Source: Simplicispira psychrophila DSM 11588
Lineage (GTDB): Bacteria > Pseudomonadota > Gammaproteobacteria > Burkholderiales > Burkholderiaceae_C
Reading direction: 5' to 3'
Length of the DNA stretch: 64,000 bases
Assembly: GCF_000688255.1 (NCBI RefSeq)
Contig: NZ_JHYS01000002.1
Location: 310,001-374,000 of the forward strand
How positions within the stretch are numbered: position 1 is the first letter of the stretch; the number at the start of each line of letters is the position of its first letter. Positions 1-64,000 of this stretch are shown piece by piece. Under the pieces are notes generated by a model. It searched no databases. It was not told the origin of the DNA and was given only the letters and a program-made list of their open reading frames with translations. The position numbers and the translations under genes are program-made.

Positions 1-126
1 GGGCGAAGGCAGGCCGTCTTGCAGGTTCAGCACGTGCACGCTCAGCGGGTTGCCGGCAGCAAAAGCGATGGCCGAAGCGCCGCACAAAGCAATACCGGCG
101 CACAGGGATTTGAAAGTCATGCTCAT
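1..126 (-). CDS. hiuH: Periplasmic 5-hydroxyisourate hydrolase (transthyretin-like), N-terminal part
   Basis: Only the first 42 codons are in the window; the gene continues off the left edge. An N-terminal signal peptide (FKSLCAGIALCGASA, then a cleavage-like AFA) precedes NPLSVHVLNLQDGLPSP, the typical first strand of transthyretin-like HIU hydrolases. The family hydrolyses 5-hydroxyisourate to OHCU in urate breakdown; the signal peptide points to the periplasm. The start at 126 is chosen because AAGGA lies 9 bases upstream. The gene follows the GlcG-like gene by 41 bp on the same strand, so they are probably co-transcribed. In E. coli hiuH is likewise next to hprRS and controlled by it, which matches this layout. 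Confidence 0.85.
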   Translation of the reverse strand, partial: MSMTFKSLCAGIALCGASAIAFAAGNPLSVHVLNLQDGLPSP

Positions 127-167
127 GGTGAATAGTCCTTGTCAGTGGTTAAAAAAATCGTTAAAAA

Positions 168-713
168 TCAAGGGGCTGGCGCGGGTAATGCCGCCGGCAA
201 AATTTTGGCAATGGCTTGCAGCGCGCAGCTTTCGTCTTGCACCGCGCCGCCCGCGCCGCCGACGCCCATCGCGCCAATCACCTCGGTGCCGATGCGCAGC
301 GGCACACCGCCGCCAATCAGCAACAGTGCATCGACGGTGTTGAGGTTCTGCGAATCCGGGTTGGCGCGCGCATTGGTCGCCAGTTGGCGCGTCAGGCTCT
401 TGGTGGACAGCGCGGTGAAAGCTTTGCGCACAGCCGCATCGGTGTTGTGCGGGCCGACGTTGTCGTCGCGCTGCACCGCAACCAGGTTGCCGCCCCGGTC
501 CACCACCACGGCGACGGCCGAGCGGCCTTCGGCGTGGCAGGCGGCCAGTGTGGCGTTGATCAGATCATTGGCCAACGCCAGCGACACATTGGGCTGCTGC
601 AGCACTTGGGCGGGCAACACTGCGGCGGGCGATGCGGCGAAAGCGCTGGAGGCAGCCGTGGCGTACAAAGCAAAAGCCGTCAGGGAAGAGCGGGCAGATA
701 GGCGAAATGACAT
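168..713 (-). CDS. GlcG/HbpS-family (DUF336) secreted heme-binding-like protein
   Basis: A 181-residue protein with a signal peptide (LTAFALYATAASSAFA) followed by a GlcG/HbpS fold. Typical stretches are LANDLINATLAACHAEG near the start of the mature part, the strand VAVVVDRGGNLVAVQRDD, and the glycine-rich end IGAMGVGGAGGAVQDESC. The family includes extracellular heme- or iron-binding HbpS and GlcG of unclear role. The start at 713 is supported by AAGGA 8 bases upstream; a longer reading to 782 lacks a signal peptide and a ribosome site. It is the first gene of the leftward unit with hiuH and diverges from the two-component system across the HprR/CusR-type box. Confidence 0.82.
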   Translation of the reverse strand: MSFRLSARSSLTAFALYATAASSAFAASPAAVLPAQVLQQPNVSLALANDLINATLAACHAEGRSAVAVVVDRGGNLVAVQRDDNVGPHNTDAAVRKAFTALSTKSLTRQLATNARANPDSQNLNTVDALLLIGGGVPLRIGTEVIGAMGVGGAGGAVQDESCALQAIAKILPAALPAPAP

Positions 714-781
714 GGACGAATTCCTTGGGGCGGTACGAATGACAGAACCGCAATGGTGCGCCGCCGCCCCCGTCAAAACCA

Positions 782-817
782 TGGCGTGTGGATGACAAAG
801 TTGTCATCCACACGCCA
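782..817. promoter_or_regulatory. HprR/CusR-type operator, 17-bp perfect inverted repeat
   Basis: The arms 782-798 and 801-817 are perfect inverted repeats separated by AG. The core ATGACAA-AG-TTGTCAT equals the E. coli CusR/HprR box core ATGACAAnnTTGTCAT. It sits between the divergent GlcG-like/hiuH unit and the response-regulator gene, so it may serve both directions and autoregulation. Confidence 0.85.
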
Positions 818-859
818 GCGGTTTGCGCCTACGCTTGCTGGCTCTGGAGGCACACGTAT

Positions 860-1531
860 ATGCGGATATTGGTAGTGGAAGACGAGGTCAAGGCAGCGGA
901 CTATCTGCGCAAAGGCCTGGGTGAATCAGGCTATGTGGTCGAGGTAGCGCACAACGGCATCGACGGCCAGTTTTTGGCACAAGAGAGCGAGTTCGACCTG
1001 ATCATTTTGGATGTGATGCTGCCCGGTATTGACGGCTGGCAGCTGCTGCAAATCATCCGGCGCAAGAGCCAAGTGCCGGTGCTGTTTCTGACCGCGCGCG
1101 ATGCGGTGGAAGACCGCGTTAAAGGGCTGGAACTGGGCGCTGACGACTATTTGGTCAAGCCGTTTTCGTACGCCGAACTGCTGGCGCGGGTGCGCACGCT
1201 GCTGCGCCGGGGCCCGCCGCGCGAGGTCGAGCAGTTCCAAGTGGCGGATTTGCAGCTGGATGTGCTGCGTCGCCGGGTGGTGCGCGGCACCGAGCGCATC
1301 ACGCTGACCAACAAAGAATTTGCCTTGCTGCAGCTGCTGATGGAGCGCAGCGGCGAGGTGTTGTCGCGCACGCAGATTGCCTCGCAGGTGTGGCAGATGA
1401 ACTTTGACAGCGACACTAATGTGGTGGATGTGGCGATTCGCCGGCTGCGCGCCAAGGTGGACGACCCGTTTTCACCGAAGCTGATCCATACCGTGCGCGG
1501 CATGGGTTACACGCTGGAGGCGCCGGAATGA
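860..1531 (+). CDS. hprR: Two-component response regulator, HprR/CusR type (OmpR family)
   Basis: A 223-residue OmpR-type regulator. The receiver domain (about 1-115) has the acidic pair VVEDE, the phospho-acceptor Asp51 in ILDVMLPG and the conserved Lys in [16 protein letters not shown]. The winged-helix DNA-binding domain (about 125-220) ends with [15 protein letters not shown] and [10 protein letters not shown]. The start at 860 follows GGAGG by 9 bases; a reading from 788 would run through the operator. The stop overlaps the kinase start (ATGA). The CusR/HprR-type box just upstream and the hiuH neighbour favour the peroxide/copper-responsive HprR branch over a purely copper regulator. I cannot separate HprR, CusR and CopR by sequence alone. 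Confidence 0.85.
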
Positions 1532-2931
1532 AGAAGCGGCTGTGGCTGCGCGCGCTCAGCCTGCGCCTAGCGCTGATGTTTGCGCTGGTCAGTGTGTTGT
1601 TGCTCGGCGCGTTGGGCTTTTATCTGTACCAGTCGCTGGAGCGCGAGATTGCCTGGCGCGATGACCAGGCGCTGGTCGGCCGTGTCGAGCGGATGCGCAC
1701 GCTGATTGGCGACAGCGCCAGCATCGAGGCGCTGCGCCAGCGCCCGCAGCTCTACGCCAACATGCTGGGCAACCGCGACAACCTGCTGTGGGTGCTGAAC
1801 GGCGCCGGCCAGCCGCTGATCGAGATCAACCCGGTACAGATGGCGGTACCGGCGCTGCCACCCGGCAGCGGCGTACAGCTGCAGGACCACGCGGGCGCTG
1901 AGCCGGCGCGGCTGGCTTGGCAACACGTCCTGCACGAGGGCCAGCCGTTGACGTTGGTCGCTGGCAAGCTGCTGGCTGAGCGTCGGCAAATGCTGGCGGA
2001 CTATCGGCTCAAGCTTTGGCTGGCGCTGGGCATCGGCGCGCTGCTGGCCTTTGGTCTGGGCTGGATGGTCAGCCAGCGCGGTCTGCGCCCGGTGCGCACG
2101 CTGGCGGCGCGCGCGGCGGCCATCGACGTGCAGCACCTGCACCTGCGTGTGCAGGACGTAGAGCAAGTACAAGAGTTGCAGCAATTGGGCGAGGCGCTGA
2201 ACCAGATGCTGGCGCGGCTGGAAGACGGCTTTGGCCGGCTGTCGCGCTTTTCGGAAGACCTGGCGCACGAGATGCGCACGCCACTCAACAACCTGATGGG
2301 CCAGACCGAACTGGCGCTGCGCAAGACGCGCAGCACCGACGACTACCAGGCGCTGTTGGCGTCGAACCTGGAGGAATACCAGCGACTGGCCCGGATGATC
2401 GACAACATGCTGTTCCTAGCGCGCGCCGAACAGCCCGACGCCGCCGTGCAGTGCGAGACCATCGACCTGCACGCGCTGGTGGCGCAGCTGTGCGACTACT
2501 TTGAAGGCATGGCCGAGGAGCGCGGCATCACACTGGTCAATGCCGCGTGCGGCACGCTGCAGGCTGAACCGCAGCTGCTGCGCCGCGCGCTGGCCAACCT
2601 GATCGCCAACGCGCTGCGCTATGGCGCCGCAGACAGCCCGGTGCAGATCGCCAGCACGCTGCAAGGCTCGGGAAGCAAGGCCATGGAAATCAGCGTCAGC
2701 AACCAGGGCGCGCCGATCGCGCCCGAGCACCTGCCGCGCCTGTTTGACCGCTTCTACCGCTGCGACCCCGCGCGTGCGCAGCCGGGCGATTCGGGCGGGC
2801 TGGGCTTGGCCATCGTGCGCTCGATCCTGCAGATGCACGGCGGCACGGTGCGCGCTGAAAGCGGCGCCAGCGGCACGCGATTTGTTCTGGCATTTGCAAA
2901 AATAGAGAAAAATAAGCCGCTAGCCCTTTAG
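1528..2931 (+). CDS. hprS: Two-component sensor histidine kinase, HprS/CusS type
   Basis: A 467-residue membrane kinase: TM1 (about 11-33), periplasmic sensor segment (about 34-158), TM2 (about 161-181), HAMP, then HisKA with the phospho-acceptor His247 in [13 protein letters not shown], and HATPase_c with N box ([11 protein letters not shown]) and G box (GGLGLAIVR). It phosphorylates the regulator encoded just upstream (4-base overlap). The periplasmic segment has no cysteine but several methionines; E. coli HprS is thought to sense oxidants through redox-active residues, so the signal here may differ. The last residues, from about KNKPLAL, are encoded by a copy of the dispersed repeat at 2911-2953, so the natural C-terminus looks replaced. 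Confidence 0.85.
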
Positions 2932-2953
2932 ATACATGCGCTACAAGCTATTA
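2911..2953 (-). repeat. Dispersed Comamonadaceae-type repeat, copy 1
   Basis: Read on the minus strand this starts AATAGCTTGTAGCGC and continues to GGGCTAGCGGCTTAT, matching the family pattern AATAGCTnnTAGCGC then (A/T)AAnGGCTnnAGGC. It covers the hprS stop codon. A side palindrome (GCTATTAAAATAGT) follows at 2947-2960. Confidence 0.7.
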
Positions 2954-3055
2954 AAATAGTAGCAAAAATATATTGTTTAGGCCGTGTGGCAACACACACG
3001 TCCGACCTGCGCCCTTACGATGCGCGCCAACTACACAGCTACACCACGGAAAAAT

Positions 3056-4342
3056 ATGGCCTTCATGTCTTGGAGAGAAAAAAGCGCCGATGCGCTGCAA
3101 CACGGCGGCGTCATCGGGCCCGACGAGCGGCTGCCCTGGCCGCAGACCGGCGCCATGGGCGTGCAGCACGTCATCGCCATGTTTGGCTCAACGGTGCTGG
3201 CGCCGATCCTGATGGGGTTTGATCCCAATCTGGCGATTTTGATGAGCGGTGTCGGCACGCTGATCTTCTTTTTGATCACCGGCGGCAAGGTGCCCAGCTA
3301 CCTGGGCTCCAGCTTTGCCTTCATTGGCGTGGTGATTGCCGCCACTTCGTATGCCGGCAAAGGGCCGAACGCCAACATCGGCTTGGCGCTGGGCGGCATC
3401 ATCGCCTGCGGCGCCGTCTATACGCTGGTGGGTGTCATCGTGCAGCTGGTCGGCACACGCTGGATTGAGCGTTTTATGCCGCCGGTGGTGACCGGCTCAG
3501 TGGTGGCGGTGATTGGCCTGAACCTGGCCGGCATTCCGATCAAGAACATGGCGGCGAGCAACTTTGACAGCTGGATGCAGGTGCTGACCTTTGTCAGCGT
3601 CGGCTTGGTCGCCGTGCTGACGCGCGGGATGCTGCAACGGCTGCTGATCCTGATCGGCCTGATCGTCTCTAGCCTGCTGTATGCGCTGCTGACCAATGGC
3701 TTGGGGTTAGGCAAGCCGCTGGAGGTGTCGGGCGTGCTGGCGGCGCCTTGGCTGGGGATGCCCGGGTTTGCGGCGCCAGTGTTCAGCGCACCAGCGATGC
3801 TGCTGATCGTGCCGGTGGTCATCATTCTGGTGGCCGAGAACCTGGGCCACATCAAGGCGGTGACGGCGATGACCGGCAAGGACCTCGACCAGTACATGGG
3901 ACGTGCCTTCATTGGCGACGGCATTGCCACCATGGTCAGCGGCAGTGCCGGTGGCACTGGCGTGACGACATATGCCGAGAACATCGGCGTGATGGCGGCT
4001 ACCAAGATCTATTCCACTGCCGTGTTTTTTGTGGCGGGGCTGATCGCTGTGCTGCTGGGTTTTTCGCCCAAGTTTGGTGCGGTCATCCAGGCGATTCCGC
4101 TGCCGGTGATGGGCGGTGTGTCCATCGTCGTCTTTGGTCTGATTGCGGTGGCGGGCGCGCGCATCTGGGTGGACAACAAGGTGGATTTTTCGCTGAATAA
4201 AAATTTGATCGTGGCCGCCATCACGCTGATTCTGGGCACCGGCGACTTCACGCTGAAGTTTGGCCAGTTTGCGCTGGGCGGCATTGGCACGGCGACCTTT
4301 GGCGCCATCTTTTTGTACGCACTGCTGAACCGCAAAGCTTGA
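3056..4342 (+). CDS. NCS2-family nucleobase permease (uracil/xanthine type, RutG/UraA-like)
   Basis: A 428-residue polytopic inner-membrane protein with about 14 hydrophobic segments. The two NCS2 substrate-site segments are clear: VAENLGHIKAV (Glu on TM8) and TTYAENIGVMAAT (Glu on TM10), the latter in the form usual for uracil carriers. It should import a nucleobase with a proton. The start at 3056 has only a weak GGAA 6 bases upstream; a nearby ATG at 3065 is possible and the reading from 2984 is unlikely. Urate and xanthine are also NCS2 substrates and hiuH lies nearby, but the TTYAENIGV motif argues for uracil. It is on the same strand as hprRS but 124 bp away. Confidence 0.8.
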   Translation: MAFMSWREKSADALQHGGVIGPDERLPWPQTGAMGVQHVIAMFGSTVLAPILMGFDPNLAILMSGVGTLIFFLITGGKVPSYLGSSFAFIGVVIAATSYAGKGPNANIGLALGGIIACGAVYTLVGVIVQLVGTRWIERFMPPVVTGSVVAVIGLNLAGIPIKNMAASNFDSWMQVLTFVSVGLVAVLTRGMLQRLLILIGLIVSSLLYALLTNGLGLGKPLEVSGVLAAPWLGMPGFAAPVFSAPAMLLIVPVVIILVAENLGHIKAVTAMTGKDLDQYMGRAFIGDGIATMVSGSAGGTGVTTYAENIGVMAATKIYSTAVFFVAGLIAVLLGFSPKFGAVIQAIPLPVMGGVSIVVFGLIAVAGARIWVDNKVDFSLNKNLIVAAITLILGTGDFTLKFGQFALGGIGTATFGAIFLYALLNRKA

Positions 4343-4434
4343 CCACCGGGCGGGCAAGGGTGCAGGTCCGCAGAATCAGGCCGCGGGTGGGGGGCAGGGG
4401 GCCAGGGGAGACAGGGTGATGTAAGGGTTTACCC

Positions 4435-4462
4435 TTGTGCTGATTTTGTTGCCGGATAAGAT
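4435..4462 (+). promoter_or_regulatory. Candidate sigma-70 promoter of the CoA-transferase gene with adjacent palindrome
   Basis: A -35-like TTGTGC (4435-4440) and -10-like TAAGAT (4457-4462) are separated by 16 bases. The palindrome AAGGGTTTACCCTT (4423-4436) abuts the -35 and could be an operator. Assignment is by eye only. Confidence 0.4.
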
Positions 4463-4520
4463 CCGCGCTCGTCTGCCCGCAGTCTGCTGCGCCGCCCTTT
4501 TTTGTTGCTGGAGTTTCCCC

Positions 4521-6038
4521 ATGTCCCTCGCCGATCGGGTTTTGCATCCCGCCCTTCTTGAACGCGTCATGTCGGCCGACGAGGCCGCCGCCTTGATTCC
4601 TGCCGGAGCCAACGTCGGCATGAGCGGCTTTACCGGCGCCGGCTACCCCAAGGCGGTGCCGCTGGCGCTGGCGCGGCGCATCGAGCAGCAGCACGCGGCC
4701 GGCAAGCCGTTCAAGATCGGTCTGTGGACAGGTGCCTCCACCGCCCCCGAGCTGGATGGCGCACTGGCCAAGGTCGGCGGTATTGAGATGCGGATGCCTT
4801 ACCAGTCCGACCCGGCGTGTCGCGAGCGCATCAATGCCGGCACCATGCAATACATGGACATCCATCTGTCGCACATGGCGCAGTTTGTCTGGTTTGGCTT
4901 TCTCGGCCACCTGGACGTGGCGCTGATCGAAGTGGCCGGCGTGTTGCCTGATGGGCAGCTGATTCCGTCGTCTTCGGTGGGCAACAACAAGACCTGGCTG
5001 GAGCAGGCCGACAAGATCATTCTGGAGGTCAATGACCTGCAAAGCCTGGCGCTGGCCGGGATGCACGACATCTACTACGGCACCGAGCGTCCGCCGCACC
5101 GCAAGCCGATTCCGCTGACCGAGCCGAACGAGCGCATTGGCGATCCGTACCTGCGCTGCGACATGAGCAAGGTGATTGCCGTGGTGCACACCAGCCAGTC
5201 GGACCGTAATTCCAGCTTTGCTGCGCCGGACGCAGTGTCGTCACAAATTGCCGGCCACATCATTGAATTCATGCAGCACGAAGTAAAGCGCGGCCGCTTG
5301 CCAGCCAACCTGCTGCCGCTGCAGTCGGGCGTGGGCAACATTGCCAACGCGGTGCTGGATGGACTGAATCAAGGGCCGTTTGACAACCTGAGCGCCTTCA
5401 CCGAAGTGCTGCAGGACGGCATGCTGGACATGCTGCGCAGCGGCAAACTGTCCAGTGCCTCCGCCACAGCGCTGTCGCTGAGTCCGCCGGCGCTGGAAGA
5501 ATTCACACGCAACATTGATTTTTACCGTCAGCGCATCGTGCTGCGCCCGCAGGAGATCAGTAACCACCCCGAGCTGATCCGCCGTCTGGGCGTGATTGCC
5601 ATGAACGCCATGATCGAGGCCGACATCTACGGCAACGTTAACTCGACGCACATCATGGGCACCAGCATCATGAACGGCATTGGCGGCTCGGGCGACTTTG
5701 CGCGCAACGGCTATCTGTCGTTTTTCATGACACCGTCGGTGGCCAAGGGGGGTGCCATTTCATGCATCGTGCCGATGGTCTCGCACGTCGATCACACCGA
5801 GCACGATGTGCAGGTCATCGTCACCGAGCAGGGCCTGGCCGACCTGCGCGGCCACTCGCCAACGCAGCGCGCCAAGCTGATCATTGACCGCTGTGCGCAC
5901 CCGGATTTCCGCCCCATGTTGCGCGACTACCTGGCTCGGGCGGAGGCCGGCCCCGGCGGACGGCACACGCCGCATCTGCTGAACGAGGCGCTGAGCTGGC
6001 ACCAGCGCTTTGTGGACACCGGAACCATGCGCGCCTGA
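4521..6038 (+). CDS. Succinyl-CoA:acetate CoA-transferase / acetyl-CoA hydrolase family
   Basis: A 505-residue cytosolic class I CoA-transferase, the usual length for the AarC/Cat1-type succinate CoA-transferases. Family landmarks are GANVGMSGFTGAGYPKAVP (CoA-site loop), LQSGVGNIANAVLDGL, the segment LSAFTEVLQDG (probably carrying the catalytic glutamate that forms the glutamyl-CoA ester), and the C-terminal NGIGGSGDFARNGYLSFF. The expected reaction is succinyl-CoA + acetate = acetyl-CoA + succinate, scavenging acetate into the TCA cycle; hydrolase activity is a family alternative. The start at 4521 has GGAG 8 bases upstream. It converges on the orphan binding-protein gene at 6068. Confidence 0.85.
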   Translation: MSLADRVLHPALLERVMSADEAAALIPAGANVGMSGFTGAGYPKAVPLALARRIEQQHAAGKPFKIGLWTGASTAPELDGALAKVGGIEMRMPYQSDPACRERINAGTMQYMDIHLSHMAQFVWFGFLGHLDVALIEVAGVLPDGQLIPSSSVGNNKTWLEQADKIILEVNDLQSLALAGMHDIYYGTERPPHRKPIPLTEPNERIGDPYLRCDMSKVIAVVHTSQSDRNSSFAAPDAVSSQIAGHIIEFMQHEVKRGRLPANLLPLQSGVGNIANAVLDGLNQGPFDNLSAFTEVLQDGMLDMLRSGKLSSASATALSLSPPALEEFTRNIDFYRQRIVLRPQEISNHPELIRRLGVIAMNAMIEADIYGNVNSTHIMGTSIMNGIGGSGDFARNGYLSFFMTPSVAKGGAISCIVPMVSHVDHTEHDVQVIVTEQGLADLRGHSPTQRAKLIIDRCAHPDFRPMLRDYLARAEAGPGGRHTPHLLNEALSWHQRFVDTGTMRA

Positions 6039-6067
6039 AGGGGCGGCCAGGGTGCTGGTGCCACCGG

Positions 6068-7222
6068 TCAGCCGATAAAGCGACCGTTACTGCCCAGCAC
6101 ACCCAAATCGATAAAGCGCGAGCCGACATAGGGCGGCGGGCCGCTGTAATCGATGACAAAATCGCCCAGGTTCCATTTGCGGATGCCCGCCAGGGCGCTG
6201 CGCAACTTATCCTGTGTCACGGCTGGGCCGGCACGCTCCAGGCCTTCGGCCAGCACGCGCATGTTGATGTAGGCGTCCAGACTGCCCGGGCTGAAATCGG
6301 GCTGTTGGATGGCGCGCATGGCGGCTTGGTAGTCGCGTACCACACCGGTTTTGGTATTGAACGGATTGGGCACGATCAGTGACAGGGCGATACCGCTGGC
6401 GAGCTGGCCCAGTTGCTTGGGGCCGTCGCCCATCAGCGTAGCGCTGATGCCGGTCATCAACGTGCCGGGCAGGTTTTTTTTCAGGCCCCGCACCAGGCCC
6501 ACCGAGGCCGAGCCAGCCGTGGCCAGCAAGACGGCAGCGGGGCGGGCGGCGGTCACCTGGGTCAGTACTGCGGGCAAATTGCTGCTGTCGGTAGCCAACG
6601 CAGCTTGCACCACCAGACTGATGCCGTTTTTGTCCAGCTCATGGATCGCATCTTCGAGCATTTCGCGGCCATACAGGTTGTCCAGATACACCACGCCAAT
6701 GCTTTTGAGGTTCATATCCAGCAGGCGCTGTATCAGGCGGTGCACTTCGGCGGTGTAGCTGGCGCGCACATGGAACACGCTGCGCGCGCCCTTGCGCAAC
6801 GAAGACGCCCCAGTCACCGGGCCGACGTGCACCATGCCGACCTCTTCGGTCATCGGCAAGATGGCCTTGTTATTAGCGGTGCCGACGCACGACAGCAAGG
6901 CAAAGGTGTTGCCCTGAGACAGCATTTGCTTGACGTTTTCCACCGTGCGCGGCGGCTCGTACTTGTCGTCCATGATGTTCAACTGCAGCGTGCGCCCATG
7001 GATGCCGCCCCGGCCATTGATCTGCGCCAGCGCGGCGCCCGCGCCCTGGCGAATGTCTTCGCCAAAGGCCGCCAGCGGGCCGGTGACGTCGGCCGAGCAG
7101 CCGATGGCGATGCTTTTTGCGCTCAAGCCCGCCTCCTGGGCATAGGCACTGCGCACCAGCACCGGGGCAGCCGTGATCGCCACGGCACTGGAAACCAGAG
7201 AGACAAACTGACGACGTTGCAT
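6068..7222 (-). CDS. ABC transporter substrate-binding protein, branched-chain amino acid type (orphan)
   Basis: A 384-residue periplasmic type I binding protein (Peripla_BP_6). The leader MQRRQFVSLVSSAVAITAA ends near AYAQ and carries a twin arginine, so Tat export is possible. The mature part begins with SIAIGCSADVTGPLAAFGED, then GAGAALAQINGRGGIHG and LQLNIMDDKYEP, the standard LivJ-type first lobe. No permease or ATPase genes are next to it, so it either works with a transporter encoded elsewhere or feeds a sensor. The start at 7222 is the ATG beginning the twin-arginine leader; it has only a weak GGGG upstream. The ligand cannot be read from sequence. Confidence 0.8.
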   Translation of the reverse strand: MQRRQFVSLVSSAVAITAAPVLVRSAYAQEAGLSAKSIAIGCSADVTGPLAAFGEDIRQGAGAALAQINGRGGIHGRTLQLNIMDDKYEPPRTVENVKQMLSQGNTFALLSCVGTANNKAILPMTEEVGMVHVGPVTGASSLRKGARSVFHVRASYTAEVHRLIQRLLDMNLKSIGVVYLDNLYGREMLEDAIHELDKNGISLVVQAALATDSSNLPAVLTQVTAARPAAVLLATAGSASVGLVRGLKKNLPGTLMTGISATLMGDGPKQLGQLASGIALSLIVPNPFNTKTGVVRDYQAAMRAIQQPDFSPGSLDAYINMRVLAEGLERAGPAVTQDKLRSALAGIRKWNLGDFVIDYSGPPPYVGSRFIDLGVLGSNGRFIG

Positions 7223-7412
7223 GAAAAGATACCCCACTAAAAAACAACCGAAGCACCGGCAAACCCTGGCCCCCGAGCGACACCCGCCCCTGCGCAGCGC
7301 ACAGATAATGAGCGGGCAATCTTAGAGCCTGCACCTTTTGTAGACCTTGCACCTGCGCGTCGCCACCCCGGTTACGCACCCTTTGCGTGCTATTTCTGTG
7401 CCAAGGAGTCCC

Positions 7413-7835
7413 ATGTCGATCTGGATCAAACCGATTTCCCTGCCACTGCTCAACCAGCTCAATGCACATACGGCCGCTTCCCACCTGGGCATTGAAATGA
7501 CCGAAGTGGGGGATGACTTTTTGTGCGGCCGCGTGCCGGTGGATGACCGCACGCGCCAGCCCTTTGGCATTTTGCACGGCGGCGTGAGCGTGGTACTGGC
7601 TGAAACCCTGGGCTCCATCGGCGCGTTTTATGCCTGCCCCGAAGGGCACCATGGTGTGGGGCTGGACATCAATGCCAACCATATTCGTGCCAGCGCCAGC
7701 GGCTGGGTGACAGGTACCGCGCGCGCGGTGCACCTGGGTCGCACCACGCAGGTCTGGCAAATTGACATGGTCAATGACGAGGGTCAGCTGACCTGTGTCT
7801 CGCGCCTGACCATGGCGATTCTGGCGCCGCGCTGA
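7413..7835 (+). CDS. Hot-dog fold acyl-CoA thioesterase, MenI/YdiI-like
   Basis: A 140-residue hot-dog thioesterase. The signature QPFGILHGGVSVVLAETLGS matches the YdiI/MenI (PaaI superfamily) active site, with Glu64 as the expected catalytic base, followed by GLDINANHIRA. MenI hydrolyses 1,4-dihydroxy-2-naphthoyl-CoA, but the subfamily is broad (EntH, phenylacetyl-CoA esters). No menaquinone genes are nearby, so general acyl-CoA hydrolysis is the safer call. The start at 7413 has AAGGAG immediately upstream with short spacing. It diverges from the binding-protein gene. Confidence 0.83.
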   Translation: MSIWIKPISLPLLNQLNAHTAASHLGIEMTEVGDDFLCGRVPVDDRTRQPFGILHGGVSVVLAETLGSIGAFYACPEGHHGVGLDINANHIRASASGWVTGTARAVHLGRTTQVWQIDMVNDEGQLTCVSRLTMAILAPR

Positions 7836-7861
7836 AACGGCAGTCCGGGCGCCGCTGGGCC

Positions 7862-8281
7862 TCAGGCGGCGGTCTTGGTACGGCGTTTTTCCTGCATGAA
7901 AGTCAGGATGTCCCTGTCATAGCGCCGGATGTGCAGCGACAGCCAGTCGCGCAGCAAGGTCGAGAGCTGGGCCGCCACGGTGATGTTGCCGGCAGCAAAT
8001 TTTTGCTGCAGTGCGTGCAGATCGTTCACGAAATCCACATGGCTGGCCTGGTGCTGCTTCAGCCGTGGATAGCCCAACTGGCGCATGACCTGTTCTTCAC
8101 GCCGGATGTGTTCGACGGTGCTGCGAATCAGCTCGCCTAGCAACTGGCCTACCACTTGCTGGCCGCGTCCGGCCTCGGTGGCGGTATGGAGCTGGTTGAC
8201 TTGTTCCACCAGCATTTTGTGGTCTTGATCGATGGGGCCATGGTCGATAGCCATGTCATTTGCCCAGATAAAGTAAGCCAT
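7862..8281 (-). CDS. Bacteriohemerythrin
   Basis: A 139-residue single-domain hemerythrin. All seven di-iron ligands are present in order: His21 (DQDHKML), His58 and Glu62 (EHIRREE), His77 and His81 (HQASH), His117 and Asp122 (HIRRYD). It should bind O2 reversibly in the cytoplasm. It lies 75 bp downstream of a chemoreceptor gene on the same strand. Hemerythrin domains are fused to chemoreceptors in DcrH-type aerotaxis proteins, so a role in oxygen sensing or delivery for that receptor is a reasonable inference. Confidence 0.9.
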   Translation of the reverse strand: MAYFIWANDMAIDHGPIDQDHKMLVEQVNQLHTATEAGRGQQVVGQLLGELIRSTVEHIRREEQVMRQLGYPRLKQHQASHVDFVNDLHALQQKFAAGNITVAAQLSTLLRDWLSLHIRRYDRDILTFMQEKRRTKTAA

Positions 8282-8356
8282 AGGCTAGGTCTCGCAGTAG
8301 TGAAGAAATGAAGGGGGAACCATCGTCCCGGGCGTCTGCCTTGAGTGCAAGCGTGC

Positions 8357-9934
8357 TTAGCGGGCCGACAACGCCAGCGAATGCGTTGCCGCACCTACTT
8401 TGAACACACTGACGGCTTGCACCAGCCCGTCGGCCTGGTGTTCGAGCGATTGCGCCGCTGCGGCGGCTTCTTCGACCAGCGCAGCGTTGGACTGCGTGAC
8501 CTGGTCCATCTGCACCATCGCCTGGTTGATTTGCTCCATGCCTTGGGTCTGGTCTTGGCTGGCCAAGCTGATCTCGCCCATGATGTCGGCCACGCGGCGC
8601 ACGCTGACAACGATTTCATCCATGGTGGTGCCGGCGCGCTCGACCTGTTGGCAGCCGTCGGTGACGTTGTTCACCGAGGCCTCGATCAGTCCCTTGATTT
8701 CTTTGGCTGCAGTCGCTGAGCGCCCGGCCAGACTGCGCACTTCGGAGGCCACCACGGCAAAACCGCGCCCCTGCTCACCGGCGCGCGCCGCTTCCACGGC
8801 GGCGTTCAAGGCCAGGATATTGGTCTGAAAGGCAATGCCGTCGATCACGCCAATGATGTCGGCGATCTTGCGTGACGAGGTGTTGATGGCTTCCATGGTC
8901 TGGACCACCTGGGTCACCATCTGGCCGCCCTGGACGGCCACCTGGGCCGCCGATTCGGCGATCTGGTTGGCGTTTTTGCCGTACTCGTAATTTTGTCGGA
9001 TGGTCGAAGCCAGCTCGTGGATCGCGGCCGTGGTCTGTTCCAGCGCACTGGCTTGTTCTTCCGTGCGTGCCGACAGATCGGTGTTGCCGGCGGCAATCTG
9101 GCCGGTGGCGGTGGCAATGGTTTCGCTGCCCGAGCGCACACGCACCACGATGCTGCCCAGGCTGTGATTCATGTCGCGCAGCGCTTGCAGCAATTCGCTG
9201 GTCTCGTCGCGGCCGGTGACCTCGATATGGCTGCCCAGATCGCCCGCAGCCACGGTGCGTGCCAATCCCACGGCGCGGCGCAGCGGCGTGACGATGGAGC
9301 GCGTGATGCCCACGGACAGAACCACGCCAATCAGCAGGCCCAGCGCGCCCAGCACCAGCATCAGGGTGTGTGCACTGCGGATGTTTTTCACTACAGCATG
9401 GCCATCGTTTTCCACCAATTTTTTCTGCAAGGTGGTCAGGGCATTGATGGGCTCCTGCAGTGCGTCCAGCGCGGGGAGCGTCTCCGACTGGAGCAGGGCG
9501 ATGGCGCGCTCGCGCTCGTTGGCATCGACCAGTTGGGCCACCCGGCCAAACGACTGCACATACTTGCCGCGCAATTCACTCAGGCGCGCCAGGATGGCCT
9601 TGCCTTCGGGCAACGCCACCTTCTGCTGGAGCACGGCAAAGGCTTCGTCAATGCTGTGTTTGTTGGCGGCAATGCCGGCCTTGATCGCTTTGAGCCGCTG
9701 GGGATCGGTGGTGATGGCCAACTCCATGGTCAGGCGTGCATTGGCCCGCGTCGTGCCGTCGATGAGATGGGCGGCTTCAGACTTGACCCAACTGTCGTCA
9801 ATGATGCGTTCATTGATGACGCCGACATCACCCAGGCGCAACACCCCGACCACGGTGATGCCCAGCATCATCAGTACCACCAGACCGAAGGCCAGACCCA
9901 GGCGGGTGCCAATTTTCAAAAAGCCAAGATGCAT
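8357..9934 (-). CDS. Methyl-accepting chemotaxis protein (4HB type)
   Basis: A 525-residue chemoreceptor: TM1 (about 12-32), a four-helix-bundle-like periplasmic domain (about 33-185, beginning with [14 protein letters not shown]), TM2 (about 189-210), HAMP, and a cytoplasmic signalling domain. The hairpin tip is ESAAQ...[24 protein letters not shown], with [20 protein letters not shown]. There is no C-terminal CheR-tethering pentapeptide. It transmits a periplasmic signal to CheA/CheW; no che genes lie in the window. The next gene on this strand is bacteriohemerythrin. Confidence 0.9.
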
Positions 9935-10091
9935 GGAAAAATTCCGGAGTGAGATTCAATTTGTTACCTGATTGTAGGCAGGCGGGTTTTCTGCGTAAGT
10001 GCATTTCGACTGCGGCGCTCACGCTCCAGGGGCGCTGCCATGCCAGCGTAGCGCCTCTGCAGAGACAGAAAAATGGGCCTGTGGTCGGTAT

Positions 10092-10664
10092 TTATTCGGC
10101 GGCGGCACGGGCCAGCCGCTCGCTCTTCCAGTACACGTCGTCACCACCGCTGCCATCCATGCGGTTGAACACGCGCGAGAGCACAAACATCAAGTCGGAC
10201 AAGCGGTTGAGGTAGTGGCGCGGTGTCTCACGTACCGTTTCTTGCACGCCCAGGGCGACCACGGCGCGCTCGGCGCGGCGGGCCACGGTGCGGCAAATAT
10301 GCGCCTGTGCAGCAGCGCGTGTGCCGGCCGGCAGGATGAACTCCTGCAGACGTGGCAAGGCGGCGTTGTGCGTTGCCAGCGCCTGGTCAAGTTGCAGTAC
10401 GGCCTGTTCCTGCAGCAACTCAAAGCCCGGAATCGACAGCTCGCCGCCCAGGTTGAAGAGTTGGTGCTGCACGTCAATCAACAGCTCGCGCACCTCGGGC
10501 GCCATCGGCTCGCACAGCAGCAGGCCGATGTGCGAATTGAGTTCATCGACATCTCCCATGGCCTGCACGCGCAGGTGGTGCTTGGGCACACGCGTGTTGT
10601 CTCCCAAACCGGTGGTGCCATCGTCGCCAGTGCGCGTGGCAATTTGTGTGAGTCGGTTGCCCAT
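10092..10664 (-). CDS. pduO: ATP:cob(I)alamin adenosyltransferase, PduO/MMAB type
   Basis: A 190-residue PduO-type adenosyltransferase. The N-terminal ATP-binding motif TRTGDDGTTGLGDNTRV is intact, as are the central GDVDELNSHIG and the C-terminal RRAERAVV...LNRLSDLMFVLSR. It converts cob(I)alamin and ATP to adenosylcobalamin. No other cobalamin gene or B12 riboswitch is visible nearby, so it probably serves B12 salvage for mutases encoded elsewhere. It is monocistronic by position. Confidence 0.9.
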   Translation of the reverse strand: MGNRLTQIATRTGDDGTTGLGDNTRVPKHHLRVQAMGDVDELNSHIGLLLCEPMAPEVRELLIDVQHQLFNLGGELSIPGFELLQEQAVLQLDQALATHNAALPRLQEFILPAGTRAAAQAHICRTVARRAERAVVALGVQETVRETPRHYLNRLSDLMFVLSRVFNRMDGSGGDDVYWKSERLARAAAE

Positions 10665-10730
10665 CAGAAGACCTCTTTATATGTGAATGTGTTTGGCCAT
10701 TGTGCGTGAGCGGGACCGGTGGCGCTGGTG

Positions 10731-10762
10731 CGTTCCAGCGTTACGGCGTTCCAGCGTTACGG
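10731..10762. repeat. 16-bp tandem duplication
   Basis: Two exact copies of CGTTCCAGCGTTACGG are followed by the first bases of a third. It lies in the 204-bp gap between the adenosyltransferase and the EF-hand gene, which otherwise shows nothing recognisable. Confidence 0.8.
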
Positions 10763-10868
10763 CGTGCACGCAAATGTTGAATGTCGCAACAAACGGCAAA
10801 AGAACTGGCGCCGAGCAAGGCGTTGCAGTGCAATGCCAACTTGTTTCATATTCTGGGAGTTTGGTTGT

Positions 10869-11222
10869 ATGGATATCACACGACGCCGTATTTTTCCTTT
10901 TGATTCCTGCAGCGTGCTGCTGTTTACGGCCTTATCGCTCGGTGTCGTCACCGCCTCGCACGCCCAGGGGAGCCAAGCGCAGCTCTCTTTTGGCCCGGCT
11001 AGCACTACAGCGGTGACACCGTCCAAATTCACCATTGGCCCGGCCGCACCTGCCACCGCCGACCCCCAGGCCGCGTTTGATAAAGCCGATACCAACCACG
11101 ACGGCAAGCTCAGTGCGCAAGAAGCAGCAGCCGTGACTGCCATTGGCCGGCGATTCCAGCAGTGGGATATCAACCAGGATGGCGTGCTGTCGCGCAAAGA
11201 ATTTGAGCAGGGAGCCTCCTAG
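10869..11222 (+). CDS. Secreted EF-hand protein
   Basis: A 117-residue protein with a signal peptide (CSVLLFTALSLGVVTASHA then QG) and a low-complexity Ser/Thr/Pro/Ala linker. A pair of EF-hand loops follows: DKADTNHDGKLSAQE and DINQDGVLSRKEF. Both loops have the Dx(D/N)xDG pattern with a terminal Glu, so calcium binding is likely. Location is periplasmic or extracellular; the role is unknown. The start at 10869 has GGGAG 9 bases upstream. An intrinsic terminator follows at 11284-11318. Confidence 0.8.
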   Translation: MDITRRRIFPFDSCSVLLFTALSLGVVTASHAQGSQAQLSFGPASTTAVTPSKFTIGPAAPATADPQAAFDKADTNHDGKLSAQEAAAVTAIGRRFQQWDINQDGVLSRKEFEQGAS

Positions 11223-11283
11223 GGGCCGAATGAAGCCCTGCGGTTCAAGGCCGTAACCTCGTTGAAAAGTGGATACCTACTGT

Positions 11284-11318
11284 GCCCTGGCGGACTGCAA
11301 GCCCGTCAGGGCATTTTT
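11284..11318 (+). terminator. Rho-independent terminator after the EF-hand gene
   Basis: The stem GCCCTGGCGG / CCGTCAGGGC (one mismatch, 9-base loop) is followed by ATTTTT. It separates the EF-hand gene from the downstream dehydrogenase. Confidence 0.75.
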
Positions 11319-11363
11319 ACGTGCGCCAAGTGATATTCTTTTATGTCCTCTTGGAGAAGCCCC

Positions 11364-12788
11364 ATGAACGCCCCAGACACTTTTTCGCACCTGCAGCCTG
11401 ATGTTTCCTTGCGCCCGGTACCGCCAGCTTTGCTGGCGGCGCTGCAGGCGCGTTTTGGCGTGCAGTACTCCGCCGCCCCGGCGGTGCGCGAGCAGCACGG
11501 CCGCGATGAAGGATCGCTGCAGGCGCCGCCGCCCGCCGCGGTGGTGTTTGCGCACAGCACGCAAGATGTGCAGGACGCCGTGCAACTGGCCAGCCAGTAC
11601 GCCGTGCCGGTGATCCCCTACGGCGCCGGCTCATCCCTGGAAGGACACCTGCTGGCGGTGCAAGGCGGGATCAGCCTGGATGTCAGCCGCATGAACCAGG
11701 TGCTGCGCATGGATGCTGAAGACCTGACGGTGACGGTGCAGCCCGGCATCACGCGCAAGGCGCTGAACGACGCCATCAAGGACACCGGCCTGTTTTTCCC
11801 CATCGACCCCGGCGCCGACGCCAGCATCGGCGGCATGACGGCGACACGCGCCAGCGGTACTAACGCCGTGCGCTACGGCACCATGCGCGAGAACGTGCTG
11901 GCGCTGGAAGTGGTGACGGCCAGCGGCGCAGTGATCCGCACGGGCACCCGTGCCAAAAAAAGCAGCGCCGGCTACGACCTGACGCGCCTGCTCGTCGGCA
12001 GCGAAGGCACGCTGGGCGTGATCACCGAAGTCACCGTGCGCCTGTACCCGTTGCCTGAAGCAGTGTCGGCAGCGATCTGTTCGTTTCCGAGCATCGAAGC
12101 CGCGGTGCGCACCACCATCCAGACCATCCAGCTCGGTGTGCCGATTGCCCGCTGTGAACTGCTCGACGCCAACAGCGTGCGCATGGTGAATGTGCACAGC
12201 AAACTGAACCTGCGCGAAGAGCCGCTGCTGCTGATGGAATTCCACGGCTCGCCCGCCAGTGTGAAAGAGCAGGCCGAGACGGTGCAAGAGATGGTCAGTG
12301 AGTTTGGCGGCACCGCGTTTGAATGGGCCAGCACCCCGGAAGAGCGCACGCGCCTGTGGACCGCCCGGCACAACGCCTACTTTGCCGCCGTGCAAAGCCG
12401 CCCCGGCTGCCAAGTCATTACCACCGATGCCTGCGTGCCGATCAGCCGCTTGGCCGACTGTCTGCTGGACTCGGTGACCGAGGCCGACGCCAGTGGCATT
12501 CCGTACTTTCTCGTCGGCCATGTCGGCGATGGCAATTTTCACTTTGGCTATTTGCTCGACCCGACACTCCCGCAAGAACGCGTAGCGGCTGAGCAACTCA
12601 ACCACCAACTGGTCGCGCGCGCCCTGGCTTTGGGCGGCACCTGCACCGGTGAGCACGGCGTGGGCATCCACAAAATGGGCTTTCTGCTGGACGAGGCCGG
12701 GGAGGGCGCGGTGGCGATGATGCGTGCTATCAAGCAGGCGCTGGACCCGCAAAATATCCTCAATCCGGGCAAGATTTTTGCGGCGTAA
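11364..12788 (+). CDS. FAD-linked D-lactate dehydrogenase (cytochrome/DLD family)
   Basis: A 474-residue PCMH-type flavoprotein. FAD-binding landmarks are IPYGAGSSLEGH, GADASIGGMTATRASGTNAVRYG and LLVGSEGTLGVITEVTVRLYP. The C-terminal FAD-oxidase cap has HVGDGNFHFGYLLDP and CTGEHGVGIHKMGFL. The SSLEGH form is that of the DLD/D-2-hydroxyacid group, not GlcD, so D-lactate to pyruvate with electrons passed to cytochrome c or quinone is the best call. The start at 11364 has GGAG upstream. It could in principle act on D-2-hydroxyglutarate or glycolate. Confidence 0.82.
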   Translation: MNAPDTFSHLQPDVSLRPVPPALLAALQARFGVQYSAAPAVREQHGRDEGSLQAPPPAAVVFAHSTQDVQDAVQLASQYAVPVIPYGAGSSLEGHLLAVQGGISLDVSRMNQVLRMDAEDLTVTVQPGITRKALNDAIKDTGLFFPIDPGADASIGGMTATRASGTNAVRYGTMRENVLALEVVTASGAVIRTGTRAKKSSAGYDLTRLLVGSEGTLGVITEVTVRLYPLPEAVSAAICSFPSIEAAVRTTIQTIQLGVPIARCELLDANSVRMVNVHSKLNLREEPLLLMEFHGSPASVKEQAETVQEMVSEFGGTAFEWASTPEERTRLWTARHNAYFAAVQSRPGCQVITTDACVPISRLADCLLDSVTEADASGIPYFLVGHVGDGNFHFGYLLDPTLPQERVAAEQLNHQLVARALALGGTCTGEHGVGIHKMGFLLDEAGEGAVAMMRAIKQALDPQNILNPGKIFAA

Positions 12789-12792
12789 TTTT

Positions 12793-12843
12793 TAATTTGA
12801 TAGCTTCAGCTGCATGTCCCATAAGGCTCTAAGGCTTTTTTGA
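12793..12843 (+). repeat. Dispersed repeat, copy 2
   Basis: TTGATAGCTTCAGCTGC is followed by CATAAGGCTCTAAGGC and TTTTTTGA. It fills most of the gap between the dehydrogenase and the diguanylate cyclase genes, which converge here. Confidence 0.65.
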
Positions 12844-12857
12844 TGCCCAGTGCGTGC

Positions 12858-15554
12858 CTACGCTGTGACAGGCTGATCCTGCCCGGCCTCAAAGAGATGG
12901 ATCCGATTCTTGCCACCCTGTTTGGCTTGGTACATGGTTTGGTCTGCCTGTTCGATGAGTTGCTCGGCACCCATCTCCCCCGCTTGCGGAAAGTAGGTGG
13001 CGCCCAGGCTGGCGGACACTTGCACCACGGCATCGTCTATCGATACCGGCTGCGATGCCGCCCGCAGCATGCGCTCCATGACCGGCAGCCCTTCGTCGGC
13101 CGACTCCAGGTCCACCAGCACCGCCACGAATTCGTCGCCGCCGACCCGGGCCAGGGTGTCCCCTTCACGCAAGCACTGCTGCATGCGCTTGGCGACTGTC
13201 ATTAACAGGATGTCGCCGGCCTTGTGGCCATGGATATCGTTGACCGCTTTGAAGCCATCCAGATCCAGATAAATCAACGCCAGTAATTTACGGTGGCGCA
13301 GCGCTTGCGCCATTGCCTGGTTCAGTCGGTCGGCAAACAGCACGCGGTTGGCCAAGCCGGTCAAGGCATCGTAGTGCGCGCTGCGTACCAGTTGCTGTTC
13401 GTAGTTTTTCTTGGCGGTGATGTCGGTGTACAAGGCGACAAAGTAATCAATCTGGTCCTTGTTCTGGCTGTTGCGCACGGCACTGATATTGAGCATGGCT
13501 GCATAAAACTCGCCGGTTTTGCGGCGATTCCAGATTTCGCCTTGCCAGTGCCCTTGCGACTTCAGTTGTGCCCAGAGCGCCGGAAAAAATTGGCTGTCTT
13601 GGCGCCCTGAACCGAGCATGTGCGGCGTTTGTCCCATCACCTCTTCCTGGCTGTAGCCGGTGATGAAGGCAAAGGCCTTATTGGTCTCGACAATCGTGCC
13701 GTTGGCCAAGGTAATCATGATGCCCTCGCGCGAGAAGGTGAACACGTTGGCCGCTAATTGCAGGCGCTCCTTGGCCTGTCTGCGCTCGGTAATGTCCCGA
13801 ATAATACCAATGAAGTGCCGCAAGACACCGTGGTCGTCAAACATCGGCGTGATGGTCAGCGCATTCCAGAAAACATGCCCGTTTTTGCGGTAATTGAGAA
13901 TTTCTCCGTCGAAATCACGGCCGGCCAGTTTGGCTTCACGGATGGTCTGAATGGTCTGCGCATCGGTGTCGGGGCCTTGCAAGAATTTGCACGTTACGCC
14001 CAACACCTCATTCAGATCGTAGCCCGTGATGTCGGAGAACGCGTTGTTCATGGAGACGATCCGTCCCTGGGCATCGGTCACGATCACCCCCTGAGAAATG
14101 GCCATCAACGCCTGGTTGCTGATTTTTAATTTGCGCTCGGCGCTGACACGGTCCGTGATGTCGTGGACGAGAGAAAAAAGCCCCGCCACTTCGTTGATCT
14201 GCATCGGCGTCGAATACACCTCCACCTCCCGCACTGCTCCCGAATGCAGCCGGTGCTGAAAGTGGAAAGACTTGCGGCTTTGGTGTTCCACCAAGGCCAT
14301 TTCAGCGCGGGTTTGTTCGGGCGGCAAACAATTGATGTCGGCAATGTTCATGGCCATCAGTTCATCCAGGCTATAGCCATAAAAATCGGCGGCAGCCTGG
14401 TTGGCCAATAGCACCTGCCCGGTGTGGGGCGCGATTTGCAGCATCACGGAGGCGTTGTTTTCAAAAAATCCTCTGAAGCGGCCTTCGCTTTCCAACAGGG
14501 CCTTGGTCTTTTGTTCGACCACCCACTCCAAATTTTGCGTGATGTGGTGGTACGCCGCCAGCGCTTTGGCCAGCGTTCTGGACAGAACCCCGATTTCGTC
14601 TTGATGCGCATCGGGCGACACTTGGGTGGTACGACCGGCGCCGATGGATTCACATTCGTCGGCCAGTCGCTCAATCCGGGCGGTGATGCGCATGGCCAAT
14701 TGTCGAGAAACACGCCATACCACCGCCGACAACAACAAGCCGATCAACGTGGCCCAGCCCAGCAGCCCAGCCACGGGTAACCACCAGGGGTTTTGCGTTG
14801 AATACAAAACGATGGCCATGTCTGACGCTGGCTCGTTCAGCACAAAAGGTAAATCAAAGGTGGCTGGTAAATAGGCCTTGTGCGGCAAGGCCATCGTGGT
14901 CGCGACCACTTGACCCCCGTGCCGGATGTCTATGCCCACGTCCAGCCGCGCCTGATTCACATGCTGCAAAAACAACCCGTTCAGATCGATGCTCGCAGTG
15001 AGAATGCCAATCACGTCCTGGGTGTACGGATAAATCACCGGCTCAGCCACCAGCAATTTCACCTGCGCGCCGGGCAATAAAACCATCTGCCGTTGCTTGC
15101 TGGCCAATACCGCCACCACCATGGCGTCGATGCGTTGGCGCTCGGACAAGTCTGGATTGCTTCCCGCAAGATGCCGGCCCTTGTAGTCAAACAAGGCGAT
15201 GGTGCTGGAGGCCAGGCTCTTTTCTCGGGCCGCCAACGCCGGCTTCAAATAAACATCTCTTCCTGCGCTGTCGGTGAGGGATGTCCAGGTGATGGGGTTG
15301 GAGGCCAGATCGGTAATGCTCTCGATTTGATTTTTAACTTCGGCCGACAAAATTTGACCGATGACGTTGATGGCCGCGTGATTCGCTTTGCTTTGGGTTT
15401 TAGTGACTTCGTTCAGACTCAACGCCAACATCGACCCGCCCAGGCACACCACCATCAGCATCGCCAACCAGAAATTGGCCCGCTGAATTTGAGCCGCCAA
15501 ACTGTGCGAGTCGCGGCCGGAATGGAGATGCCAGGCGTTTAACGCTAGTTTCAT
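12858..15554 (-). CDS. Membrane diguanylate cyclase with periplasmic sensor and three PAS domains, one LOV-like
   Basis: An 898-residue protein: TM1 (about 27-48), a periplasmic Cache-like region (about 49-260), TM2, HAMP, then three PAS domains and GGDEF. The second PAS has LOV landmarks: Cys522 in GVTCKFLQGPDTD, then LNYRKNGHVFWNAL with both flavin-contact Asn, but FIGII where LOV has a Gln. The GGDEF motif is intact (residues 805-809 in ARVGGDEFV) and an RxxD inhibitory site (REGD) lies five residues before it, so it should make c-di-GMP with product inhibition. There is no EAL domain. The start at 15554 has GAGG 7 bases upstream. It lies 32 bp after a periplasmic binding-protein gene, a likely sensing partner. 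Confidence 0.85.
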   Translation of the reverse strand: MKLALNAWHLHSGRDSHSLAAQIQRANFWLAMLMVVCLGGSMLALSLNEVTKTQSKANHAAINVIGQILSAEVKNQIESITDLASNPITWTSLTDSAGRDVYLKPALAAREKSLASSTIALFDYKGRHLAGSNPDLSERQRIDAMVVAVLASKQRQMVLLPGAQVKLLVAEPVIYPYTQDVIGILTASIDLNGLFLQHVNQARLDVGIDIRHGGQVVATTMALPHKAYLPATFDLPFVLNEPASDMAIVLYSTQNPWWLPVAGLLGWATLIGLLLSAVVWRVSRQLAMRITARIERLADECESIGAGRTTQVSPDAHQDEIGVLSRTLAKALAAYHHITQNLEWVVEQKTKALLESEGRFRGFFENNASVMLQIAPHTGQVLLANQAAADFYGYSLDELMAMNIADINCLPPEQTRAEMALVEHQSRKSFHFQHRLHSGAVREVEVYSTPMQINEVAGLFSLVHDITDRVSAERKLKISNQALMAISQGVIVTDAQGRIVSMNNAFSDITGYDLNEVLGVTCKFLQGPDTDAQTIQTIREAKLAGRDFDGEILNYRKNGHVFWNALTITPMFDDHGVLRHFIGIIRDITERRQAKERLQLAANVFTFSREGIMITLANGTIVETNKAFAFITGYSQEEVMGQTPHMLGSGRQDSQFFPALWAQLKSQGHWQGEIWNRRKTGEFYAAMLNISAVRNSQNKDQIDYFVALYTDITAKKNYEQQLVRSAHYDALTGLANRVLFADRLNQAMAQALRHRKLLALIYLDLDGFKAVNDIHGHKAGDILLMTVAKRMQQCLREGDTLARVGGDEFVAVLVDLESADEGLPVMERMLRAASQPVSIDDAVVQVSASLGATYFPQAGEMGAEQLIEQADQTMYQAKQGGKNRIHLFEAGQDQPVTA

Positions 15555-15586
15555 GCAATGACCTCGGTGCTGTGCAGCAGAGCTAC

Positions 15587-16777
15587 TTAGCGTTTCACGG
15601 CTGGGATCGGCACCAGCGTGTCTTGTGCGGTGTAGCGGACAAAAAATACGTTGTCCTGCGACAGCGCATCGTGTCGGGTGGCGGTAAAGGGCTTGGCGTA
15701 GTGCCGCACTGCGCCCGTCCACGCTGGCAGGTGCTCCAGTGCCTCCCGTATTTTTGGGCGGTCGGTGCTACCGGCTTTTTGCATCGCCTGCACCAGCAGG
15801 TGCGTTAAATCGTAAGCCTGGGCCACGCCCACCGGACTCTTGATCTGCGCGGCCGATGCCACGCCGTAGCGGGTCTTCATGGCCGCCGCCAGTTTTTTAG
15901 CCCGAGGTGACGGGGGATGGAGGAAGCTGAAGGTTTGAACCACGCTCAGCTCCACTTGGTCGAGGGCGCCTTCTGTCATCCGGGCAAACTCGCCACCGGT
16001 AATGCCCCAGTGGCTGATCAGGGGAATGCGCTCTGCAGCCGGCAGTGCCGCTATCTCTTTGACCAAGATGGCGCCTTCGACTTCATTGGCTACCAATACC
16101 AGCACCTGCGCGCCCGCCGCACGCAACTCTTGGTAGCGCTGGATCAGCGACTGGTCGCCCCAGTTGTACCAATGCTCGCCGACGATCTTGAGATCAGCGC
16201 GGCCCGCGGCCTTGTCCAGCGCGGCCTTGTTGCTGCGCCCCCAAGCTGTGTTGGGCAGCATGAGGCCGATGCGCTTGGCTTGGTATTGCTGCTGCGCAAA
16301 GCGCATGAAGGCAGACGCCGCCCAAGCGTCTTTCAGCGAGAGCCGAAAAACATAATTGGGCCGAAAGTGGTGATCGGTGATCTGGTCGGCAGCCCCCCAG
16401 GGATCCATCAATGGCACCTGCAGTTCGTGGGCCAGTGGCAAGCATTCGACATAGATGGGGCTGAATTTGCCACCGAACACCGCAATCAGATCTTTGACCT
16501 GCGCCAGCTCCTGAAAATTGTCCCTGCCCACCGCCGTGATGGAGCGGTTGTCGCGGGTGATCAATTCAAGCTGCCGACCACCCAAAACGCCGCCCGCAGC
16601 GTTGATTTCATCCAGGGCAATCTGTATGCCTTGCTGAACGGCTTGGGCGGAGGTGCTGGTCGCATGGCCAAACTCGGCATCCAGACCGATATACACCGGG
16701 TCGGAGGCCATCGCGAAGGTGGGTGTGAATAAGGCGCTCAAGCCGTAGATCAACGAACAAAAAAATCGTCTATGCAT
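15587..16777 (-). CDS. Periplasmic type I binding protein paired with the diguanylate cyclase
   Basis: A 396-residue Peripla_BP_6 protein with a signal peptide (FFCSLIYGLSALFTPTFAMA). The mature part begins DPVYIGLDAEFGHATSTSAQ, then GIQIALDEINAAGGVLGGRQLELITRDNRS, as in Leu/Ile/Val-type binding proteins. It is the first gene of a two-gene unit, 32 bp upstream of the diguanylate cyclase, and no transporter genes are present. I infer that the ligand-loaded protein may dock on the cyclase's periplasmic domain. The ATG at 16777 begins the signal peptide; the upstream TTG at 16783 is less likely. Confidence 0.8.
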   Translation of the reverse strand: MHRRFFCSLIYGLSALFTPTFAMASDPVYIGLDAEFGHATSTSAQAVQQGIQIALDEINAAGGVLGGRQLELITRDNRSITAVGRDNFQELAQVKDLIAVFGGKFSPIYVECLPLAHELQVPLMDPWGAADQITDHHFRPNYVFRLSLKDAWAASAFMRFAQQQYQAKRIGLMLPNTAWGRSNKAALDKAAGRADLKIVGEHWYNWGDQSLIQRYQELRAAGAQVLVLVANEVEGAILVKEIAALPAAERIPLISHWGITGGEFARMTEGALDQVELSVVQTFSFLHPPSPRAKKLAAAMKTRYGVASAAQIKSPVGVAQAYDLTHLLVQAMQKAGSTDRPKIREALEHLPAWTGAVRHYAKPFTATRHDALSQDNVFFVRYTAQDTLVPIPAVKR

Positions 16778-16972
16778 CACCAAGCATTTCTATGTGGATT
16801 GCTATTTCTATGGCTTTGAGCGGCCCCGCGTGGCTGCAGGCTGGCGCTATGCACATTTTTTGTGCAACCCATGAGCTTAAGCGGCACACCCCCTAAGGGT
16901 TACAGATATTTGCGATATTTCTTTTGGTGGTTTGGCGTCCGTTGCTGCGCGGCGGCAAACCCGGCGCCAGCC

Positions 16973-19252
16973 TCACTCCTTCATGCGCCAGCGTTTGAGC
17001 AGCAGCGCATTGGTTACCACACTGACCGAGCTGAGCGCCATCGCCGCGCCGGCCACCACCGGGCTGAGGTAACCGAGCGCCGCCAACGGAATGCCGGCCA
17101 CGTTATAGGCAAAGGCCCAGAACAGATTTTGCCGAATCTTCAGCACCGTGCGGTGCGAAATGTCTAGCGCCGCCGCCACCAGTTGCGGGTCACCGCGCAT
17201 CAGCGTGATGCCGGCGGCGTGCATGGCGACATCGGTGCCGTTGCCCATGGCCATGCCGACATCGGCGGCGGCCAGCGCCGGCGCGTCGTTGACGCCATCG
17301 CCCACCATCGCCACCGTGTGCGGTTGGCCGCCACCGTCCTGCTGCAGCGCACGCACCTGCGCCGCCTTGTCGCCGGGCAGCACCTCGGCGCGGACTTCGC
17401 CGGCGTCCGGGTCGAGGCCCAGGCGCCGCGCCATCACTTCGGCTGCGCCCCGGTTGTCGCCGGAGATCATCACCGTGCGAATGCCGCGCGCCTTCAGCGC
17501 CGCCAGCGCCGCGCGTGCGCCGGGTTTGGGCTCGTCGCCAAACGCCATCAGTGCCAGCAATTGCACGCCTTGCGCTGTCCTTTCAGCGACTGCCGACACC
17601 GTGGCGCCGTCGTTTTGCAACTGCTGCGCCCGTTCTGCCAGCGGGCCCAGCGCCACGCCCAATGCATCCATCCAGCGCAGACTGCCCAACAGGTAGCTGC
17701 GCCCTTGCACCTCGCCCTCGCTGCCGCGCCCCGGTACGGCGCGCACCGCCTCCGGCGCCGTCAGCTCCAGACCGCGCTCTTGCGCCGCCTGTACCACGGC
17801 GCGCGCCAGCGGGTGTTCGCTACCGCTTTGCACACTGGCCGCCGCTTGCAGCACGGCGGCCTCGTCTTGCCCTGGTTCCACGTGAAACGCCGTCAGGCGC
17901 GGCTGGCCGACGGTGAGGGTGCCGGTCTTGTCAAACGCCACCGTATCGACTTGGTGCGCCAGTTCCAGCGCCTGTGCGTCCTTGATCAAAATGCCGTGCT
18001 TTGCTGCTACGCCCGTGCCCGCCATGATGGCCGCCGGCGTTGCCAGCCCCAGCGCGCACGGGCAGGCAATCACCAGCACCGCCACGGCGCGGATCAGCGC
18101 CACTTCGCCGCCGACCCCCGCCCACAGCCAGCCCAGCAGCGTGGCCAGCGCGATCAGCAGCACCACCGGCACAAACACATTCGCCACCTTGTCCACCAGC
18201 CGCTGGATCGGCGCCTTACCGGCCTGCGCGTCTTCGACCAGGCGGATGATGTGTGCCAGCACCGTCTCGGCACCCACCGCCTGCACTTGCAACACCACGC
18301 GGCCCTCGCCGTTGATCGAGCCGCCGGTCAGCACATCGCCCAGCGCCTTGGCCACCGGCAGCGGCTCGCCGGTCAGCATCGATTCATCGACCTGCGTATC
18401 GCCTTCGAGCAACGTCCCATCCACCGGAAAGCGCTCGCCGGGGCGCACCACCAGGTGGTCGCCGACCATCACCTCGGCCACCGGCACATCGACTTCGCCG
18501 CGCTTGCCCAATAAGTGCGCCACATCCGGCCGCAGCCCGTGCAGCGCGCGGATCGCCGCCGTCGTTTGGTGCTTGGCGCGCGCTTCCAGCCACTTGCCCA
18601 GCAGCACCAGCGTGACGACGACGGCGGAGGCTTCAAAGTACAAATGCGGCGTGTGCCCCGGCGCGGCGGTCAGCCACAGCCACATCGACAAGCCCCAGCC
18701 GGCGCTGGTGCCAATGGCGACCAGCAGATCCATATTCCCGGTCAGCGCCTTGGCCGCCGCCCAGCCGGCCTTGTAAAAACGCGCGCCCAAGATGAACTGC
18801 ACCGGCGTCGCCAACAAAAACTGCGCCCAGGCCGGCAGCATCCAGTGCTGGCCAAACAGGTCACCGAACATCGGCAACACCAGCGGCGCCGACAGCAGCA
18901 GGCCGATGGCCACCGGCGCAAAGCCGGCCCAGGGGGAAGCGTCTTCCTCGCGCGCCGCGCTGGCGGCCGCCGTCAGGGGCTCGTAACCGGCATTGCGCAC
19001 CGTGCGGCGCAGCAAGGCATCCATGGCCTCCAGCGCCGCTGCGTCGCCCCCGTCGGGCAAAACCACTTGGACGCGTGCCGACTCGGTCGCCAAGTTCACC
19101 GTCGCCTCCTGCACGCCCGGCACTTTGCGCAGCGCGCGCTCGACACGGCCCGAGCAACTGGCGCAGGTCATGCCGCCAATCGACAAGTCCAGCTCTTGCG
19201 TGGCGCCAGCGGCAGCACGGGGGGGGGAGAGGGGGGCAATAGTGTTGTTCAT
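16973..19252 (-). CDS. copA: Cu(I)-exporting P1B-type ATPase CopA
   Basis: A 759-residue copper ATPase. It has one N-terminal HMA domain with GMTCASC (Cys30, Cys33), eight membrane segments, and the metal-site CPC at residues 397-399 ([11 protein letters not shown]). The phosphorylation loop carries Asp441 in [10 protein letters not shown], and [10 protein letters not shown] forms the hinge. It pumps Cu(I) from cytoplasm to periplasm. The start at 19252 lies inside the divergent copper promoter region. Codons 5-12 contain homopolymer runs (C6 and C9 on the coding strand, 19219-19236) that could slip. It is controlled by the CueR-type operator at 19267-19287 and is divergent from copZ-cueR. 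Confidence 0.93.
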
Positions 19253-19259
19253 GCCTGCT

Positions 19260-19290
19260 ACCGTAAACCCTGACGCCGTGGCAAGGTCAA
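19260..19290 (-). promoter_or_regulatory. CueR-type promoter of copA
   Basis: On the minus strand TTGACC (19285-19290) and TACGGT (19260-19265) are separated by the 19-base spacer typical of MerR-family promoters. The spacer holds ACCTTGCC-ACGGC-GTCAGGGT, an imperfect dyad like known CueR sites. Confidence 0.85.
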
Positions 19291-19326
19291 GTGCAGGGCC
19301 AAAATACACACCTTGCGCCTGCGCGC

Positions 19327-19357
19327 TTGACCTTGCCATGGCGTTAAGGTGATGGTG
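19327..19357 (+). promoter_or_regulatory. CueR-type promoter of copZ-cueR
   Basis: TTGACC at 19327-19332 is followed by the dyad ACCTTGCC-ATGGC-GTTAAGGT (19330-19350). With a 19-base spacer the -10 would be ATGGTG, a poor match, so this promoter may be weaker or more activator-dependent than the copA one. Confidence 0.75.
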
Positions 19358-19396
19358 CAAAATTTGACTTCTTTACCCCTCTGAAAGACAGCCTCC

Positions 19397-19591
19397 ATGA
19401 AATACAAATTCACCGTTCCAGACATGCTGTGCGCTCACTGCGAACAGTCCATTACCGACGCCATTAAGCGCATCGACCGCCAGGCTGTCGTCGAAGTGGA
19501 CCGCCCCAATGACCTGGTCACGGTGGACAGCATTGAGCCGCGCGACGCCCTCGTCATTGCCATCACTGAAGAGGGCTACACCGTCGCTTGA
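19397..19591 (+). CDS. copZ: Copper chaperone CopZ-like (HMA domain)
   Basis: A 64-residue single HMA domain: MKYKFTVPDMLCAHCEQS carries MLCAHC, the MxCxxC copper site, and the chain ends with EEGYTVA. It delivers Cu(I) in the cytoplasm, presumably to CopA and CueR. It is the first gene of the rightward copper unit and is followed by cueR 17 bp later. Its length is typical of the family (about 65-70). Confidence 0.9.
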   Translation: MKYKFTVPDMLCAHCEQSITDAIKRIDRQAVVEVDRPNDLVTVDSIEPRDALVIAITEEGYTVA

Positions 19592-19608
19592 GGCGTCTGC
19601 CGCGCGCC

Positions 19609-20094
19609 ATGTCCGAGACCCCGGCTACCGCACCCACCCACGCCGGCTGGCCGGTGCCGATTGGCGTGTCGGCGCAGCGCGCCGGCGTGTCGGCGCGCAT
19701 GGTGCGCCACTACGAAGCACTCGGTCTGCTGGCCCCGGTGGCGCGCACCGACAGCGGCTACCGCCAATACACCGAGGCCGATGTCCACGCCCTGCGCTTC
19801 ATTCGCCGCGCGCGCGACTTGGGGTTTTCCATCGCCGAGATCGCCACCTTGCTCGGCTTGTGGCAAGACAAGGCGCGCGCCAGCAGCCAAGTCAAGCGCA
19901 TCGCCCAAGCGCATATCGACGCCCTGAACCAGCGCATTGCCGACATGCAAGCCATGCAGCGCAGCCTGCAATCGCTGGTGCAGTGCTGCCACGGTGATGA
20001 CCGGCCCGACTGCCCGATCCTGGATGACCTGGCCGCGGCCAGTAGCCAGCCGTTCCAGCCTGCACCGGCGCAAAAACCATATCAAAAACAATAG
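19609..20094 (+). CDS. cueR: Copper-responsive MerR-family regulator CueR
   Basis: A 161-residue MerR regulator. The helix-turn-helix region reads IGVSAQRAGVSARMVRHYEALGLL, followed by a dimerisation helix. The metal loop is CCHGDDRPDCPIL; Cys127 and Cys135 have the eight-residue spacing of the E. coli CueR Cu(I) ligands. An N-terminal extension of about 17 residues and a Gln/Pro-rich tail are longer than usual. The ATG at 19609 lacks a clear ribosome site and a TTG at 19588 overlapping the copZ stop is possible. It should activate both copper promoters upstream. Confidence 0.88.
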   Translation: MSETPATAPTHAGWPVPIGVSAQRAGVSARMVRHYEALGLLAPVARTDSGYRQYTEADVHALRFIRRARDLGFSIAEIATLLGLWQDKARASSQVKRIAQAHIDALNQRIADMQAMQRSLQSLVQCCHGDDRPDCPILDDLAAASSQPFQPAPAQKPYQKQ

Positions 20095-20179
20095 CTACTA
20101 GCGCACGCATTGATTGAATTTGAAGCATAAAACACCTTAAATCGATTTAAATACATGCGCTAGTAGCTATTGTTTTTGA
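20082..20179. repeat. Dispersed repeat, copies 3a/3b forming an inverted pair
   Basis: Arms 20082-20105 and 20156-20179 are perfect 24-bp inverted repeats (TCAAAAACAATAGC... ending GCGCA), each matching the start of the dispersed repeat family. The arms overlap the cueR stop region and could fold as a long hairpin. Confidence 0.85.
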
Positions 20180-20219
20180 ATACTGTCACCGGTACGGCCA
20201 GCGCCCCGCCCCGTGCGAG

Positions 20220-20659
20220 ACTCGCCGCCTTGTCCCTGACGATGAGGACGACTCCAGTTCGATTTACCGTGCGCTGAAAGTCAGTGCTGTCACCTCCTTG
20301 GAATACAAGCCAGAACAAAGCAAAGCTGTACCCATTGACGACTTCCCTCCCCAGTCTCCTATCGTGCGCGCTGGCGATCTCTTATGCAGCCGAGTCCCTA
20401 CCAGCGAGTGGGTTGGCGCCACCGCATTTGTGGAACCAGCGGGTCCATGAAGAACATTTCGCAAGAAAAAGTCTTGTCTATTCGGGTCGAACTCTCCCCG
20501 CGCCCTCTCCAGCAAACCTTCGCCCCCCGCATCGAGGTGATTGGAGCCCTCAAAGCCAGCCACCGCAGCGCCCTGAGCGCCCTCGATGCGCTGTTTGTCG
20601 CGTTGCAGCAGCGGGCGTTTGCGGGGCAGCTTTCCATCCATCCCCGTAGGTCGGGTTAG
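20220..20659 (+). pseudogene. Remnant of a type I restriction specificity subunit (hsdS)
   Basis: Two reading frames give HsdS-like pieces without an intact gene. About 20226-20447 encodes ALKVSAVTSLEYKPEQ, IVRAGDLLCSRV and EWVGATAFVEPAG, typical of a target-recognition domain, and stops at 20448. In another frame 20455-20641 encodes SPRPLQQTFAPRIEVI and LSALDALFVALQQRAF, the usual HsdS C-terminal helix. The 5' part, the second recognition domain and the frame are lost. No hsdM or hsdR is nearby. The functional inference is only that a type I system once stood here. Confidence 0.75.
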
Positions 20660-20767
20660 CCCAAAGGGCGTAAGCCGACAGATGCCAAAGACGTGAACCG
20701 CTCCGTCTATGCCGGAAGTAGAAGGAAGCCGGGAGATGTCGGATTACGCTGCGCTAACCCGACCTAC
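20646..20767. repeat. MITE-like inverted-repeat element, 122 bp
   Basis: The termini GTAGGTCGGGTTAGC (20646-20660) and GCTAACCCGACCTAC (20753-20767) are perfect inverted repeats. Inner arms GTAAGCCGACA and TGTCGGATTAC pair with one mismatch. It overlaps the last codons of the hsdS remnant and lies just upstream of the XRE gene. It has no coding capacity, as expected for a non-autonomous mobile element or large hairpin. Confidence 0.7.
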
Positions 20768-20801
20768 AAAGCTGGTGCAACGTGAGTTACAAGGAGCAGC
20801 T

Positions 20802-21509
20802 ATGAACGCTCAAGCAACACCGGCAGAAGTAAAAGCCGCAGAAACCATCGAAATGGGCACGGGCAATGTCTTTGCCGATTTGGGCTTGCCCGATGCCGAC
20901 GAGCGGCACCTGCGCGTGCAGTTGGCCACGCGACTCAATGACCTGCTCCAAGCCGAAGGCCTGACCCAAGCAGCCGCAGCCAAGCACTTGGGCCTTGCGC
21001 AGCCGCATGTGTCAGAACTCAAAAACTACAAGCTGACCCGCTTCTCCAGCGAGCGACTGCTGCACTACATCACGCTGATGCATCGGGATGTAGAAATCTT
21101 CATCCGCCCCGGTGCAGCTTCCCCTGTGCCGGGCATGACGGCTGGTGCCGTGACGGATGTGGCCCCCGAGCGGCTGCAGCAATATGACCCTCTGCCGCGC
21201 CAGGCTCTAAGCCAGCGTCCATTAGTACCGCTGCTGGACACCATGAGCGCGGTCTTTGCTGCGCCTGACGAGACATTAGCTCTGCACGGTGCAACTGGGT
21301 TGGGCGAAGGAGCGCCTGCAGGCAGCAGCTTGACGCCTCTCGCCGACCATGAAGTGCGCGCCATCCTTGCCGAGACCGGCCCGATTTTTCGGCCCAGCCT
21401 TGCCCCGGCGCCACGTTGGCCGATCTCTCGCCCGAGGCCGTCGCCCTGTGCCGCGAGCGCTGGGCTAAAAAGAGTGGCGACCCGCGCAAGGCGGCTTGGA
21501 CAAATATAG
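20802..21509 (+). CDS. XRE-family helix-turn-helix protein with abnormal C-terminal extension
   Basis: The ORF is 235 codons. Residues 1 to about 103 are an XRE domain of the HigA-like antitoxin type: VFADLGLPDADERHLRVQ, then LTQAAAAKHLGLAQPHVSEL. Such proteins normally end near residue 100 and partner a RelE-type toxin, which is absent here. The rest is unrecognised, then from TPLADHEVRAILAET it becomes the start of an AlbA_2-type remnant whose frame breaks near 21410. The start at 20802 has AAGGAG 5 bases upstream. The N-terminal domain may still bind DNA; the C-terminus is probably junk. Confidence 0.6.
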   Translation: MNAQATPAEVKAAETIEMGTGNVFADLGLPDADERHLRVQLATRLNDLLQAEGLTQAAAAKHLGLAQPHVSELKNYKLTRFSSERLLHYITLMHRDVEIFIRPGAASPVPGMTAGAVTDVAPERLQQYDPLPRQALSQRPLVPLLDTMSAVFAAPDETLALHGATGLGEGAPAGSSLTPLADHEVRAILAETGPIFRPSLAPAPRWPISRPRPSPCAASAGLKRVATRARRLGQI

Positions 21510-21622
21510 AAACCCTGAGCAACGCCGAACTGCTGGTGAAGGGGCCATTCACCTATGCGGCATTGATATTGCTGGGTACTCGCGCGGCATTGGGTGGGCA
21601 GTGGGTCGGCATTTGGCCTTGA
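21341..21622 (+). pseudogene. Frameshifted fragment of an AlbA_2-type DNA-binding/ATPase protein
   Basis: In the frame of the XRE gene the DNA encodes TPLADHEVRAILAETG and FRPSLAP. After a one-base shift near 21410 it continues GATLADLSPEAVALCRERW, then NIETLSNAELLVKG and FTYAALILLGTRAAL, ending at 21622. This is the middle of AlbA_2/divergent-AAA transcriptional regulators (often about 450 residues), so both ends are lost. Recognition is from memory of the family pattern. Confidence 0.55.
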
Positions 21623-21807
21623 CTGAAACCGCCATTCGCGGCGACACCGCCGCGCTGTTCGATTGGTGGCAGGACGTGACCTTTACAGACATCCACACCA
21701 TGGGGCCGAACGGCGTGTTTGACGCGGCCAAGGTGGAGCATTTATTTGTCGTCTTGCACGGGCTGGAACTGGCGCCGCAGTGGCCGTTGGCGCAAGCGGT
21801 GGCTTGA
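21623..21807 (+). pseudogene. Unrecognised C-terminal gene fragment
   Basis: An open frame encodes ALTETAIRGDTAALFDWW, DVTFTDIHTMGPNGVFD and KVEHLFVVLHGLELAPQW before a stop at 21807. It reads like real protein but has no own start or ribosome site and follows the AlbA_2 remnant directly. I do not recognise the family. Confidence 0.35.
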
Positions 21808-21819
21808 ATGGCAGATAGA

Positions 21820-21862
21820 AAACAATAGCTGAAACCGTGCGTCTTCATTGGGCTGTAGATAC
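21820..21862 (+). repeat. Dispersed repeat, copy 4
   Basis: AACAATAGCTGAAACCG is followed by GGGCTGTAGATAC, a diverged copy of the family. It lies in the 257-bp non-coding stretch before ydcH, where a GGGTCAGATTC motif at 21924-21934 also occurs. Confidence 0.5.
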
Positions 21863-21985
21863 AAAGTGCGATGAATGATTTTGCTGGGGTGCCATTGCAG
21901 CGATGCTTTTTCGAAGCGACAGGGTCAGATTCCTTCAGCGGCTTGGGGCGACCTGCATCCGCCCTATTCGGGTGCCAGACCTGCT

Positions 21986-22014
21986 TTGTATGGCTTACCC
22001 CTGGGGCGTATCAT
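21986..22014 (+). promoter_or_regulatory. Candidate sigma-70 promoter of the YdcH-like gene
   Basis: TTGTAT (21986-21991) and TATCAT (22009-22014) have an ideal 17-base spacer. They lie about 50 bases upstream of the ATG at 22065. Confidence 0.5.
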
Positions 22015-22064
22015 GGAGTGGTACTGTAAAAATTTGTTCCTATTCAACCCCCGAAGGAGTGCCG

Positions 22065-22283
22065 ATGTTCCCTGAATTCCGCGACCAGATTGCCCAGCTG
22101 CGTGCCAACGACCGCCATTTCACCCGCCTGTTTGACAAGCACAACGAGCTTGATCACCAGGTCAAGGGTCTGGAAGACAAGCACTCGCCTGTCTACGAGA
22201 CCGAAATTGAAAACCTCAAGAAAGAAAAACTCGCCATCAAGGGCGAGTTGTACGAGATTTTGAAAAAGACGGCCACGGTCTGA
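22065..22283 (+). CDS. YdcH-family (DUF465) small coiled-coil protein
   Basis: A 72-residue helical protein: FRDQIAQLRANDRHFTRLF, then KHNELDHQVKGLE and IENLKKEKLAIKGELYEIL, the standard DUF465/YdcH pattern of two charged helices. The function of the family is unknown; it is cytoplasmic. The start has AAGGAG 5 bases upstream, and the strong terminator at 22332-22354 closes a single-gene unit. It lies between the decayed patch and comM, which ends facing it. Confidence 0.88.
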   Translation: MFPEFRDQIAQLRANDRHFTRLFDKHNELDHQVKGLEDKHSPVYETEIENLKKEKLAIKGELYEILKKTATV

Positions 22284-22331
22284 CATGGCCGGTGGTCGGG
22301 GGCGTTTAGCGCCTGCCAGACTTCCTCACGA

Positions 22332-22354
22332 GGGCGCCGCAAGGCGCCCTTTTT
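22332..22354 (+). terminator. Rho-independent terminator after the YdcH-like gene
   Basis: The perfect stem GGGCGCC / GGCGCCC with a GCAA tetraloop is followed by TTTTT. Confidence 0.9.
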
Positions 22355-22385
22355 CATGGGCGCAAGCGCCCGTTATGCCTCTGCG

Positions 22386-23948
22386 CTACCCGTGCCCGAC
22401 CAGCGCGCGCCGGTATTGCATGGCTTCGGCGACGTGGGCGACTGCGGTGTGTTCGGCGCCGGCCAGGTCGGCGATGGTGCGGGCCACTTTGAGCGTGCGG
22501 TGGGTGGCGCGCGCCGACCAGCCCAGGCGCGCAGACGCCGTTTGCAGAAACTGCAGCGCAGCCGGTGCCAGCAGCACGTGGGTGTCGATGGCCTGGCCGT
22601 GCAGTGCCTGGTTGGCGCAGTTTTGCCGGGCCATGGCGCGCCCGCGGGCCTGCGCCACGCGCTCGCGGATGCTGGCGCTGGACTCGCCGGGTGGCGCGCC
22701 CAGCAGTTCGTTGGCGGGCAGGGCCGGCACTTCGACGTGCAGGTCGATGCGGTCCAGCAGCGGGCCGCTCAGCTTGGACTGGTAGCGCGACACCTGTTCA
22801 GGCGAGCAGCGACACGCCCGCTGGGTGGCGCCCAGGTAGCCGCAGGGACAGGGGTTCATGGCGGCAATCATCTGAAAGCGCGCCGGAAACTCGGCCCGCC
22901 GCGCAGCGCGCGAGATGGTGATGTGGCCGGTCTCCAGCGGCTCGCGCAGCGCCTCCAGCGCGGCGCGTGGGAATTCGGGCAATTCGTCTAGAAACAGCAC
23001 ACCGTGGTGCGCCAGCGAGATTTCTCCGGGGCGCGGCGGCGAGCCGCCACCGACCAGCGCCACGGCGCTGGCGGTGTGGTGCGGGCTGCAGGTGGGGCGC
23101 TGCGCCCAGCGTTCCAGCGCAAAGCGACCGGCCAAGCTGGCAATGGCGGCGCTTTGCAGCGCTTCGTCCACCGTCATGGCGGGTAGCACGCCGGCAAAGC
23201 GCTGCGCCAGCATCGATTTGCCCGAGCCGGGCGGCCCCATCAACAGCAGGCTGTGGTTGCCGGCAGCGGCAATCTCCAGCGCGCGTTTGGCGCCGGCCTG
23301 GCCTTTGACGTCGGCCAAGTCGGCGTAGTGGGTGCAGGCGGGCAGTGGCACGCTGCGGATGCGCGCCCAACCGGGGTTGTCTGCCGTGCTATTGAGCGCG
23401 GCCTCGGCGTTGTCTTCGGCGTGGCTGCCGGCGGGCAAAAACTGGCGCACCACATCGAGCAAATGCTGTGCCCGATAGACCACGGCGTCGGGCACCAGGG
23501 CGGCTTCTTCGGCGCTGCCGGGCGGCAACACCAGCGGCACATGGATACCGCTGGTGCGCAGTGCCAGGCTGGTGGCCAGCGCGCCGCGCACCGGACGCAA
23601 CTCGCCCGACAGCGACAGTTCACCAGCAAATTCGTAGTCTGCCAAGCGTGCGCTGTCGATTTGCCCGCTGGCGGCCAGGATGCCCAGCGCAATCGGCAGG
23701 TCAAAGCGGCCGGAGTCCTTGGGCAGATCGGCCGGTGCCAAGTTGACGGTGATGCGCTTGTTGTACGGAAACTCCAGTCCGGCGTTTTGCAGCGCCGAGC
23801 GCACCCGTTCGCGTGCTTCCTTCACTTCGATATCGGCCAGCCCGACCAGCGTGAAGCTGGGCAAGCCGTTAGCCAGATGCACTTCAACGGTGACGGGCAG
23901 GGCCTCCAGACCCAACAGGGCGCGGCTTTGCACCAAAGCAAGACTCAT
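22386..23948 (-). CDS. comM: YifB/ComM-family Mg chelatase-like AAA+ ATPase
   Basis: A 520-residue protein: an N-terminal ChlI-type domain (FTLVGLADIEVKEARERV, VNLAPADLPKDSGRFDLPI), then the AAA+ core with Walker A GPPGSGKSMLAQR and Walker B VLFLDELPEF, AAMNPCPCGYLG, SGPLLDRIDLHVEVP, and a C-terminal Mg_chelatase_C region (SARATHRTLKVARTIADL). ComM promotes branch migration during natural transformation; the length and motifs match. The start at 23948 has GGGGAG 10 bases upstream, while a reading to 24248 would overlap the nitrogen promoter. It is divergent from the porin-glnK-amtB operon. Confidence 0.9.
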   Translation of the reverse strand: MSLALVQSRALLGLEALPVTVEVHLANGLPSFTLVGLADIEVKEARERVRSALQNAGLEFPYNKRITVNLAPADLPKDSGRFDLPIALGILAASGQIDSARLADYEFAGELSLSGELRPVRGALATSLALRTSGIHVPLVLPPGSAEEAALVPDAVVYRAQHLLDVVRQFLPAGSHAEDNAEAALNSTADNPGWARIRSVPLPACTHYADLADVKGQAGAKRALEIAAAGNHSLLLMGPPGSGKSMLAQRFAGVLPAMTVDEALQSAAIASLAGRFALERWAQRPTCSPHHTASAVALVGGGSPPRPGEISLAHHGVLFLDELPEFPRAALEALREPLETGHITISRAARRAEFPARFQMIAAMNPCPCGYLGATQRACRCSPEQVSRYQSKLSGPLLDRIDLHVEVPALPANELLGAPPGESSASIRERVAQARGRAMARQNCANQALHGQAIDTHVLLAPAALQFLQTASARLGWSARATHRTLKVARTIADLAGAEHTAVAHVAEAMQYRRALVGHG

Positions 23949-23999
23949 GACGGTGTTTCTCCCCAGACAAGTGCAGGTGGACGCGGGTGTGCTGCGTCG

Positions 24000-24016
24000 T
24001 GCACCAAGGTGGTGCG
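24000..24016. promoter_or_regulatory. NtrC-binding site, near consensus
   Basis: TGCACC-AAGGT-GGTGCG matches the NtrC dyad TGCACC-N5-GGTGCA at 16 of 17 positions. It lies about 78 bases upstream of the sigma-54 promoter, as an enhancer would. Confidence 0.8.
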
Positions 24017-24037
24017 TTTGCGGCCTGCGCCAGAGCC

Positions 24038-24054
24038 TGCACTGTACGGGTGAT
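24038..24054. promoter_or_regulatory. Weaker second NtrC-like site
   Basis: TGCACT-GTACG-GGTGAT keeps the dyad spacing with about three mismatches. It lies between the strong site and the promoter. Confidence 0.45.
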
Positions 24055-24093
24055 TGCGCTTTGCCGGGGGCGTTTTTGTGGTGCGCGGGGGCC

Positions 24094-24109
24094 TGGCACG
24101 GTCTGTGCA
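24094..24109 (+). promoter_or_regulatory. Sigma-54 promoter of the porin-glnK-amtB operon
   Basis: TGGCACGGTCTGTGCA has the invariant GG and GC at the required spacing (consensus TGGCACG-N4-TTGCA, one mismatch at the first T of TTGC). Transcription should start near 24120, about 28 bases before the porin ATG. Confidence 0.8.
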
Positions 24110-24147
24110 TAACAGCAGGTATCCCTGCACCACTCTCTGGAGAAACC

Positions 24148-24879
24148 ATGACCCACGCATTCACCAAGACTTTCGTTGCCGCCCTGGCCTGTGCCTTGCC
24201 GCTGCTGGCCAGCGCCCAGCTCAGCAGCAACCTCTCGCTGACCAGCAACTACAAATTCCGTGGCCAGGACCAAGACAGCAGCAAGGTGCGCGCCTTCAAG
24301 CCCGCGCTGCAAGGCGGCTTTGACTACGCCTTTGGCGAGACGGGCTGGTATGTGGGCAACTGGAACTCCAGCGTGAACTGGCTGAGCGGCAACTCCCTCG
24401 AAGCCGACCTGTATGGGGGCTACAAATTCAAGGCCGGTGGCGCCGATCTGGACTTGGGCGCGCTGACCTATCTCTACCCCGGCAACACCCATGGCAACAC
24501 CACCGAGCTGTATGGCGCGGCCACCTATGGGCCGGTCACGGCCAAGTATTCGCACACCGTTTCCGAGGACTACTTTGGCTGGGCCGGCACCAAGTCGGGT
24601 TCAGGTCTCAAGGGGCGCAACACCGGTTACCTGAACCTCGCCTTTGCCCAGGAAGTGGCGCCCCAGCTGACGTTGAAGGCATCGGTAGGCTTCACGCGCT
24701 TTGCCAGTGACATCAAGCACACCGGCGTGCCCAACTACATGGACTACCAGGTAGGCGGCGTCTACGACTTTGGTGGCGGTCTGTCGCTGGGTGCGGCCGT
24801 GGCCGGTGCCAATAAAAAGGACTATTTCGGCGCCGTCAACAAAGCCCGCCTGGTCGTTTCGCTCACCAAAACCTTGTAA
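24148..24879 (+). CDS. TorF-family putative outer-membrane porin
   Basis: A 243-residue protein with a signal peptide (FVAALACALPLLASAQ) followed by NLSLTSNYKFRGQDQDSS, the hallmark start of the TIGR02001/TorF-like beta-barrel family, and alternating beta strands up to a final KARLVVSLTKTL. It probably lets small nitrogenous solutes cross the outer membrane. It is the first gene of the nitrogen-controlled operon with glnK (42 bp later) and amtB. The ATG at 24148 has GGAG upstream. The exact substrate is unknown. Confidence 0.82.
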   Translation: MTHAFTKTFVAALACALPLLASAQLSSNLSLTSNYKFRGQDQDSSKVRAFKPALQGGFDYAFGETGWYVGNWNSSVNWLSGNSLEADLYGGYKFKAGGADLDLGALTYLYPGNTHGNTTELYGAATYGPVTAKYSHTVSEDYFGWAGTKSGSGLKGRNTGYLNLAFAQEVAPQLTLKASVGFTRFASDIKHTGVPNYMDYQVGGVYDFGGGLSLGAAVAGANKKDYFGAVNKARLVVSLTKTL

Positions 24880-25260
<381 letters not shown>

Positions 25261-25298
25261 ACCCCTCCCCTCTTTTTTCCAAGAACGCGAGAATCGCC

Positions 25299-26729
25299 AT
25301 GAAAAAACTACTTGCTTGTCTCTTGCTCGGTGTGGGGTTGTTGGCCAGTGCTGTGCCTGTCTTGGCACAAACCGCCGTAATGGCCGAATCCACCACCGCC
25401 ATCGTCCCTGCAGCCACGCCCCCCGCCGATGCGGCCCTGGCCGTGGCTGCCCCCGTGCCGGCCCCCGCTGGTGCGGCCGTGGTTGCGGCCCCCGCCGCAC
25501 CCAAGCTCGATTCCGGCGACACCGCCTGGATGCTCATCTCCACCGTGCTGGTGATCCTGATGGTCATTCCGGGCCTGGCCTTGTTCTACGGCGGCCTAGC
25601 CCGTTCCAAGAACATGCTGTCGGTGCTGGTGCAGGTGTTTGTGATCTTTGCGCTGATCACTGTGCTGTGGGCCGTTTACGGCTACAGCCTGACCTTTGCC
25701 GGCGAGGGGCAGTTCTTTGGCGGCCTCGACAAGCTCTTCCTCAAGGGCATAGCGCCCGACACGCTTTCGGCGGTGCTGCCGACCATTCCTGAATACGTGT
25801 TCGTCGCCTTCCAATCGACGTTTGCGGCCATCACTGTGGCGCTGATCGTCGGCTCGTTTGCCGAGCGCATCAAGTTCGCTGCCGTGCTGTTGTTTGCGGT
25901 GTTGTGGTTTACCTTCAGCTACATCCCCATGGCCCATATGGTGTGGGGCGGTGGCCTGTTGGCCAAAGACGGTGCGCTGGATTTTGCCGGTGGCACGGTG
26001 GTGCACATCAACGCCGGTATCGCTGGCCTGGTCGGTGCCTACATGGTGGGCAAGCGCATCGGCTTTGGCAAAGAGGCGCTGACGCCGCACAGCCTGACGT
26101 TGACCATGGTGGGTGCCTCGCTGTTGTGGGTCGGCTGGTTTGGCTTCAACGCCGGTTCGGCCGGTGCCGCCAACGGCGTGGCGGGTCTGGCCTTCATCAA
26201 CACGACCCTGGCCACAGGCGCTGCCACGCTGTCGTGGTTGGCCGGTGAGGCGCTGCACAAGGGCAAGGCCTCCATGCTGGGCGCCGCCTCGGGTGCCGTG
26301 GCTGGCCTGGTGGCTGTTACGCCAGCGGCCGGGTTCGTTGGCCCCATGGGCTCCATCGTGCTCGGATTGATTGCTGGGGTGGTCTGCCTGTGGGGTGTGG
26401 GTGGCTTAAAGAAAATGCTGGGCGCTGACGACGCGTTTGACGTGTTCGGTGTACATGGCGTGGGCGGCATTGTCGGCGCCATCCTGACGGGGGTGTTTGC
26501 ATCGCAAAGCCTGGGCGGCACCGGCGGTCTGACCCCTGACACCTTTGCCATGGGCGCGCAAGTGTGGATCCAGGTGAAGAGCGTGCTGCTGACCATCGTC
26601 TGGTCTGGCGTGGTCTCGTTCATCGCCTACAAACTGGCTGACCTGCTGGTGGGGCTGCGCGTGCCCGAAGAGGCCGAACGCGAAGGCCTGGATATCACCT
26701 CTCACGGCGAAACAGCGTACAGCCGCTGA
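25299..26729 (+). CDS. amtB: Ammonium transporter AmtB
   Basis: A 476-residue Amt protein. A cleavable signal peptide (LLACLLLGVGLLASAVPVLAQ) and an Ala/Pro-rich linker precede the core (from about residue 68): DTAWMLISTVLVILM, PGLALFYGGLAR, then WGGGLLAKDGALDFAGGTVVHINAG with one of the twin pore histidines, and DVFGVHGVGGIVGA with the other. It conducts ammonium across the inner membrane and is gated by GlnK encoded 38 bp upstream. The operon ends at the terminator at 26742-26780. Confidence 0.93.
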   Translation: MKKLLACLLLGVGLLASAVPVLAQTAVMAESTTAIVPAATPPADAALAVAAPVPAPAGAAVVAAPAAPKLDSGDTAWMLISTVLVILMVIPGLALFYGGLARSKNMLSVLVQVFVIFALITVLWAVYGYSLTFAGEGQFFGGLDKLFLKGIAPDTLSAVLPTIPEYVFVAFQSTFAAITVALIVGSFAERIKFAAVLLFAVLWFTFSYIPMAHMVWGGGLLAKDGALDFAGGTVVHINAGIAGLVGAYMVGKRIGFGKEALTPHSLTLTMVGASLLWVGWFGFNAGSAGAANGVAGLAFINTTLATGAATLSWLAGEALHKGKASMLGAASGAVAGLVAVTPAAGFVGPMGSIVLGLIAGVVCLWGVGGLKKMLGADDAFDVFGVHGVGGIVGAILTGVFASQSLGGTGGLTPDTFAMGAQVWIQVKSVLLTIVWSGVVSFIAYKLADLLVGLRVPEEAEREGLDITSHGETAYSR

Positions 26730-26741
26730 ACGAGGGGGTGG

Positions 26742-26780
26742 GAAGGCAGCGGTGTCTGGTGGCACTGCTGCCTTCTTTAT
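26742..26780 (+). terminator. Rho-independent terminator after amtB
   Basis: GAAGGCAGCGGTG pairs with CACTGCTGCCTTC (13 bp, one G-T wobble, 8-base loop) followed by TTTAT. Confidence 0.75.
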
Positions 26781-26800
26781 GGAGAGTTGCTGGGGGAGGT

Positions 26801-26830
26801 ATTGGGGTCAGAATTATTGGGGTCAGATTT
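26801..26830. repeat. 15-bp tandem duplication (GGGGTCAGA type)
   Basis: ATTGGGGTCAGAATT is followed directly by ATTGGGGTCAGATTT. It lies in the 256-bp gap after amtB next to a dispersed repeat copy. Confidence 0.8.
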
Positions 26831-26842
26831 CAATTAATTTGA

Positions 26843-26894
26843 ATCAAATGGCGCTAAAGCCCATGCCAGTCATGCGCTATGTGCTATCTATTTT
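26843..26894 (-). repeat. Dispersed repeat, copy 5
   Basis: On the minus strand it reads TAGATAGCACATAGCGC, then GGGCTTTAGCGCCATTTGA, matching the family pattern including the ATTTGA end. Confidence 0.65.
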
Positions 26895-26985
26895 GCAGTA
26901 ACTTGGTATTTTTTTATGCCTGTGTACAGAGATCAAAACCGGTTCGCGCTCTAATCTGCGGCTCTGACACTGCAGGAGCAAGCAC

Positions 26986-28167
26986 ATGGCATGGCGCGTG
27001 ATTACCCGTGAGGCGGCGCAGTTGGGCGAGTCGCCGTTCTGGTCGGCAGACGACGCCCGGCTGTATTGGGTGGACATTGCCGGGCGCGCCGCTTTGCGCA
27101 CCGACCCGGCCAGCGGCGCCACCGAGCGCTGGCCGCTGCCCGATGAGCCCGGCTGTATCGCGCCGGCGCGCACCGATGGCCGTCCCAGCGGCTGGGTGTT
27201 GGCGCTGCGCAGCGGCATCTACCGCGCGCAGCACTGGGGCGGGGCGTTGGACTGCCTTGCGCGCCTGCCCTACGACCCGGCGCATGAACGCGCCAACGAC
27301 GGCAAATGTGATCCGCGCGGGCGTTTCTGGGTGGGTACGCGCGACGAGCGGCCCGGCGGTGGCCATGCGGCGATGTACTGCATCGATGCGCGCCAGGGTC
27401 CGGCACAAGTGCAGCGCATGTGGGGCGGCGCCAGCACGCTCAACGGCCTGGGCTGGTCGCCTGACCAAGGCACGTTGTACAGCGCCGACACGCCGACGCA
27501 CCGCATCGAAGCGCGCGACTGGGACGGCGCGCACAACACCCTCGGCCCGGTGCGCCTGCTGCACCCGTTTGCGCTCAAGCCGGCGGGCTGGCAACCGGGG
27601 GAGGGCGTGCCCTATGGCGGTCGCCCCGACGGCGCAGCGGTCGATGCAGAGGGCAACTACTGGTGCGCGCTGTACGAAGGGGGGCGCGTGCTGCAACTCT
27701 CGCCCGGCGGCGCAGTACTGCAAGCGATTGCCACGCCCGTGGTGTGCCCGACCATGGTCTGCCTGGGTGGGCCGGACGGGCGCACGCTGTTTGTCACCAG
27801 CGCGCGCCACGGCCGTCCGCCAGCGGATCTGGCACGCACGCCGCTGGCCGGCCACGTGCTGGCGCTGGCGCAGCCCGTGGCGGTGCCAGGCTTGCCGGTG
27901 AATGCGTTTGTCGAGTCGGGTGCGGCGCTGCCGCAGGTGGTGCCGGCTTTGACGCTGCAAGCCGTCAATGACGGCGTGGTCGCCGTTTTGCTCGCCAGTG
28001 GCGCGCCGGTCGGTCACCTGAAATGGATCGGTGGCCGGTGGAAGTTCAAGGCCATGGGTTACGAGGGCACGGACCTGGTGCCCGGTGGTGGGCCATTGAC
28101 GGCGCGCCACAACTGCACCTTTGCGCTGCTGGACGCTGCTGCCATCGAGGCCGGCTTGCTGGGCTGA
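26986..28167 (+). CDS. SMP-30/gluconolactonase-family lactonase with C-terminal extension
   Basis: The 393-residue protein starts as a six-bladed SMP-30 lactonase: LGESPFWSADDARLYWVDI with the metal-site Glu, RANDGKCDPRGRFWVGT with the metal-site Asn, and GGRPDGAAVDAEGNYW with the metal-site Asp. It should hydrolyse a sugar or aldonic lactone. Family members usually end near residue 300. Here about 85 extra residues follow, including PVGHLKWIGGRWKFKAMG and VPGGGPLTARHNCTF, which I cannot assign and which look like a compact added domain. The stop lies 74 bp before glcE. Confidence 0.8.
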   Translation: MAWRVITREAAQLGESPFWSADDARLYWVDIAGRAALRTDPASGATERWPLPDEPGCIAPARTDGRPSGWVLALRSGIYRAQHWGGALDCLARLPYDPAHERANDGKCDPRGRFWVGTRDERPGGGHAAMYCIDARQGPAQVQRMWGGASTLNGLGWSPDQGTLYSADTPTHRIEARDWDGAHNTLGPVRLLHPFALKPAGWQPGEGVPYGGRPDGAAVDAEGNYWCALYEGGRVLQLSPGGAVLQAIATPVVCPTMVCLGGPDGRTLFVTSARHGRPPADLARTPLAGHVLALAQPVAVPGLPVNAFVESGAALPQVVPALTLQAVNDGVVAVLLASGAPVGHLKWIGGRWKFKAMGYEGTDLVPGGGPLTARHNCTFALLDAAAIEAGLLG

Positions 28168-28241
28168 ACGCCCAAATAAGGGGGTGGCCACCGCCATCAT
28201 TGCGCCGTTGCACCCTGGTCGCAGGCGTACCATCGGCGACT

Positions 28242-29372
28242 ATGGAACGTGTTCTGCAACAGATGATCGAGCGTGTGCGCGATGCCGCGGCACACCAGGC
28301 GCCGCTGCGCATCCGTGGTGGCGGGAGTAAAGACTTTCATGGTGGTGTGCCGCTGCAAGGCGAGGCGCTCGATACGCGCGCCTACCGCGGCGTGGTCAGC
28401 TATGAACCCAGCGAGCTGGTCGTCACCGCGCGCGCTGGCACGCCGCTGGTCGAGCTGGAGGCGCTGCTGGCCGAGCACGGGCAGTGCCTGGCGTTCGAGC
28501 CACCACACTTTGGTGCAGGTGCCACGGTGGGCGGCATGGTGGCGGCGGGCTTGTCCGGCCCGGGGCGCGCCAGCGTCGGTGCGGTGCGCGATTTTGTGCT
28601 GGGCGTGGAGCTGATCAATGGCCGCGCCGAACATTTGACTTTTGGTGGCCAGGTGATGAAAAACGTCGCTGGCTACGACGTCTCGCGCCTGATGGTGGGC
28701 GCCTGGGGCACTTTGGGCTTGCTGACGCAGGTCAGTCTGAAGGTGCTGCCGCTGACCCCGGGCGAGTCCACGCTGCGCTTTGATTGTGACCAGGCTGAAG
28801 CGCTGCGCCGTCTGCATACTTGGGGCGGCCAGCCGCTGCCGCTGAATGCCAGTTGCTGGCTGCAGACTGCCGAGGCGGGCCAGCTGTATGTGCGCCTGCG
28901 CGGTGCAGTGGCTGCGGTCGAGGCGGCGTGCAAAAGCATGGGCGGCGAACGGCTGGACAACGCTGCCGTGGCCCCTGACTGGCATGCCTGCCGCGAGCAG
29001 ACCTTGCCTTGGTTTGCTGCGCGCACGCAGTCACCCGCTGAGCCGCCGCTGGATTTGTGGCGCCTGTCGGTGCCCGACACCGCGCCGGTGCTGGCGCTGC
29101 CCGAAGGCGTGGCGGCGCCGCTGGTCGAGTGGCACGGCGCCCTGCGCTGGGTGCAGGCGCCGCGTAAACATGCTGCCGCCTTGTATGAAAAAGCCCTGCT
29201 GGCCGGTGGGAGTGCTTCTCTTTTTGTAGCTGGTAGCGCAGGCTCTTTAAAGGCTGAAGGCTGTTTTGCTGTGCATTCGGCTGCTCTGGGGGCGATCCAC
29301 CAGCGGCTACGCCAGGCGTTCGATCCGGCCGGACTCTTCAATCCGGCACGTGCGGGCGCTGTAGGCGCTTAG
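28242..29372 (+). CDS. glcE: Glycolate oxidase FAD-binding subunit GlcE
   Basis: A 376-residue PCMH-type flavoprotein. Typical stretches are PLRIRGGGSKDFHGG, VSYEPSELVVTARAGTPL, FGAGATVGGMVAAGLSGPGR and VMKNVAGYDVSRLMVGAWGTLGLLTQVSLK, and the chain ends HQRLRQAFDPAGLFNPAR. It forms glycolate oxidase with GlcD and GlcF. Codons about 327-343 (LFVAGSAGSLKAEGC) are encoded by an in-frame copy of the dispersed repeat at 29221-29269. The start at 28242 gives the standard N-terminus but no strong ribosome site. No glcD is adjacent; a DUF1275 gene and glcF follow. Confidence 0.88.
   Translation: MERVLQQMIERVRDAAAHQAPLRIRGGGSKDFHGGVPLQGEALDTRAYRGVVSYEPSELVVTARAGTPLVELEALLAEHGQCLAFEPPHFGAGATVGGMVAAGLSGPGRASVGAVRDFVLGVELINGRAEHLTFGGQVMKNVAGYDVSRLMVGAWGTLGLLTQVSLKVLPLTPGESTLRFDCDQAEALRRLHTWGGQPLPLNASCWLQTAEAGQLYVRLRGAVAAVEAACKSMGGERLDNAAVAPDWHACREQTLPWFAARTQSPAEPPLDLWRLSVPDTAPVLALPEGVAAPLVEWHGALRWVQAPRKHAAALYEKALLAGGSASLFVAGSAGSLKAEGCFAVHSAALGAIHQRLRQAFDPAGLFNPARAGAVGA
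29221..29269 (+). repeat. Dispersed repeat, copy 6, inside glcE
   Basis: TTTTTGTAGCTGGTAGCGC, then TTTAAAGGCTGAAGGC and GTTTTGC, follow the family pattern without breaking the glcE frame. Confidence 0.6.
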
Positions 29373-29376
29373 CGCC

Positions 29377-30162
29377 ATGCGGCGACTGCGCCACCTGACC
29401 GGACGCCACCGCACCTCGTCTACCAACCGTGCGCTGGGCCTGCTGCTGGCCTTCAACGCCGGCGCGGTCAATGCCGGTGGTTTTCTGGTGGTGCAAATGT
29501 ACACCTCGCACATGTCGGGTTTTTTGTCGCTGCTGGCGGACAACGTGGTGCTGGGCAATCTGGCGCTGGTGTTGAGTGCCGTGGGCGTGCTGTGGGCCTT
29601 TCTGTCGGGCGCCGGCACCACGGCGATTTTGGTCAACTGGGCGCGGGCGCACCAGTTGCGCAGCGGCTTTGCGCTGCCGCTGCTGCTCGAAGCGCTGCTG
29701 ATGCTGCTGTTTGGCCTGATGGGTGCCATCACCCTGACCTGGCACACGGTGTTTGCCGTGCCACTGACGGTGCTGCTGCTGGCCTTCATCATGGGACTGC
29801 AAAACGCCGTGGTGACCAAGATGTCGTCGGCGCAGATCCGCACCACGCACATGACCGGCGTCATCACCGACTTAGGGATAGAGATGGGCAAGATGTTTTA
29901 CTGGAACCGCAGCGGCACCCCGCCGGCGGCGCAGGTGCGCGCGAACCATGTGCGCATGCGCCTGTACGCCAGCCTGCTGGCCATGTTCACCAGCGGCGGC
30001 GTGGTCGGGGCGGCAGGTTTCAAATACATTGGCTTCATCTGGGTGGTGCCGCTGGCCGCGCTGATCTTGGCGCTGTCGTTGCCGCCGCTGATGGCGGATC
30101 TGGAGCGCCTGCGCACGCTGTGGCGCCTGCGCCGCCAAGGCACTGCGCCAGACCGCCCCTGA
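29377..30162 (+). CDS. YoaK/DUF1275 family membrane protein
   Basis: A 261-residue inner-membrane protein with about six hydrophobic segments. The DUF1275 signature is LAFNAGAVNAGGFLVVQM, then TSHMSGFLSLLADN, ALLMLLFGLMGAITL and NAVVTKMSSAQIRTTHMTGVITDLGIEMG. The family has no firm function, but transport is likely. It begins 4 bp after the glcE stop and ends about 50 bp before glcF, so it is embedded in the glycolate oxidase unit. A role in glycolate or hydroxyacid movement would be an inference from context only. Confidence 0.85.
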   Translation: MRRLRHLTGRHRTSSTNRALGLLLAFNAGAVNAGGFLVVQMYTSHMSGFLSLLADNVVLGNLALVLSAVGVLWAFLSGAGTTAILVNWARAHQLRSGFALPLLLEALLMLLFGLMGAITLTWHTVFAVPLTVLLLAFIMGLQNAVVTKMSSAQIRTTHMTGVITDLGIEMGKMFYWNRSGTPPAAQVRANHVRMRLYASLLAMFTSGGVVGAAGFKYIGFIWVVPLAALILALSLPPLMADLERLRTLWRLRRQGTAPDRP

Positions 30163-30211
30163 TGGCCTCTGAACACGCCCGCTATTTTTTATCTGTTTCA
30201 CCACCCATACC

Positions 30212-31447
30212 ATGCAAACCCAGCTTGCTCCCCTGTTCCAGGGCACGGCCGACGGCCAGGTCGCCGAAGCCATCCTGCGCAAATGCGTGCACTGCGGTTT
30301 TTGTACCGCCACCTGCCCGACCTACCAATTGCTCGGTGACGAGCTGGACAGCCCGCGCGGGCGTATTTACCTGATCAAGCAGGTGCTGGAAGGCCAAACG
30401 CCGACGCGCAGCACGCAGCTGCATTTAGACCGCTGCCTGACCTGCCGCAACTGCGAAACCACTTGCCCGAGCGGCGTGCAATATGGCCACCTGGTCGATA
30501 TTGGCCGCAAGCTGGTTGACGCGCAGGTGCCGCGCCCGCTGGGCGAACGGGCCACGCGCTGGCTGCTGAAAGAGGGCCTGACCTCGCCGCTGTTTGCCCC
30601 GGCCATGCAACTGGGCCAGGCGGTGCGCAGTCTGCTGCCAGCCAGCGTGCGCGCCAAGGTGCCAGCGCCCGAGCCGGCCGGTGTCTGGCCGACGCGGTCA
30701 CACGCGCGCAAGGTCTTGCTGCTGGCGGGTTGCGTGCAGCCGAGCATGGCGCCGGGCATCAATAGCGCCACCGCACGGGTGCTGGACGCCGCCGGTATCC
30801 AGACCATCATCGCCCCCGAGGCCGGCTGCTGCGGCGCGGTCAAATTCCACCTGAACGACCAGGACGGCGGGCTGGCCCACATGCGCGCCAACATCGACGC
30901 CTGGTGGCCGCACATCGATAGCGGCGCGGTCGAATGCCTGGTCATGAACGCCTCGGGCTGCGGCGCCACGGTGAAGGAATACGGCTACCACCTGCAACAC
31001 GACGCGCAGTACGCCGCCAAAGCGGCGCGCATCAGTGCCCTGACGCGCGACCTGAGCGAGCTGCTGCCCGACATCACCCCACTGCTGCAAGGAAAACTGG
31101 CCGACGTACCCCAGGGTGTCATGGCCTTTCATGCGCCGTGCACCTTGCAACACGGCCAGCAGCTGCGCGGCGGCGTGGAAACACACCTGCGCGCGCTCGG
31201 CTTTGACGTGCGCGTGGCTTTGTGTGAAGCGCATTTGTGCTGTGGCTCGGCCGGTACCTATTCGGTGCTGCAGCCTGAGCTGTCCCAGCAGTTGCGCGAG
31301 CGCAAGCTGGGCCACCTGGGCGCGCTGGAGCCGACGGTGATCACCTCGGCCAACATTGGTTGCATCACCCACCTGCAAAGCGGCACCGCCACGCCGGTAC
31401 GCCATTGGGTGCAGGTGCTGGACGAGGCCTTGGCTGGTCAGCCCTGA
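30212..31447 (+). CDS. glcF: Glycolate oxidase iron-sulfur subunit GlcF
   Basis: A 411-residue protein with two N-terminal 4Fe-4S motifs, CVHCGFCTATCPTY and CLTCRNCETTCPSGV, and two CCG domains (EAGCCGAVKFHLND and LCCGSAGTYSVLQP). It passes electrons from the GlcD/GlcE flavins to the quinone pool. It is the third gene of the unit. The CCG cysteines are present, so it looks functional. Confidence 0.92.
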   Translation: MQTQLAPLFQGTADGQVAEAILRKCVHCGFCTATCPTYQLLGDELDSPRGRIYLIKQVLEGQTPTRSTQLHLDRCLTCRNCETTCPSGVQYGHLVDIGRKLVDAQVPRPLGERATRWLLKEGLTSPLFAPAMQLGQAVRSLLPASVRAKVPAPEPAGVWPTRSHARKVLLLAGCVQPSMAPGINSATARVLDAAGIQTIIAPEAGCCGAVKFHLNDQDGGLAHMRANIDAWWPHIDSGAVECLVMNASGCGATVKEYGYHLQHDAQYAAKAARISALTRDLSELLPDITPLLQGKLADVPQGVMAFHAPCTLQHGQQLRGGVETHLRALGFDVRVALCEAHLCCGSAGTYSVLQPELSQQLRERKLGHLGALEPTVITSANIGCITHLQSGTATPVRHWVQVLDEALAGQP

Positions 31448-31518
31448 GCGGCAGAAATTCAGGTGCGGCGGCACCGTCGCTACCATGGCGCCCATAAACA
31501 AGGGAACAGGGAGGCGCC

Positions 31519-32112
31519 ATGCGTTTTGAGGGAACACTTGCGAAGTGGAATGACGACCGGGGTTTTGGCTTTATCCAGCCGACGCAAGGCGGCCAGGAGC
31601 TGTTTGCACATATCTCGGCATTTCCGCGCGATGGTCAGCGGCCGCAACTCAACGAGCCCTTGAGCTTTGAGGTGGCGCTGGCGCAGGGCGGTAAAAAGCA
31701 AGCCGTGGCCATTCAGCGGCCCGGTGCCGTGGCGCCGCGCTCCACTGCTGCCCGGCGCACGCCGCCGCAACTGTCACGCAACCATTCGTCCACCGGCGTG
31801 TTTGGCAAGCTGGTAGTGCTGCTGCTGGTGTGCGCTGTGTTGGGCGTGGGCTACTCAAAGTACGACGCCTACCAGCAGGCGCGGGCCAGCGCGACAGTGG
31901 CAGCGCCATGGGAGGACGCCCCACCTGCCGGCCGCAGCATCCCGGCGGTGGCGCCTCTGGTGCCTAGCAGCTACCGCTGTGATAGCCGGCAACACTGTTC
32001 TCAAATGACCTCCTGCGCCGAGGCCACCTTCTTTTTGAAAAATTGTCCCACCACCAAAATGGACGGCGATGGTGACGGCGTGCCCTGTGAGCAGCAATGG
32101 TGCACGCGTTAA
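31519..32112 (+). CDS. Cold-shock domain membrane protein with C-terminal excalibur domain
   Basis: The 197-residue protein has three parts. An N-terminal cold-shock domain (about 1-67) has RNA-binding motifs DDRGFGFIQP and ELFAHISAF. One transmembrane helix (about 95-113) reads FGKLVVLLLVCAVLGVGY. The C-terminal excalibur calcium-binding domain (about 153-197) reads YRCDSRQHCSQMTSC, then DGDGDGVPCEQQWC. The layout puts nucleic-acid binding in the cytoplasm and the Ca site in the periplasm. GGGA lies 8 bases upstream of the ATG. The biological role is unknown. Confidence 0.85.
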   Translation: MRFEGTLAKWNDDRGFGFIQPTQGGQELFAHISAFPRDGQRPQLNEPLSFEVALAQGGKKQAVAIQRPGAVAPRSTAARRTPPQLSRNHSSTGVFGKLVVLLLVCAVLGVGYSKYDAYQQARASATVAAPWEDAPPAGRSIPAVAPLVPSSYRCDSRQHCSQMTSCAEATFFLKNCPTTKMDGDGDGVPCEQQWCTR

Positions 32113-32202
32113 CCCCATCACCGGGCGGAGACTGCTTTACAGGCCTTTGACGCCAAGGCTGGCATGATTGAGGGCTTTGTTGCTGTTATCCGCTACACCT
32201 AT

Positions 32203-33126
32203 ATGACCGACCACCTGCCCACTCCAGACCAGACCGCCGCGCCCGCTGCCCCCGAAGGCGCTGCCGCGCCCGCGCTGCCTGAGAACGCTTCCGCCAGCGC
32301 TGCTGACACGCACCGCCCCGCAGGCGCTTCAAACCGGGGTGGCCGGGGTGGCCGTGGCCGCGGGCGCAAACCCGGTGGCGGCGACCAAGCTGCACCCGCT
32401 GATGCGCATGCACCAGCCGATGCCACCGCTGCCCCACGCCGTGCCCCACGCGCCATCCCGCCGGCGCTGGAGCAACTGGCCGCGCTGTACCCGCAGCTGT
32501 TTGGTGCGGTGTTTTTGCCGCTCAAGCGCGGCATTTTTCAGGACCTGCTGAGCGCCCACCCGGAAGCGTTTGAGCGCGAAGCACTGAAGCTGGCGCTGGG
32601 CATCCACACGCGCTCGACGCGCTATCTGCAATGCGTCGCTGCCGGCCAGCAGCGCCACGACCTGCAAGGCCAGCCGGTCGAAGCCATGGCGCCTGAGCAC
32701 ATCCACCAAGCCTTGCTGGAAGTGCACCGGCGCCGCCAGGGCCGCAGCACCGAAGACCTGCTGCCCAAGCTGCGTGCGCGCATCGTCGCCAACATCGAGG
32801 CCAGTGGCCTGTCGCGCGAAGAATACGCCGAGCGCGTGCGCACGCGCGACGCAGCGGCCAACGCCCTGCTGGACGAAGCGCTGGCCGAACTGTCCGCAAA
32901 AATCGCCCGCGAAGAAGCGCTGCAGCGCACTTTCGAGGCCAGCGGCAAGAGCGTGGACGAGTTCGCTGACATGTACGGCATGGACCCGCGCGCCGTGGCC
33001 CGCAGCCTGCACAACGCGCGGTCGCGGGCGGCGGCTGAAGCAGCGGCGGCCGCCGCCGCAGCAGCAGTAGAGCCAGAGGTGGCAGCTGACCCCATCGAGC
33101 CACACCCTGCACCCGACGCCGCATAA
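32203..33126 (+). CDS. proQ: ProQ/FinO-family RNA chaperone
   Basis: A 307-residue protein. A disordered Ala/Pro-rich N-terminus with an RGG-like basic stretch (NRGGRGGRGRGRKPGGG) precedes the ProQ/FinO domain (about 90-200: LAALYPQLFGAVFLPLKRGI, LALGIHTRSTRYLQCVA). A long charged helix and an Ala-rich tail follow. ProQ domains bind structured sRNAs and mRNA 3' ends. The domain is N-terminally extended relative to E. coli ProQ, as is common in betaproteobacteria. The start is uncertain; 32203 is chosen over 32164 for the natural MTDHLP beginning. A dispersed repeat follows. Confidence 0.85.
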   Translation: MTDHLPTPDQTAAPAAPEGAAAPALPENASASAADTHRPAGASNRGGRGGRGRGRKPGGGDQAAPADAHAPADATAAPRRAPRAIPPALEQLAALYPQLFGAVFLPLKRGIFQDLLSAHPEAFEREALKLALGIHTRSTRYLQCVAAGQQRHDLQGQPVEAMAPEHIHQALLEVHRRRQGRSTEDLLPKLRARIVANIEASGLSREEYAERVRTRDAAANALLDEALAELSAKIAREEALQRTFEASGKSVDEFADMYGMDPRAVARSLHNARSRAAAEAAAAAAAAAVEPEVAADPIEPHPAPDAA

Positions 33127-33137
33127 AAGCCGCATGA

Positions 33138-33206
33138 AAAAGCGCTAGCAACTATCAAAAAAATAGCTGCTGACGCACGTATTTAAAGGGCGGTAGGCCA
33201 ATTTGA
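33138..33206. repeat. Dispersed repeat, copy 7 (full unit plus inverted half unit)
   Basis: AAAAATAGCTGCTGACGC, then TTTAAAGGGCGGTAGGCC and AATTTGA, form a full plus-strand unit at 33157-33206. An inverted half unit (GATAGTTGCTAGCGC on the minus strand) lies at 33142-33156. It separates proQ from the convergent corA. Confidence 0.75.
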
Positions 33207-33219
33207 CTGCAAAGAGCGC

Positions 33220-34194
33220 CTACAGCCACCCCGCCTTGCGGAAGCGCCAGTACAGCACCACGCCGGTGCTGAAGATCGTTGCCAGGGCAAGCGGGTAGCC
33301 ATACTTCCAATGCAGCTCGGGCATGCCTGTGAAGTTCATGCCCCAGATGCCGGCCAGCGCGGTCGAGGCGGCAAAAATGGCGGCCCAGGCGGCGAGCTGT
33401 TTGGTGGTTTCCGACTCTTCGATCGTCACCATCGACAGGTTCACCTGGATCGCCGTACCGATGGTGTCGCGCATGGCGTCGATGGCGCCGCTGATGCGCG
33501 TGACGTGGTCGTGCACGTCGCGGAAATACTCTTGTACGCGGCTGCACACGCTGGGAACGCGCCCGCCGTGCAGCTTGCCCAGCACATCCAGCAGTGGTGC
33601 GGCCGCATGGCGCAGCATGCCGGTGCGCCGCTTCAAGGCGTAAAGCCGCTCGATGTTGCCGCGCGCTGCGCCGGGGGTGAAGATCTGCTCCTCCACGTCT
33701 TCCAGTTCGGCTTCAAAGTCGTCGAGCACGGGAAAGTAGCGGTCCACCACCGCATCCATCAGCGCGTACAGCACAAAACCGGCGCCGCTTTGCAGCAGTT
33801 GGGGCTCGCGCTCGCAGCGATCGCGCACGTCCTGAAAGCCATACTGGCTGCGGTTGCGCACCGACAGCACAAAATTGGGTCCGGCAAACACCGCCAACTC
33901 GCCCAGCGGTTCGTCGGTGTCGGCCGGCGCAGTCGGGTCGAGCAGGTGCATGACGACAAACACCATGCTGCCGTATTCCTCGATCTTCGGCCGCTGGTGG
34001 CCTTTGCGCGCGTCTTCCACGGCCAGTTCGTGCAGGTTGAACTCTTGCTGCATCTGCGCCAGCTCGGCGGCATCCGGGTCGTGCAGGGCGACCCAGACTA
34101 GGCAGCCCGGGCGCTGCAGCCAGTCGCTGATGTCATCGGTATGGATATCGGCGCACTTGCGACCGTTTTCGTAGACAACGCAGTTGATGATCAT
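33220..34194 (-). CDS. corA: CorA-family magnesium/cobalt transporter
   Basis: A 324-residue CorA channel: a large cytoplasmic N-domain (ending with the long stalk helix around RLYALKRRTGMLRHA), then two C-terminal membrane helices. The first ends in the signature GMN (IWGMNFTGMPELHW) and the second is YGYPLALATIFSTGVVLYW. It takes up Mg2+ as a pentamer; some relatives export Zn or Co. All signature residues are present. It converges with proQ. Confidence 0.9.
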   Translation of the reverse strand: MIINCVVYENGRKCADIHTDDISDWLQRPGCLVWVALHDPDAAELAQMQQEFNLHELAVEDARKGHQRPKIEEYGSMVFVVMHLLDPTAPADTDEPLGELAVFAGPNFVLSVRNRSQYGFQDVRDRCEREPQLLQSGAGFVLYALMDAVVDRYFPVLDDFEAELEDVEEQIFTPGAARGNIERLYALKRRTGMLRHAAAPLLDVLGKLHGGRVPSVCSRVQEYFRDVHDHVTRISGAIDAMRDTIGTAIQVNLSMVTIEESETTKQLAAWAAIFAASTALAGIWGMNFTGMPELHWKYGYPLALATIFSTGVVLYWRFRKAGWL

Positions 34195-34302
34195 GGAAGC
34201 GGTCGGAGCCAGGCAGAGGGGTGGAAACGGCGAAGGGCGGATCTTCGCATGTCCTGCCCTGGCAGTCGGGCCCGCTGCATGGGTGCGCTTGGCGGCGGTA
34301 TG

Positions 34303-35190
34303 TCAGGTCGGTGCGCGCCGCGCCGGCAGGCTGGCCAGCAGTGCCGCCAGCACGATCAGCGCGCCGCCGGCCAGGGTGCGTGGGCTGAGCACGGCAGCGT
34401 CCAGCAGCCACGCCGAGGCGCTGGCAAAGACCACTTCGCTGAGCATGATGAGCGCGGTGGCACTGGCCGCCAAGCGCGCGGCGCCGTATTGCAACGCCCA
34501 GTTGCCCGTTATAAAGGCCCCTGCCAGCGCCAGCGCCACCACGACCCAGCCGCTGGCCAGCACCGGAGGCGGCGGCACCAGGCCCATGGACCATCCCAGG
34601 CCGGCGCTGAGGCCCGCCAGCAGCGCCGCGCCGCCAAACATCGCCACCATGCGTGCGGCATCGGGGACGTGGTGCAGGCGGCGCAGCAGCACGTTGGTCA
34701 GAGCAAAGAAAAAGCCGCCCGCAACAGCCAGTCCATCGATGGCAGACAAACCTGTGGTTAGCTGTGACAGCGGCTGGCCCGGGGGCACCACCACCAGTAC
34801 CACGCCAGCAAAGGCCAGCAGCAGGCGCAGCAGCGCCAGCGGTGTCGGCACTTCGCCCAGCAGCTTCCAGGCCAGCAGTACCGACCATGCCGGCATCAGA
34901 TAGAACAGCAGCACCACGCGCACCACGTCGCCCACCGTCACGGCCCAGTTGAAGCACACATTGGTCAGGCCCGCCGCCAGCGCCAGCAGCCACAGGGCCG
35001 GGTGCTGCCAGGCCAGGCGCAGCGCCCCCGGACGCAGCGCCAGCAGCGCGACCAGCGCCACGGCATACAACAAGGCGGTGGCCCACAGCGGGTGCAGGCC
35101 GGCGCCCTGTAACAGGCGAAATGGCCACCACGAAACGCCCCAGATCAAGGCGTTCAACAGCAGCGCCAGGGCGGGCAAGAAATAATGCAT
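34303..35190 (-). CDS. EamA/DMT-superfamily transporter
   Basis: A 295-residue protein with ten predicted membrane helices in two EamA repeats: LLLNALIWGVSWWPFRLL at the start of the first, and GLAVAGGFFFALTNVLLRR opening the second. Family members export metabolites or amino acids; the substrate is not readable. Its start lies beside repeat copy 8 and the next gene upstream on this strand, lplT, ends 55 bp away. Confidence 0.82.
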   Translation of the reverse strand: MHYFLPALALLLNALIWGVSWWPFRLLQGAGLHPLWATALLYAVALVALLALRPGALRLAWQHPALWLLALAAGLTNVCFNWAVTVGDVVRVVLLFYLMPAWSVLLAWKLLGEVPTPLALLRLLLAFAGVVLVVVPPGQPLSQLTTGLSAIDGLAVAGGFFFALTNVLLRRLHHVPDAARMVAMFGGAALLAGLSAGLGWSMGLVPPPPVLASGWVVVALALAGAFITGNWALQYGAARLAASATALIMLSEVVFASASAWLLDAAVLSPRTLAGGALIVLAALLASLPARRAPT

Positions 35191-35238
35191 GAAATGGCCT
35201 GTAGCGCTTATGGGTTAAGCGCTTTAAGCTATCAAAAC
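35191..35238 (-). repeat. Dispersed repeat, copy 8
   Basis: On the minus strand it reads TTTTGATAGCTTAAAGCGC, then CATAAGCGCTACAGGCC and ATTTC. It fills the gap between lplT and the EamA gene. Confidence 0.7.
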
Positions 35239-35245
35239 TGAATTT

Positions 35246-36550
35246 TCAGTGGTGGTTGTCGCGGCGCGCAATGCGCAGCAGGTGCGTGACGGCGGCACGG
35301 TGGTATTTGCAGTTGTACAGATGCCAGAAGCGGATCAGCCACATGGCCCCGGCGACCAGTACGCCAAATACGGTGATGGCGCCAAACACCGATAGGCCGA
35401 GTTTCAGCGACAGACTGTAGAGCGCGCCCATGCCCAGAATGGCCGCCTGTTCGTTGAAGTTTTGCACCGCAATCGAGCGGCCCGCGCCCATTAGGTTGTG
35501 GCCGCGGTGCTGCAGCAGCGCATTCATCGGCACCACCAGAAAACCGCCCAGACCGCCCAGCAAAATCAGGAACGGCACCGCGATCCAGATGCTGTGGATG
35601 AACACCATCAGCACCAGCAACACGCCCATGGCAATGCCCATGGGGATGACGCGCGTGGCGCTGTCCAGGCGCATGCGCAGCGATGCCAGGATGGCGCCCG
35701 CCGCCGTGCCAATCGCCACCACGCCGGTCAGCGCCGAGGCCTGGGTGGTGTTGTAGCCCAGCGCCACGGCGGCCCAGGCCAGCACGATGAATTTCAGGTT
35801 GCCGCCGGCGCCCCAGAACAAGGTGGTGGTGGACAGCGAAATCTGTCCCAGCTTGTCACTCCACAGGCGGCGGTTGCAGGCCCAGAAGTCGGGTAGCAGC
35901 GCCAGCGTGTTGGCGGCAATGCTGCGCTCGGCATCGTGGCGCAGCGGGCGCATTTCCACGCCGGTCAGCGGAATGCGCAGGTTGAACCAGGCTGCCAGGG
36001 CGTACACCGCAATCAGGGTGGCAATGGCGGCTTGGGACGGCGTACTGATACCGGTGTCGATCCAGGGCAGATCGACCGACAGCAAAACCTGCGACAGCCG
36101 CTGCCCGACCAACTGGCCGCCCAGCAGGACGCCCAGAATGATCGAGGTGATGGTCAGACCTTCGATCCAGCCGTTGGCCTTGACCAGTTGCGAGGCGGGC
36201 AGCAGCTCGGTGAGGATGCCGTACTTGGCCGGCGAGTAGGCAGCGGCGCCCAGGCCGACGACGGCATAGGCAATCAGTGGGTGCGAACCAAACAACATCA
36301 TCAGGCAGCCGACGATTTTGATGGCGTTGCTGATGAACATGACGCGGCCCTTGGGCAGGGCATCGGCAAAAGCACCGACAAAGGGCGCCAGCACGACATA
36401 GAACAGCGCAAACATCGGCACTAGGGCGGCACGTTGCCATTCGGGCGCGCCATTGGACAGCAACAACTCCACAGCAGCGACGAAAAGCGCGTTGTCGGCC
36501 AGCGAGCTGAAAAACTGCGCCGACATGATGGTAAAAAATCCGCGCTTCAT
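35246..36550 (-). CDS. lplT: Lysophospholipid transporter LplT
   Basis: A 434-residue MFS protein beginning GFFTIMSAQFFSSLADNALF, then APFVGAFADALPKGRVM, SHPLIAYAVVGLGAAAYSPAKYG and LPASQLVKANGWIEG, all hallmarks of LplT. It flips lysophosphatidylethanolamine across the inner membrane for re-acylation; the partner aas gene is not in the window. It is divergent from alr, an arrangement I recall from related genomes. Confidence 0.87.
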   Translation of the reverse strand: MKRGFFTIMSAQFFSSLADNALFVAAVELLLSNGAPEWQRAALVPMFALFYVVLAPFVGAFADALPKGRVMFISNAIKIVGCLMMLFGSHPLIAYAVVGLGAAAYSPAKYGILTELLPASQLVKANGWIEGLTITSIILGVLLGGQLVGQRLSQVLLSVDLPWIDTGISTPSQAAIATLIAVYALAAWFNLRIPLTGVEMRPLRHDAERSIAANTLALLPDFWACNRRLWSDKLGQISLSTTTLFWGAGGNLKFIVLAWAAVALGYNTTQASALTGVVAIGTAAGAILASLRMRLDSATRVIPMGIAMGVLLVLMVFIHSIWIAVPFLILLGGLGGFLVVPMNALLQHRGHNLMGAGRSIAVQNFNEQAAILGMGALYSLSLKLGLSVFGAITVFGVLVAGAMWLIRFWHLYNCKYHRAAVTHLLRIARRDNHH

Positions 36551-36705
36551 CGCATCGCTGAAAGGCCATCCGTGGGTCGAATGAGCTGATAAATGGGGAA
36601 CCCCGGGAGACTGTCCAAGAGTGATCGGCGGTTATATCACGCACACCGCGCGCTGCGGTGCCAGAATCTCGCCTTCTTCTTTGAGTGCCCACCCCACCCC
36701 CTCCC

Positions 36706-37821
36706 ATGCCGCGTCCCATCCGTGCCCTGATCCACCCCAGCGCCCTGCAACACAACCTGTCGCGTGTGCGCCGTGCCGCGCCCGATGCGCAAGTCTGGGC
36801 GGTCGTCAAGGCCAATGCCTACGGCCATGGCATCGAGCGTGTGTTTGACGGGCTGCGCGGCGCCGACGGCTTTGCCCTGCTGGACCTGCAGGAGGCGCAG
36901 CGCCTACGCCAACTCGGCTGGCGCGGCCCGATCCTGTTGCTGGAGGGCGTGTTCGAGGCGCGCGACCTGGAGCTGTGCTCGCGCCTGGGGCTGTGGCACA
37001 CCATCCACTGCGACGAGCAGATCGACATGCTGGCCGCGCACAAGACGCAGCTCGGACACCGCGTGTTTCTGAAAATGAACTCGGGCATGAACCGCCTGGG
37101 GTTTACGCCGCAGCGCTTTCGCAGCGCCTGGGCACGGCTCAATGCGCTGCCGCAGGTGGATGAAATCTCGTTCATGACGCACTTTTCGGATGCCGACGGC
37201 GCGCGCGGCATTGGCCACCAAGTCGCCGCCTTTGACACCGCCACGCAAGACCTGCCCGGCGAGCGCAGCCTGTGCAACAGCGCCGGCGTGCTGCGCCATG
37301 CCAGCGTCCAAGCGGCGCTGGCCGCCGACTGGGTGCGCGCCGGCATCGTGCTGTACGGCAGTGCGCCCGACCATCCCGAGCACGGCGCCGCGCACTGGGA
37401 CTTGCAACCGGCCATGACGCTAAGCACGCGCTTGGTCGCCTTGCAACAACTGCAAGCCGGCGACAGCGTCGGCTACGGCTCGTGCTTTACCGCCGACCAG
37501 CCGACCACCATCGGTGTCGCGGCTTGCGGCTATGCCGACGGCTACCCGCGCCACGCCGGCACGGGCACGCCGGTACTGGTGAACGGCATACGCACCCGCT
37601 TGCTCGGCCGCGTCAGCATGGATTTGCTAGCGGTGGACTTGAACCCGGTCATTGCCGCTGGGCTCGAGGTGGGTTTTGGGAGTGAGGTCACGCTGTGGGG
37701 CCGCGCTGAGAACGGCGCTGTGCTGCCTATCGATGAAGTGGCGGCGGCGGCGGGCACGGTGGGCTATGAGTTGATGTGCGCCCTGGCGCCGCGTGTGCCG
37801 GTGGCGGTGGCGGTGGTGTGA
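36706..37821 (+). CDS. alr: Alanine racemase
   Basis: A 371-residue fold-III PLP enzyme. Lys35 in [13 protein letters not shown] binds PLP. The C-terminal catalytic Tyr lies in [26 protein letters not shown] and [12 protein letters not shown] are intact. It makes D-alanine for peptidoglycan. The ATG at 36706 gives the standard N-terminus ([17 protein letters not shown]); an in-frame GTG at 36685 is possible. Confidence 0.92.
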
Positions 37822-37868
37822 GCATGTGTGCGAATGCCGCCTGGCGCAGCGGCTGTGGTTTGGTGCCG

Positions 37869-37936
37869 ATTTTTAGCTACTATTAAAGTAGCTTAAAGTG
37901 CTTGCCAGATAAAGGTTTGTTGCCTGTTTTAGGCCT
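37869..37936 (+). repeat. Dispersed repeat, copy 9
   Basis: TTTTTAGCTACTATTAAAG opens with a small palindrome, then AGCTTAAAGTGCTTG and GATAAAGG follow, a diverged family copy. The rest of the 287-bp gap between alr and the transglycosylase shows no feature I can name. Confidence 0.5.
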
Positions 37937-38108
37937 AATTGCACACAGTGCCACGCCAGCTGCGGGCACGGTTTTCTGGGGACTTGCCAGTTACCGCTTG
38001 TTCCTATGCAGACCTGTAACACGACTCCCATAATGGATTTGCCTGGGTGTTCTGATGTCTCCGTGGGTGGGGACGGGCCCGGCATTCACCATGAGGGCCC
38101 CAGCCGCG

Positions 38109-39032
38109 ATGAGCATGTTCTCTCCGTCCTTGCGTTTGCGCTGGCACTGGTTGCCTTGGGCGCTGGGCTGCTTGGTGGCGCCGGTCGCTGCCTTGGCGCA
38201 GCAGGGTGTGCCCAGCGGTGCAGTTGTAGCCGAGGAACTGCGCCAGCAGGCCGTGGCGCTGGAGCATGGCGAGGGCGTGGCGCGTGATCCGGTGCAGGCG
38301 GCCGCGCTGTATTGCCGCAGCGCCCGTCTGGGCGACGCGCAGGCCCAGTACAACCTGGGCTGGATGTATGCCAATGGGCGCGGCGTGCCGCGCAACGATA
38401 CGACCGCCGCGTTTTTTTTCCATGCGGCGGCCGAGCAAGGACTGGCGGTCGCACAGCGCATGTTGCGGGTGGTTGGTGGCCTGGGCGCCGAGGTGCCCGA
38501 CTGCATGCGCCCCCCGCTGATCGCACCCAGCCTGTCCGCCGTGGCCACGCCCGGCGTGGATTACCAGCGCATTGCGCCGCGCAAGATTTTTGAGTTGGTA
38601 CTGAAAATGGCGCCCCAGTACCAAGTCGAGCCGCAACTGGCACTGGCCATCATCGCGGCGGAATCGAATTTCAACAGCCAAGCGCTGTCACCCAAAAACG
38701 CCCAGGGACTGATGCAGTTGATCCCCGAAACCAGCGAGCGTTTCAACGTCAAAAATCCCTATGATCCGGCGCAAAATCTCCGCGGTGGGCTGACCTATTT
38801 GCGCTGGCTGCTGGCGTACTTTGAGGGCGACGTTGCATTGGTGGCCGCCGCCTACAACGCGGGCGAAGGCAAGGTCGAGCGCTACCGGGGCGTGCCGCCG
38901 TATCTGGAAACACGGGCTTATGTACAGCGGGTGCTGCGCGCTGTGGGGGCGGCGGTGCATCCGTTTGATCGCAAGATAACGCGACCTTCGCCAGCATTGC
39001 AAAACATCCGCACGGCACTGGCGCGCAAGTAA
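38109..39032 (+). CDS. SLT-domain lytic transglycosylase with Sel1-like repeats
   Basis: A 307-residue exported protein. A signal peptide (HWLPWALGCLVAPVAALAQ) is followed by a Sel1-like repeat region (ALEHGEGVARDPVQAAALY, AQYNLGWMYANGRGVPRND). The C-terminal SLT domain has the catalytic Glu in AIIAAESNFNSQALSPKNAQG, with GLMQLIPETSERFNV and VAAAYNAGEGKVERYRG. It cleaves peptidoglycan in the periplasm. ATGs at 38055, 38091 and 38109 are all open; 38109 gives the cleanest signal peptide. It ends 6 bp from the convergent cupredoxin gene. Confidence 0.87.
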   Translation: MSMFSPSLRLRWHWLPWALGCLVAPVAALAQQGVPSGAVVAEELRQQAVALEHGEGVARDPVQAAALYCRSARLGDAQAQYNLGWMYANGRGVPRNDTTAAFFFHAAAEQGLAVAQRMLRVVGGLGAEVPDCMRPPLIAPSLSAVATPGVDYQRIAPRKIFELVLKMAPQYQVEPQLALAIIAAESNFNSQALSPKNAQGLMQLIPETSERFNVKNPYDPAQNLRGGLTYLRWLLAYFEGDVALVAAAYNAGEGKVERYRGVPPYLETRAYVQRVLRAVGAAVHPFDRKITRPSPALQNIRTALARK

Positions 39033-39038
39033 GCTGTT

Positions 39039-39356
39039 TTATTCCACCGTCAGCGTGGCTTTCATGCCGGGGTGAAAGGTGCACACATACGGCACGCTGC
39101 CGGCCTTGCGCAGCACAGTGCTCCAGGATTTACCGGGTTCGATGCTGCCCGAGTCAAACACTTTGGCGGCGCTGGCGGTGTGCGGCACCAAGTCGTCGTT
39201 GCGCCAGACCACGCTGTCGCCGCGCCGCAGCGTGAGCGTGTCGGGCGTGAAGCGCATGTTCTCCATGACGATGGTGTGTGTCTCTGCTACCGCTGGTGCC
39301 AGGGCGAGTGTCCAAGCACCGCCCAGCGCCAGCACGACGGCTGCTGTGCGCTGCAT
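39039..39356 (-). CDS. Cupredoxin (plastocyanin/pseudoazurin-like)
   Basis: A 105-residue exported blue-copper protein: signal peptide (AAVVLALGGAWTLALAPAVA), then HTIVMENMRFTPDTLTLRRGD. The type 1 copper ligands are visible as His in DDLVPHTA and Cys, His and Met in YVCTFHPGM. It is a periplasmic electron carrier or copper-binding protein. It follows the DUF4142 gene by only 5 bp, so they are co-transcribed. The electron partners are unknown. Confidence 0.88.
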   Translation of the reverse strand: MQRTAAVVLALGGAWTLALAPAVAETHTIVMENMRFTPDTLTLRRGDSVVWRNDDLVPHTASAAKVFDSGSIEPGKSWSTVLRKAGSVPYVCTFHPGMKATLTVE

Positions 39357-39361
39357 AGCTT

Positions 39362-39955
39362 TTAGCTCCCACTCTTGCCAAGCGAGGTTTCGAGCTGTTT
39401 GGCGTGGTCCAGGTGCTGGATGAATGTCGGCCGGGATTTCTCCAGCAAGGCCTTGAGATCGGCATTTTGCGCGCTGGGCAGCAAGGTCTTGTCCAGCGCA
39501 TCAATCACCGTCTGGTGGTAGCTGACTTCGTGGGCGACGTAAGCACGATCAAACGCAGTGCCTTTGAGGGTCTTGAGGGGGGCGATGTTGTCTTGCCCCG
39601 CTTTTTTCAGGCTTTTGCTAGTGTCGTTGTTTTCCGGTGTGACCTTGAGGCGCTTGACCAGGGCGGTTGCTGCCTTGTTGACCGAGGTGTGGTCTCTGAC
39701 CATCTGCTTGGCAAAGGACTTCACTTCTTTGGAATGCGCTTTGGATGCGGCCAGCTTGCCGGCGTCGATGTCCACTTGGTTGGCCGTGACCACGATGGAG
39801 GCAATTTGCGCATCGTTGGGCGCCGTGCTGTGCGCGTCGGCAGGTGATGTGCTTTGTGCCGAAGCGGGCATCTCGGCGGGTGCTGTGCTTTGTGCATGGG
39901 TGGTGCCGGCGGCAAAGGCCAGCGCCAGAGCCAGGGGAAGAAGGGACAGTTGCAT
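39362..39955 (-). CDS. DUF4142 periplasmic protein
   Basis: A 197-residue protein with a signal peptide (LSLLPLALALAFAAGTTHA) and a Ser/Thr/Ala-rich linker. The DUF4142 four-helix region follows: TANQVDIDAGKLAASKAHS, KEVKSFAKQMVRDHTSVNK and YVAHEVSYHQTVIDALDK. The family resembles ferritin-like bundles with conserved histidines (RDH, YHQ), but no metal role is established to my knowledge. The start at 39955 has AGGAG 6 bases upstream. It is the first gene of a pair with the cupredoxin. Confidence 0.85.
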   Translation of the reverse strand: MQLSLLPLALALAFAAGTTHAQSTAPAEMPASAQSTSPADAHSTAPNDAQIASIVVTANQVDIDAGKLAASKAHSKEVKSFAKQMVRDHTSVNKAATALVKRLKVTPENNDTSKSLKKAGQDNIAPLKTLKGTAFDRAYVAHEVSYHQTVIDALDKTLLPSAQNADLKALLEKSRPTFIQHLDHAKQLETSLGKSGS

Positions 39956-40195
39956 GACGGACTCCTGAGGGTGTGGTGGAGACATCAGATGTACCACTGA
40001 GTGCAGCGAAAGAGATGGGCATTTTGCTGATCTCTCTGTCAGGAAGTGCGCTGTGCGTGCGAGCAGAAAGCGAATGTTGAGGCGCTGGCTGGCTTGGCAG
40101 CGCCTTAGCGATCGGGCGTGTTCTGTTTTTTAACGGCACACAAAATTATGGTTATCCCTAATCAAAGACGCAAACAGTGCCCCTTAAACTTCTCG

Positions 40196-40222
40196 ACCAA
40201 CCGGTCGGTAGATCAATTGATC
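40196..40222. promoter_or_regulatory. Candidate TetR operator upstream of the acylase gene
   Basis: ACCAACCGGTCGGT (40196-40209) is a palindrome with one mismatched pair, followed by the perfect palindrome GATCAATTGATC (40211-40222). Such sites are typical of TetR-family regulators, one of which is encoded at 42873-43541. The rest of the 310-bp gap between the DUF4142 gene and the acylase shows nothing else I can name. Confidence 0.5.
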
Positions 40223-40265
40223 GGTTGTCAGAATTGATGCAAATCAGCCAAACCGGAGAAAAAAC

Positions 40266-42833
40266 ATGAGAAAAATCAAAGTATCGAGCCGCGCCGGCGC
40301 CTTGATCGCTACATTCGCGCTGGCGGCGACAACGATAGGTTGCGGCAGCAGTGACGGGGATACTTCGGTGGGTCAGCCCAGCCAGCCCGAGCAAAAAAAG
40401 CTCACTATCAAACGTGACAGTTATGGCATTCCGCATGTCTATGCCGACACCGTGCGGGGACTCTTCCATGGCTACGGTTACGCCGTCGCAGAAGACCGCC
40501 TCTATCAGATAGAGATGGCCAAACGGTCTTCGTATGGCACCGTTGCGCAAGTGCATGGCGCTGCTTATGCCGACCTGGACGTCGCTACGCGCAAGCTCAT
40601 CGATCCGGCCTCGATCCAGGCCCAGCTGGCAGCACTGTCCCAGGACGACAAGGATATTTTTCAGGGCTATGCCGAGGGGTTCAATGCCCGCATTCAGGAA
40701 GTCATGGCCAACAAGCAGGAGCTGATGCCCAAGCAGTTCATTGACGCCGGCTTTGAGCCTGTTGCCTGGACGGCGGAAGATGTGGCAATGGTGTGGGTGG
40801 TCACGATGGCGGTCCGTTTCTCCAACAGCAACAGCGAAATTTCAAACCTCCAACTGCTCAATGATTTGAAAGCGGCCAAGGGCGATGCCGTCGGCCAGCA
40901 GATTTTTGAACAGCTGCGCTGGCTGGAAGATCCGACGTCGCCCACGACGGTACCACGCGCGGCAGGCTATACCCCGGTGCAAGTGGTACAGGCGAATGCG
41001 CCAGCCACTGTGGTAGCCGCCCAGGGGCCACGCCGCGCCGCGCCGCAAATGGTTGCGCAAAAGCCACCCTCCAAAGCGCTGTTTGCCGAGCAGCAACAGG
41101 CCCGCCTGTCGCCTGTTCCGGCTGAAATGCTCCAAGAGCAGAACACCCTTTTTGCCGCCTGGCGTGGACTGGCCACACCGGACGAACGTCCCAAGGCCAG
41201 CAACCTGTGGATTTTGGGGCCGAACAAGACCAGCGACAAAAGCACCATCTTCAGCAATGGCCCGCAATTCGGCAATTTCAATCCTAGCTACGTGTATGGC
41301 ATTGGTCTGCACGGGGCGGGGTTTGATGTCACGGGCAATACGCCCTTTGCCAATCCGGTGATCTTGTTTGGCACCAATGGGCATATTTCCTGGGGCGCCA
41401 CTGCCGGGCCGCTGGATGTCAACGACATGTACGAGGAAAAAATCAACAATGCCAACGAGTATTTGTTCAATGGCACCTATCGGCCGATGAAAAAGCGTGT
41501 CGAGGTGGTCAAGGTCAAGGGCGACAAGGACATTACGGTCGAGGTGTTCTCCACCGTCCACGGCACTGTGACCAGCATGGATGCGGCCAAGGGCACCGCC
41601 TACAGCATGCGCCGCAGCTGGGACGGCCAGGAAGTCGAGACGCTGCTGGGCTGGATTCACTCCGTGAAAGCCAAGAGCTGGACGGAGTGGCTGAAGCAGG
41701 CCGAGCGCGTCGCCATCACCATCAACTGGTACTACGCCGACAAGCTGGGCAACATTGGTTATGTGTCACCCGGCCGGTTGCCGATTCGGCCACCCAACCA
41801 GGACGTTCGTTTGCCCGCGCTGGGCGATGGCAGCATGGAATGGCAGGGGTTCAAGCCGTTTAGCGAAGTGCCCCAGGTCTACAACCCCAGCCAAGGCTAT
41901 ATCGTCAACTGGAACAACCAATCGGCGCCTGGGGTGCAAGGGGATGGAGCCAATTATTCGATCGTCGATCGGGTGAACGAATTCATTTTCCGCATCGATG
42001 CCAAACCCACGCTGACACCAGCGGAAGCCGCCGATCTGACCCGGCTGACCTCTTTTTCAGACCCCAATGCGCGCTATTTTGTGCCTTACATCCTGGAAGC
42101 CACCCGGGGCCTGCCGGCCACCGATCCGGTACAGCAGGCCGCGCAGTTGCTGGGCCAATGGGATGGTCTGAACACCAATGTGCAGGACAAGGGCGTGTAC
42201 AGCGAACCCGCCGTCACCGTCATGCGCACCTGGCTGCCCCTGGTCTTCAAGCAACTGCTGGCCGACGATCTGCCTGTGGGGGTGGTGGAGCGATACCTTG
42301 GCGCGGGTTATCCAACGAGCGCCGCCGGCTCGGCCTCTCCTGCGCCAGGCTCCAAGCTGCTGTACAACGCCCTGCTGGGCGCCAAAGCAGGCGTGCCGCA
42401 GAAATATGACTTCCTGAACGGTGCGGACAAATACGCCTTGATTCGCGATACTTTGGCACAAGCCGTGACCAGCCTCACCGCGAAATACGGCCCGGACATG
42501 TCGCAGTGGCTCACACCGGTGACGCCGCACACGTTTGCGGTGAAGAACTTCATGCAGTACCCGCAGGCCGGTGCCGACGAGGCGCTGTCTTTGCCGACCT
42601 ACATGAACCGTGGTACGCAAAACGATCGCGTCACGTTTGCTGCCGGCGGCGAAGTCTCCATGTGCACGGTGGCACCCCCCGGACAAAGCGGTTTTGTGGC
42701 GCCGAATGGAGCGAAATCCAAGCACTACGCCGACCAGTTGGAGCTGTACAAGAACTTCACGTGCCGCGAAGAGAGCTTGACTCCCCAGGCGGTCAATGCC
42801 AACCAAGAGTCTTCCAAGACACTGAGCTACTGA
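40266..42833 (+). CDS. Penicillin/acyl-homoserine-lactone acylase family lipoprotein (Ntn hydrolase)
   Basis: An 855-residue secreted Ntn hydrolase. The N-terminal leader has a lipobox-like TTIGC (Cys26). The alpha-chain part begins KRDSYGIPHVYADTVRGLFHGYGYAVAEDRLYQ. Auto-cleavage should occur before Ser312 (PKA-SNLWILGP), the nucleophile of the beta chain; FGTNGHISWGATAG and TINWYYADKLGNIGYVSPGRLP are also typical. The expected reaction is hydrolysis of an N-acyl amide: penicillin, AHL or another acyl-amino compound. Ala precedes the Ser where Gly is commonest. GGAG lies upstream of the ATG, and a TetR-type operator lies further upstream. Confidence 0.85.
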   Translation: MRKIKVSSRAGALIATFALAATTIGCGSSDGDTSVGQPSQPEQKKLTIKRDSYGIPHVYADTVRGLFHGYGYAVAEDRLYQIEMAKRSSYGTVAQVHGAAYADLDVATRKLIDPASIQAQLAALSQDDKDIFQGYAEGFNARIQEVMANKQELMPKQFIDAGFEPVAWTAEDVAMVWVVTMAVRFSNSNSEISNLQLLNDLKAAKGDAVGQQIFEQLRWLEDPTSPTTVPRAAGYTPVQVVQANAPATVVAAQGPRRAAPQMVAQKPPSKALFAEQQQARLSPVPAEMLQEQNTLFAAWRGLATPDERPKASNLWILGPNKTSDKSTIFSNGPQFGNFNPSYVYGIGLHGAGFDVTGNTPFANPVILFGTNGHISWGATAGPLDVNDMYEEKINNANEYLFNGTYRPMKKRVEVVKVKGDKDITVEVFSTVHGTVTSMDAAKGTAYSMRRSWDGQEVETLLGWIHSVKAKSWTEWLKQAERVAITINWYYADKLGNIGYVSPGRLPIRPPNQDVRLPALGDGSMEWQGFKPFSEVPQVYNPSQGYIVNWNNQSAPGVQGDGANYSIVDRVNEFIFRIDAKPTLTPAEAADLTRLTSFSDPNARYFVPYILEATRGLPATDPVQQAAQLLGQWDGLNTNVQDKGVYSEPAVTVMRTWLPLVFKQLLADDLPVGVVERYLGAGYPTSAAGSASPAPGSKLLYNALLGAKAGVPQKYDFLNGADKYALIRDTLAQAVTSLTAKYGPDMSQWLTPVTPHTFAVKNFMQYPQAGADEALSLPTYMNRGTQNDRVTFAAGGEVSMCTVAPPGQSGFVAPNGAKSKHYADQLELYKNFTCREESLTPQAVNANQESSKTLSY

Positions 42834-42862
42834 GCCCGCAGCGAGGGCGCGTGGCAGAGAGG

Positions 42863-42900
42863 CGGCGCCGATTCAACCAGAACAGGTCGGATCGGCGCCG
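42863..42900. terminator. Inverted repeat between convergent acylase and TetR genes
   Basis: CGGCGCCGAT (42863-42872) pairs exactly with ATCGGCGCCG (42891-42900) across an 18-base loop. It may terminate both genes, but it lacks a long T run and overlaps the TetR 3' end. Confidence 0.4.
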
Positions 42901-43541
42901 TTGTCGTTGCTGGTGTCCACCGTTGGCGAGGCGGCGGGGTTGGGCCACTGCACGGCGGCAAATCCGCCCAGAAAAAGGTCGGCGACGATGCGCGCCATTT
43001 CCTCGTAGCTGAGCCGTCCATCGGGTTTCAGCCAAGTAAACATCCAGTTCATCATGCCAAACAGCAGCATGGTGAGCGGTTTCTCCATTTGCGCTGTCTG
43101 CAATTCGGGTCGCATCGCCACCATGGCGCTGGCGAAGGCACGCACCACCACGCGCTCCTTGTCCCAAATGGCCTCTCTGGATGGCGGACTCAGAAAGCGG
43201 ACGTCCTCTGTCAGTACCCGGTGTGCATGGTGGGCGTTTTCGTATTCATGCATGAAGCCCAAGATAAGTAAGCGCAGTAAATTTTCGGGGGTATGCGGTT
43301 GTGCGGTGATTTTCTCGACCAGCGCCACCAGGCGCGATACATGCTCATCCGCAATGGTGTGCAGAAGCTCGCTTTTATCGGCGAAGTGGTGGTACAGCGT
43401 CGCTTTGGAAAGTTTGCAGGCGTCCGCCACATCGTTCATCGTGGTCGAGGGATACCCCCGGCTGGCAAACAGGGCCGCCGAATTCGCCAGGATGCTGCGC
43501 TGCTGATCGGTGGGGAGGCGGGACGTTTTCTTTTGATTCAT
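42873..43541 (-). CDS. TetR/AcrR-family regulator
   Basis: A 222-residue regulator. The N-terminal helix-turn-helix reads ILANSAALFASRGYPSTTMND, then VADACKLSKATLYHHFADKSEL, the classic TetR pattern. The C-terminal ligand/dimer domain contains LLFGMMNWMFTWLKPDGRLSYEEMA, as in regulators of acyl-CoA or fatty-acid genes (TetR_C_33-like). It converges on the acylase gene and probably binds the palindromes in front of it. The start at 43541 begins the standard domain; longer readings lack support. Confidence 0.85.
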   Translation of the reverse strand: MNQKKTSRLPTDQQRSILANSAALFASRGYPSTTMNDVADACKLSKATLYHHFADKSELLHTIADEHVSRLVALVEKITAQPHTPENLLRLLILGFMHEYENAHHAHRVLTEDVRFLSPPSREAIWDKERVVVRAFASAMVAMRPELQTAQMEKPLTMLLFGMMNWMFTWLKPDGRLSYEEMARIVADLFLGGFAAVQWPNPAASPTVDTSNDNGADPTCSG

Positions 43542-43671
43542 GGATGGGGTGCTTGCATGTAGCTTGAGGGCGTTCTCCGCCGGGATTCGGAAGGTGCCGG
43601 CCTTTGCTTGAGCGCAACATGGTTTGCGAAACGCTCTATGGGGCGCTTCACAGGTTCGTCCGGTGTGCCCA

Positions 43672-46482
43672 TCATCTCGCCAGCAGACGCAATCCTGGCG
43701 GCAAGGCCTCGCCAAAACTGCGCTTTTGGTCTGCATCATCGAGTTGCACGGCTTCGCGCACCATCGTGACCCAGCTGGCTGGGGCGCGCACGGCGGCCAA
43801 GCGGCGGGCGACTTGTTCGCGCAGTTCGGGCGCTAAATCGCGCGTGCGGTCGCCACTCATGCGGGCGATTTGCGCAGCGGCAAACGCTGCGGGTTCCACT
43901 GCTTTCCAGTCCAGCGCCAGCAGGGCTTGCAGCCAGCCGCTGGCGATCTCCGCGGGCACCACGGTGTGCGCGCTGCCGTAGAGCGGTACGCGCGCGCCCA
44001 GGCGCCCCAAGGCCCACCAAGTTTGCGGGTTCTCGTCGGGGCGTTGCAGCCGCTCTAGCACCCAGCGGCCGGTTTCGGCGCGGTGGTGGCCGGGCAATTG
44101 CTCCAGCAGCGCCGCCAGCCGCACCATGTCGTCGTAGCTGCCTTGCACCGGGTGGCGGGCGCGTTTGCCGGCGTCGGTGTCTTCCAAATGGCCGGCAAGG
44201 GTTTCGAGAATGTGCAGTTGCTGCGCTTCATTCAAGCCGCCGGCGGCGCGGCGCCACAGCGTCCACCACTCCGACCAGTTGCGGCTTTCGCCGGTGTATT
44301 GGATGCCTTCGGAAAACAGCGGCCAGAGTTGGTCGATGCGCCAGCTGTCCAGCGGCGTGCCCATGCCGGGGCGCAGGCAGTAGCCAGCCAAATTGAGCCA
44401 GACGCGCTCATGTTCGGCGCTGCGCCGGCGCCGGCGGGCGCGCGTCCACAGGGCATCGAACAGGGTGCGCAGCAGTGCAATGCTCCACGTGTCGCGCGCG
44501 CCCAGCAGGTGCTCCAGTGTGCTGCGCAGTTGGCGGATTTCTTTGGTGGTGACGGGTTGCTGGGGCGTGGCGCTGCCGAATACGCGCTCGATCAAGGCGA
44601 TGGCTTGGTCTAGGCGTGGATGCGCGGCGTTGTCTTCTGCACTGCCGCTATCGGCTGCGCTGTCATCACTTGCATGGCTGCGCACTTGAAACGCCAACAG
44701 CCAGCGCTGCGCCGGGTCGTCGGCGTGGGTGCAGTGCATTTCCAGCGTGCCGACCTCGGTCATGGTGGCGCTCAGTTGCACCGTGACATGCCCCCGGCGC
44801 TGACCGGCTGCTGCGGGCAGCACGGTTTCCAGCGGTGGCAGGTGGACGAAGCTGGGGGCATCGTCGCCAGTGCCGGGCACTGGCAGGTCAATCACATCAC
44901 CGGCTTGCCACGCAGTGTTGGCGGCGCAGGCCACCAAGTGAAAGCGCACCGCTTGCCCCAAACACAGGGCAAAGCTGTGGCCGAGCAGCGGTACTTCGAT
45001 GGCGCTGTCGGTGCCGCGCGGCAGCACGCAAATGGCGCGCGGCGGCGCGTCTTTTTTATCGTCTTCCAGTAGTAAAAAATAGCTGCGCGCCGAACCACCA
45101 CCGACGCCGTGCCCGAGCTGCGGCACACGCGCGGCGCGCACCAAAGCGTAGGCGACTGCGCCGCGCGCCACGGCGGTGTCCGGGTCGCTGTGTTGCAACA
45201 CGCGCACTGGAGCGCCGCGCCAGTGCGTCAGGACGTGTTCCAGCCGCTGTGCCAGCGCCGGGGCGCGGAACACGCCGCCGTTCAATAGCAGGGTGTCGGG
45301 CACGGCCAAGGTGGGGCCGGTACCGGAATGGCGCTCCAGAAACGCCGCCAAGTGCCGTGTGATGGCCGCGTCGGCCGGGTAGGGTAGGCCCAGTTCGACC
45401 AGGCCGGAGCGGCGGCGTTGTGGGCGGATACTGGCCTCTTCTTGCGGCATAAAGCCATCGACCACCAGACGCTCGACCACAGCGCGGGTCAGCGTGACCG
45501 AGCGCGCGCCGCCCACCAGTTGTGCGCCGCCGCCGAGCAGCGTGATGCTGGTGTGCGCCGGTGCGTCGGCACCCAGCAGCAGTTCTTTGGCGGTACGGCA
45601 GCGTTGCACCAGTTGGGCAAAGCGCGCGGCGGGCAGGCGGGTGCTGCTGCCCAGCGTGCGCTCGATATGGTGTGCCAGCGCCAAGTCCATGTTGTCACCG
45701 CCGAGCATCAGGTGCTCGCCGACGCCGATGCGCGTCAGACGCGGCAGGGCGTCGGGCTTGGCGGTGGTGTGTTCCACGTGGATCAACGTCAGGTCGGTGG
45801 TGCCACCGCCGACGTCGCAGACCAGTAGCTGCGCTACGCCGTGCAGTTGCGCGGCCAGTTGCTGGCGTTGGCAAAACAGCCAGTCGTGGAAGGCGGCTTG
45901 CGGCTCTTCCAGCAGGCGCAGCGGCCCCAAACCAGCGTCGCGCGCCGCTTGCAGCGTCAGGGCACGCGCGCCTTCGTCAAACGAGGCCGGCACCGTCAGC
46001 ACGATGTCTTGCTGTGCCAGTGGTGCGCTGGGGAAGCGTGCATTCCATGCTGCGTGGACATGCGCCAGATAGCTGGCGCTGGCCGCTACCGGTGAGATCT
46101 TTTCTACATCGTCGGCGGCACCCCACGGCAGGATGGCGGCGCTGCGATCAACGCCAGGGTGCGATAGCCAGCTTTTGGCGCTGCTGACCAGCCGACCCGG
46201 CACTTGGCTGCCCAAGTCGCGGGCGTAGCGGCCCAGCACCGCCGTTTCTGCTGACGACCACGGCAGCACTAAATCCGCAGCGCTCAGTTCACCCGCTGCC
46301 GGGTGGTAGCGCAGCGACGGCAGCAGCGCAGGAGCAGCCACTTCGCCCGGAGCGATCAGCTGGTCGATGGGCAGCAGGTGGATGCTGTCGCCGCCCGCGT
46401 CCGCCGCTGAGAGGTCTGCATAGGCGACGACGGTGTGGCTGGTACCCAGGTCGATGCCGACGGTGTAGCGCGCTGTACTCAC
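43672..46482 (-). CDS. Hsp70-family protein with DUF3731 C-terminal region
   Basis: A 936-residue actin-like ATPase. Nucleotide-binding motifs: phosphate 1 VGIDLGTSHTVVAY, phosphate 2 VCDVGGGTTDLTLI, GGDNMDLALAHHIE, and LLNGGVFRAPALAQRLE. The canonical DnaK substrate-binding domain is replaced by a beta-rich segment and a long C-terminal helical region (RRRRSAEHERVWLNLAGYCL, SRNWSEWWTLWRRAAGG, NPQTWWALGRLGARVPLYG) typical of DUF3731. The GTG at 46482 is chosen because GAGG overlaps the upstream stop; it lies 7 bp after the first Hsp70 gene. No DnaJ or GrpE partner is encoded here. Client and function are unknown. Confidence 0.85.
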   Translation of the reverse strand: MSTARYTVGIDLGTSHTVVAYADLSAADAGGDSIHLLPIDQLIAPGEVAAPALLPSLRYHPAAGELSAADLVLPWSSAETAVLGRYARDLGSQVPGRLVSSAKSWLSHPGVDRSAAILPWGAADDVEKISPVAASASYLAHVHAAWNARFPSAPLAQQDIVLTVPASFDEGARALTLQAARDAGLGPLRLLEEPQAAFHDWLFCQRQQLAAQLHGVAQLLVCDVGGGTTDLTLIHVEHTTAKPDALPRLTRIGVGEHLMLGGDNMDLALAHHIERTLGSSTRLPAARFAQLVQRCRTAKELLLGADAPAHTSITLLGGGAQLVGGARSVTLTRAVVERLVVDGFMPQEEASIRPQRRRSGLVELGLPYPADAAITRHLAAFLERHSGTGPTLAVPDTLLLNGGVFRAPALAQRLEHVLTHWRGAPVRVLQHSDPDTAVARGAVAYALVRAARVPQLGHGVGGGSARSYFLLLEDDKKDAPPRAICVLPRGTDSAIEVPLLGHSFALCLGQAVRFHLVACAANTAWQAGDVIDLPVPGTGDDAPSFVHLPPLETVLPAAAGQRRGHVTVQLSATMTEVGTLEMHCTHADDPAQRWLLAFQVRSHASDDSAADSGSAEDNAAHPRLDQAIALIERVFGSATPQQPVTTKEIRQLRSTLEHLLGARDTWSIALLRTLFDALWTRARRRRRSAEHERVWLNLAGYCLRPGMGTPLDSWRIDQLWPLFSEGIQYTGESRNWSEWWTLWRRAAGGLNEAQQLHILETLAGHLEDTDAGKRARHPVQGSYDDMVRLAALLEQLPGHHRAETGRWVLERLQRPDENPQTWWALGRLGARVPLYGSAHTVVPAEIASGWLQALLALDWKAVEPAAFAAAQIARMSGDRTRDLAPELREQVARRLAAVRAPASWVTMVREAVQLDDADQKRSFGEALPPGLRLLAR

Positions 46483-46489
46483 CGCCGCC

Positions 46490-48412
46490 TCACGCCTGCG
46501 CGGGGCTGGTGTTGTGGCGCGTGTCCAGCTCGACCTTCCAGCGCTCACTGCCGCTCTCGCCCTGGGCGTTGATGGGCAGGGCTTCGAGTTCCAGCGTGCC
46601 GGTAGTGGTGATGCGGGCGTGCAGTTGCACGCGCACCACTTCGCCAGCGGTGCGGCCTTGGGCGGGCAGGGTGGCCTGGATTTCTTGCAACTCGTGCAGT
46701 TCGTCGGCGCTCCAGAAGTCCAGCAGCGTGCCGACCTGGTCTTGGCGGCGCATCGACGAGCCAAAGAAACGCAAGCGCACCGGTTCACCCACGACGAGGC
46801 CGAATTCTTGACCGGGCAGTCCGGCATCGGTGCCTTCTTCCATGCCAAACGGCGCCAGACACAGCGCCTGGATCGGTGGCTCCATGCCCGGAATAGCGGG
46901 CATCGACGAATCCACCGCCACGTAATACGACTGCGCCGTGCCGCCGCGAATGCGCACGCCCCGGCCCCGGCGCACGTAGCCGTAATAGGCGGCGCCGCGT
47001 GCTACCGCCAAGTCCAGATCCGCACCGCTGAGCAGGCGTGCAGGCGCGGCGCCTTCGTCATTCAGCCAGCCGTTGAGAACGTCCAGCAGCCGCTCGGCAA
47101 TTTGCCCGGACTTGAGCACGCCGCCGTTGAACAGCACGGCGGTGGGGTGCAGAAAACTGGCCTCGGCGGAGGCAGCATTGTCAAAGCCGACGTGTCCAGC
47201 CAGCTCGGCAGTGGCATCGCGTTGGCGCGTCAAAAAAGCCGCCAGATGGCGTGTGACGGCGGCATCTTGCGCATACGGCAAACCCAGTTGCGTTAGCGCG
47301 CCGCGTGCGCGGTTGATCGGCTGGTCGGACACGGCGGCCGGTGGAAAGAAGCCTTCCAGCAGCGTCTGTTCCAGTTCGGCGCGCGTGACTTCGGTGCGCA
47401 GCGCGCCGCCAATCAGCTTGGAGCCGCGACTGGGCACCACCACTGGCACGGCGTCCACGCTGGGGTCGCTCAGCAGCATTTCTTTGGCGCTGCGGCAGGC
47501 GTGGGCTAGGGCGCGGGTTTGCCACGGGTCGAGCTGTTTGCCGTCGGCGGCCAGCTTGCGCGCTGTGCCGTAGGCCAGCGCCAAGTCCATGTTGTCGCCG
47601 CCGAGCAGGATGTGTTCGCCCACGGCAATGCGTTGCAGCTCCAGGTTGCCGTCCTGCTCCAGCACGGCGATCAGCGACAGGTCGGTGGTGCCACCGCCCA
47701 CGTCCACCACCAGCAGGATGTCGCCGCTGCGCACCTCTTTGCGCCAGGCACCGCTGCTGCGCTGAATCCAGCTGTACAGCGCCGCTTGCGGCTCTTCCAG
47801 CAGCGTCAGTTGCGGCAGACCGGCGGCCTGCGCGGCTTCGGCGGTCAGCTCGCGTGCCGCCGGGTCGAAGGAGGCGGGAATGGTGACGGTGACGTCTTGC
47901 GTCGCCAGCGGCGCTTCGGGGTGCTGCGCATCCCAGGCGGCGCGCAGGTGCGACAGGTAGCGGATCGACGCTTCCAGTGGCGAGACACGCGCCACTTCGG
48001 GCGGTGCTTCGGCCGGCAGCAGGGCGCTGCGTCTATCGATGCCGGGGTGGCACAGCCAGCTTTTGGCGCTGGAGACCAGGCGGATCGGCGTGGCCGCGCC
48101 GCGCGTGCGGGCGAATTCGCCGACAGCAAAGTCTTGGCTTGCCGACCACGGCAGGGCCAGGTCGCCGGGGGCCAGTTCGCTCTCGTGCGGCAGGTACAAA
48201 AACGACGGCAGCAGCGTGGGGTTTTCCAGCGTGCCGGGGCCGGTCAGCTGGGGCACGGACAGCACGCCTTGCACGGCGTTTTCGCCATCGCTGGCTTCGG
48301 TGTCAAGCCAGGACAGCGCGCAATGCGTGGTGCCCAGGTCGATGCCGATGGTGTAGCGCGCGCTGGGGGGGGGGTCAGTGTGGATGTCGTTGGCGTTGCT
48401 GTTGTCGTTCAC
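46490..48412 (-). CDS. Hsp70-family protein (shorter paralogue)
   Basis: A 640-residue actin-like ATPase: IGIDLGTTHCALSW, VVDVGGGTTDLSLI, VGEHILLGGDNMDLALA and LFNGGVLKSGQIAERLL. It is clearly paralogous to the downstream protein (shared RLVSSAKSWL-HPG-DR and LPYAQDAAVTRHLAAFL segments), but lacks the DUF3731 extension. Its start overlaps the DUF2760 stop by 4 bases, so translation is coupled. A run of ten C on the coding strand (48365-48374) encodes Pro residues near position 14 and could cause slippage. The function is unknown. Confidence 0.85.
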   Translation of the reverse strand: MNDNSNANDIHTDPPPSARYTIGIDLGTTHCALSWLDTEASDGENAVQGVLSVPQLTGPGTLENPTLLPSFLYLPHESELAPGDLALPWSASQDFAVGEFARTRGAATPIRLVSSAKSWLCHPGIDRRSALLPAEAPPEVARVSPLEASIRYLSHLRAAWDAQHPEAPLATQDVTVTIPASFDPAARELTAEAAQAAGLPQLTLLEEPQAALYSWIQRSSGAWRKEVRSGDILLVVDVGGGTTDLSLIAVLEQDGNLELQRIAVGEHILLGGDNMDLALAYGTARKLAADGKQLDPWQTRALAHACRSAKEMLLSDPSVDAVPVVVPSRGSKLIGGALRTEVTRAELEQTLLEGFFPPAAVSDQPINRARGALTQLGLPYAQDAAVTRHLAAFLTRQRDATAELAGHVGFDNAASAEASFLHPTAVLFNGGVLKSGQIAERLLDVLNGWLNDEGAAPARLLSGADLDLAVARGAAYYGYVRRGRGVRIRGGTAQSYYVAVDSSMPAIPGMEPPIQALCLAPFGMEEGTDAGLPGQEFGLVVGEPVRLRFFGSSMRRQDQVGTLLDFWSADELHELQEIQATLPAQGRTAGEVVRVQLHARITTTGTLELEALPINAQGESGSERWKVELDTRHNTSPAQA

Positions 48413-49002
48413 AGTTCCACCTCCGCCTGGGCCAGCACGCTGGCGTCGTGCTGCGGTGCCAGTTGCGGCAGGCGGGTGTCGGTGGCGCGCCAGCCGCGGT
48501 GCGCCAGCGTGCCGGTGAACGGTGCCTGGCCGACGACGTTGCCGGTGATGCGCGTGGCGGCGGCGTCAAAGCCCACCGGCAGGGTCAGGCGCTCGCCTTC
48601 GCTTTCGCTGCGCACGGGCTCCAGGGTGAAGTGCTCGCGCAGCACTTTGCGGCAGCCTTCGTGGACCACGCGGGTGGCGGAGCCAATCTCGCTGTCGCTG
48701 TAGGGGGCGATGTCTTCTTGCATAAAGTCGATAAAGCGCGCCTCGCGTTGCAGCAGACCGAGCAATTGCAGGGCAGCGGTGTCGGGCGCCACTTGCAGCA
48801 CGGGTGGCGGTGGCGCGACGGGTGCCGGTGCCGGCTTGGGGGCTGGTGCGGGCGCCGGGGTTGGCTCAGGCGCTTGAGGCCAGCCGCCTTCGGCGCGCAG
48901 ACGGGACACGTCCGCAGCAAAGGTGGGATTGCCGACGATGGCAAAAAAGCTGCTCACTGCCAAGGCAATGCGGCTCATCAATGAAGGAGGGGTGGGGGTC
49001 AT
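48409..49002 (-). CDS. DUF2760 protein, first gene of the Hsp70 pair operon
   Basis: A 197-residue protein with an N-terminal hydrophobic stretch (SRIALAVSSFFAIVGNPTFA) that may be a membrane anchor or signal, a Pro/Ala-rich linker (about 45-65), and the DUF2760 domain: ALQLLGLLQREARFIDFMQED, APYSDSEIGSATRVVHEGCRK and HFTLEPVRSESEGERLTLP. The function is unknown. It is translationally coupled to the two Hsp70-family genes, a triad I recall from other proteobacteria, so it is probably a dedicated partner. Confidence 0.82.
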   Translation of the reverse strand: MTPTPPSLMSRIALAVSSFFAIVGNPTFAADVSRLRAEGGWPQAPEPTPAPAPAPKPAPAPVAPPPPVLQVAPDTAALQLLGLLQREARFIDFMQEDIAPYSDSEIGSATRVVHEGCRKVLREHFTLEPVRSESEGERLTLPVGFDAAATRITGNVVGQAPFTGTLAHRGWRATDTRLPQLAPQHDASVLAQAEVEL

Positions 49003-49135
49003 AAGTGGGTGTGGGGTAGTGGGTTCAGAAGGTCAGCGGCCCGGCACGGAGGCGGGCGCAGCGCAGTGCGCGCCAGAGGCTGGTAATAGTACCGAAACCG
49101 GTCTGCTCTGTGTGTTGGCATTCGTGCGCTATTGT

Positions 49136-49184
49136 AATAATAGCTAGTGCCGCTTGCTGCATATGCGCTAGAAGCCTATTTGAC
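49136..49184 (+). repeat. Dispersed repeat, copy 10
   Basis: AATAATAGCTAGTGCCGC, then CATATGCGCTAGAAGCC and TATTTGA, match the family well. It lies between the DUF2760 and Fic genes. Confidence 0.75.
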
Positions 49185-49204
49185 TTGTTTTTATGGGTGC
49201 TGGC

Positions 49205-50683
49205 CTATGGCCGTGCAGGGAGGCGGGCCTGCTGCCACGCCAAGTAGTCCGAGCGGCGCAGGCGGTAGCGGGCAATACTGCCCTCGTGCAACTGCTGCAG
49301 CGCCTCTGTGAGCATCTCGGCAAAGGCCATCCGGTGGGCGGGTGGGGCGTACTCCTGCGCCAGCTGGGCCACGAGGGACGGGCTGGGCTGCTGTCCGCCC
49401 TGGACGATGGTTTGCACGGCTTGCATCAAGGCGTCGCGGTACTGGATCTTCAGCGGGTCGGGCGCCACCATGGTTTGCGTCATCGCCAAGTAGTGCTGGC
49501 AAGAGCGCTCATAGGCCCAGACGAACAGGTCGCGCAGCAAGGCCACGTCATTGAGCTCGTACACCCCCAGCGTGGCTTCGGCGTAGGCGCGCTGCGGCAC
49601 ATCGATGAAGGACAGGGGACACAGGTTGTGCTTGAGCAGCGGGATGTTGGCGCCCAGGCGCGACACCCGCTGGTTGGCGTCGTCAAACGGTTGCAGGTAG
49701 GGCAGTTGCACCAGCAAGAAAAACGCCTGCTCAAACGGCTCGGGGATCGCGGTGGCTTTGTGCAGCAGCAGGGCAAAGCAGTCTTCCAGTTGCTCCGGCA
49801 CGGCCAGCGGCTCAAACACCGTGCCAGCCAGCTCGACCGGGCGCTGGCGCAGCCGGCCACTGGCGCGCGGGTCGGGCAGCAGGTCTTGCGACAGCACGGC
49901 GTGCAGATTTTTGAAGGTGAACGCATCCAGCGCCAGCTCGTCGGCATCAGGGATCAGCATCTCGATAGCGGCCTGGTGGTTCAGCAGCATCTGCGTCTCG
50001 ATGGCGTCCTGGCCTTGGGCGATGCGTCCCAGTTCGATCAGGTTCTGGGCGTCTGGGCGGCGGTAGCTGTTGCCCTCCAGCCGGGACGAGGCCCACGACC
50101 AATCCACCCGCAGCCGGCCCAGGATGTCGCGGGCGTAGGTGCCGGCGGGCTGTCCGCTTTGTGGCGTGCGCCCGATCTGGTGCAGCTGGCGCCGCGTCGG
50201 CTCGGGTAGATAAAACGTTTCGCCGGGCTGGTAGGCGTGCAGAAATTCCAGCTGGTAGCCAATCGGGCGGCGGTACATCGGCGCGCGCCGCACTTGCGTG
50301 GCGATGGCGGCGCCTTCGGGCGAGAGCGGCACCTCCAGATCGACCTCAGCTTCTGCCGGTTCGGGTGCCGCCTTCTCGGGCGCGACCCGCTCGGTCTGCG
50401 CCACTTCCAGCGCTGTGGACGCCGTTCCAGCTGCGCTGAGTGCATTGAGCGCCACAGCGCCCACCGCCAGCTTGTAGACCAGCACGATGCTTTCGCCTTC
50501 GGTGACCAGCCGCTGCTCTTCAATCAGCTTGAGCAGGCGGCGCTGCAAGGTGCGGCGCTGGGGCGGTGTGCCCAGGCGGTGCTCCATTTCTGCTTCTAGC
50601 GCAGAGATGCCCACGCCCGCAGGGTGGCTGGCGACGATGGATGCGATCAGCTCCAGCTCTTCATTCAGTGTGATGCGCGGCAT
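49205..50683 (-). CDS. Fic-family protein with degenerate catalytic motif
   Basis: A 492-residue protein. The N-terminus (about 1-75) looks like a winged helix (LEAEMEHRLGTPPQRRTLQRRLLKLIEEQ). The Fic inhibitory motif (S/T)xxxEG is present as SSRLEGN. The Fic core reads LQPFDDANQRVSRL: Gln331 replaces the catalytic His of HxFx(D/E)GNGRxxR, and both motif glycines are changed. AMPylation by the normal mechanism is therefore doubtful. The start at 50683 avoids reading through the GACA array upstream. It faces the hydroxypyruvate isomerase gene across that array. Confidence 0.8.
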   Translation of the reverse strand: MPRITLNEELELIASIVASHPAGVGISALEAEMEHRLGTPPQRRTLQRRLLKLIEEQRLVTEGESIVLVYKLAVGAVALNALSAAGTASTALEVAQTERVAPEKAAPEPAEAEVDLEVPLSPEGAAIATQVRRAPMYRRPIGYQLEFLHAYQPGETFYLPEPTRRQLHQIGRTPQSGQPAGTYARDILGRLRVDWSWASSRLEGNSYRRPDAQNLIELGRIAQGQDAIETQMLLNHQAAIEMLIPDADELALDAFTFKNLHAVLSQDLLPDPRASGRLRQRPVELAGTVFEPLAVPEQLEDCFALLLHKATAIPEPFEQAFFLLVQLPYLQPFDDANQRVSRLGANIPLLKHNLCPLSFIDVPQRAYAEATLGVYELNDVALLRDLFVWAYERSCQHYLAMTQTMVAPDPLKIQYRDALMQAVQTIVQGGQQPSPSLVAQLAQEYAPPAHRMAFAEMLTEALQQLHEGSIARYRLRRSDYLAWQQARLPARP

Positions 50684-50765
50684 CGGGGGTGTCCTTGTGC
50701 GTGCTTTTCCGGGTGCTTGTCGATGGGCCTTGTCGCGGCCCGGTGTCATGGAATATAGCGCAGCA

Positions 50766-50850
50766 CGACACAAGCACGACAGGCGCGACAAAGAATGACA
50801 AAAGCGCGACACAAGCGCGACAAAAATATGTCGCGCTTGTGTCGCGCTTT
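50766..50850. repeat. Phased GACA direct repeats with a 22-bp inverted repeat
   Basis: Six (C/T)GACA boxes start at 50766, 50777, 50786, 50796, 50807 and 50818, spaced 9-11 bases, about one DNA turn. The last two form the left arm (50801-50822) of a perfect 22-bp inverted repeat with right arm 50829-50850 around AAAATA. It lies between the divergent Fic and isomerase genes. Confidence 0.9.
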
Positions 50851-50936
50851 GTCGTGCTCCCTCTGTGCTGTCGTACCACCACCGACCGCGATAAGCTGGG
50901 AGCTTCCTTTTTTAACGACCGACTGCGCCCCTTGCC

Positions 50937-51752
50937 ATGCCCCAATTCGCTGCCAACCTGACGCTGATGTACACCGAGCTGCCGTTTTTGCAGCGCTTTG
51001 CTGCAGCGGCGGCGGATGGTTTTACGGCAGTGGAGTACCTGTTTCCCTACGCTTACCCGCCAGCTGCACTGGCTGCGCGCTTGCAAGACAACGGCTTGCA
51101 GCAGGTACTGTTCAATGCGCCGCCCGGCGGCACTGATCTGGCGGCGATGGCGGCTGCCTGGGAGGTGGGTGAACGCGGTACGGCGGCGCTGCCGGGGCGC
51201 GTGGAGGCGTTTCGCGCCGGTGTGCAGCAGGCGCTGGCCTATGCCGATGCATTGGCGTGTCCGCGCATCCACCTGATGTCGGGCGTGGCCCCGGCCGGGG
51301 TGGCACACGACGCACTGACGCAGCAGTGCATTGATAACCTGCGCTGGGCGGCCGAGGCGGCGGCGCAGTGCGGCTGCGAGGTGCTGATCGAACCGATCAA
51401 CCAGCGCGACATGCCAGGCTATTTTTTGCGCTCCCAGGCCCAGGCCCATGTGCTGCTGGATGCAGTGCAGGCACCGAACCTGAAGGTGCTGATGGACCTG
51501 TACCACTGCCAGATCGCCGAGGGCGATGTCGCCAGCAAGCTGCGCCGCTATCTGCCGACCGGGCGCATTGGCCATATCCAGATTGCCGGCGTGCCCGAGC
51601 GCCAGGAACCGGACCAGGGTGAGCTGCATTACCCGTATCTGTTTGGCGTGTTGGACACACTGGGGTACTGCGGCTGGGTGGGCTGCGAATACCGACCGGC
51701 GGCCGGCACGTCGGCGGGTTTAGGTTGGCGCCCGGTACGCAGGAGTGCGTAA
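50937..51752 (+). CDS. hyi: Hydroxypyruvate isomerase / 2-oxo-tetronate isomerase
   Basis: A 271-residue xylose-isomerase-like TIM barrel: [42 protein letters not shown], and metal/catalytic stretches [15 protein letters not shown] (Glu) and [20 protein letters not shown], ending [19 protein letters not shown] (Glu). It interconverts hydroxypyruvate and tartronate semialdehyde, or 2-oxo-tetronates (OtnI). The substrate is not decidable here because no glyoxylate or tetronate genes adjoin, although glcEF is about 20 kb away. Confidence 0.87.
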
Positions 51753-51863
51753 GGGAATGTGTCGATTGATCATTGCAGGGTTTTCCATAGAGTGCAGTAA
51801 TCGTGCGCGTGGCCTTTTTTAGGGCCTTGGCGCGGCACCTTGCAACTTTCTGGAGAATTTCTT

Positions 51864-53819
51864 ATGGGTACGTCCACTGCCTTGAACCGTTCTGTGGCGC
51901 GCCGCGTGACGCTGCTGGCCATTGGTTTGGTCGCCCTGGTGCTGGTGTTGGTCGGCGCCGCCCTGGCGCTGCTGACCGAGCGCAATACGCGTGCGCAGGT
52001 GGTGCGCAGCGTGGGCGATACGGCGCAGAGCGTGGCGCAGTCGCTGGACGCGGCCGACGCCACCAACCGCGAACTGGTGCAGCGCACCATGAAGGGTTTT
52101 CAGCGCGAGTTTGATGCGGCGATGCAGCTCAACGAGGCCACCGGCGAGCTGTCCAGCTATGGCGCACCAGTCAACGGAGACACCACGGCCGTCGATAAAT
52201 TTGCCCAGGAAACTGGCGGCATTGCCAGCGTGTTGGCCAAAAAGGGCAATGACTTTGTCACCGTCACCACCTCGATCAAAAACGCCCAAGGCGAGCGCCA
52301 GATGGGCGTGGCGCTGGAGCACCACAGCCCGGACTATGCGCAGGCGCAAAAGGGTGAGCCCTATGCTGGCCGCACGGTGGTCAATGGCAAGCCCTATATG
52401 GGTTACATGCTGCCGGTGAAGAATGCCAGCGGCCAAGTGGTGGCGCTGCTGTACATCGGCAACGACATCAGCGTGTTTGAAGGCATGCTGGAAAAACAGG
52501 TTGCACAAACGCACTTTTTTGAGCAGGGCGGCGTCTATGTGATCGACCCGCGCCAGTCGCTGGCCGAGGCGGTATTTGTTGCCCACCCGACGGCGCGCGG
52601 CCAAAAGGTGCTGGAGGCGTATCCGCAGGCACAGGCGTTTTTGACGGCCCTGGGCAGCGCCTCGGATGGCTTTGTGCGCGACGCCGTGCAGGTGCGCAGT
52701 ACGGATGCCATCGACCCGTGGGCGTTGGTGCGCAAGACCCAGGGCAGTGGCTGGTGGGTGGTGGCGGAGGTGCCTGATGGCGAGGCCATGGCCAGCCAGC
52801 ACCAGATCACGCTGGCGGTGTGGGGGCTGCTGGCGCTGGCGGTGGCGCTGCTGGCGGCGGGTTTGTTCGTGGTGCTGCGCCGCAGTGTCAGCCAACCACT
52901 GCAGGAGCTGACCCAAGCCATCACGCAGGTGGCGCAGGGCGACTTGACCGAGGCCTTTCGCACCACGCGCCAGGATGAGATGGGCGCGCTGGTGCACGAG
53001 GTCGAGAAGCTGCGCCAGCACTATGTAGCCACGTTGGGCCAAGTGCGCACGGCGGTGGACAGCATCACCACCGCCAGCGCCGAAATTGCCAGCGGCAACC
53101 ACGACCTGTCCAGCCGCACCGAGCAGACCGCCAGCAGCCTGCAGCAAACCGCGCAAAGCATGGAGCAGCTCACCGCCACGGTGCGCCAGTCGGCCGACGC
53201 GGCGCGCCAAGCCAATCAGCTGGCGACGTCTGCCGCCGAGGTCGCGGCGCGTGGCGGCCAAGTGGTTGGCCAGGTGGTCCAGACCATGGGCGAGATCAAC
53301 CACAGCTCGCGCAAGATCGCCGACATCATTGGTGTGATTGACAGCATTGCCTTCCAGACCAATATCCTGGCGCTGAACGCCGCTGTCGAGGCGGCGCGCG
53401 CCGGCGAGCAGGGGCGCGGCTTTGCCGTGGTGGCCTCTGAAGTGCGCTCATTGGCCGGGCGCAGCGCCGAGGCAGCGCGCGAGATCAAGGCGCTGATCGG
53501 CATCTCGGTAGAGAAGGTGGAGTCGGGCGCGCGCCAAGTACAGGACGCCGGCACCACCATGGACGAGATCGTCGGCTCGGTGAAGCGCGTCGGCGACATC
53601 ATTGGTGAGATCACGGCTGCCGCATCCGAGCAGTCGGACGGCATCGGCCAAGTCAACACCGCCATCAGCGATCTGGACCAGATGACGCAGCAAAACGCCG
53701 CGCTGGTGGAGCAGTCCACCGCGGCCAGCCAGAGCCTGAGCGATCAGGCGCTGCGCCTAGGGCAGGCGGTGGGCACGTTTCGCCTGCCGGTGGGGCGTAC
53801 GCTGGCGCTGGCTGCCTGA
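51864..53819 (+). CDS. Methyl-accepting chemotaxis protein with periplasmic Cache domain
   Basis: A 651-residue chemoreceptor: TM1 (about 16-37), a long Cache_3/Cache_2-type periplasmic region (about 40-315, with [20 protein letters not shown] and [15 protein letters not shown]), TM2 (about 316-338), HAMP, and a signalling domain with [24 protein letters not shown] at the hairpin side. There is no C-terminal pentapeptide. Cache_3/Cache_2 receptors often sense small organic acids. The start at 51864 has GGAG 8 bases upstream. It is monocistronic by position. Confidence 0.9.
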
Positions 53820-53906
53820 GCGCCACGCTACGGGCTTGCTGCAGGCAGTGGCGCTGTTTCGGCTGGATTCCCATTGAGCCCGTCAGCGCTGGACGCGTTC
53901 AGGCCT

Positions 53907-55010
53907 TCAGGCGTCCAGCGTCGGGTAGTCGGTGTAGCCTTCTGCACCGCCGCCGTAGAAGGTGGCACGGTCGGGCGTGTTCAGTGGCGCATTGCGTTGC
54001 AGCCGCTCGACCAAATCGGGGTTGGCAATGTAGGGACGGCCAAAGGCAACGATGTCAGCGCCTGCCGCCAGCGCCTGTTCTGCCATCGCCTTGTCGTAAG
54101 CGTTGTTCACCATCCAGGCGCCCTGGCCGCCAGCGGTGCGGTACACGGCCTTGAGCTGGGCGTAGTCAAATGGCTGATCCGGCAGTTCGCGCGCGCCGCC
54201 GGTGGCGCCTTCAACAATGTGCAGATAGGCCAGACCCAGCGGGGCCAGCTGGTGCATCAGGTAGTCAAAAATTTGCTGCGGGTGGTCGTCGGTGATGTCG
54301 TTGGCCGGCGTGACGGGCGAGAGGCGGATAGCGGTGCGGTCGGGGCCGATTTCGTCGGTGATGGCGCGCACCACTTCGAGCAGCAAACGGGTACGGTTTT
54401 TCAGATTGCCGCCGTAATCGTCGGTGCGTTGATTGGCACCGGTCTTCAAAAATTGCTCCAGCAGATAGCCGTTGGCGGCGTGGATTTCGACGCCGTCAAA
54501 ACCACAGGCGATGGCGTTGCGCGCGGCATGGCGGTAGTCCTGCACGATGCCGGGCAACTCGGCCGCATCCAGGGCGCGTGGCATGGAGGTATCGACAAAG
54601 GTCGGCACGCCGTCCTGGATCAGCACCGTCTTGGTGTGGGCACGGAGGGCCGAGGGCGCGACCGGCGCTTGGTGCTCGGGCTGCAAGCTGGTGTGCGAAA
54701 CGCGGCCGACATGCCACAGTTGCACCACGATTTGGCCGTCCGCTGCATGCACGGCGTGGGTCACTTTTTTCCAGCCGTCGAGTTGCTCGGTGCTGTAGAG
54801 CCCAGGCACGTCCGAGTAGCCCTGGGCCTGCGGGCTGATGGCGGTGGCCTCGGTGATCAGCAGGCCGGCGCTGGCGCGCTGTGCGTAGTACTGCGCCATC
54901 AGCGGCGTCGGGATGGCGTCCGGCGCCCGGTTGCGCGTCAAGGGCGCCATGGCAATGCGGTTGGACAGGTGCAGGCGGCCGGCCTGGATCGGATCGAACA
55001 GAGTGGTCAT
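53907..55010 (-). CDS. nemA: Old-yellow-enzyme family alkene reductase (NemA-like)
   Basis: A 367-residue FMN TIM-barrel: RIAMAPLTRNRA, LLITEATAISPQAQGY, QLWHVGRVSH, FDGVEIHAANGYLLEQFLK and NQRTDDYGGNLKNRTRLLLE, with the substrate-binding His/Asn pair (HAAN) and C-terminal ADIVAFGRPYIANPDLVERL. It reduces activated C=C bonds with NAD(P)H; NemA relatives act on N-ethylmaleimide, nitrate esters and nitroaromatics. The ribosome site is weak. It diverges from an MFS transporter gene. Confidence 0.9.
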   Translation of the reverse strand: MTTLFDPIQAGRLHLSNRIAMAPLTRNRAPDAIPTPLMAQYYAQRASAGLLITEATAISPQAQGYSDVPGLYSTEQLDGWKKVTHAVHAADGQIVVQLWHVGRVSHTSLQPEHQAPVAPSALRAHTKTVLIQDGVPTFVDTSMPRALDAAELPGIVQDYRHAARNAIACGFDGVEIHAANGYLLEQFLKTGANQRTDDYGGNLKNRTRLLLEVVRAITDEIGPDRTAIRLSPVTPANDITDDHPQQIFDYLMHQLAPLGLAYLHIVEGATGGARELPDQPFDYAQLKAVYRTAGGQGAWMVNNAYDKAMAEQALAAGADIVAFGRPYIANPDLVERLQRNAPLNTPDRATFYGGGAEGYTDYPTLDA

Positions 55011-55126
55011 GGAGGTTTTTGAAGAAGAGGGGGAATAAAGGATGGGTGATGAAGCGTAATCGAGCCCGGCCGCCGCTGCACGGGCAAGGACGGCAAAAGC
55101 CACTGGTGCGCACGATGATTGTTATG

Positions 55127-55176
55127 AAAATAATAGCTATAACCGCTTGTCTTATAAGCGCTTGAGGTCGATTTGA
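55127..55176 (+). repeat. Dispersed repeat, copy 11
   Basis: AAAATAATAGCTATAACCGC, then CTTATAAGCGCTTGAGGTC and ATTTGA, form one of the best family matches. It lies in the gap between nemA and the MFS gene. Confidence 0.75.
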
Positions 55177-55264
55177 CCCTTGAAAAAGATGGTAAATAAG
55201 GCATTTGCTGCGCTGGCCTGAAAAAATGACACAAGCTCCCAAAAATTCGACACAGGACACTCCC

Positions 55265-56491
55265 ATGCAGACACCTGCGCTGAACCAACTGTCTTCCGTG
55301 CGCGCGCACCCGGTGTGGGTGGTGCTGGCCTTGTCGTTGGGGGCGGCGGTGTCGCTGGGCGTCACGCGCTTTGCCTATGCATTGCTGCTGCCGGTGATGC
55401 GCAACGATCTCGGCTGGAGTTACACCCTGGCCGGAGGCATGAACACCCTCAATGCGCTGGGCTATTTGCTGGGCGCGCTGACCACGCCGTGGCTGCTGCG
55501 GCGCATGGCGCCGGGTACGGTGTTGCTGCTGGGTGCGTTGCTGGCGACGCTGTTCATGGCGCTGAGTGGGTTCTTTATCGACGCCGTGCCCTTGCTGGTG
55601 CAGCGCCTGCTGGCGGGCATGGCCAGTGCGTTGGTGTTTGTCGCTGGTGGGCTGATGGCGGCACGCCTGGGGGCGCTGGACACCGGGCGCAGCGGGCTGC
55701 TGCTGGGAATTTATTACGGCGGCACTGGCTGGGGCATTGTCGCTTCGGCGCTGCTGGTGCCGCCGGTGTTGGCGGCTGCGCCGGCGCTGCATGGCTGGAC
55801 CTGGGCTTGGTGGGCGCTGGCAGGGGTGTGCGCGCTGGCGACGGCGGTGTTGGTCTGGCCGGCGCGTGCGCTGCGTGGTCTGGCCAGCGGTGCGCCGACC
55901 GCCAGCCCGGGCAATGCCGCGCCGAGTGCACCACCGGCACCGATTGCCTGGCGCTCGCTGGTGCCAGCGCTGCTGGGCTATGGCCTGTTTGGCGTCGGCT
56001 ACATCGGCTACATGACGTTTGTCGTGGCACTGCTGCGCGACCAAGGCGTGGGCAGTCTGGGGGTGACGGTGTTTTACACGCTGCTCGGTCTGGCGGTGGT
56101 GCTGTCGTCGCGCATCTGGGCCGGTCTGCTGGACCGCAGCCGGGGTGGTCAGGCGCTGTCGCGGCTGAATGCCTTGCTGGGACTGGCAACGGTGTTGCCG
56201 GCGCTGAGCAGCGCCTGGCCGGTGGCGCTGGTCTCGGGCATGCTGTTTGGCGGGGTGTTTTTGTCGGTGGTGGCATCGACCACCGCGCTGGTGCGCCAGT
56301 CCCTGGCGCCGGTGCATTGGGCCACCGGCATCAGCGCCTTCACCATCGTGTTTGCTGCCGGGCAGATCATCGGCCCGACGGTGGTCGGTGCCATTGCCGA
56401 CGGCCCTGGTGGTTTGGCGCGGGGCTTGGTGTTCTCGGCTGCCGCGCTGTGGCTCGGGGCGCTGGTGGCGGCGCGCCAGAAGCCGCTGTAA
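55265..56491 (+). CDS. YbfB/YjiJ-family MFS transporter
   Basis: A 408-residue twelve-helix carrier. LGAAVSLGVTRFAYALLLPVM and GWSYTLAGGMNTLNALGYL are the typical YbfB/YjiJ start, and LLLGIYYGGTGWGIVASALL opens the fifth helix region. The substrate is unknown. The start at 55265 has AGGA about 8 bases upstream; ATGs at 55205 and 55226 lack ribosome sites. Its stop codon is inside the hairpin of the shared terminator at 56483-56524. Confidence 0.83.
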   Translation: MQTPALNQLSSVRAHPVWVVLALSLGAAVSLGVTRFAYALLLPVMRNDLGWSYTLAGGMNTLNALGYLLGALTTPWLLRRMAPGTVLLLGALLATLFMALSGFFIDAVPLLVQRLLAGMASALVFVAGGLMAARLGALDTGRSGLLLGIYYGGTGWGIVASALLVPPVLAAAPALHGWTWAWWALAGVCALATAVLVWPARALRGLASGAPTASPGNAAPSAPPAPIAWRSLVPALLGYGLFGVGYIGYMTFVVALLRDQGVGSLGVTVFYTLLGLAVVLSSRIWAGLLDRSRGGQALSRLNALLGLATVLPALSSAWPVALVSGMLFGGVFLSVVASTTALVRQSLAPVHWATGISAFTIVFAAGQIIGPTVVGAIADGPGGLARGLVFSAAALWLGALVAARQKPL

Positions 56492-56524
56492 GCGCTGCAG
56501 TCGCAGCGCTTACAGCGGTTATTT
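56483..56524 (+). terminator. Rho-independent terminator after the MFS gene
   Basis: CCGCTGTAAGCGCTGC pairs perfectly with the complementary 16-mer at 56503-56518 around an AGTC loop, followed by TTATTT. The stem contains the MFS stop codon and abuts the GST stop on the other strand, so it may act in both directions. Confidence 0.8.
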
Positions 56525-57127
56525 CAGTAAGCCTTCGGCCTGCATGGCGGCGACCACGGCCGGGCGTTGGCTGACGCGCTGGCGCCAGGCCAGCAGGTGT
56601 GCCAGCGGCGCCAGATCCAAGCCGACCGGCTTGGCCCAGTTGGTGATGGTGAACAGGTAGGCATCGGCGACGCTGAACTGCGCCCCCATCAGGTAGTCGC
56701 GCCCGGCCAGCTGCTGGTTGACAAATTCCAGTCTCTTCAGCAAGCGTTCCTTCATCGCAGCCTTGTATTCGTCATTGGCGGCACCGCCAAAGAAGGGCGA
56801 ACAGCCCTTGTGCAGTTCGGTGCCAATGAAGTTCAGCCACTCCTGCGCCTGGTAACGCTCAAAGCTGCCGGCGGCTGGCATCAGCTTTTTATCGGGCGCC
56901 TGGTCAGCCACGTACTGCACGATGACCGCGCCTTCGCGCAGCGTGCGGCCGTCATCCAGCACCAGAAACGGCACATAACCCAGCGGGTTGATGCTGTAGT
57001 AGTCGGTCCCGTCGGCCAGCTGGTGGGTCTTGGTGGGTGCGGCAATGGCCTCGTAAGGCAGGCCGGACTCTTGCAGCACGATGTGCGGTGACAGCGAGCA
57101 GGCGCCGGGCGAGTAATAGAGTTTCAT
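56519..57127 (-). CDS. gstA: Glutathione S-transferase (beta class, GstA-like)
   Basis: A 202-residue GST: KLYYSPGACSLSPHIVLQE with the beta-class Cys10, then NPLGYVPFLVLDDGRTLREGAVIVQYVAD (cis-Pro loop and GSH-binding segment), and the C-terminal helical domain with QFSVADAYLFTITNWAK. It conjugates or reduces electrophiles with glutathione in the cytoplasm. AAGGA lies upstream of the ATG at 57127. The nearby ene-reductase suggests a shared detoxification theme, by context only. Confidence 0.9.
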   Translation of the reverse strand: MKLYYSPGACSLSPHIVLQESGLPYEAIAAPTKTHQLADGTDYYSINPLGYVPFLVLDDGRTLREGAVIVQYVADQAPDKKLMPAAGSFERYQAQEWLNFIGTELHKGCSPFFGGAANDEYKAAMKERLLKRLEFVNQQLAGRDYLMGAQFSVADAYLFTITNWAKPVGLDLAPLAHLLAWRQRVSQRPAVVAAMQAEGLLK

Positions 57128-57193
57128 GGAGTTTCCTTGGGTGACAGAGCGTGAAAAGCGGGCGCGCAACGCTGCCGCACGCGCCTTGCCATG

Positions 57194-58135
57194 CTATGCG
57201 CTGCCCGGATTTTTTGCTGGGAACGGCGTTTCGCAGCCCAAGTGCGCCAGCAGGCGCGCCAGCGCCGGTGTGATTTCCTTGCTCTGTTGCAGCACGCAAA
57301 AGCATTGGCGTTGTATCGGCGGCAGTGGCGTCAGCAGCTCTTGCAATAGACCCTGGCGCAAAAAATCACGCACCACCCAGCGTGACAGGCAGGCCACGCC
57401 CAGTCCGGCCGCCGCCGCCTGTTTGATGGCTTCGGAACTGCCCAGCTCGATGACGCGGCGGTAGCTGTGCAGCAGCGGCAGGATGGCCAAGTCACCGGTT
57501 TCGCGCGTGCCCGAGCCGCTCTCGCGCAGCAGCCAGACGGCAGTGCGTAGCTGCGCCAGGCTGACCGGCTGGTGCGGGTCCAGGGCGTGCGCGCCGTGCG
57601 GCGCTGTGACCAGTACCAGCTCGTCATGCAGCCAGGGGCGCACCGCCAAGCTAGGGTGGTGGCAATGGCCCTCGACCAGACCAATGTCGAGTGAAAAATC
57701 TGCCACGCGCGCGCAAATGTCTTCGGTGTTGCCAATGGCCACGCTGGACTGCCAGTGCGTGGCCGTGGCCGGCGTGGTGCCCAGAAATTCCGCCAGCAGT
57801 GCTGGCAGCACATGGTTGCCCAGCGTGCTGCTGGCGCCGATGCGCAGCGACTGCAGCTGTGCGCTGGCGTCGTGCGCCATGCGCTCGACTTCGTGCGCGC
57901 CTTGCAGCAGGGCCTGTGCGCGCGGCAGCAGGGCGCGGCCGTTGTCATTCAGCAGCAGGCGCTTGCCGGTGCGGTCAAACAGCTGCAGCGACAGCAGGCG
58001 CTCCAGCTCATTCACTGCGCCGCTGGTGGCTGACTGCGACAGTGCAATGGCGGCGCTGGCTGCGGTAGTGCTGCCGGTCTGCGCCACGGCGACGAAGATT
58101 TGCAGTTGGCGCAGTGTCAGGCGAAGCACGTCCAT
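57194..58135 (-). CDS. yeiE: LysR-family regulator (YeiE-like)
   Basis: A 313-residue LysR regulator: LTLRQLQIFVAVAQTGSTTAASAAIALSQSATS is the winged helix, and the CysB-like co-inducer domain contains RIGASSTLGNHVLPALL and ELGSSEAIKQAAAAGLGVACL. It diverges from yeiH, as YeiE does in many proteobacteria, and should control it through the palindrome at 58149-58171. YeiE has been linked to sulfite metabolism in enterics, which fits a sulfur-compound exporter neighbour. Confidence 0.85.
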   Translation of the reverse strand: MDVLRLTLRQLQIFVAVAQTGSTTAASAAIALSQSATSGAVNELERLLSLQLFDRTGKRLLLNDNGRALLPRAQALLQGAHEVERMAHDASAQLQSLRIGASSTLGNHVLPALLAEFLGTTPATATHWQSSVAIGNTEDICARVADFSLDIGLVEGHCHHPSLAVRPWLHDELVLVTAPHGAHALDPHQPVSLAQLRTAVWLLRESGSGTRETGDLAILPLLHSYRRVIELGSSEAIKQAAAAGLGVACLSRWVVRDFLRQGLLQELLTPLPPIQRQCFCVLQQSKEITPALARLLAHLGCETPFPAKNPGSA

Positions 58136-58148
58136 AGAGGCTCCTAGT

Positions 58149-58171
58149 ATCTAACGATATATCCGTTAGAT
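58149..58171. promoter_or_regulatory. Dyad operator between yeiE and yeiH
   Basis: ATCTAACG and CGTTAGAT are perfect 8-bp arms around ATATATC. The A/T-rich dyad sits 13 bp upstream of the LysR start, as expected for an autoregulatory LysR site controlling yeiH. Confidence 0.65.
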
Positions 58172-58225
58172 GATATGCAAATAACCTGTTGGACGGGAAG
58201 CGGCGTGGCGCGCAGACTGCTTTTC

Positions 58226-59383
58226 ATGTCTCATCCCACGGCACTGACCCGGCACACCCACGCGGCGCACCCGGCTAAATCGAGCGCGCCGACGCTTTCT
58301 CCTGCTCCTGTGGCTGCACCGCGTGCTTGGCGCCGCCTGCTGCCTGGGCTGGCGCTGAGTGCTGTGCTGGCCGGCGCCGGCATCGCTTTGGGGCGCATCG
58401 ACTGGCTGGCGGCGCACGGCTTCAGCGCGCTGACGCTGGCCATCGTGCTCGGGATGTTGGTCGGCAACACGGTCTATCCGCGCGTGGCTGCCGCCAGTGG
58501 CCCGGGCGTGAATCTGTCCAAACAGCAGCTACTGCGTCTGGGCATCATCTTGTACGGCCTGCGCCTGACGGTGCAGGACATCGGCCAAGTCGGCCTCGCC
58601 GGTGTAGTGGTCGATGCGCTGGTGCTCAGTTCAACTTTTCTGCTGGCCTGCTGGATCGGTACGCGCTGGTTGGGGCTGGACCGCCAGAGCACCATGCTGA
58701 TTGGCGCCGGCAGCGCGATCTGCGGCGCAGCCGCGGTGATGGCCGCCGAGCCGGTGGTGAAGGCCCGCGCCGAGCAGGTCACGGTGGCGGTGGCCACGGT
58801 GGTGGTGTTTGGCACGGTGTCGATTTTTTTGTACCCGGTGCTGTTCCAGCTGAACCAGCCGTGGCAGCTGATTCCCGGCGGCGCCAACGGTTTTGGCCTG
58901 TTTGCCGGCTCGACCATCCACGAGGTGGCGCAGGTGGTGGCCGCCGCGCGCTCGATTGGCCCCGAAGCGGCCGACACGGCGGTGATCGCCAAGATGGTGC
59001 GGGTGATGATGCTGGCGCCGTTCCTGCTGTTGCTGTCAGGCTGGTTGGCCCGTGACACAGCCCGCAAAGCAAAGCGCAATGCCAGCGGCCAGGGCGCCCA
59101 AAGCGCCAAGGGCAAGATCGCCATCCCCTGGTTTGCCTTCGGCTTTATCGCCGTGGTGCTGTTCAACTCGCTGCAGTGGTTGCCCGTCCAGGCCACTGCC
59201 GTGGCCACCGATATTGACACCGGCCTGCTGGCCATGGCCATGGCGGCGCTGGGGTTGTCCACGCACTTCAGCGCCATCCGCAAGGCCGGCGCCAAGCCGC
59301 TGTTGTTGGCGCTGATTTTGTTTGGCTGGTTGCTGGTCGGCGGTGGGCTGATCAACCACTGGGTGCCGGTGCTGCTGGGCTGA
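58226..59383 (+). CDS. yeiH: YeiH/UPF0324-family putative sulfate exporter
   Basis: A 385-residue membrane protein with about ten helices: [15 protein letters not shown], then [42 protein letters not shown] and [18 protein letters not shown], all YeiH family landmarks. It is thought to export sulfate or a related sulfur oxyanion; evidence is by family only. The start at 58226 is the first ATG giving the usual N-terminus; 58175 is possible. It converges with the YkgJ-like fragment 11 bp downstream. Confidence 0.85.
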
Positions 59384-59394
59384 AGAACGCGGTC

Positions 59395-59598
59395 TTACGG
59401 GCTGGCGCAGACGGCGGGGCGCTCGGCCTGGCCAAAAATCAGGCAGCGTTGGTCGGGTCCCAGTTGCACGCAGCGCGCGCCGGCGGGTTTGCCGTGCGGT
59501 ATGCCAGGGATGGCACTGGAGATGGACGGCGTGGTGCAGCAAGCGCCGCAGCTGGGACGGCAGTCGGTGGGTGCGGGCGGTGCGACTAGCCGAACCAT
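59395..59598 (-). CDS. YkgJ-family cysteine-cluster protein, C-terminally truncated
   Basis: A 67-residue protein with the YkgJ zinc/iron-cluster pattern: [17 protein letters not shown], then [18 protein letters not shown] and RPAVCASP. Family members continue after AVCASL with about 15-20 residues including another Cys (EMC); here a stop follows AVCASP, so the last ligand is lost. The product may be unstable or non-functional. The ATG at 59598 gives the usual start. Confidence 0.7.
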
Positions 59599-59702
59599 AA
59601 CTGCCAACGCTTGCAGTGGGTGCTCAAGCGCTGGCGGCGCGTTGCAGAAGAGGGGGTAAATGCATGACCGGGATTGGAGCACAACTACTGCGCAGGCAAT
59701 GC

Positions 59703-59718
59703 TGTTTCACGTGAAACC
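59703..59718. promoter_or_regulatory. parS site 1
   Basis: TGTTTCACGTGAAACC matches the ParB-binding parS consensus TGTTTCACGTGAAACA at 15 of 16 positions. It is intergenic, upstream of mnmG. Confidence 0.9.
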
Positions 59719-59790
59719 CAGCGCTGCCGTAAAACCCCACGTGTGCTCAATTTGAGCAGCGCTACCGGCAAAGTGGGAAAATCGCTGGTT

Positions 59791-59830
59791 CGCCGGCATG
59801 TCACCGATTGACATGCCGGCGCTGTTTTTG
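59791..59830 (+). terminator. Strong hairpin-plus-T-run just upstream of mnmG
   Basis: CGCCGGCATGTCA and TGACATGCCGGCG are perfect 13-bp arms around CCGAT, followed by CTGTTTTTG. No gene ends on this strand nearby (yeiH ends about 400 bp upstream), so it may be an attenuator in the mnmG leader or a barrier to read-through. Confidence 0.75.
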
Positions 59831-59864
59831 ACCATTGGGCCCGCGTGCCCCGGAGCGTTGTTTC

Positions 59865-61838
59865 ATGTTGTACCCCCAGGAATTTGATGTCATCGTTGTG
59901 GGTGGCGGCCACGCCGGCACCGAGGCGGCGTTGGCTGCTGCGCGCATGGGCTGCCAGACGCTGCTGCTCACGCACAACATCGAGACGCTGGGGCAGATGA
60001 GCTGCAACCCGTCGATTGGCGGCATTGGCAAGGGCCATTTGGTGAAAGAGGTGGACGCGCTGGGCGGCGCCATGGCACTGGCGACCGACGAGGCGGGGAT
60101 CCAGTTTCGTATTCTGAACAGCTCCAAAGGCCCGGCGGTGCGTGCCACGCGGGCGCAGGCCGATCGCATTTTGTACAAGGCCGCGATTCGCCATACGCTG
60201 GAGAATCAGCCCAATCTGCTGATTTTTCAGCAGGCAGTGGACGACCTGATGGTCGAGGGCGACCGCGTGGTCGGTGCCGTCACACAGGTCGGTATCCGTT
60301 TTCGTGGCCGCACCGTGGTGCTGACAGCGGGGACTTTTCTCGATGGCAAAATCCACGTGGGGCTGAATAACTATGCGGCTGGCCGTGCCGGCGATCCGCC
60401 CGCCATCAGTCTGTCAGCCCGCCTGAAAGAACTGCAGCTGCCGCAAGGGCGCTTGAAAACCGGTACGCCGCCACGCATCGATGGGCGCAGTATCGATTTC
60501 TCAAAATGCAGTGAGCAGCCGGGTGACGGTATGCCGGGCGGTGTGGCGGGTGCTGTGCCGGTATTCAGCTACCTAGCGCATCTGCGCGGCGGTGCAGCGA
60601 TGCACCCGCAGCAAATGCCGTGCTGGGTCACCCACACCAACCTGCGCACGCACGACATTATCCGCAGCGGCTTTGACCGCAGTCCGATGTTCACCGGCAA
60701 GATCGAGGGCATCGGCCCACGCTATTGCCCCAGTGTCGAAGACAAGATCAACCGCTTTGCCGACAAAGACAGCCACCAGATTTTCCTGGAGCCCGAAGGG
60801 CTGACGACGCACGAGTTTTACCCGAACGGCATCAGTACTAGCCTGCCGTTCGACATCCAGCTGGCCTTGGTGCGCAGCATGGCTGGGCTGGAGAACGCGC
60901 ACATCCTGCGCCCTGGCTACGCCATCGAATACGACTACTTTGACCCGCGCTCGCTCAAGAGCAATTTTGAGACGCGCCAGATTCAAGGGCTGTTTTTTGC
61001 CGGTCAGATCAACGGCACCACTGGCTACGAGGAGGCGGCCGCGCAGGGGCTATTTGCTGGCGCCAATGCCGCCCTGCAATGCAAGGGGCTGGAGTCGTGG
61101 CTACCCGGGCGTGACCAAGCCTACCTGGGCGTGCTGGTGGACGACCTGATCACCAAGGGCGTGACCGAGCCGTACCGTATGTTTACCAGCCGCGCCGAAT
61201 ACCGCCTGCAGCTGCGCGAGGACAACGCCGACATGCGCCTGACCGAAGTCGGCCGCCAGCTGGGACTGGTGGACGATGTGCGCTGGGAGGTATTCAGCCG
61301 CAAGCGCGATGCTGTTTCACGTGAAACCGAGCGTCTGAAAACCACTTGGGTCAATCCACGCAATCTGCCGTCCGAAGAAGCGGTGCGCGTGCTTGGTAAG
61401 GCCATTGACCATGAATACAACCTGTTTGAATTGCTGCGCCGTCCCGATGTGTCGTATGGCGCGCTGATGGCGATGCAGGATGGTAAATACGCCAGCAGCG
61501 CGGTGTCCCGTGAAGCACTGGGCGCCTTGAGTGATTCGGTGGTAGAGCAGGTAGAAATTGCCGCCAATTACGCTGGCTACATCGATCGCCAAAAAGACGA
61601 AATTGGCCGCGCAGCGCATTACGAGAAACTGCGCCTGCCGCCCGAGCTGGACTACATGCAGGTGACAGCGCTGAGCATCGAAGCGCGCCAATCATTGGCA
61701 CGCTTCAAGCCCGAAACGCTGGGGCTGGCCTCGCGCATCAGCGGTATCACGCCGGCTGCCATCTCGCTGCTGCTGGTGCATTTGAAGCGCGGAGGTTTCA
61801 AGGATTTTGTTGCCGCCCCGGCGGGAGAGGCTGAATGA
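59865..61838 (+). CDS. mnmG: tRNA uridine-5-carboxymethylaminomethyl modification enzyme MnmG (GidA)
   Basis: A 657-residue FAD protein: [20 protein letters not shown] is the dinucleotide fold, then [54 protein letters not shown] and [14 protein letters not shown]. With MnmE it modifies the wobble uridine of several tRNAs. The start at 59865 has GGAG upstream. A parS site (61313-61328) lies inside the coding sequence, and the stop overlaps rsmG by 4 bases. Confidence 0.95.
61313..61328. promoter_or_regulatory. parS site 2, inside mnmG
   Basis: TGTTTCACGTGAAACC, identical to site 1, sits in the mnmG coding sequence where it encodes VSRET. Confidence 0.9.
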
Positions 61839-62488
61839 GCGCAGCGCTGGAACAGACATTGCGCAGTGGCGCGCAGGCCTTGGCGCTGGACTTGAGCGAA
61901 GCACAAATCACGCTGCTGCTGGACTTCATGGCGCTGCTGCAAAAGTGGAACAAGGTCTACAACCTGACCTCGGTGCGTGATCCGGCAGAAATGGTGACGC
62001 ACCACCTGCTCGACAGCCTGGCGGCGGTAGCCCCGCTGCGCCGGCATTTGGCGCAGGCCGGGCAGGATGCGCCGCGCCTGCTGGATGTGGGCTCGGGCGG
62101 CGGTCTGCCCGGCGTGGTATTTGCCATCTGCTGCCCGCAACTGGACGTGAGTTGTGTCGACACCGTGGCCAAGAAGGCGGCATTCATCCAGCAGGCGGCG
62201 GTAACGCTGCAGCTGCGTAATTTGCACGGCATTCATGCGCGGGTCGAATCGTTGTCTGGCCCATTTGATGTGGTCAGCTGCCGCGCTTTTGCCTCGCTGC
62301 CCGATTTCACCACTTGGTCGCGCGCGGCGCTCGGACCGGATGCTGTCTGGCTGGCGATGAAGGGCAAACACCCGGCGGATGAAATCACGGCCTTGCCGGC
62401 AGAGGTACAGGTGTTTCACGTGGAACAGCTGTCGGTGCCCGGGCTGGATGCCGAGCGCTGCATTGTCTGGTTACGCCCGCCAGCGTGA
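61835..62488 (+). CDS. rsmG: 16S rRNA (guanine527-N7)-methyltransferase RsmG (GidB)
   Basis: A 217-residue SAM methyltransferase: [45 protein letters not shown] (SAM motif I), [15 protein letters not shown] and [17 protein letters not shown]. It methylates G527 of 16S rRNA. It is translationally coupled to mnmG (ATGA overlap). A third parS site lies in its 3' part. Confidence 0.94.
62412..62427. promoter_or_regulatory. parS site 3, inside rsmG
   Basis: TGTTTCACGTGGAACA has one mismatch to the parS consensus. It lies 185 bp upstream of parA. Confidence 0.85.
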
Positions 62489-62595
62489 GAACTGGGCCGG
62501 TGGCATGTCGCGCCGGCAGGGTCGTGGCGTAAACTCGCCGACGGTGGGCCTACGCTCTTTTCATTGCAAACAACTCCCGAACTATCCGGTACTCC

Positions 62596-63429
62596 ATGGC
62601 CAAAATCTTCTGTGTTGCCAACCAAAAAGGTGGCGTTGGTAAAACCACCACCACGGTGAATCTGGCTGCGGGTCTGGCCAAAATTGGTCAGCGTGTGCTG
62701 ATGGTCGATCTGGACCCGCAGGGCAATGCCACCATGGGCTCGGGGGTGGACAAACGCAATCTGGCGGTATCGGTGTACGAGGTGCTGGTCGATTCCGTCC
62801 CGGTACGCGAAGCAGCACAGCTGGCAGAAAAGTGTGGCTACCACGTGGTCGGTGCTAACCGTGAATTGGCCGGGGCCGAGATCGAGTTGGTGCAACTGCC
62901 GCAGCGCGAAATGCGCCTGAAAAACGCGCTGGCCAAGGTCGATGGCGACTATGACTTCGTCCTGATTGATTGCCCGCCATCGCTGTCGATGCTGACGCTC
63001 AACGGGCTGTGCGCCGCGCATGGCGTGATCGTGCCCATGCAGTGTGAATACTTTGCGCTGGAAGGCGTCACCGACCTGGTGCACACCATCAAGCAGGTGC
63101 ACGCCAACTTGAACCCCGACTTGCAAATCATCGGCCTGCTGCGCGTCATGTTCGACCCGCGCACCACGTTGCAGCAGCAAGTCAGTGACCAGCTCAAGAG
63201 CCACTTTGGCGACAAGGTGTTCAGCACCGTGATTCCGCGCAATGTGCGCTTGGCCGAGGCGCCGAGCTATGGACTGCCGGGGGTTGTGTTTGACCCGTTG
63301 GCCAAAGGCAGCCAGGCTTTCATCGCCTTTGCGCAAGAGATGGTGGAGCGGGTGCAATCCATGAACAAAACCGCCAGAACCCAGGCCACCAAGACAAAAA
63401 AATCAGTCAAAACAGCCTCAAATGGTTGA
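62596..63429 (+). CDS. parA: Chromosome-partition ATPase ParA (Soj)
   Basis: A 277-residue deviant Walker ATPase: FCVANQKGGVGKTTTTVNLA, MVDLDPQGNATMGSG, LIDCPPSLSMLTLNGL, and RGxxVP-region equivalents MFDPRTTLQQQV and IPRNVRLAEAPSYGLP. With ParB bound at the parS sites here it segregates the origin region. parB should lie just beyond the right edge. The last codons (TASNG and stop) are encoded by the dispersed repeat at 63416-63460, and the preceding tail is Lys/Thr-rich. Confidence 0.95.
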   Translation: MAKIFCVANQKGGVGKTTTTVNLAAGLAKIGQRVLMVDLDPQGNATMGSGVDKRNLAVSVYEVLVDSVPVREAAQLAEKCGYHVVGANRELAGAEIELVQLPQREMRLKNALAKVDGDYDFVLIDCPPSLSMLTLNGLCAAHGVIVPMQCEYFALEGVTDLVHTIKQVHANLNPDLQIIGLLRVMFDPRTTLQQQVSDQLKSHFGDKVFSTVIPRNVRLAEAPSYGLPGVVFDPLAKGSQAFIAFAQEMVERVQSMNKTARTQATKTKKSVKTASNG

Positions 63430-63460
63430 TGGGTATGCGCTATTAGCTATAAAAATAATA
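63416..63460 (-). repeat. Dispersed repeat, copy 12
   Basis: On the minus strand it reads ATAGCTAATAGCGCATACCC, ending ACCATTTGAGG, matching the family. It contains the parA stop codon and extends into the gap before the hydrolase gene. Confidence 0.65.
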
Positions 63461-63483
63461 GTACAACAGGCTGAAAAATACCC

Positions 63484-64000
63484 GTGAAACCCTGCAACAT
63501 TCTGACCCTGCCCGGCTGGCAAGACTCTGGCCCGGCGCACTGGCAAAGCCGCTGGGAAGCCTTGCACGGCTACCAGCGCGTGCAGCAGCACGATTGGCTG
63601 CACCCGCTGCGTGGCGACTGGACGGCGCGGCTGGAAGAAGTGGTGGTGGACAGCCCGGCGCCGGTGGTGCTGGTGGCGCACAGCCTGGGCTGCATTTTGG
63701 TGGCGTGGTGGGCGGCGCATTCGCAGCACACCCACCGCGTGCGTGCTGCGCTGTTGGTGGCGCCGGGCGATGTCGAGCGCGAAGACCTGCACATCCCCTT
63801 GCATGGCTGGGCGCCAGTAGCGCGCCAGCCGCTGCCGTTTCCAGCGCTGCTGGTGGCCAGCCGCAACGACCCTTTTTGCAGCTTTGAGCGTGCGCAAGAC
63901 ATGGCGCAGCACTGGGGCGCGCGCTGCGTCGATGCCGGCGCCGGCGGCCATCTGAATGCTGATTCGGGTCTGGGCGATTGGCCCCAGGGCCAGGACTGGC
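63484..64000 (+). CDS. RBBP9/YdeN-family alpha/beta hydrolase, 3' end cut by window
   Basis: 172 codons are visible from a GTG at 63484 and the frame is open at the window edge. ILTLPGWQDSGPAHWQSRWE is the typical YdeN start. The nucleophile is Ser in VLVAHSLGCIL, with the Asp in SRNDPF and the His in GGHLNADSGLGDWP completing the triad. It is a small serine hydrolase of unknown substrate. It often sits between parA and parB in this group, which agrees with its position. Nearly full length is present (family about 180-190). Confidence 0.85.
   Translation, partial: MKPCNILTLPGWQDSGPAHWQSRWEALHGYQRVQQHDWLHPLRGDWTARLEEVVVDSPAPVVLVAHSLGCILVAWWAAHSQHTHRVRAALLVAPGDVEREDLHIPLHGWAPVARQPLPFPALLVASRNDPFCSFERAQDMAQHWGARCVDAGAGGHLNADSGLGDWPQGQDW

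Follow-up and report, generated by a model that had tools for sequence, protein, structure and literature searches.

What is made by two paralogous Hsp70-type ATPases encoded together with a DUF2760 protein is the question raised by a three-gene unit (43672-49002) in the window, by which we mean the whole 64,000-nucleotide stretch of Simplicispira psychrophila DSM 11588 DNA that was analysed. The first open reading frame of the unit encodes the DUF2760 protein of 197 amino acids (48409-49002, minus strand; Pfam PF10816, 179.5 bits, E 2.6e-53). It is followed by HspA, an Hsp70-type ATPase of 640 amino acids (46490-48412, minus strand; Pfam HSP70, E 3.5e-16), and by HspB, an Hsp70-type ATPase fused to a DUF3731 domain with 936 amino acids from a GTG start (43672-46482, minus strand; Pfam HSP70, E 1.3e-13). 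We placed this start from the alignment, because the raw open reading frame extends upstream to a TTG. HspA and HspB share 40% identity across 635 alignment columns. The answer we favour, and to which we give an even chance of being right, is that the triad is one specialised Hsp70 system in which a DUF2760 co-chaperone keeps a largely J-domain-independent pair at the membrane.

Gene order and co-inheritance of the triad

The coordinates, frames and junctions of the preliminary description were confirmed, with four bases (GTGA) common to the DUF2760 stop and the HspA start, and 7 bases separating the stop of HspA from the probable GTG start of HspB. We parsed 108 loci, which were the window, the 80 loci ranked best among the 346 that an HspB query found, and 27 further loci reached via DUF2760 or DUF3731; all three genes are present in 104/108, with identical order and strand in 104/104, and the two paralogous ATPases and DUF2760 do indeed form a conserved and tightly coupled three-gene unit. 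The 4-base DUF2760/HspA overlap recurs in 85/106 loci, and the HspA–HspB junction is variable with a 4-base overlap in 32/106. Exceptions are one draft genome where HspB is frame-broken and on a separate contig (which may be an assembly fault), one plasmid carrying DUF2760–HspA in a record without HspB, and one locus with 2.9 kb between HspA and HspB. The fixed stoichiometry proposed earlier is no consequence of such overlaps, and we note that HspB is at times detached or absent.

The preliminary description would have given up the unit had its genes failed to occur together, and a phylogenetic profile of 398 Pseudomonadota genomes (a single sample) found that they do: DUF2760 is present in 28/398, the HspA C-terminal profile (built on 31 of 106 sequences) is found in the identical 28/398, and DUF3731 is found in 27 of these 28 genomes. 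Both Pfam families were absent from the control genomes outside the Pseudomonadota (0/14). The distribution of the triad is patchy within families and genera, and this patchy yet matching distribution suggests that gain and loss of the genes were joint. Amongst 72,556 plasmid records, HspA (E 1e-60) and DUF2760 (E 1e-5) were found in the same 11.

The surroundings of the unit name no client. The largest cluster of flanking open reading frames (of at least 100 amino acids) was seen at 27/108 loci with sides and strands mixed. One relative adjoins groES–groEL, which we count in favour of the Hsp70 reading. Sigma-32 heat-shock promoters (up to two mismatches) were not enriched, with 6/103 upstream regions having one compared to 4.6 expected from shuffles. 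Sigma-70-like sites (up to three mismatches) were commoner in the upstream regions than in shuffles (44 vs 17.6).

The Hsp70-type ATPases and their predicted substrate-type domains

HspA and HspB both exceed the Pfam PF00012 cut-off of 20.6 (59 and 50.5 bits, respectively), and the equivalents of DnaK D8, T11, K70, P143, E171, D194, T199 and D201 are intact in 106/106 HspA and 106/106 HspB. This agrees with the intact phosphate loops noticed earlier, and on these catalytic and ATP-binding residues we infer that both proteins are ATP-driven. Matches to the NCBIfam equivalogs remained below the curated cut-offs (at best 76.7 vs 708.55 bits for HscA and 49.2 vs 648 for DnaK). A tree of 57 proteins, for which the program warned about long branches meeting, placed all 26 HspA proteins in one clade (100/99) distant from DnaK and HscA, and the alignment indicates that lobe I is shortened after K70 in the triad Hsp70s.

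We took the roles of the J-docking residues and of the cleft-bridging pairs K55–E267 and R56–E264 from a review (PMC8215388). The Q378 equivalent is Y/F in 106/106 HspA and 101/106 HspB, and in HspA the R167 equivalent is T in 97/106 and the E206 equivalent is A in 96/106. Both bridging pairs are absent in HspA, and position 267 is R in 106/106 HspB. A pattern search of residues 381–540 found a VLLLDV-like linker in 0/106 HspA and 0/106 HspB. As most of the J-docking residues and the linker are changed, any ATP cycles would probably run without a canonical J-domain. It should be noted that R167 is retained in 88/106 HspB, so that J-docking is not entirely gone in this protein, where only Q378 fails of the two positions R167 and Q378.

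The alternative that survives best is an ordinary specialised Hsp70 pair which borrows DnaJ-type proteins and GrpE from elsewhere in the genome, with DUF2760 as a client adaptor or as the client. The preliminary description had seen neither J-protein nor exchange factor, and this holds for the operon but not for the genome, which encodes DnaK–DnaJ–GrpE as well as HscA with a J-protein away from the operon, with four J-domain loci and one GrpE in all. This supply and the R167 of HspB speak for borrowing, but the altered linker and docking positions of HspA, the loss of both of its bridging pairs, and the R at position 267 of HspB argue against it, and we consider it unlikely. The largely J-domain-independent pair remains our preferred reading.

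The pair had also been said to have no DnaK-type substrate domain, a claim that the predicted fold does not support: the lid and the VLLLDV linker are missing, but the domain itself is probably present. Behind the ATPase domain of HspB, the AlphaFold2 model shows a beta-sandwich with strands at 467–598 in an SBDbeta-like region of residues 461–602 (44677-45102, minus strand). The model superposes on full-length DnaK over 455–457 residues, reaching DnaK 483–505, compared to about 331–356 for chains that comprise just the ATPase domain. The C-terminal domain of HspA (46493-46960, minus strand) is homologous to that of HspB (hhalign 99.73%) and has no lid behind it; its fold is taken from this homology, since the models cover HspB and DUF2760 and no complex (the model alignments used 61/81 and 49/78 rows thinned at 93% identity, from named genomes and the window). 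Sequence profiles did not recover the domain, as hhalign comparisons with 32 DnaK/HscA proteins scored 15.4 for the HspA region and 9.9 for that of HspB, both within the range of shuffles, and a profile search of the PDB returned no match better than E 0.77. On the predicted fold, HspB probably has a DnaK-type substrate beta-sandwich. The SBDalpha lid is absent, with HspA stopping after the beta domain and HspB having DUF3731 instead (residues 688–933; 43684-44421, minus strand; Pfam PF12531, 340.8 bits, E 7.8e-102), which is helical in the model and sits at the lid position. The VIA-align rows for the HspB model include the Hsp110 ATPase domain 6gfa (Z 27.4).

DUF2760, the membrane and GrpE

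In the window, DUF2760 starts with moderately hydrophobic helices (residues 8–38; 48889-48981, minus strand; helices 8–23 and 26–38 in the AlphaFold2 model), followed by a Pro/Ala-rich linker (residues 39–73; 48784-48888, minus strand) and the conserved domain of two helices and then beta strands (residues 75–196; 48415-48780, minus strand; Pfam range and model). The linkers at other loci are PA-rich or made of VEK repeats. One or two transmembrane helices are predicted at the N-terminus in other lineages, and in three of these (f21 and f43, which like f25 are family labels in our genome sample, and Bradyrhizobium) membrane helices are predicted in 18/18 proteins and have basic residues behind them. 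The best 19-residue hydropathy in these lineages is 1.91–3.02 (at least 1.91 in 9/9 f21, 7/7 f43 and 2/2 Bradyrhizobium proteins), while the first 100 residues of 31 GrpE, 106 HspA and 106 HspB used as controls peak at 1.52. The window protein reaches 1.62, and the 88 proteins of its wider lineage are also moderately hydrophobic, with medians of 1.44, 1.59 and 1.49 in three groups. A hydropathy of 1.6 is reached by 30/88 of them, but does not prove that a helix is a membrane one, as whole-length HspA reaches it in 90/108. A hydrophobic stretch of that strength is missing in 2/2 f25 proteins and in the Thiodictyon protein (1.15).

We also considered whether DUF2760 of the Burkholderiales type might have an amphipathic membrane helix, and rejected this, as the hydrophobic moment was not above that of shuffles (median p 0.745; 79/87 sequences matched the pattern and eight were dropped). 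The DUF2760 of the window may itself be membrane-held, by analogy with the three other lineages for which alone membrane helices are predicted.

DUF2760 does not look like a J-domain protein, with no DnaJ match and no HPD in the window sequence, and a comparison with GrpE gave mixed results. GrpE ranked first, weakly, in a Foldseek search of the PDB with the DUF2760 model (E 1.1, probability 0.21), and VIA-align placed it at rank 8 of 27 (Z 3.3, 89 residues aligned, rmsd 5.0), with DUF2760 R-G-W opposite GrpE K-G-Y as implied by the end points of the structural alignment. The E of 1.1 is not significant alone, since a viral library searched with this model gave matches about as weak (best E 0.33, best probability 0.14), and its weight comes solely from the fact that a partner of the GrpE class is to be expected (GrpE accounts for 7 distinct sequences of the 177,635 in the PDB at E 0.001). 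Sequence comparisons did not show homology: hhalign of 105 DUF2760 against 31 GrpE proteins scored 11.6, compared to 11.7 for the reversed decoy and 20.3 for the best of 99 shuffles, and the C-terminal half of DUF2760 scored 10.2 (best of 150 shuffles, 20.8). The best DUF2760 protein was at rank 232 in a GrpE hmmsearch, a DUF2760 profile search of PDB sequences produced two chance rows and no GrpE, and PF01025 at E 10 gave no row in three DUF2760 proteins (filters remove most weak rows). The long helical stalk of GrpE, of about 70 residues, is also absent, with the Pro/Ala or VEK-repeat linker in its stead and no helix at residues 39–73 in the model. It is a tentative and rather improbable suggestion that DUF2760 acts as an exchange factor of the GrpE type, greatly diverged and anchored in the membrane, for a J-domain-independent HspA–HspB pair. 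One tethered protein would then replace both usual co-chaperones, and the triad would add a fourth Hsp70 system to the bacterial DnaK, HscA and HscC.

The predicted membrane segments of the three lineages would also suit a non-chaperone reading, in which an actin-like ATPase pair serves as a switch for signalling or scaffolding at the membrane and DUF2760 is its membrane receptor. The ATPase parts do match actin-like profiles (MreB and others) weakly, and a Myxococcus Hsp70-like protein is reported to be a negative regulator of exopolysaccharide (PMC4319316). However, Hsp70 profiles outscore the actin-like ones (59 vs 22.7 bits for HspA and 50.5 vs 15.7 for HspB), and the predicted beta-sandwich of HspB, common to HspA, superposes on the DnaK substrate domain, which makes such a switch quite unlikely. 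An anti-phage or mobile-element defence module, as might be suggested by the patchy distribution, the annotated anti-phage genes adjoining one relative on a plasmid, and a defence-candidate profile that HspA (20.9 bits) and HspB (13.8 bits) match weakly, was rejected as the main reading and is very improbable, because that match is confined to the ATPase part, DUF2760 was unmatched in 50,697 phage records, and no flank family is widely repeated (counted by family cluster rather than as defence genes).

Proposed working of the pair and comparison with known systems

In the membrane-held Hsp70 pair that we prefer, the three genes would make a single specialised Hsp70-type machine. HspA and HspB would each contribute a lidless, substrate-type beta-sandwich (predicted from the model for HspB and by homology for HspA), and HspB, with helical DUF3731 in place of the lid, would by analogy partner HspA as Hsp110 partners Hsp70. 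DUF2760 would be the dedicated co-chaperone, the conserved C-terminal domain of which may dock on HspA, as adjacency and co-inheritance suggest, and the N-terminal membrane segment and long linker would tether the pair to the cytoplasmic face of the inner membrane, where it would bind and then release client proteins in ATP cycles.

Literature searches under the family names and accessions of the triad found no paper in the library searched, in keeping with the earlier view that this is a candidate for an undescribed system, and wider searches found no description of it among the papers listed. HspA was detected in one proteomics paper as an ‘Hsp70 family protein’ and treated by the authors as a general Hsp70, a match which gains a new reading here. 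If confirmed, the triad would show an Hsp70 cycle running without a canonical J-domain, and would offer a membrane-bound Hsp70 system that could be rebuilt from three genes.

The triad resembles DnaK in the ATPase domain, with all of the tested catalytic residues, and in the predicted beta-sandwich behind it, but differs in having no VLLLDV linker or lid, mostly altered J-docking, two paralogues per operon, and DUF2760 where DnaK has a J-protein and GrpE. The eukaryotic Hsp70–Hsp110 pair consists of two paralogous Hsp70-fold proteins, one of which has an enlarged helical C-terminal part. HspA and HspB are likewise a paralogous Hsp70-fold pair in which HspB has a helical C-terminal enlargement; the comparison does not establish a common subfamily for HspB and Hsp110, and the best match of DUF3731 amongst PDB sequences is no better than E 0.3. 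DUF2760 is like GrpE in the helix–helix–beta order of its domain, but has no long stalk or profile similarity and has predicted membrane helices in several lineages. Escherichia coli HscC with DjlB/DjlC is also a specialised Hsp70 with small membrane-anchored partners and has a shortened lobe I after K70, according to the review (PMC8215388), but its partners are J-proteins, whereas DUF2760 has no J-domain match, and HscC is a single protein which keeps its lid. This review of 2021 counts three types of bacterial Hsp70 machine, DnaK, HscA and HscC. The triad looks like another, marked by a linked pair of lidless Hsp70 paralogues with changed J-docking and by a partner protein of its own, for which several lineages have predicted membrane helices.

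A conserved three-gene unit

In the 3.6 Mb genome carrying the window (G000), DUF2760 (48409–49002, 197 aa), the Hsp70-like ATPase gene HspA (46490–48412, 640 aa) and its paralogue HspB (43672–46482, 936 aa) follow one another in this order on the reverse strand, with a 4-base overlap between the first two and a likely GTG start for HspB 7 bases past HspA. Pfam places DUF2760 in the first gene, HSP70 in HspA, and HSP70 and DUF3731 in HspB, while NCBIfam matches of the Hsp70-like proteins to HscA and DnaK were all sub-threshold (best 76.7 vs 708.55 bits). HspA and HspB share 40% identity over 635 alignment columns, and the closest named relative of HspB among the matches listed belongs to an uncultured Simplicispira (best segment 84%). 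A Fic-domain protein (535 aa, 49205–50812) is encoded on this strand too, 202 bases upstream of DUF2760; directly downstream of HspB lie a penicillin-amidase family gene (40266–42833) and a TetR regulator (42873–43739), convergent and end to end, and the longest ORF of the regulator runs into the end of HspB.

Within a sample of 398 Pseudomonadota genomes, the same 28 contain DUF2760 and the HspA C-terminal profile, and DUF3731 is found in 27 of these; the single exception is G026, where HspA stops about 80 bases before the contig end. Neither Pfam family (DUF2760, DUF3731) was found in 14 well-known control genomes. The distribution of the triad is patchy: it is present in 5 of the 12 genomes listed for the window's family, and two genera (g5 and g17) each have one genome with and one without, the same for all three genes. 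Among 72,556 plasmid records, a collection distinct from these genomes, the 11 that HspA matches are also the 11 that DUF2760 matches.

We parsed 108 loci, comprising the window, 27 regions of other genomes and 80 named loci, the last being the best 80 of 346 retrieved via HspB and therefore informative only for the presence of DUF2760 and HspA. All three genes are present in 104, always on one strand in the order DUF2760, HspA, HspB; the 4-base DUF2760/HspA overlap recurs in 85/106 loci and the HspA–HspB spacing is variable. Three of the four incomplete loci are cut by a contig edge; the remaining one is in G053, a draft assembly of some 240 contigs, where other genes follow HspA and a frame-broken HspB is on another contig, which may be an assembly fault. 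The triad is a real unit, and we infer that its products form a complex. The core of the system looks like DUF2760 plus HspA, because HspB is separated or absent in the exceptional loci: G053, a Candidatus Thiodictyon plasmid with no HspB on the record, and L128 with an HspA–HspB gap of 2.9 kb.

The flanking ORFs include no widely recurring family (the largest cluster is in 27/108 loci, on mixed sides). On the Thiodictyon plasmid (L228:1–13509) the DUF2760–HspA pair adjoins genes annotated as anti-phage, together with those for a VapC toxin and a TIR-domain protein, and on a Bradyrhizobium plasmid classed as conjugative (L227:6289–14800) the triad is followed by groES and groEL on the same strand. 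In both genomes of family f25 (L140:3404–5314 and L139:4128–6110) a gene with a common opening sequence ends 3–21 bases ahead of DUF2760, as if sharing its operon; the one in L140 carries two ABC-ATPase domains and is presumably an ABC-F protein.

Two divergent Hsp70-like ATPases

Equivalents of DnaK D8, T11, K70, P143, E171, D194, T199 and D201 are present in 106/106 HspA and 106/106 HspB proteins, in an alignment that included the window genome's own DnaK and HscA. In a tree of 57 proteins all 26 HspA form one clade (100/99) on a long branch from six DnaK/HscA; a single clade of the 25 HspB is not contradicted by the tree but appears in only 3% of bootstrap trees, and the program issued a long-branch warning. 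The VLLLDV-type linker was found in none of 106 HspA and none of 106 HspB. The residues assigned to J-domain docking in a review, PMC8215388 (R167, E206 and Q378), are mostly changed: Q378 is Y or F in 106/106 HspA and 101/106 HspB, E206 is A in 96/106 HspA, and R167 is T in 97/106 HspA and retained in 88/106 HspB.

HspB as modelled by AlphaFold2 (61 rows, mean pLDDT 77, pTM 0.60) runs from the ATPase domain through strands at 467 to 598 to helices up to the end. VIA-align superposed it on full-length Hsp70 chains over 455–457 residues (rmsd 5.1–6.1), reaching DnaK residue 483–505, compared with about 331–356 residues for chains consisting only of the ATPase domain. Because the superposition extends past the ATPase domain, a beta-sandwich is predicted in the position of the beta part of the DnaK substrate domain (SBDbeta). 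The homologous region is also found in HspA (hhalign 99.73%). Profile comparison of this region with DnaK gave nothing above shuffles, so the SBDbeta-like domain rests on the model. The lid is absent, its position in HspB being occupied by the helical DUF3731, which had no match better than E 0.3 to PDB sequences. The lidless HspA and HspB, with its helical C-terminal domain, would make one ATP-driven unit that presumably binds clients.

No paper on DUF2760, DUF3731 or a 'DNA-K related protein' came up in literature searches by family name and by Pfam and InterPro accession. In Burkholderia pseudomallei, HspA is very probably expressed, since PMC7085900 reports a 65,225-Da 'Hsp70 family protein', taken by its authors as a general Hsp70, down in a dehydrogenase mutant; the printed forward primer translates to GEHILL, found in 83/106 HspA, 0/106 HspB and 0/32 DnaK/HscA, and three related HspA have similar masses (65.7–66.2 kDa; computed pI 5.1–5.2 vs 5.7 printed).

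DUF2760 and the membrane

The conserved part of DUF2760 is modelled as two helices and a beta domain (49 rows, pLDDT 71, pTM 0.39), and the N-terminus varies with lineage. Taking the best 19-residue hydropathy as our measure, two strong membrane helices are predicted in 7/7 proteins of family f43 (2.47–3.02) and in two Bradyrhizobium plasmid proteins (first helix 2.93 and 2.89, second 2.37), and one in 9/9 proteins of family f21 (1.91–2.15), followed by VEK-repeat linkers. No membrane-type helix was found by this measure in f25 (2/2) or Thiodictyon (1.15). Basic residues come after the helices, which suggests that the conserved domain would face the cytoplasm.

In the 88 DUF2760 of the window's wider lineage the helix is moderately hydrophobic and mostly accompanied by a Pro/Ala linker (medians in three groups 1.44, 1.59 and 1.49; the window's own 1.62). 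The first 100 residues of GrpE (n=31), HspA (n=106) and HspB (n=106) never exceed 1.52; whole-length HspA attains 1.6 in 90/108, and values near 1.6 therefore prove nothing. Nor is this helix specially amphipathic, and so membrane attachment of DUF2760 in this lineage is something we infer. DUF2760 would dock the HspA–HspB unit on the cytoplasmic side of the membrane, and may do so in the window's genome too.

Comparison with GrpE and other Hsp70 systems

The window genome additionally encodes a canonical DnaK along with DnaJ and GrpE, as well as HscA accompanied by a J-protein. A second, weak GrpE (53–72 bits) occurs in 9/60 genomes, these nine being in families f37, f43, f49 and f53 (e.g. 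G018:C39:24406–26594), and adjoins a second DnaK-like gene in 6/6 such genomes searched for Hsp70 (G002, G018, G022, G026, G030 and G037), apparently a separate small Hsp70–GrpE operon.

DUF2760 might be a far-diverged GrpE-type exchange factor. The top Foldseek match of its model among 350,542 PDB chains was Thermus GrpE (3a6m_A), weakly, with E 1.1 and a probability of 0.21 against 0.08 for the runner-up, and VIA-align gave Z 3.3 (rank 8 of 27) over 89 residues at rmsd 5.0, with the highest identity in the list (20%). The alignment end points pair 174 with 155, implying that the conserved DUF2760 R-G-W (169–171) may fall on GrpE K-G-Y, numbered from a profile alignment assumed to be gapless there. 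Sequence tests for likeness to GrpE were all negative, the stalk of GrpE is absent from DUF2760, and a viral-library search gave matches as weak as that to GrpE. The cleft-bridging pairs K55–E267 and R56–E264 are lost in HspA, where 267 is R in 99/106 (106/106 in HspB); according to PMC8215388, Hsp70s in which such bridges are missing are fast in ADP release and can perhaps do without an exchange factor, a point against this role. DUF2760 may act on the ATPase cycle, and its GrpE-likeness is a hypothesis; an Hsp70 pair held at the membrane by DUF2760 is the best explanation.
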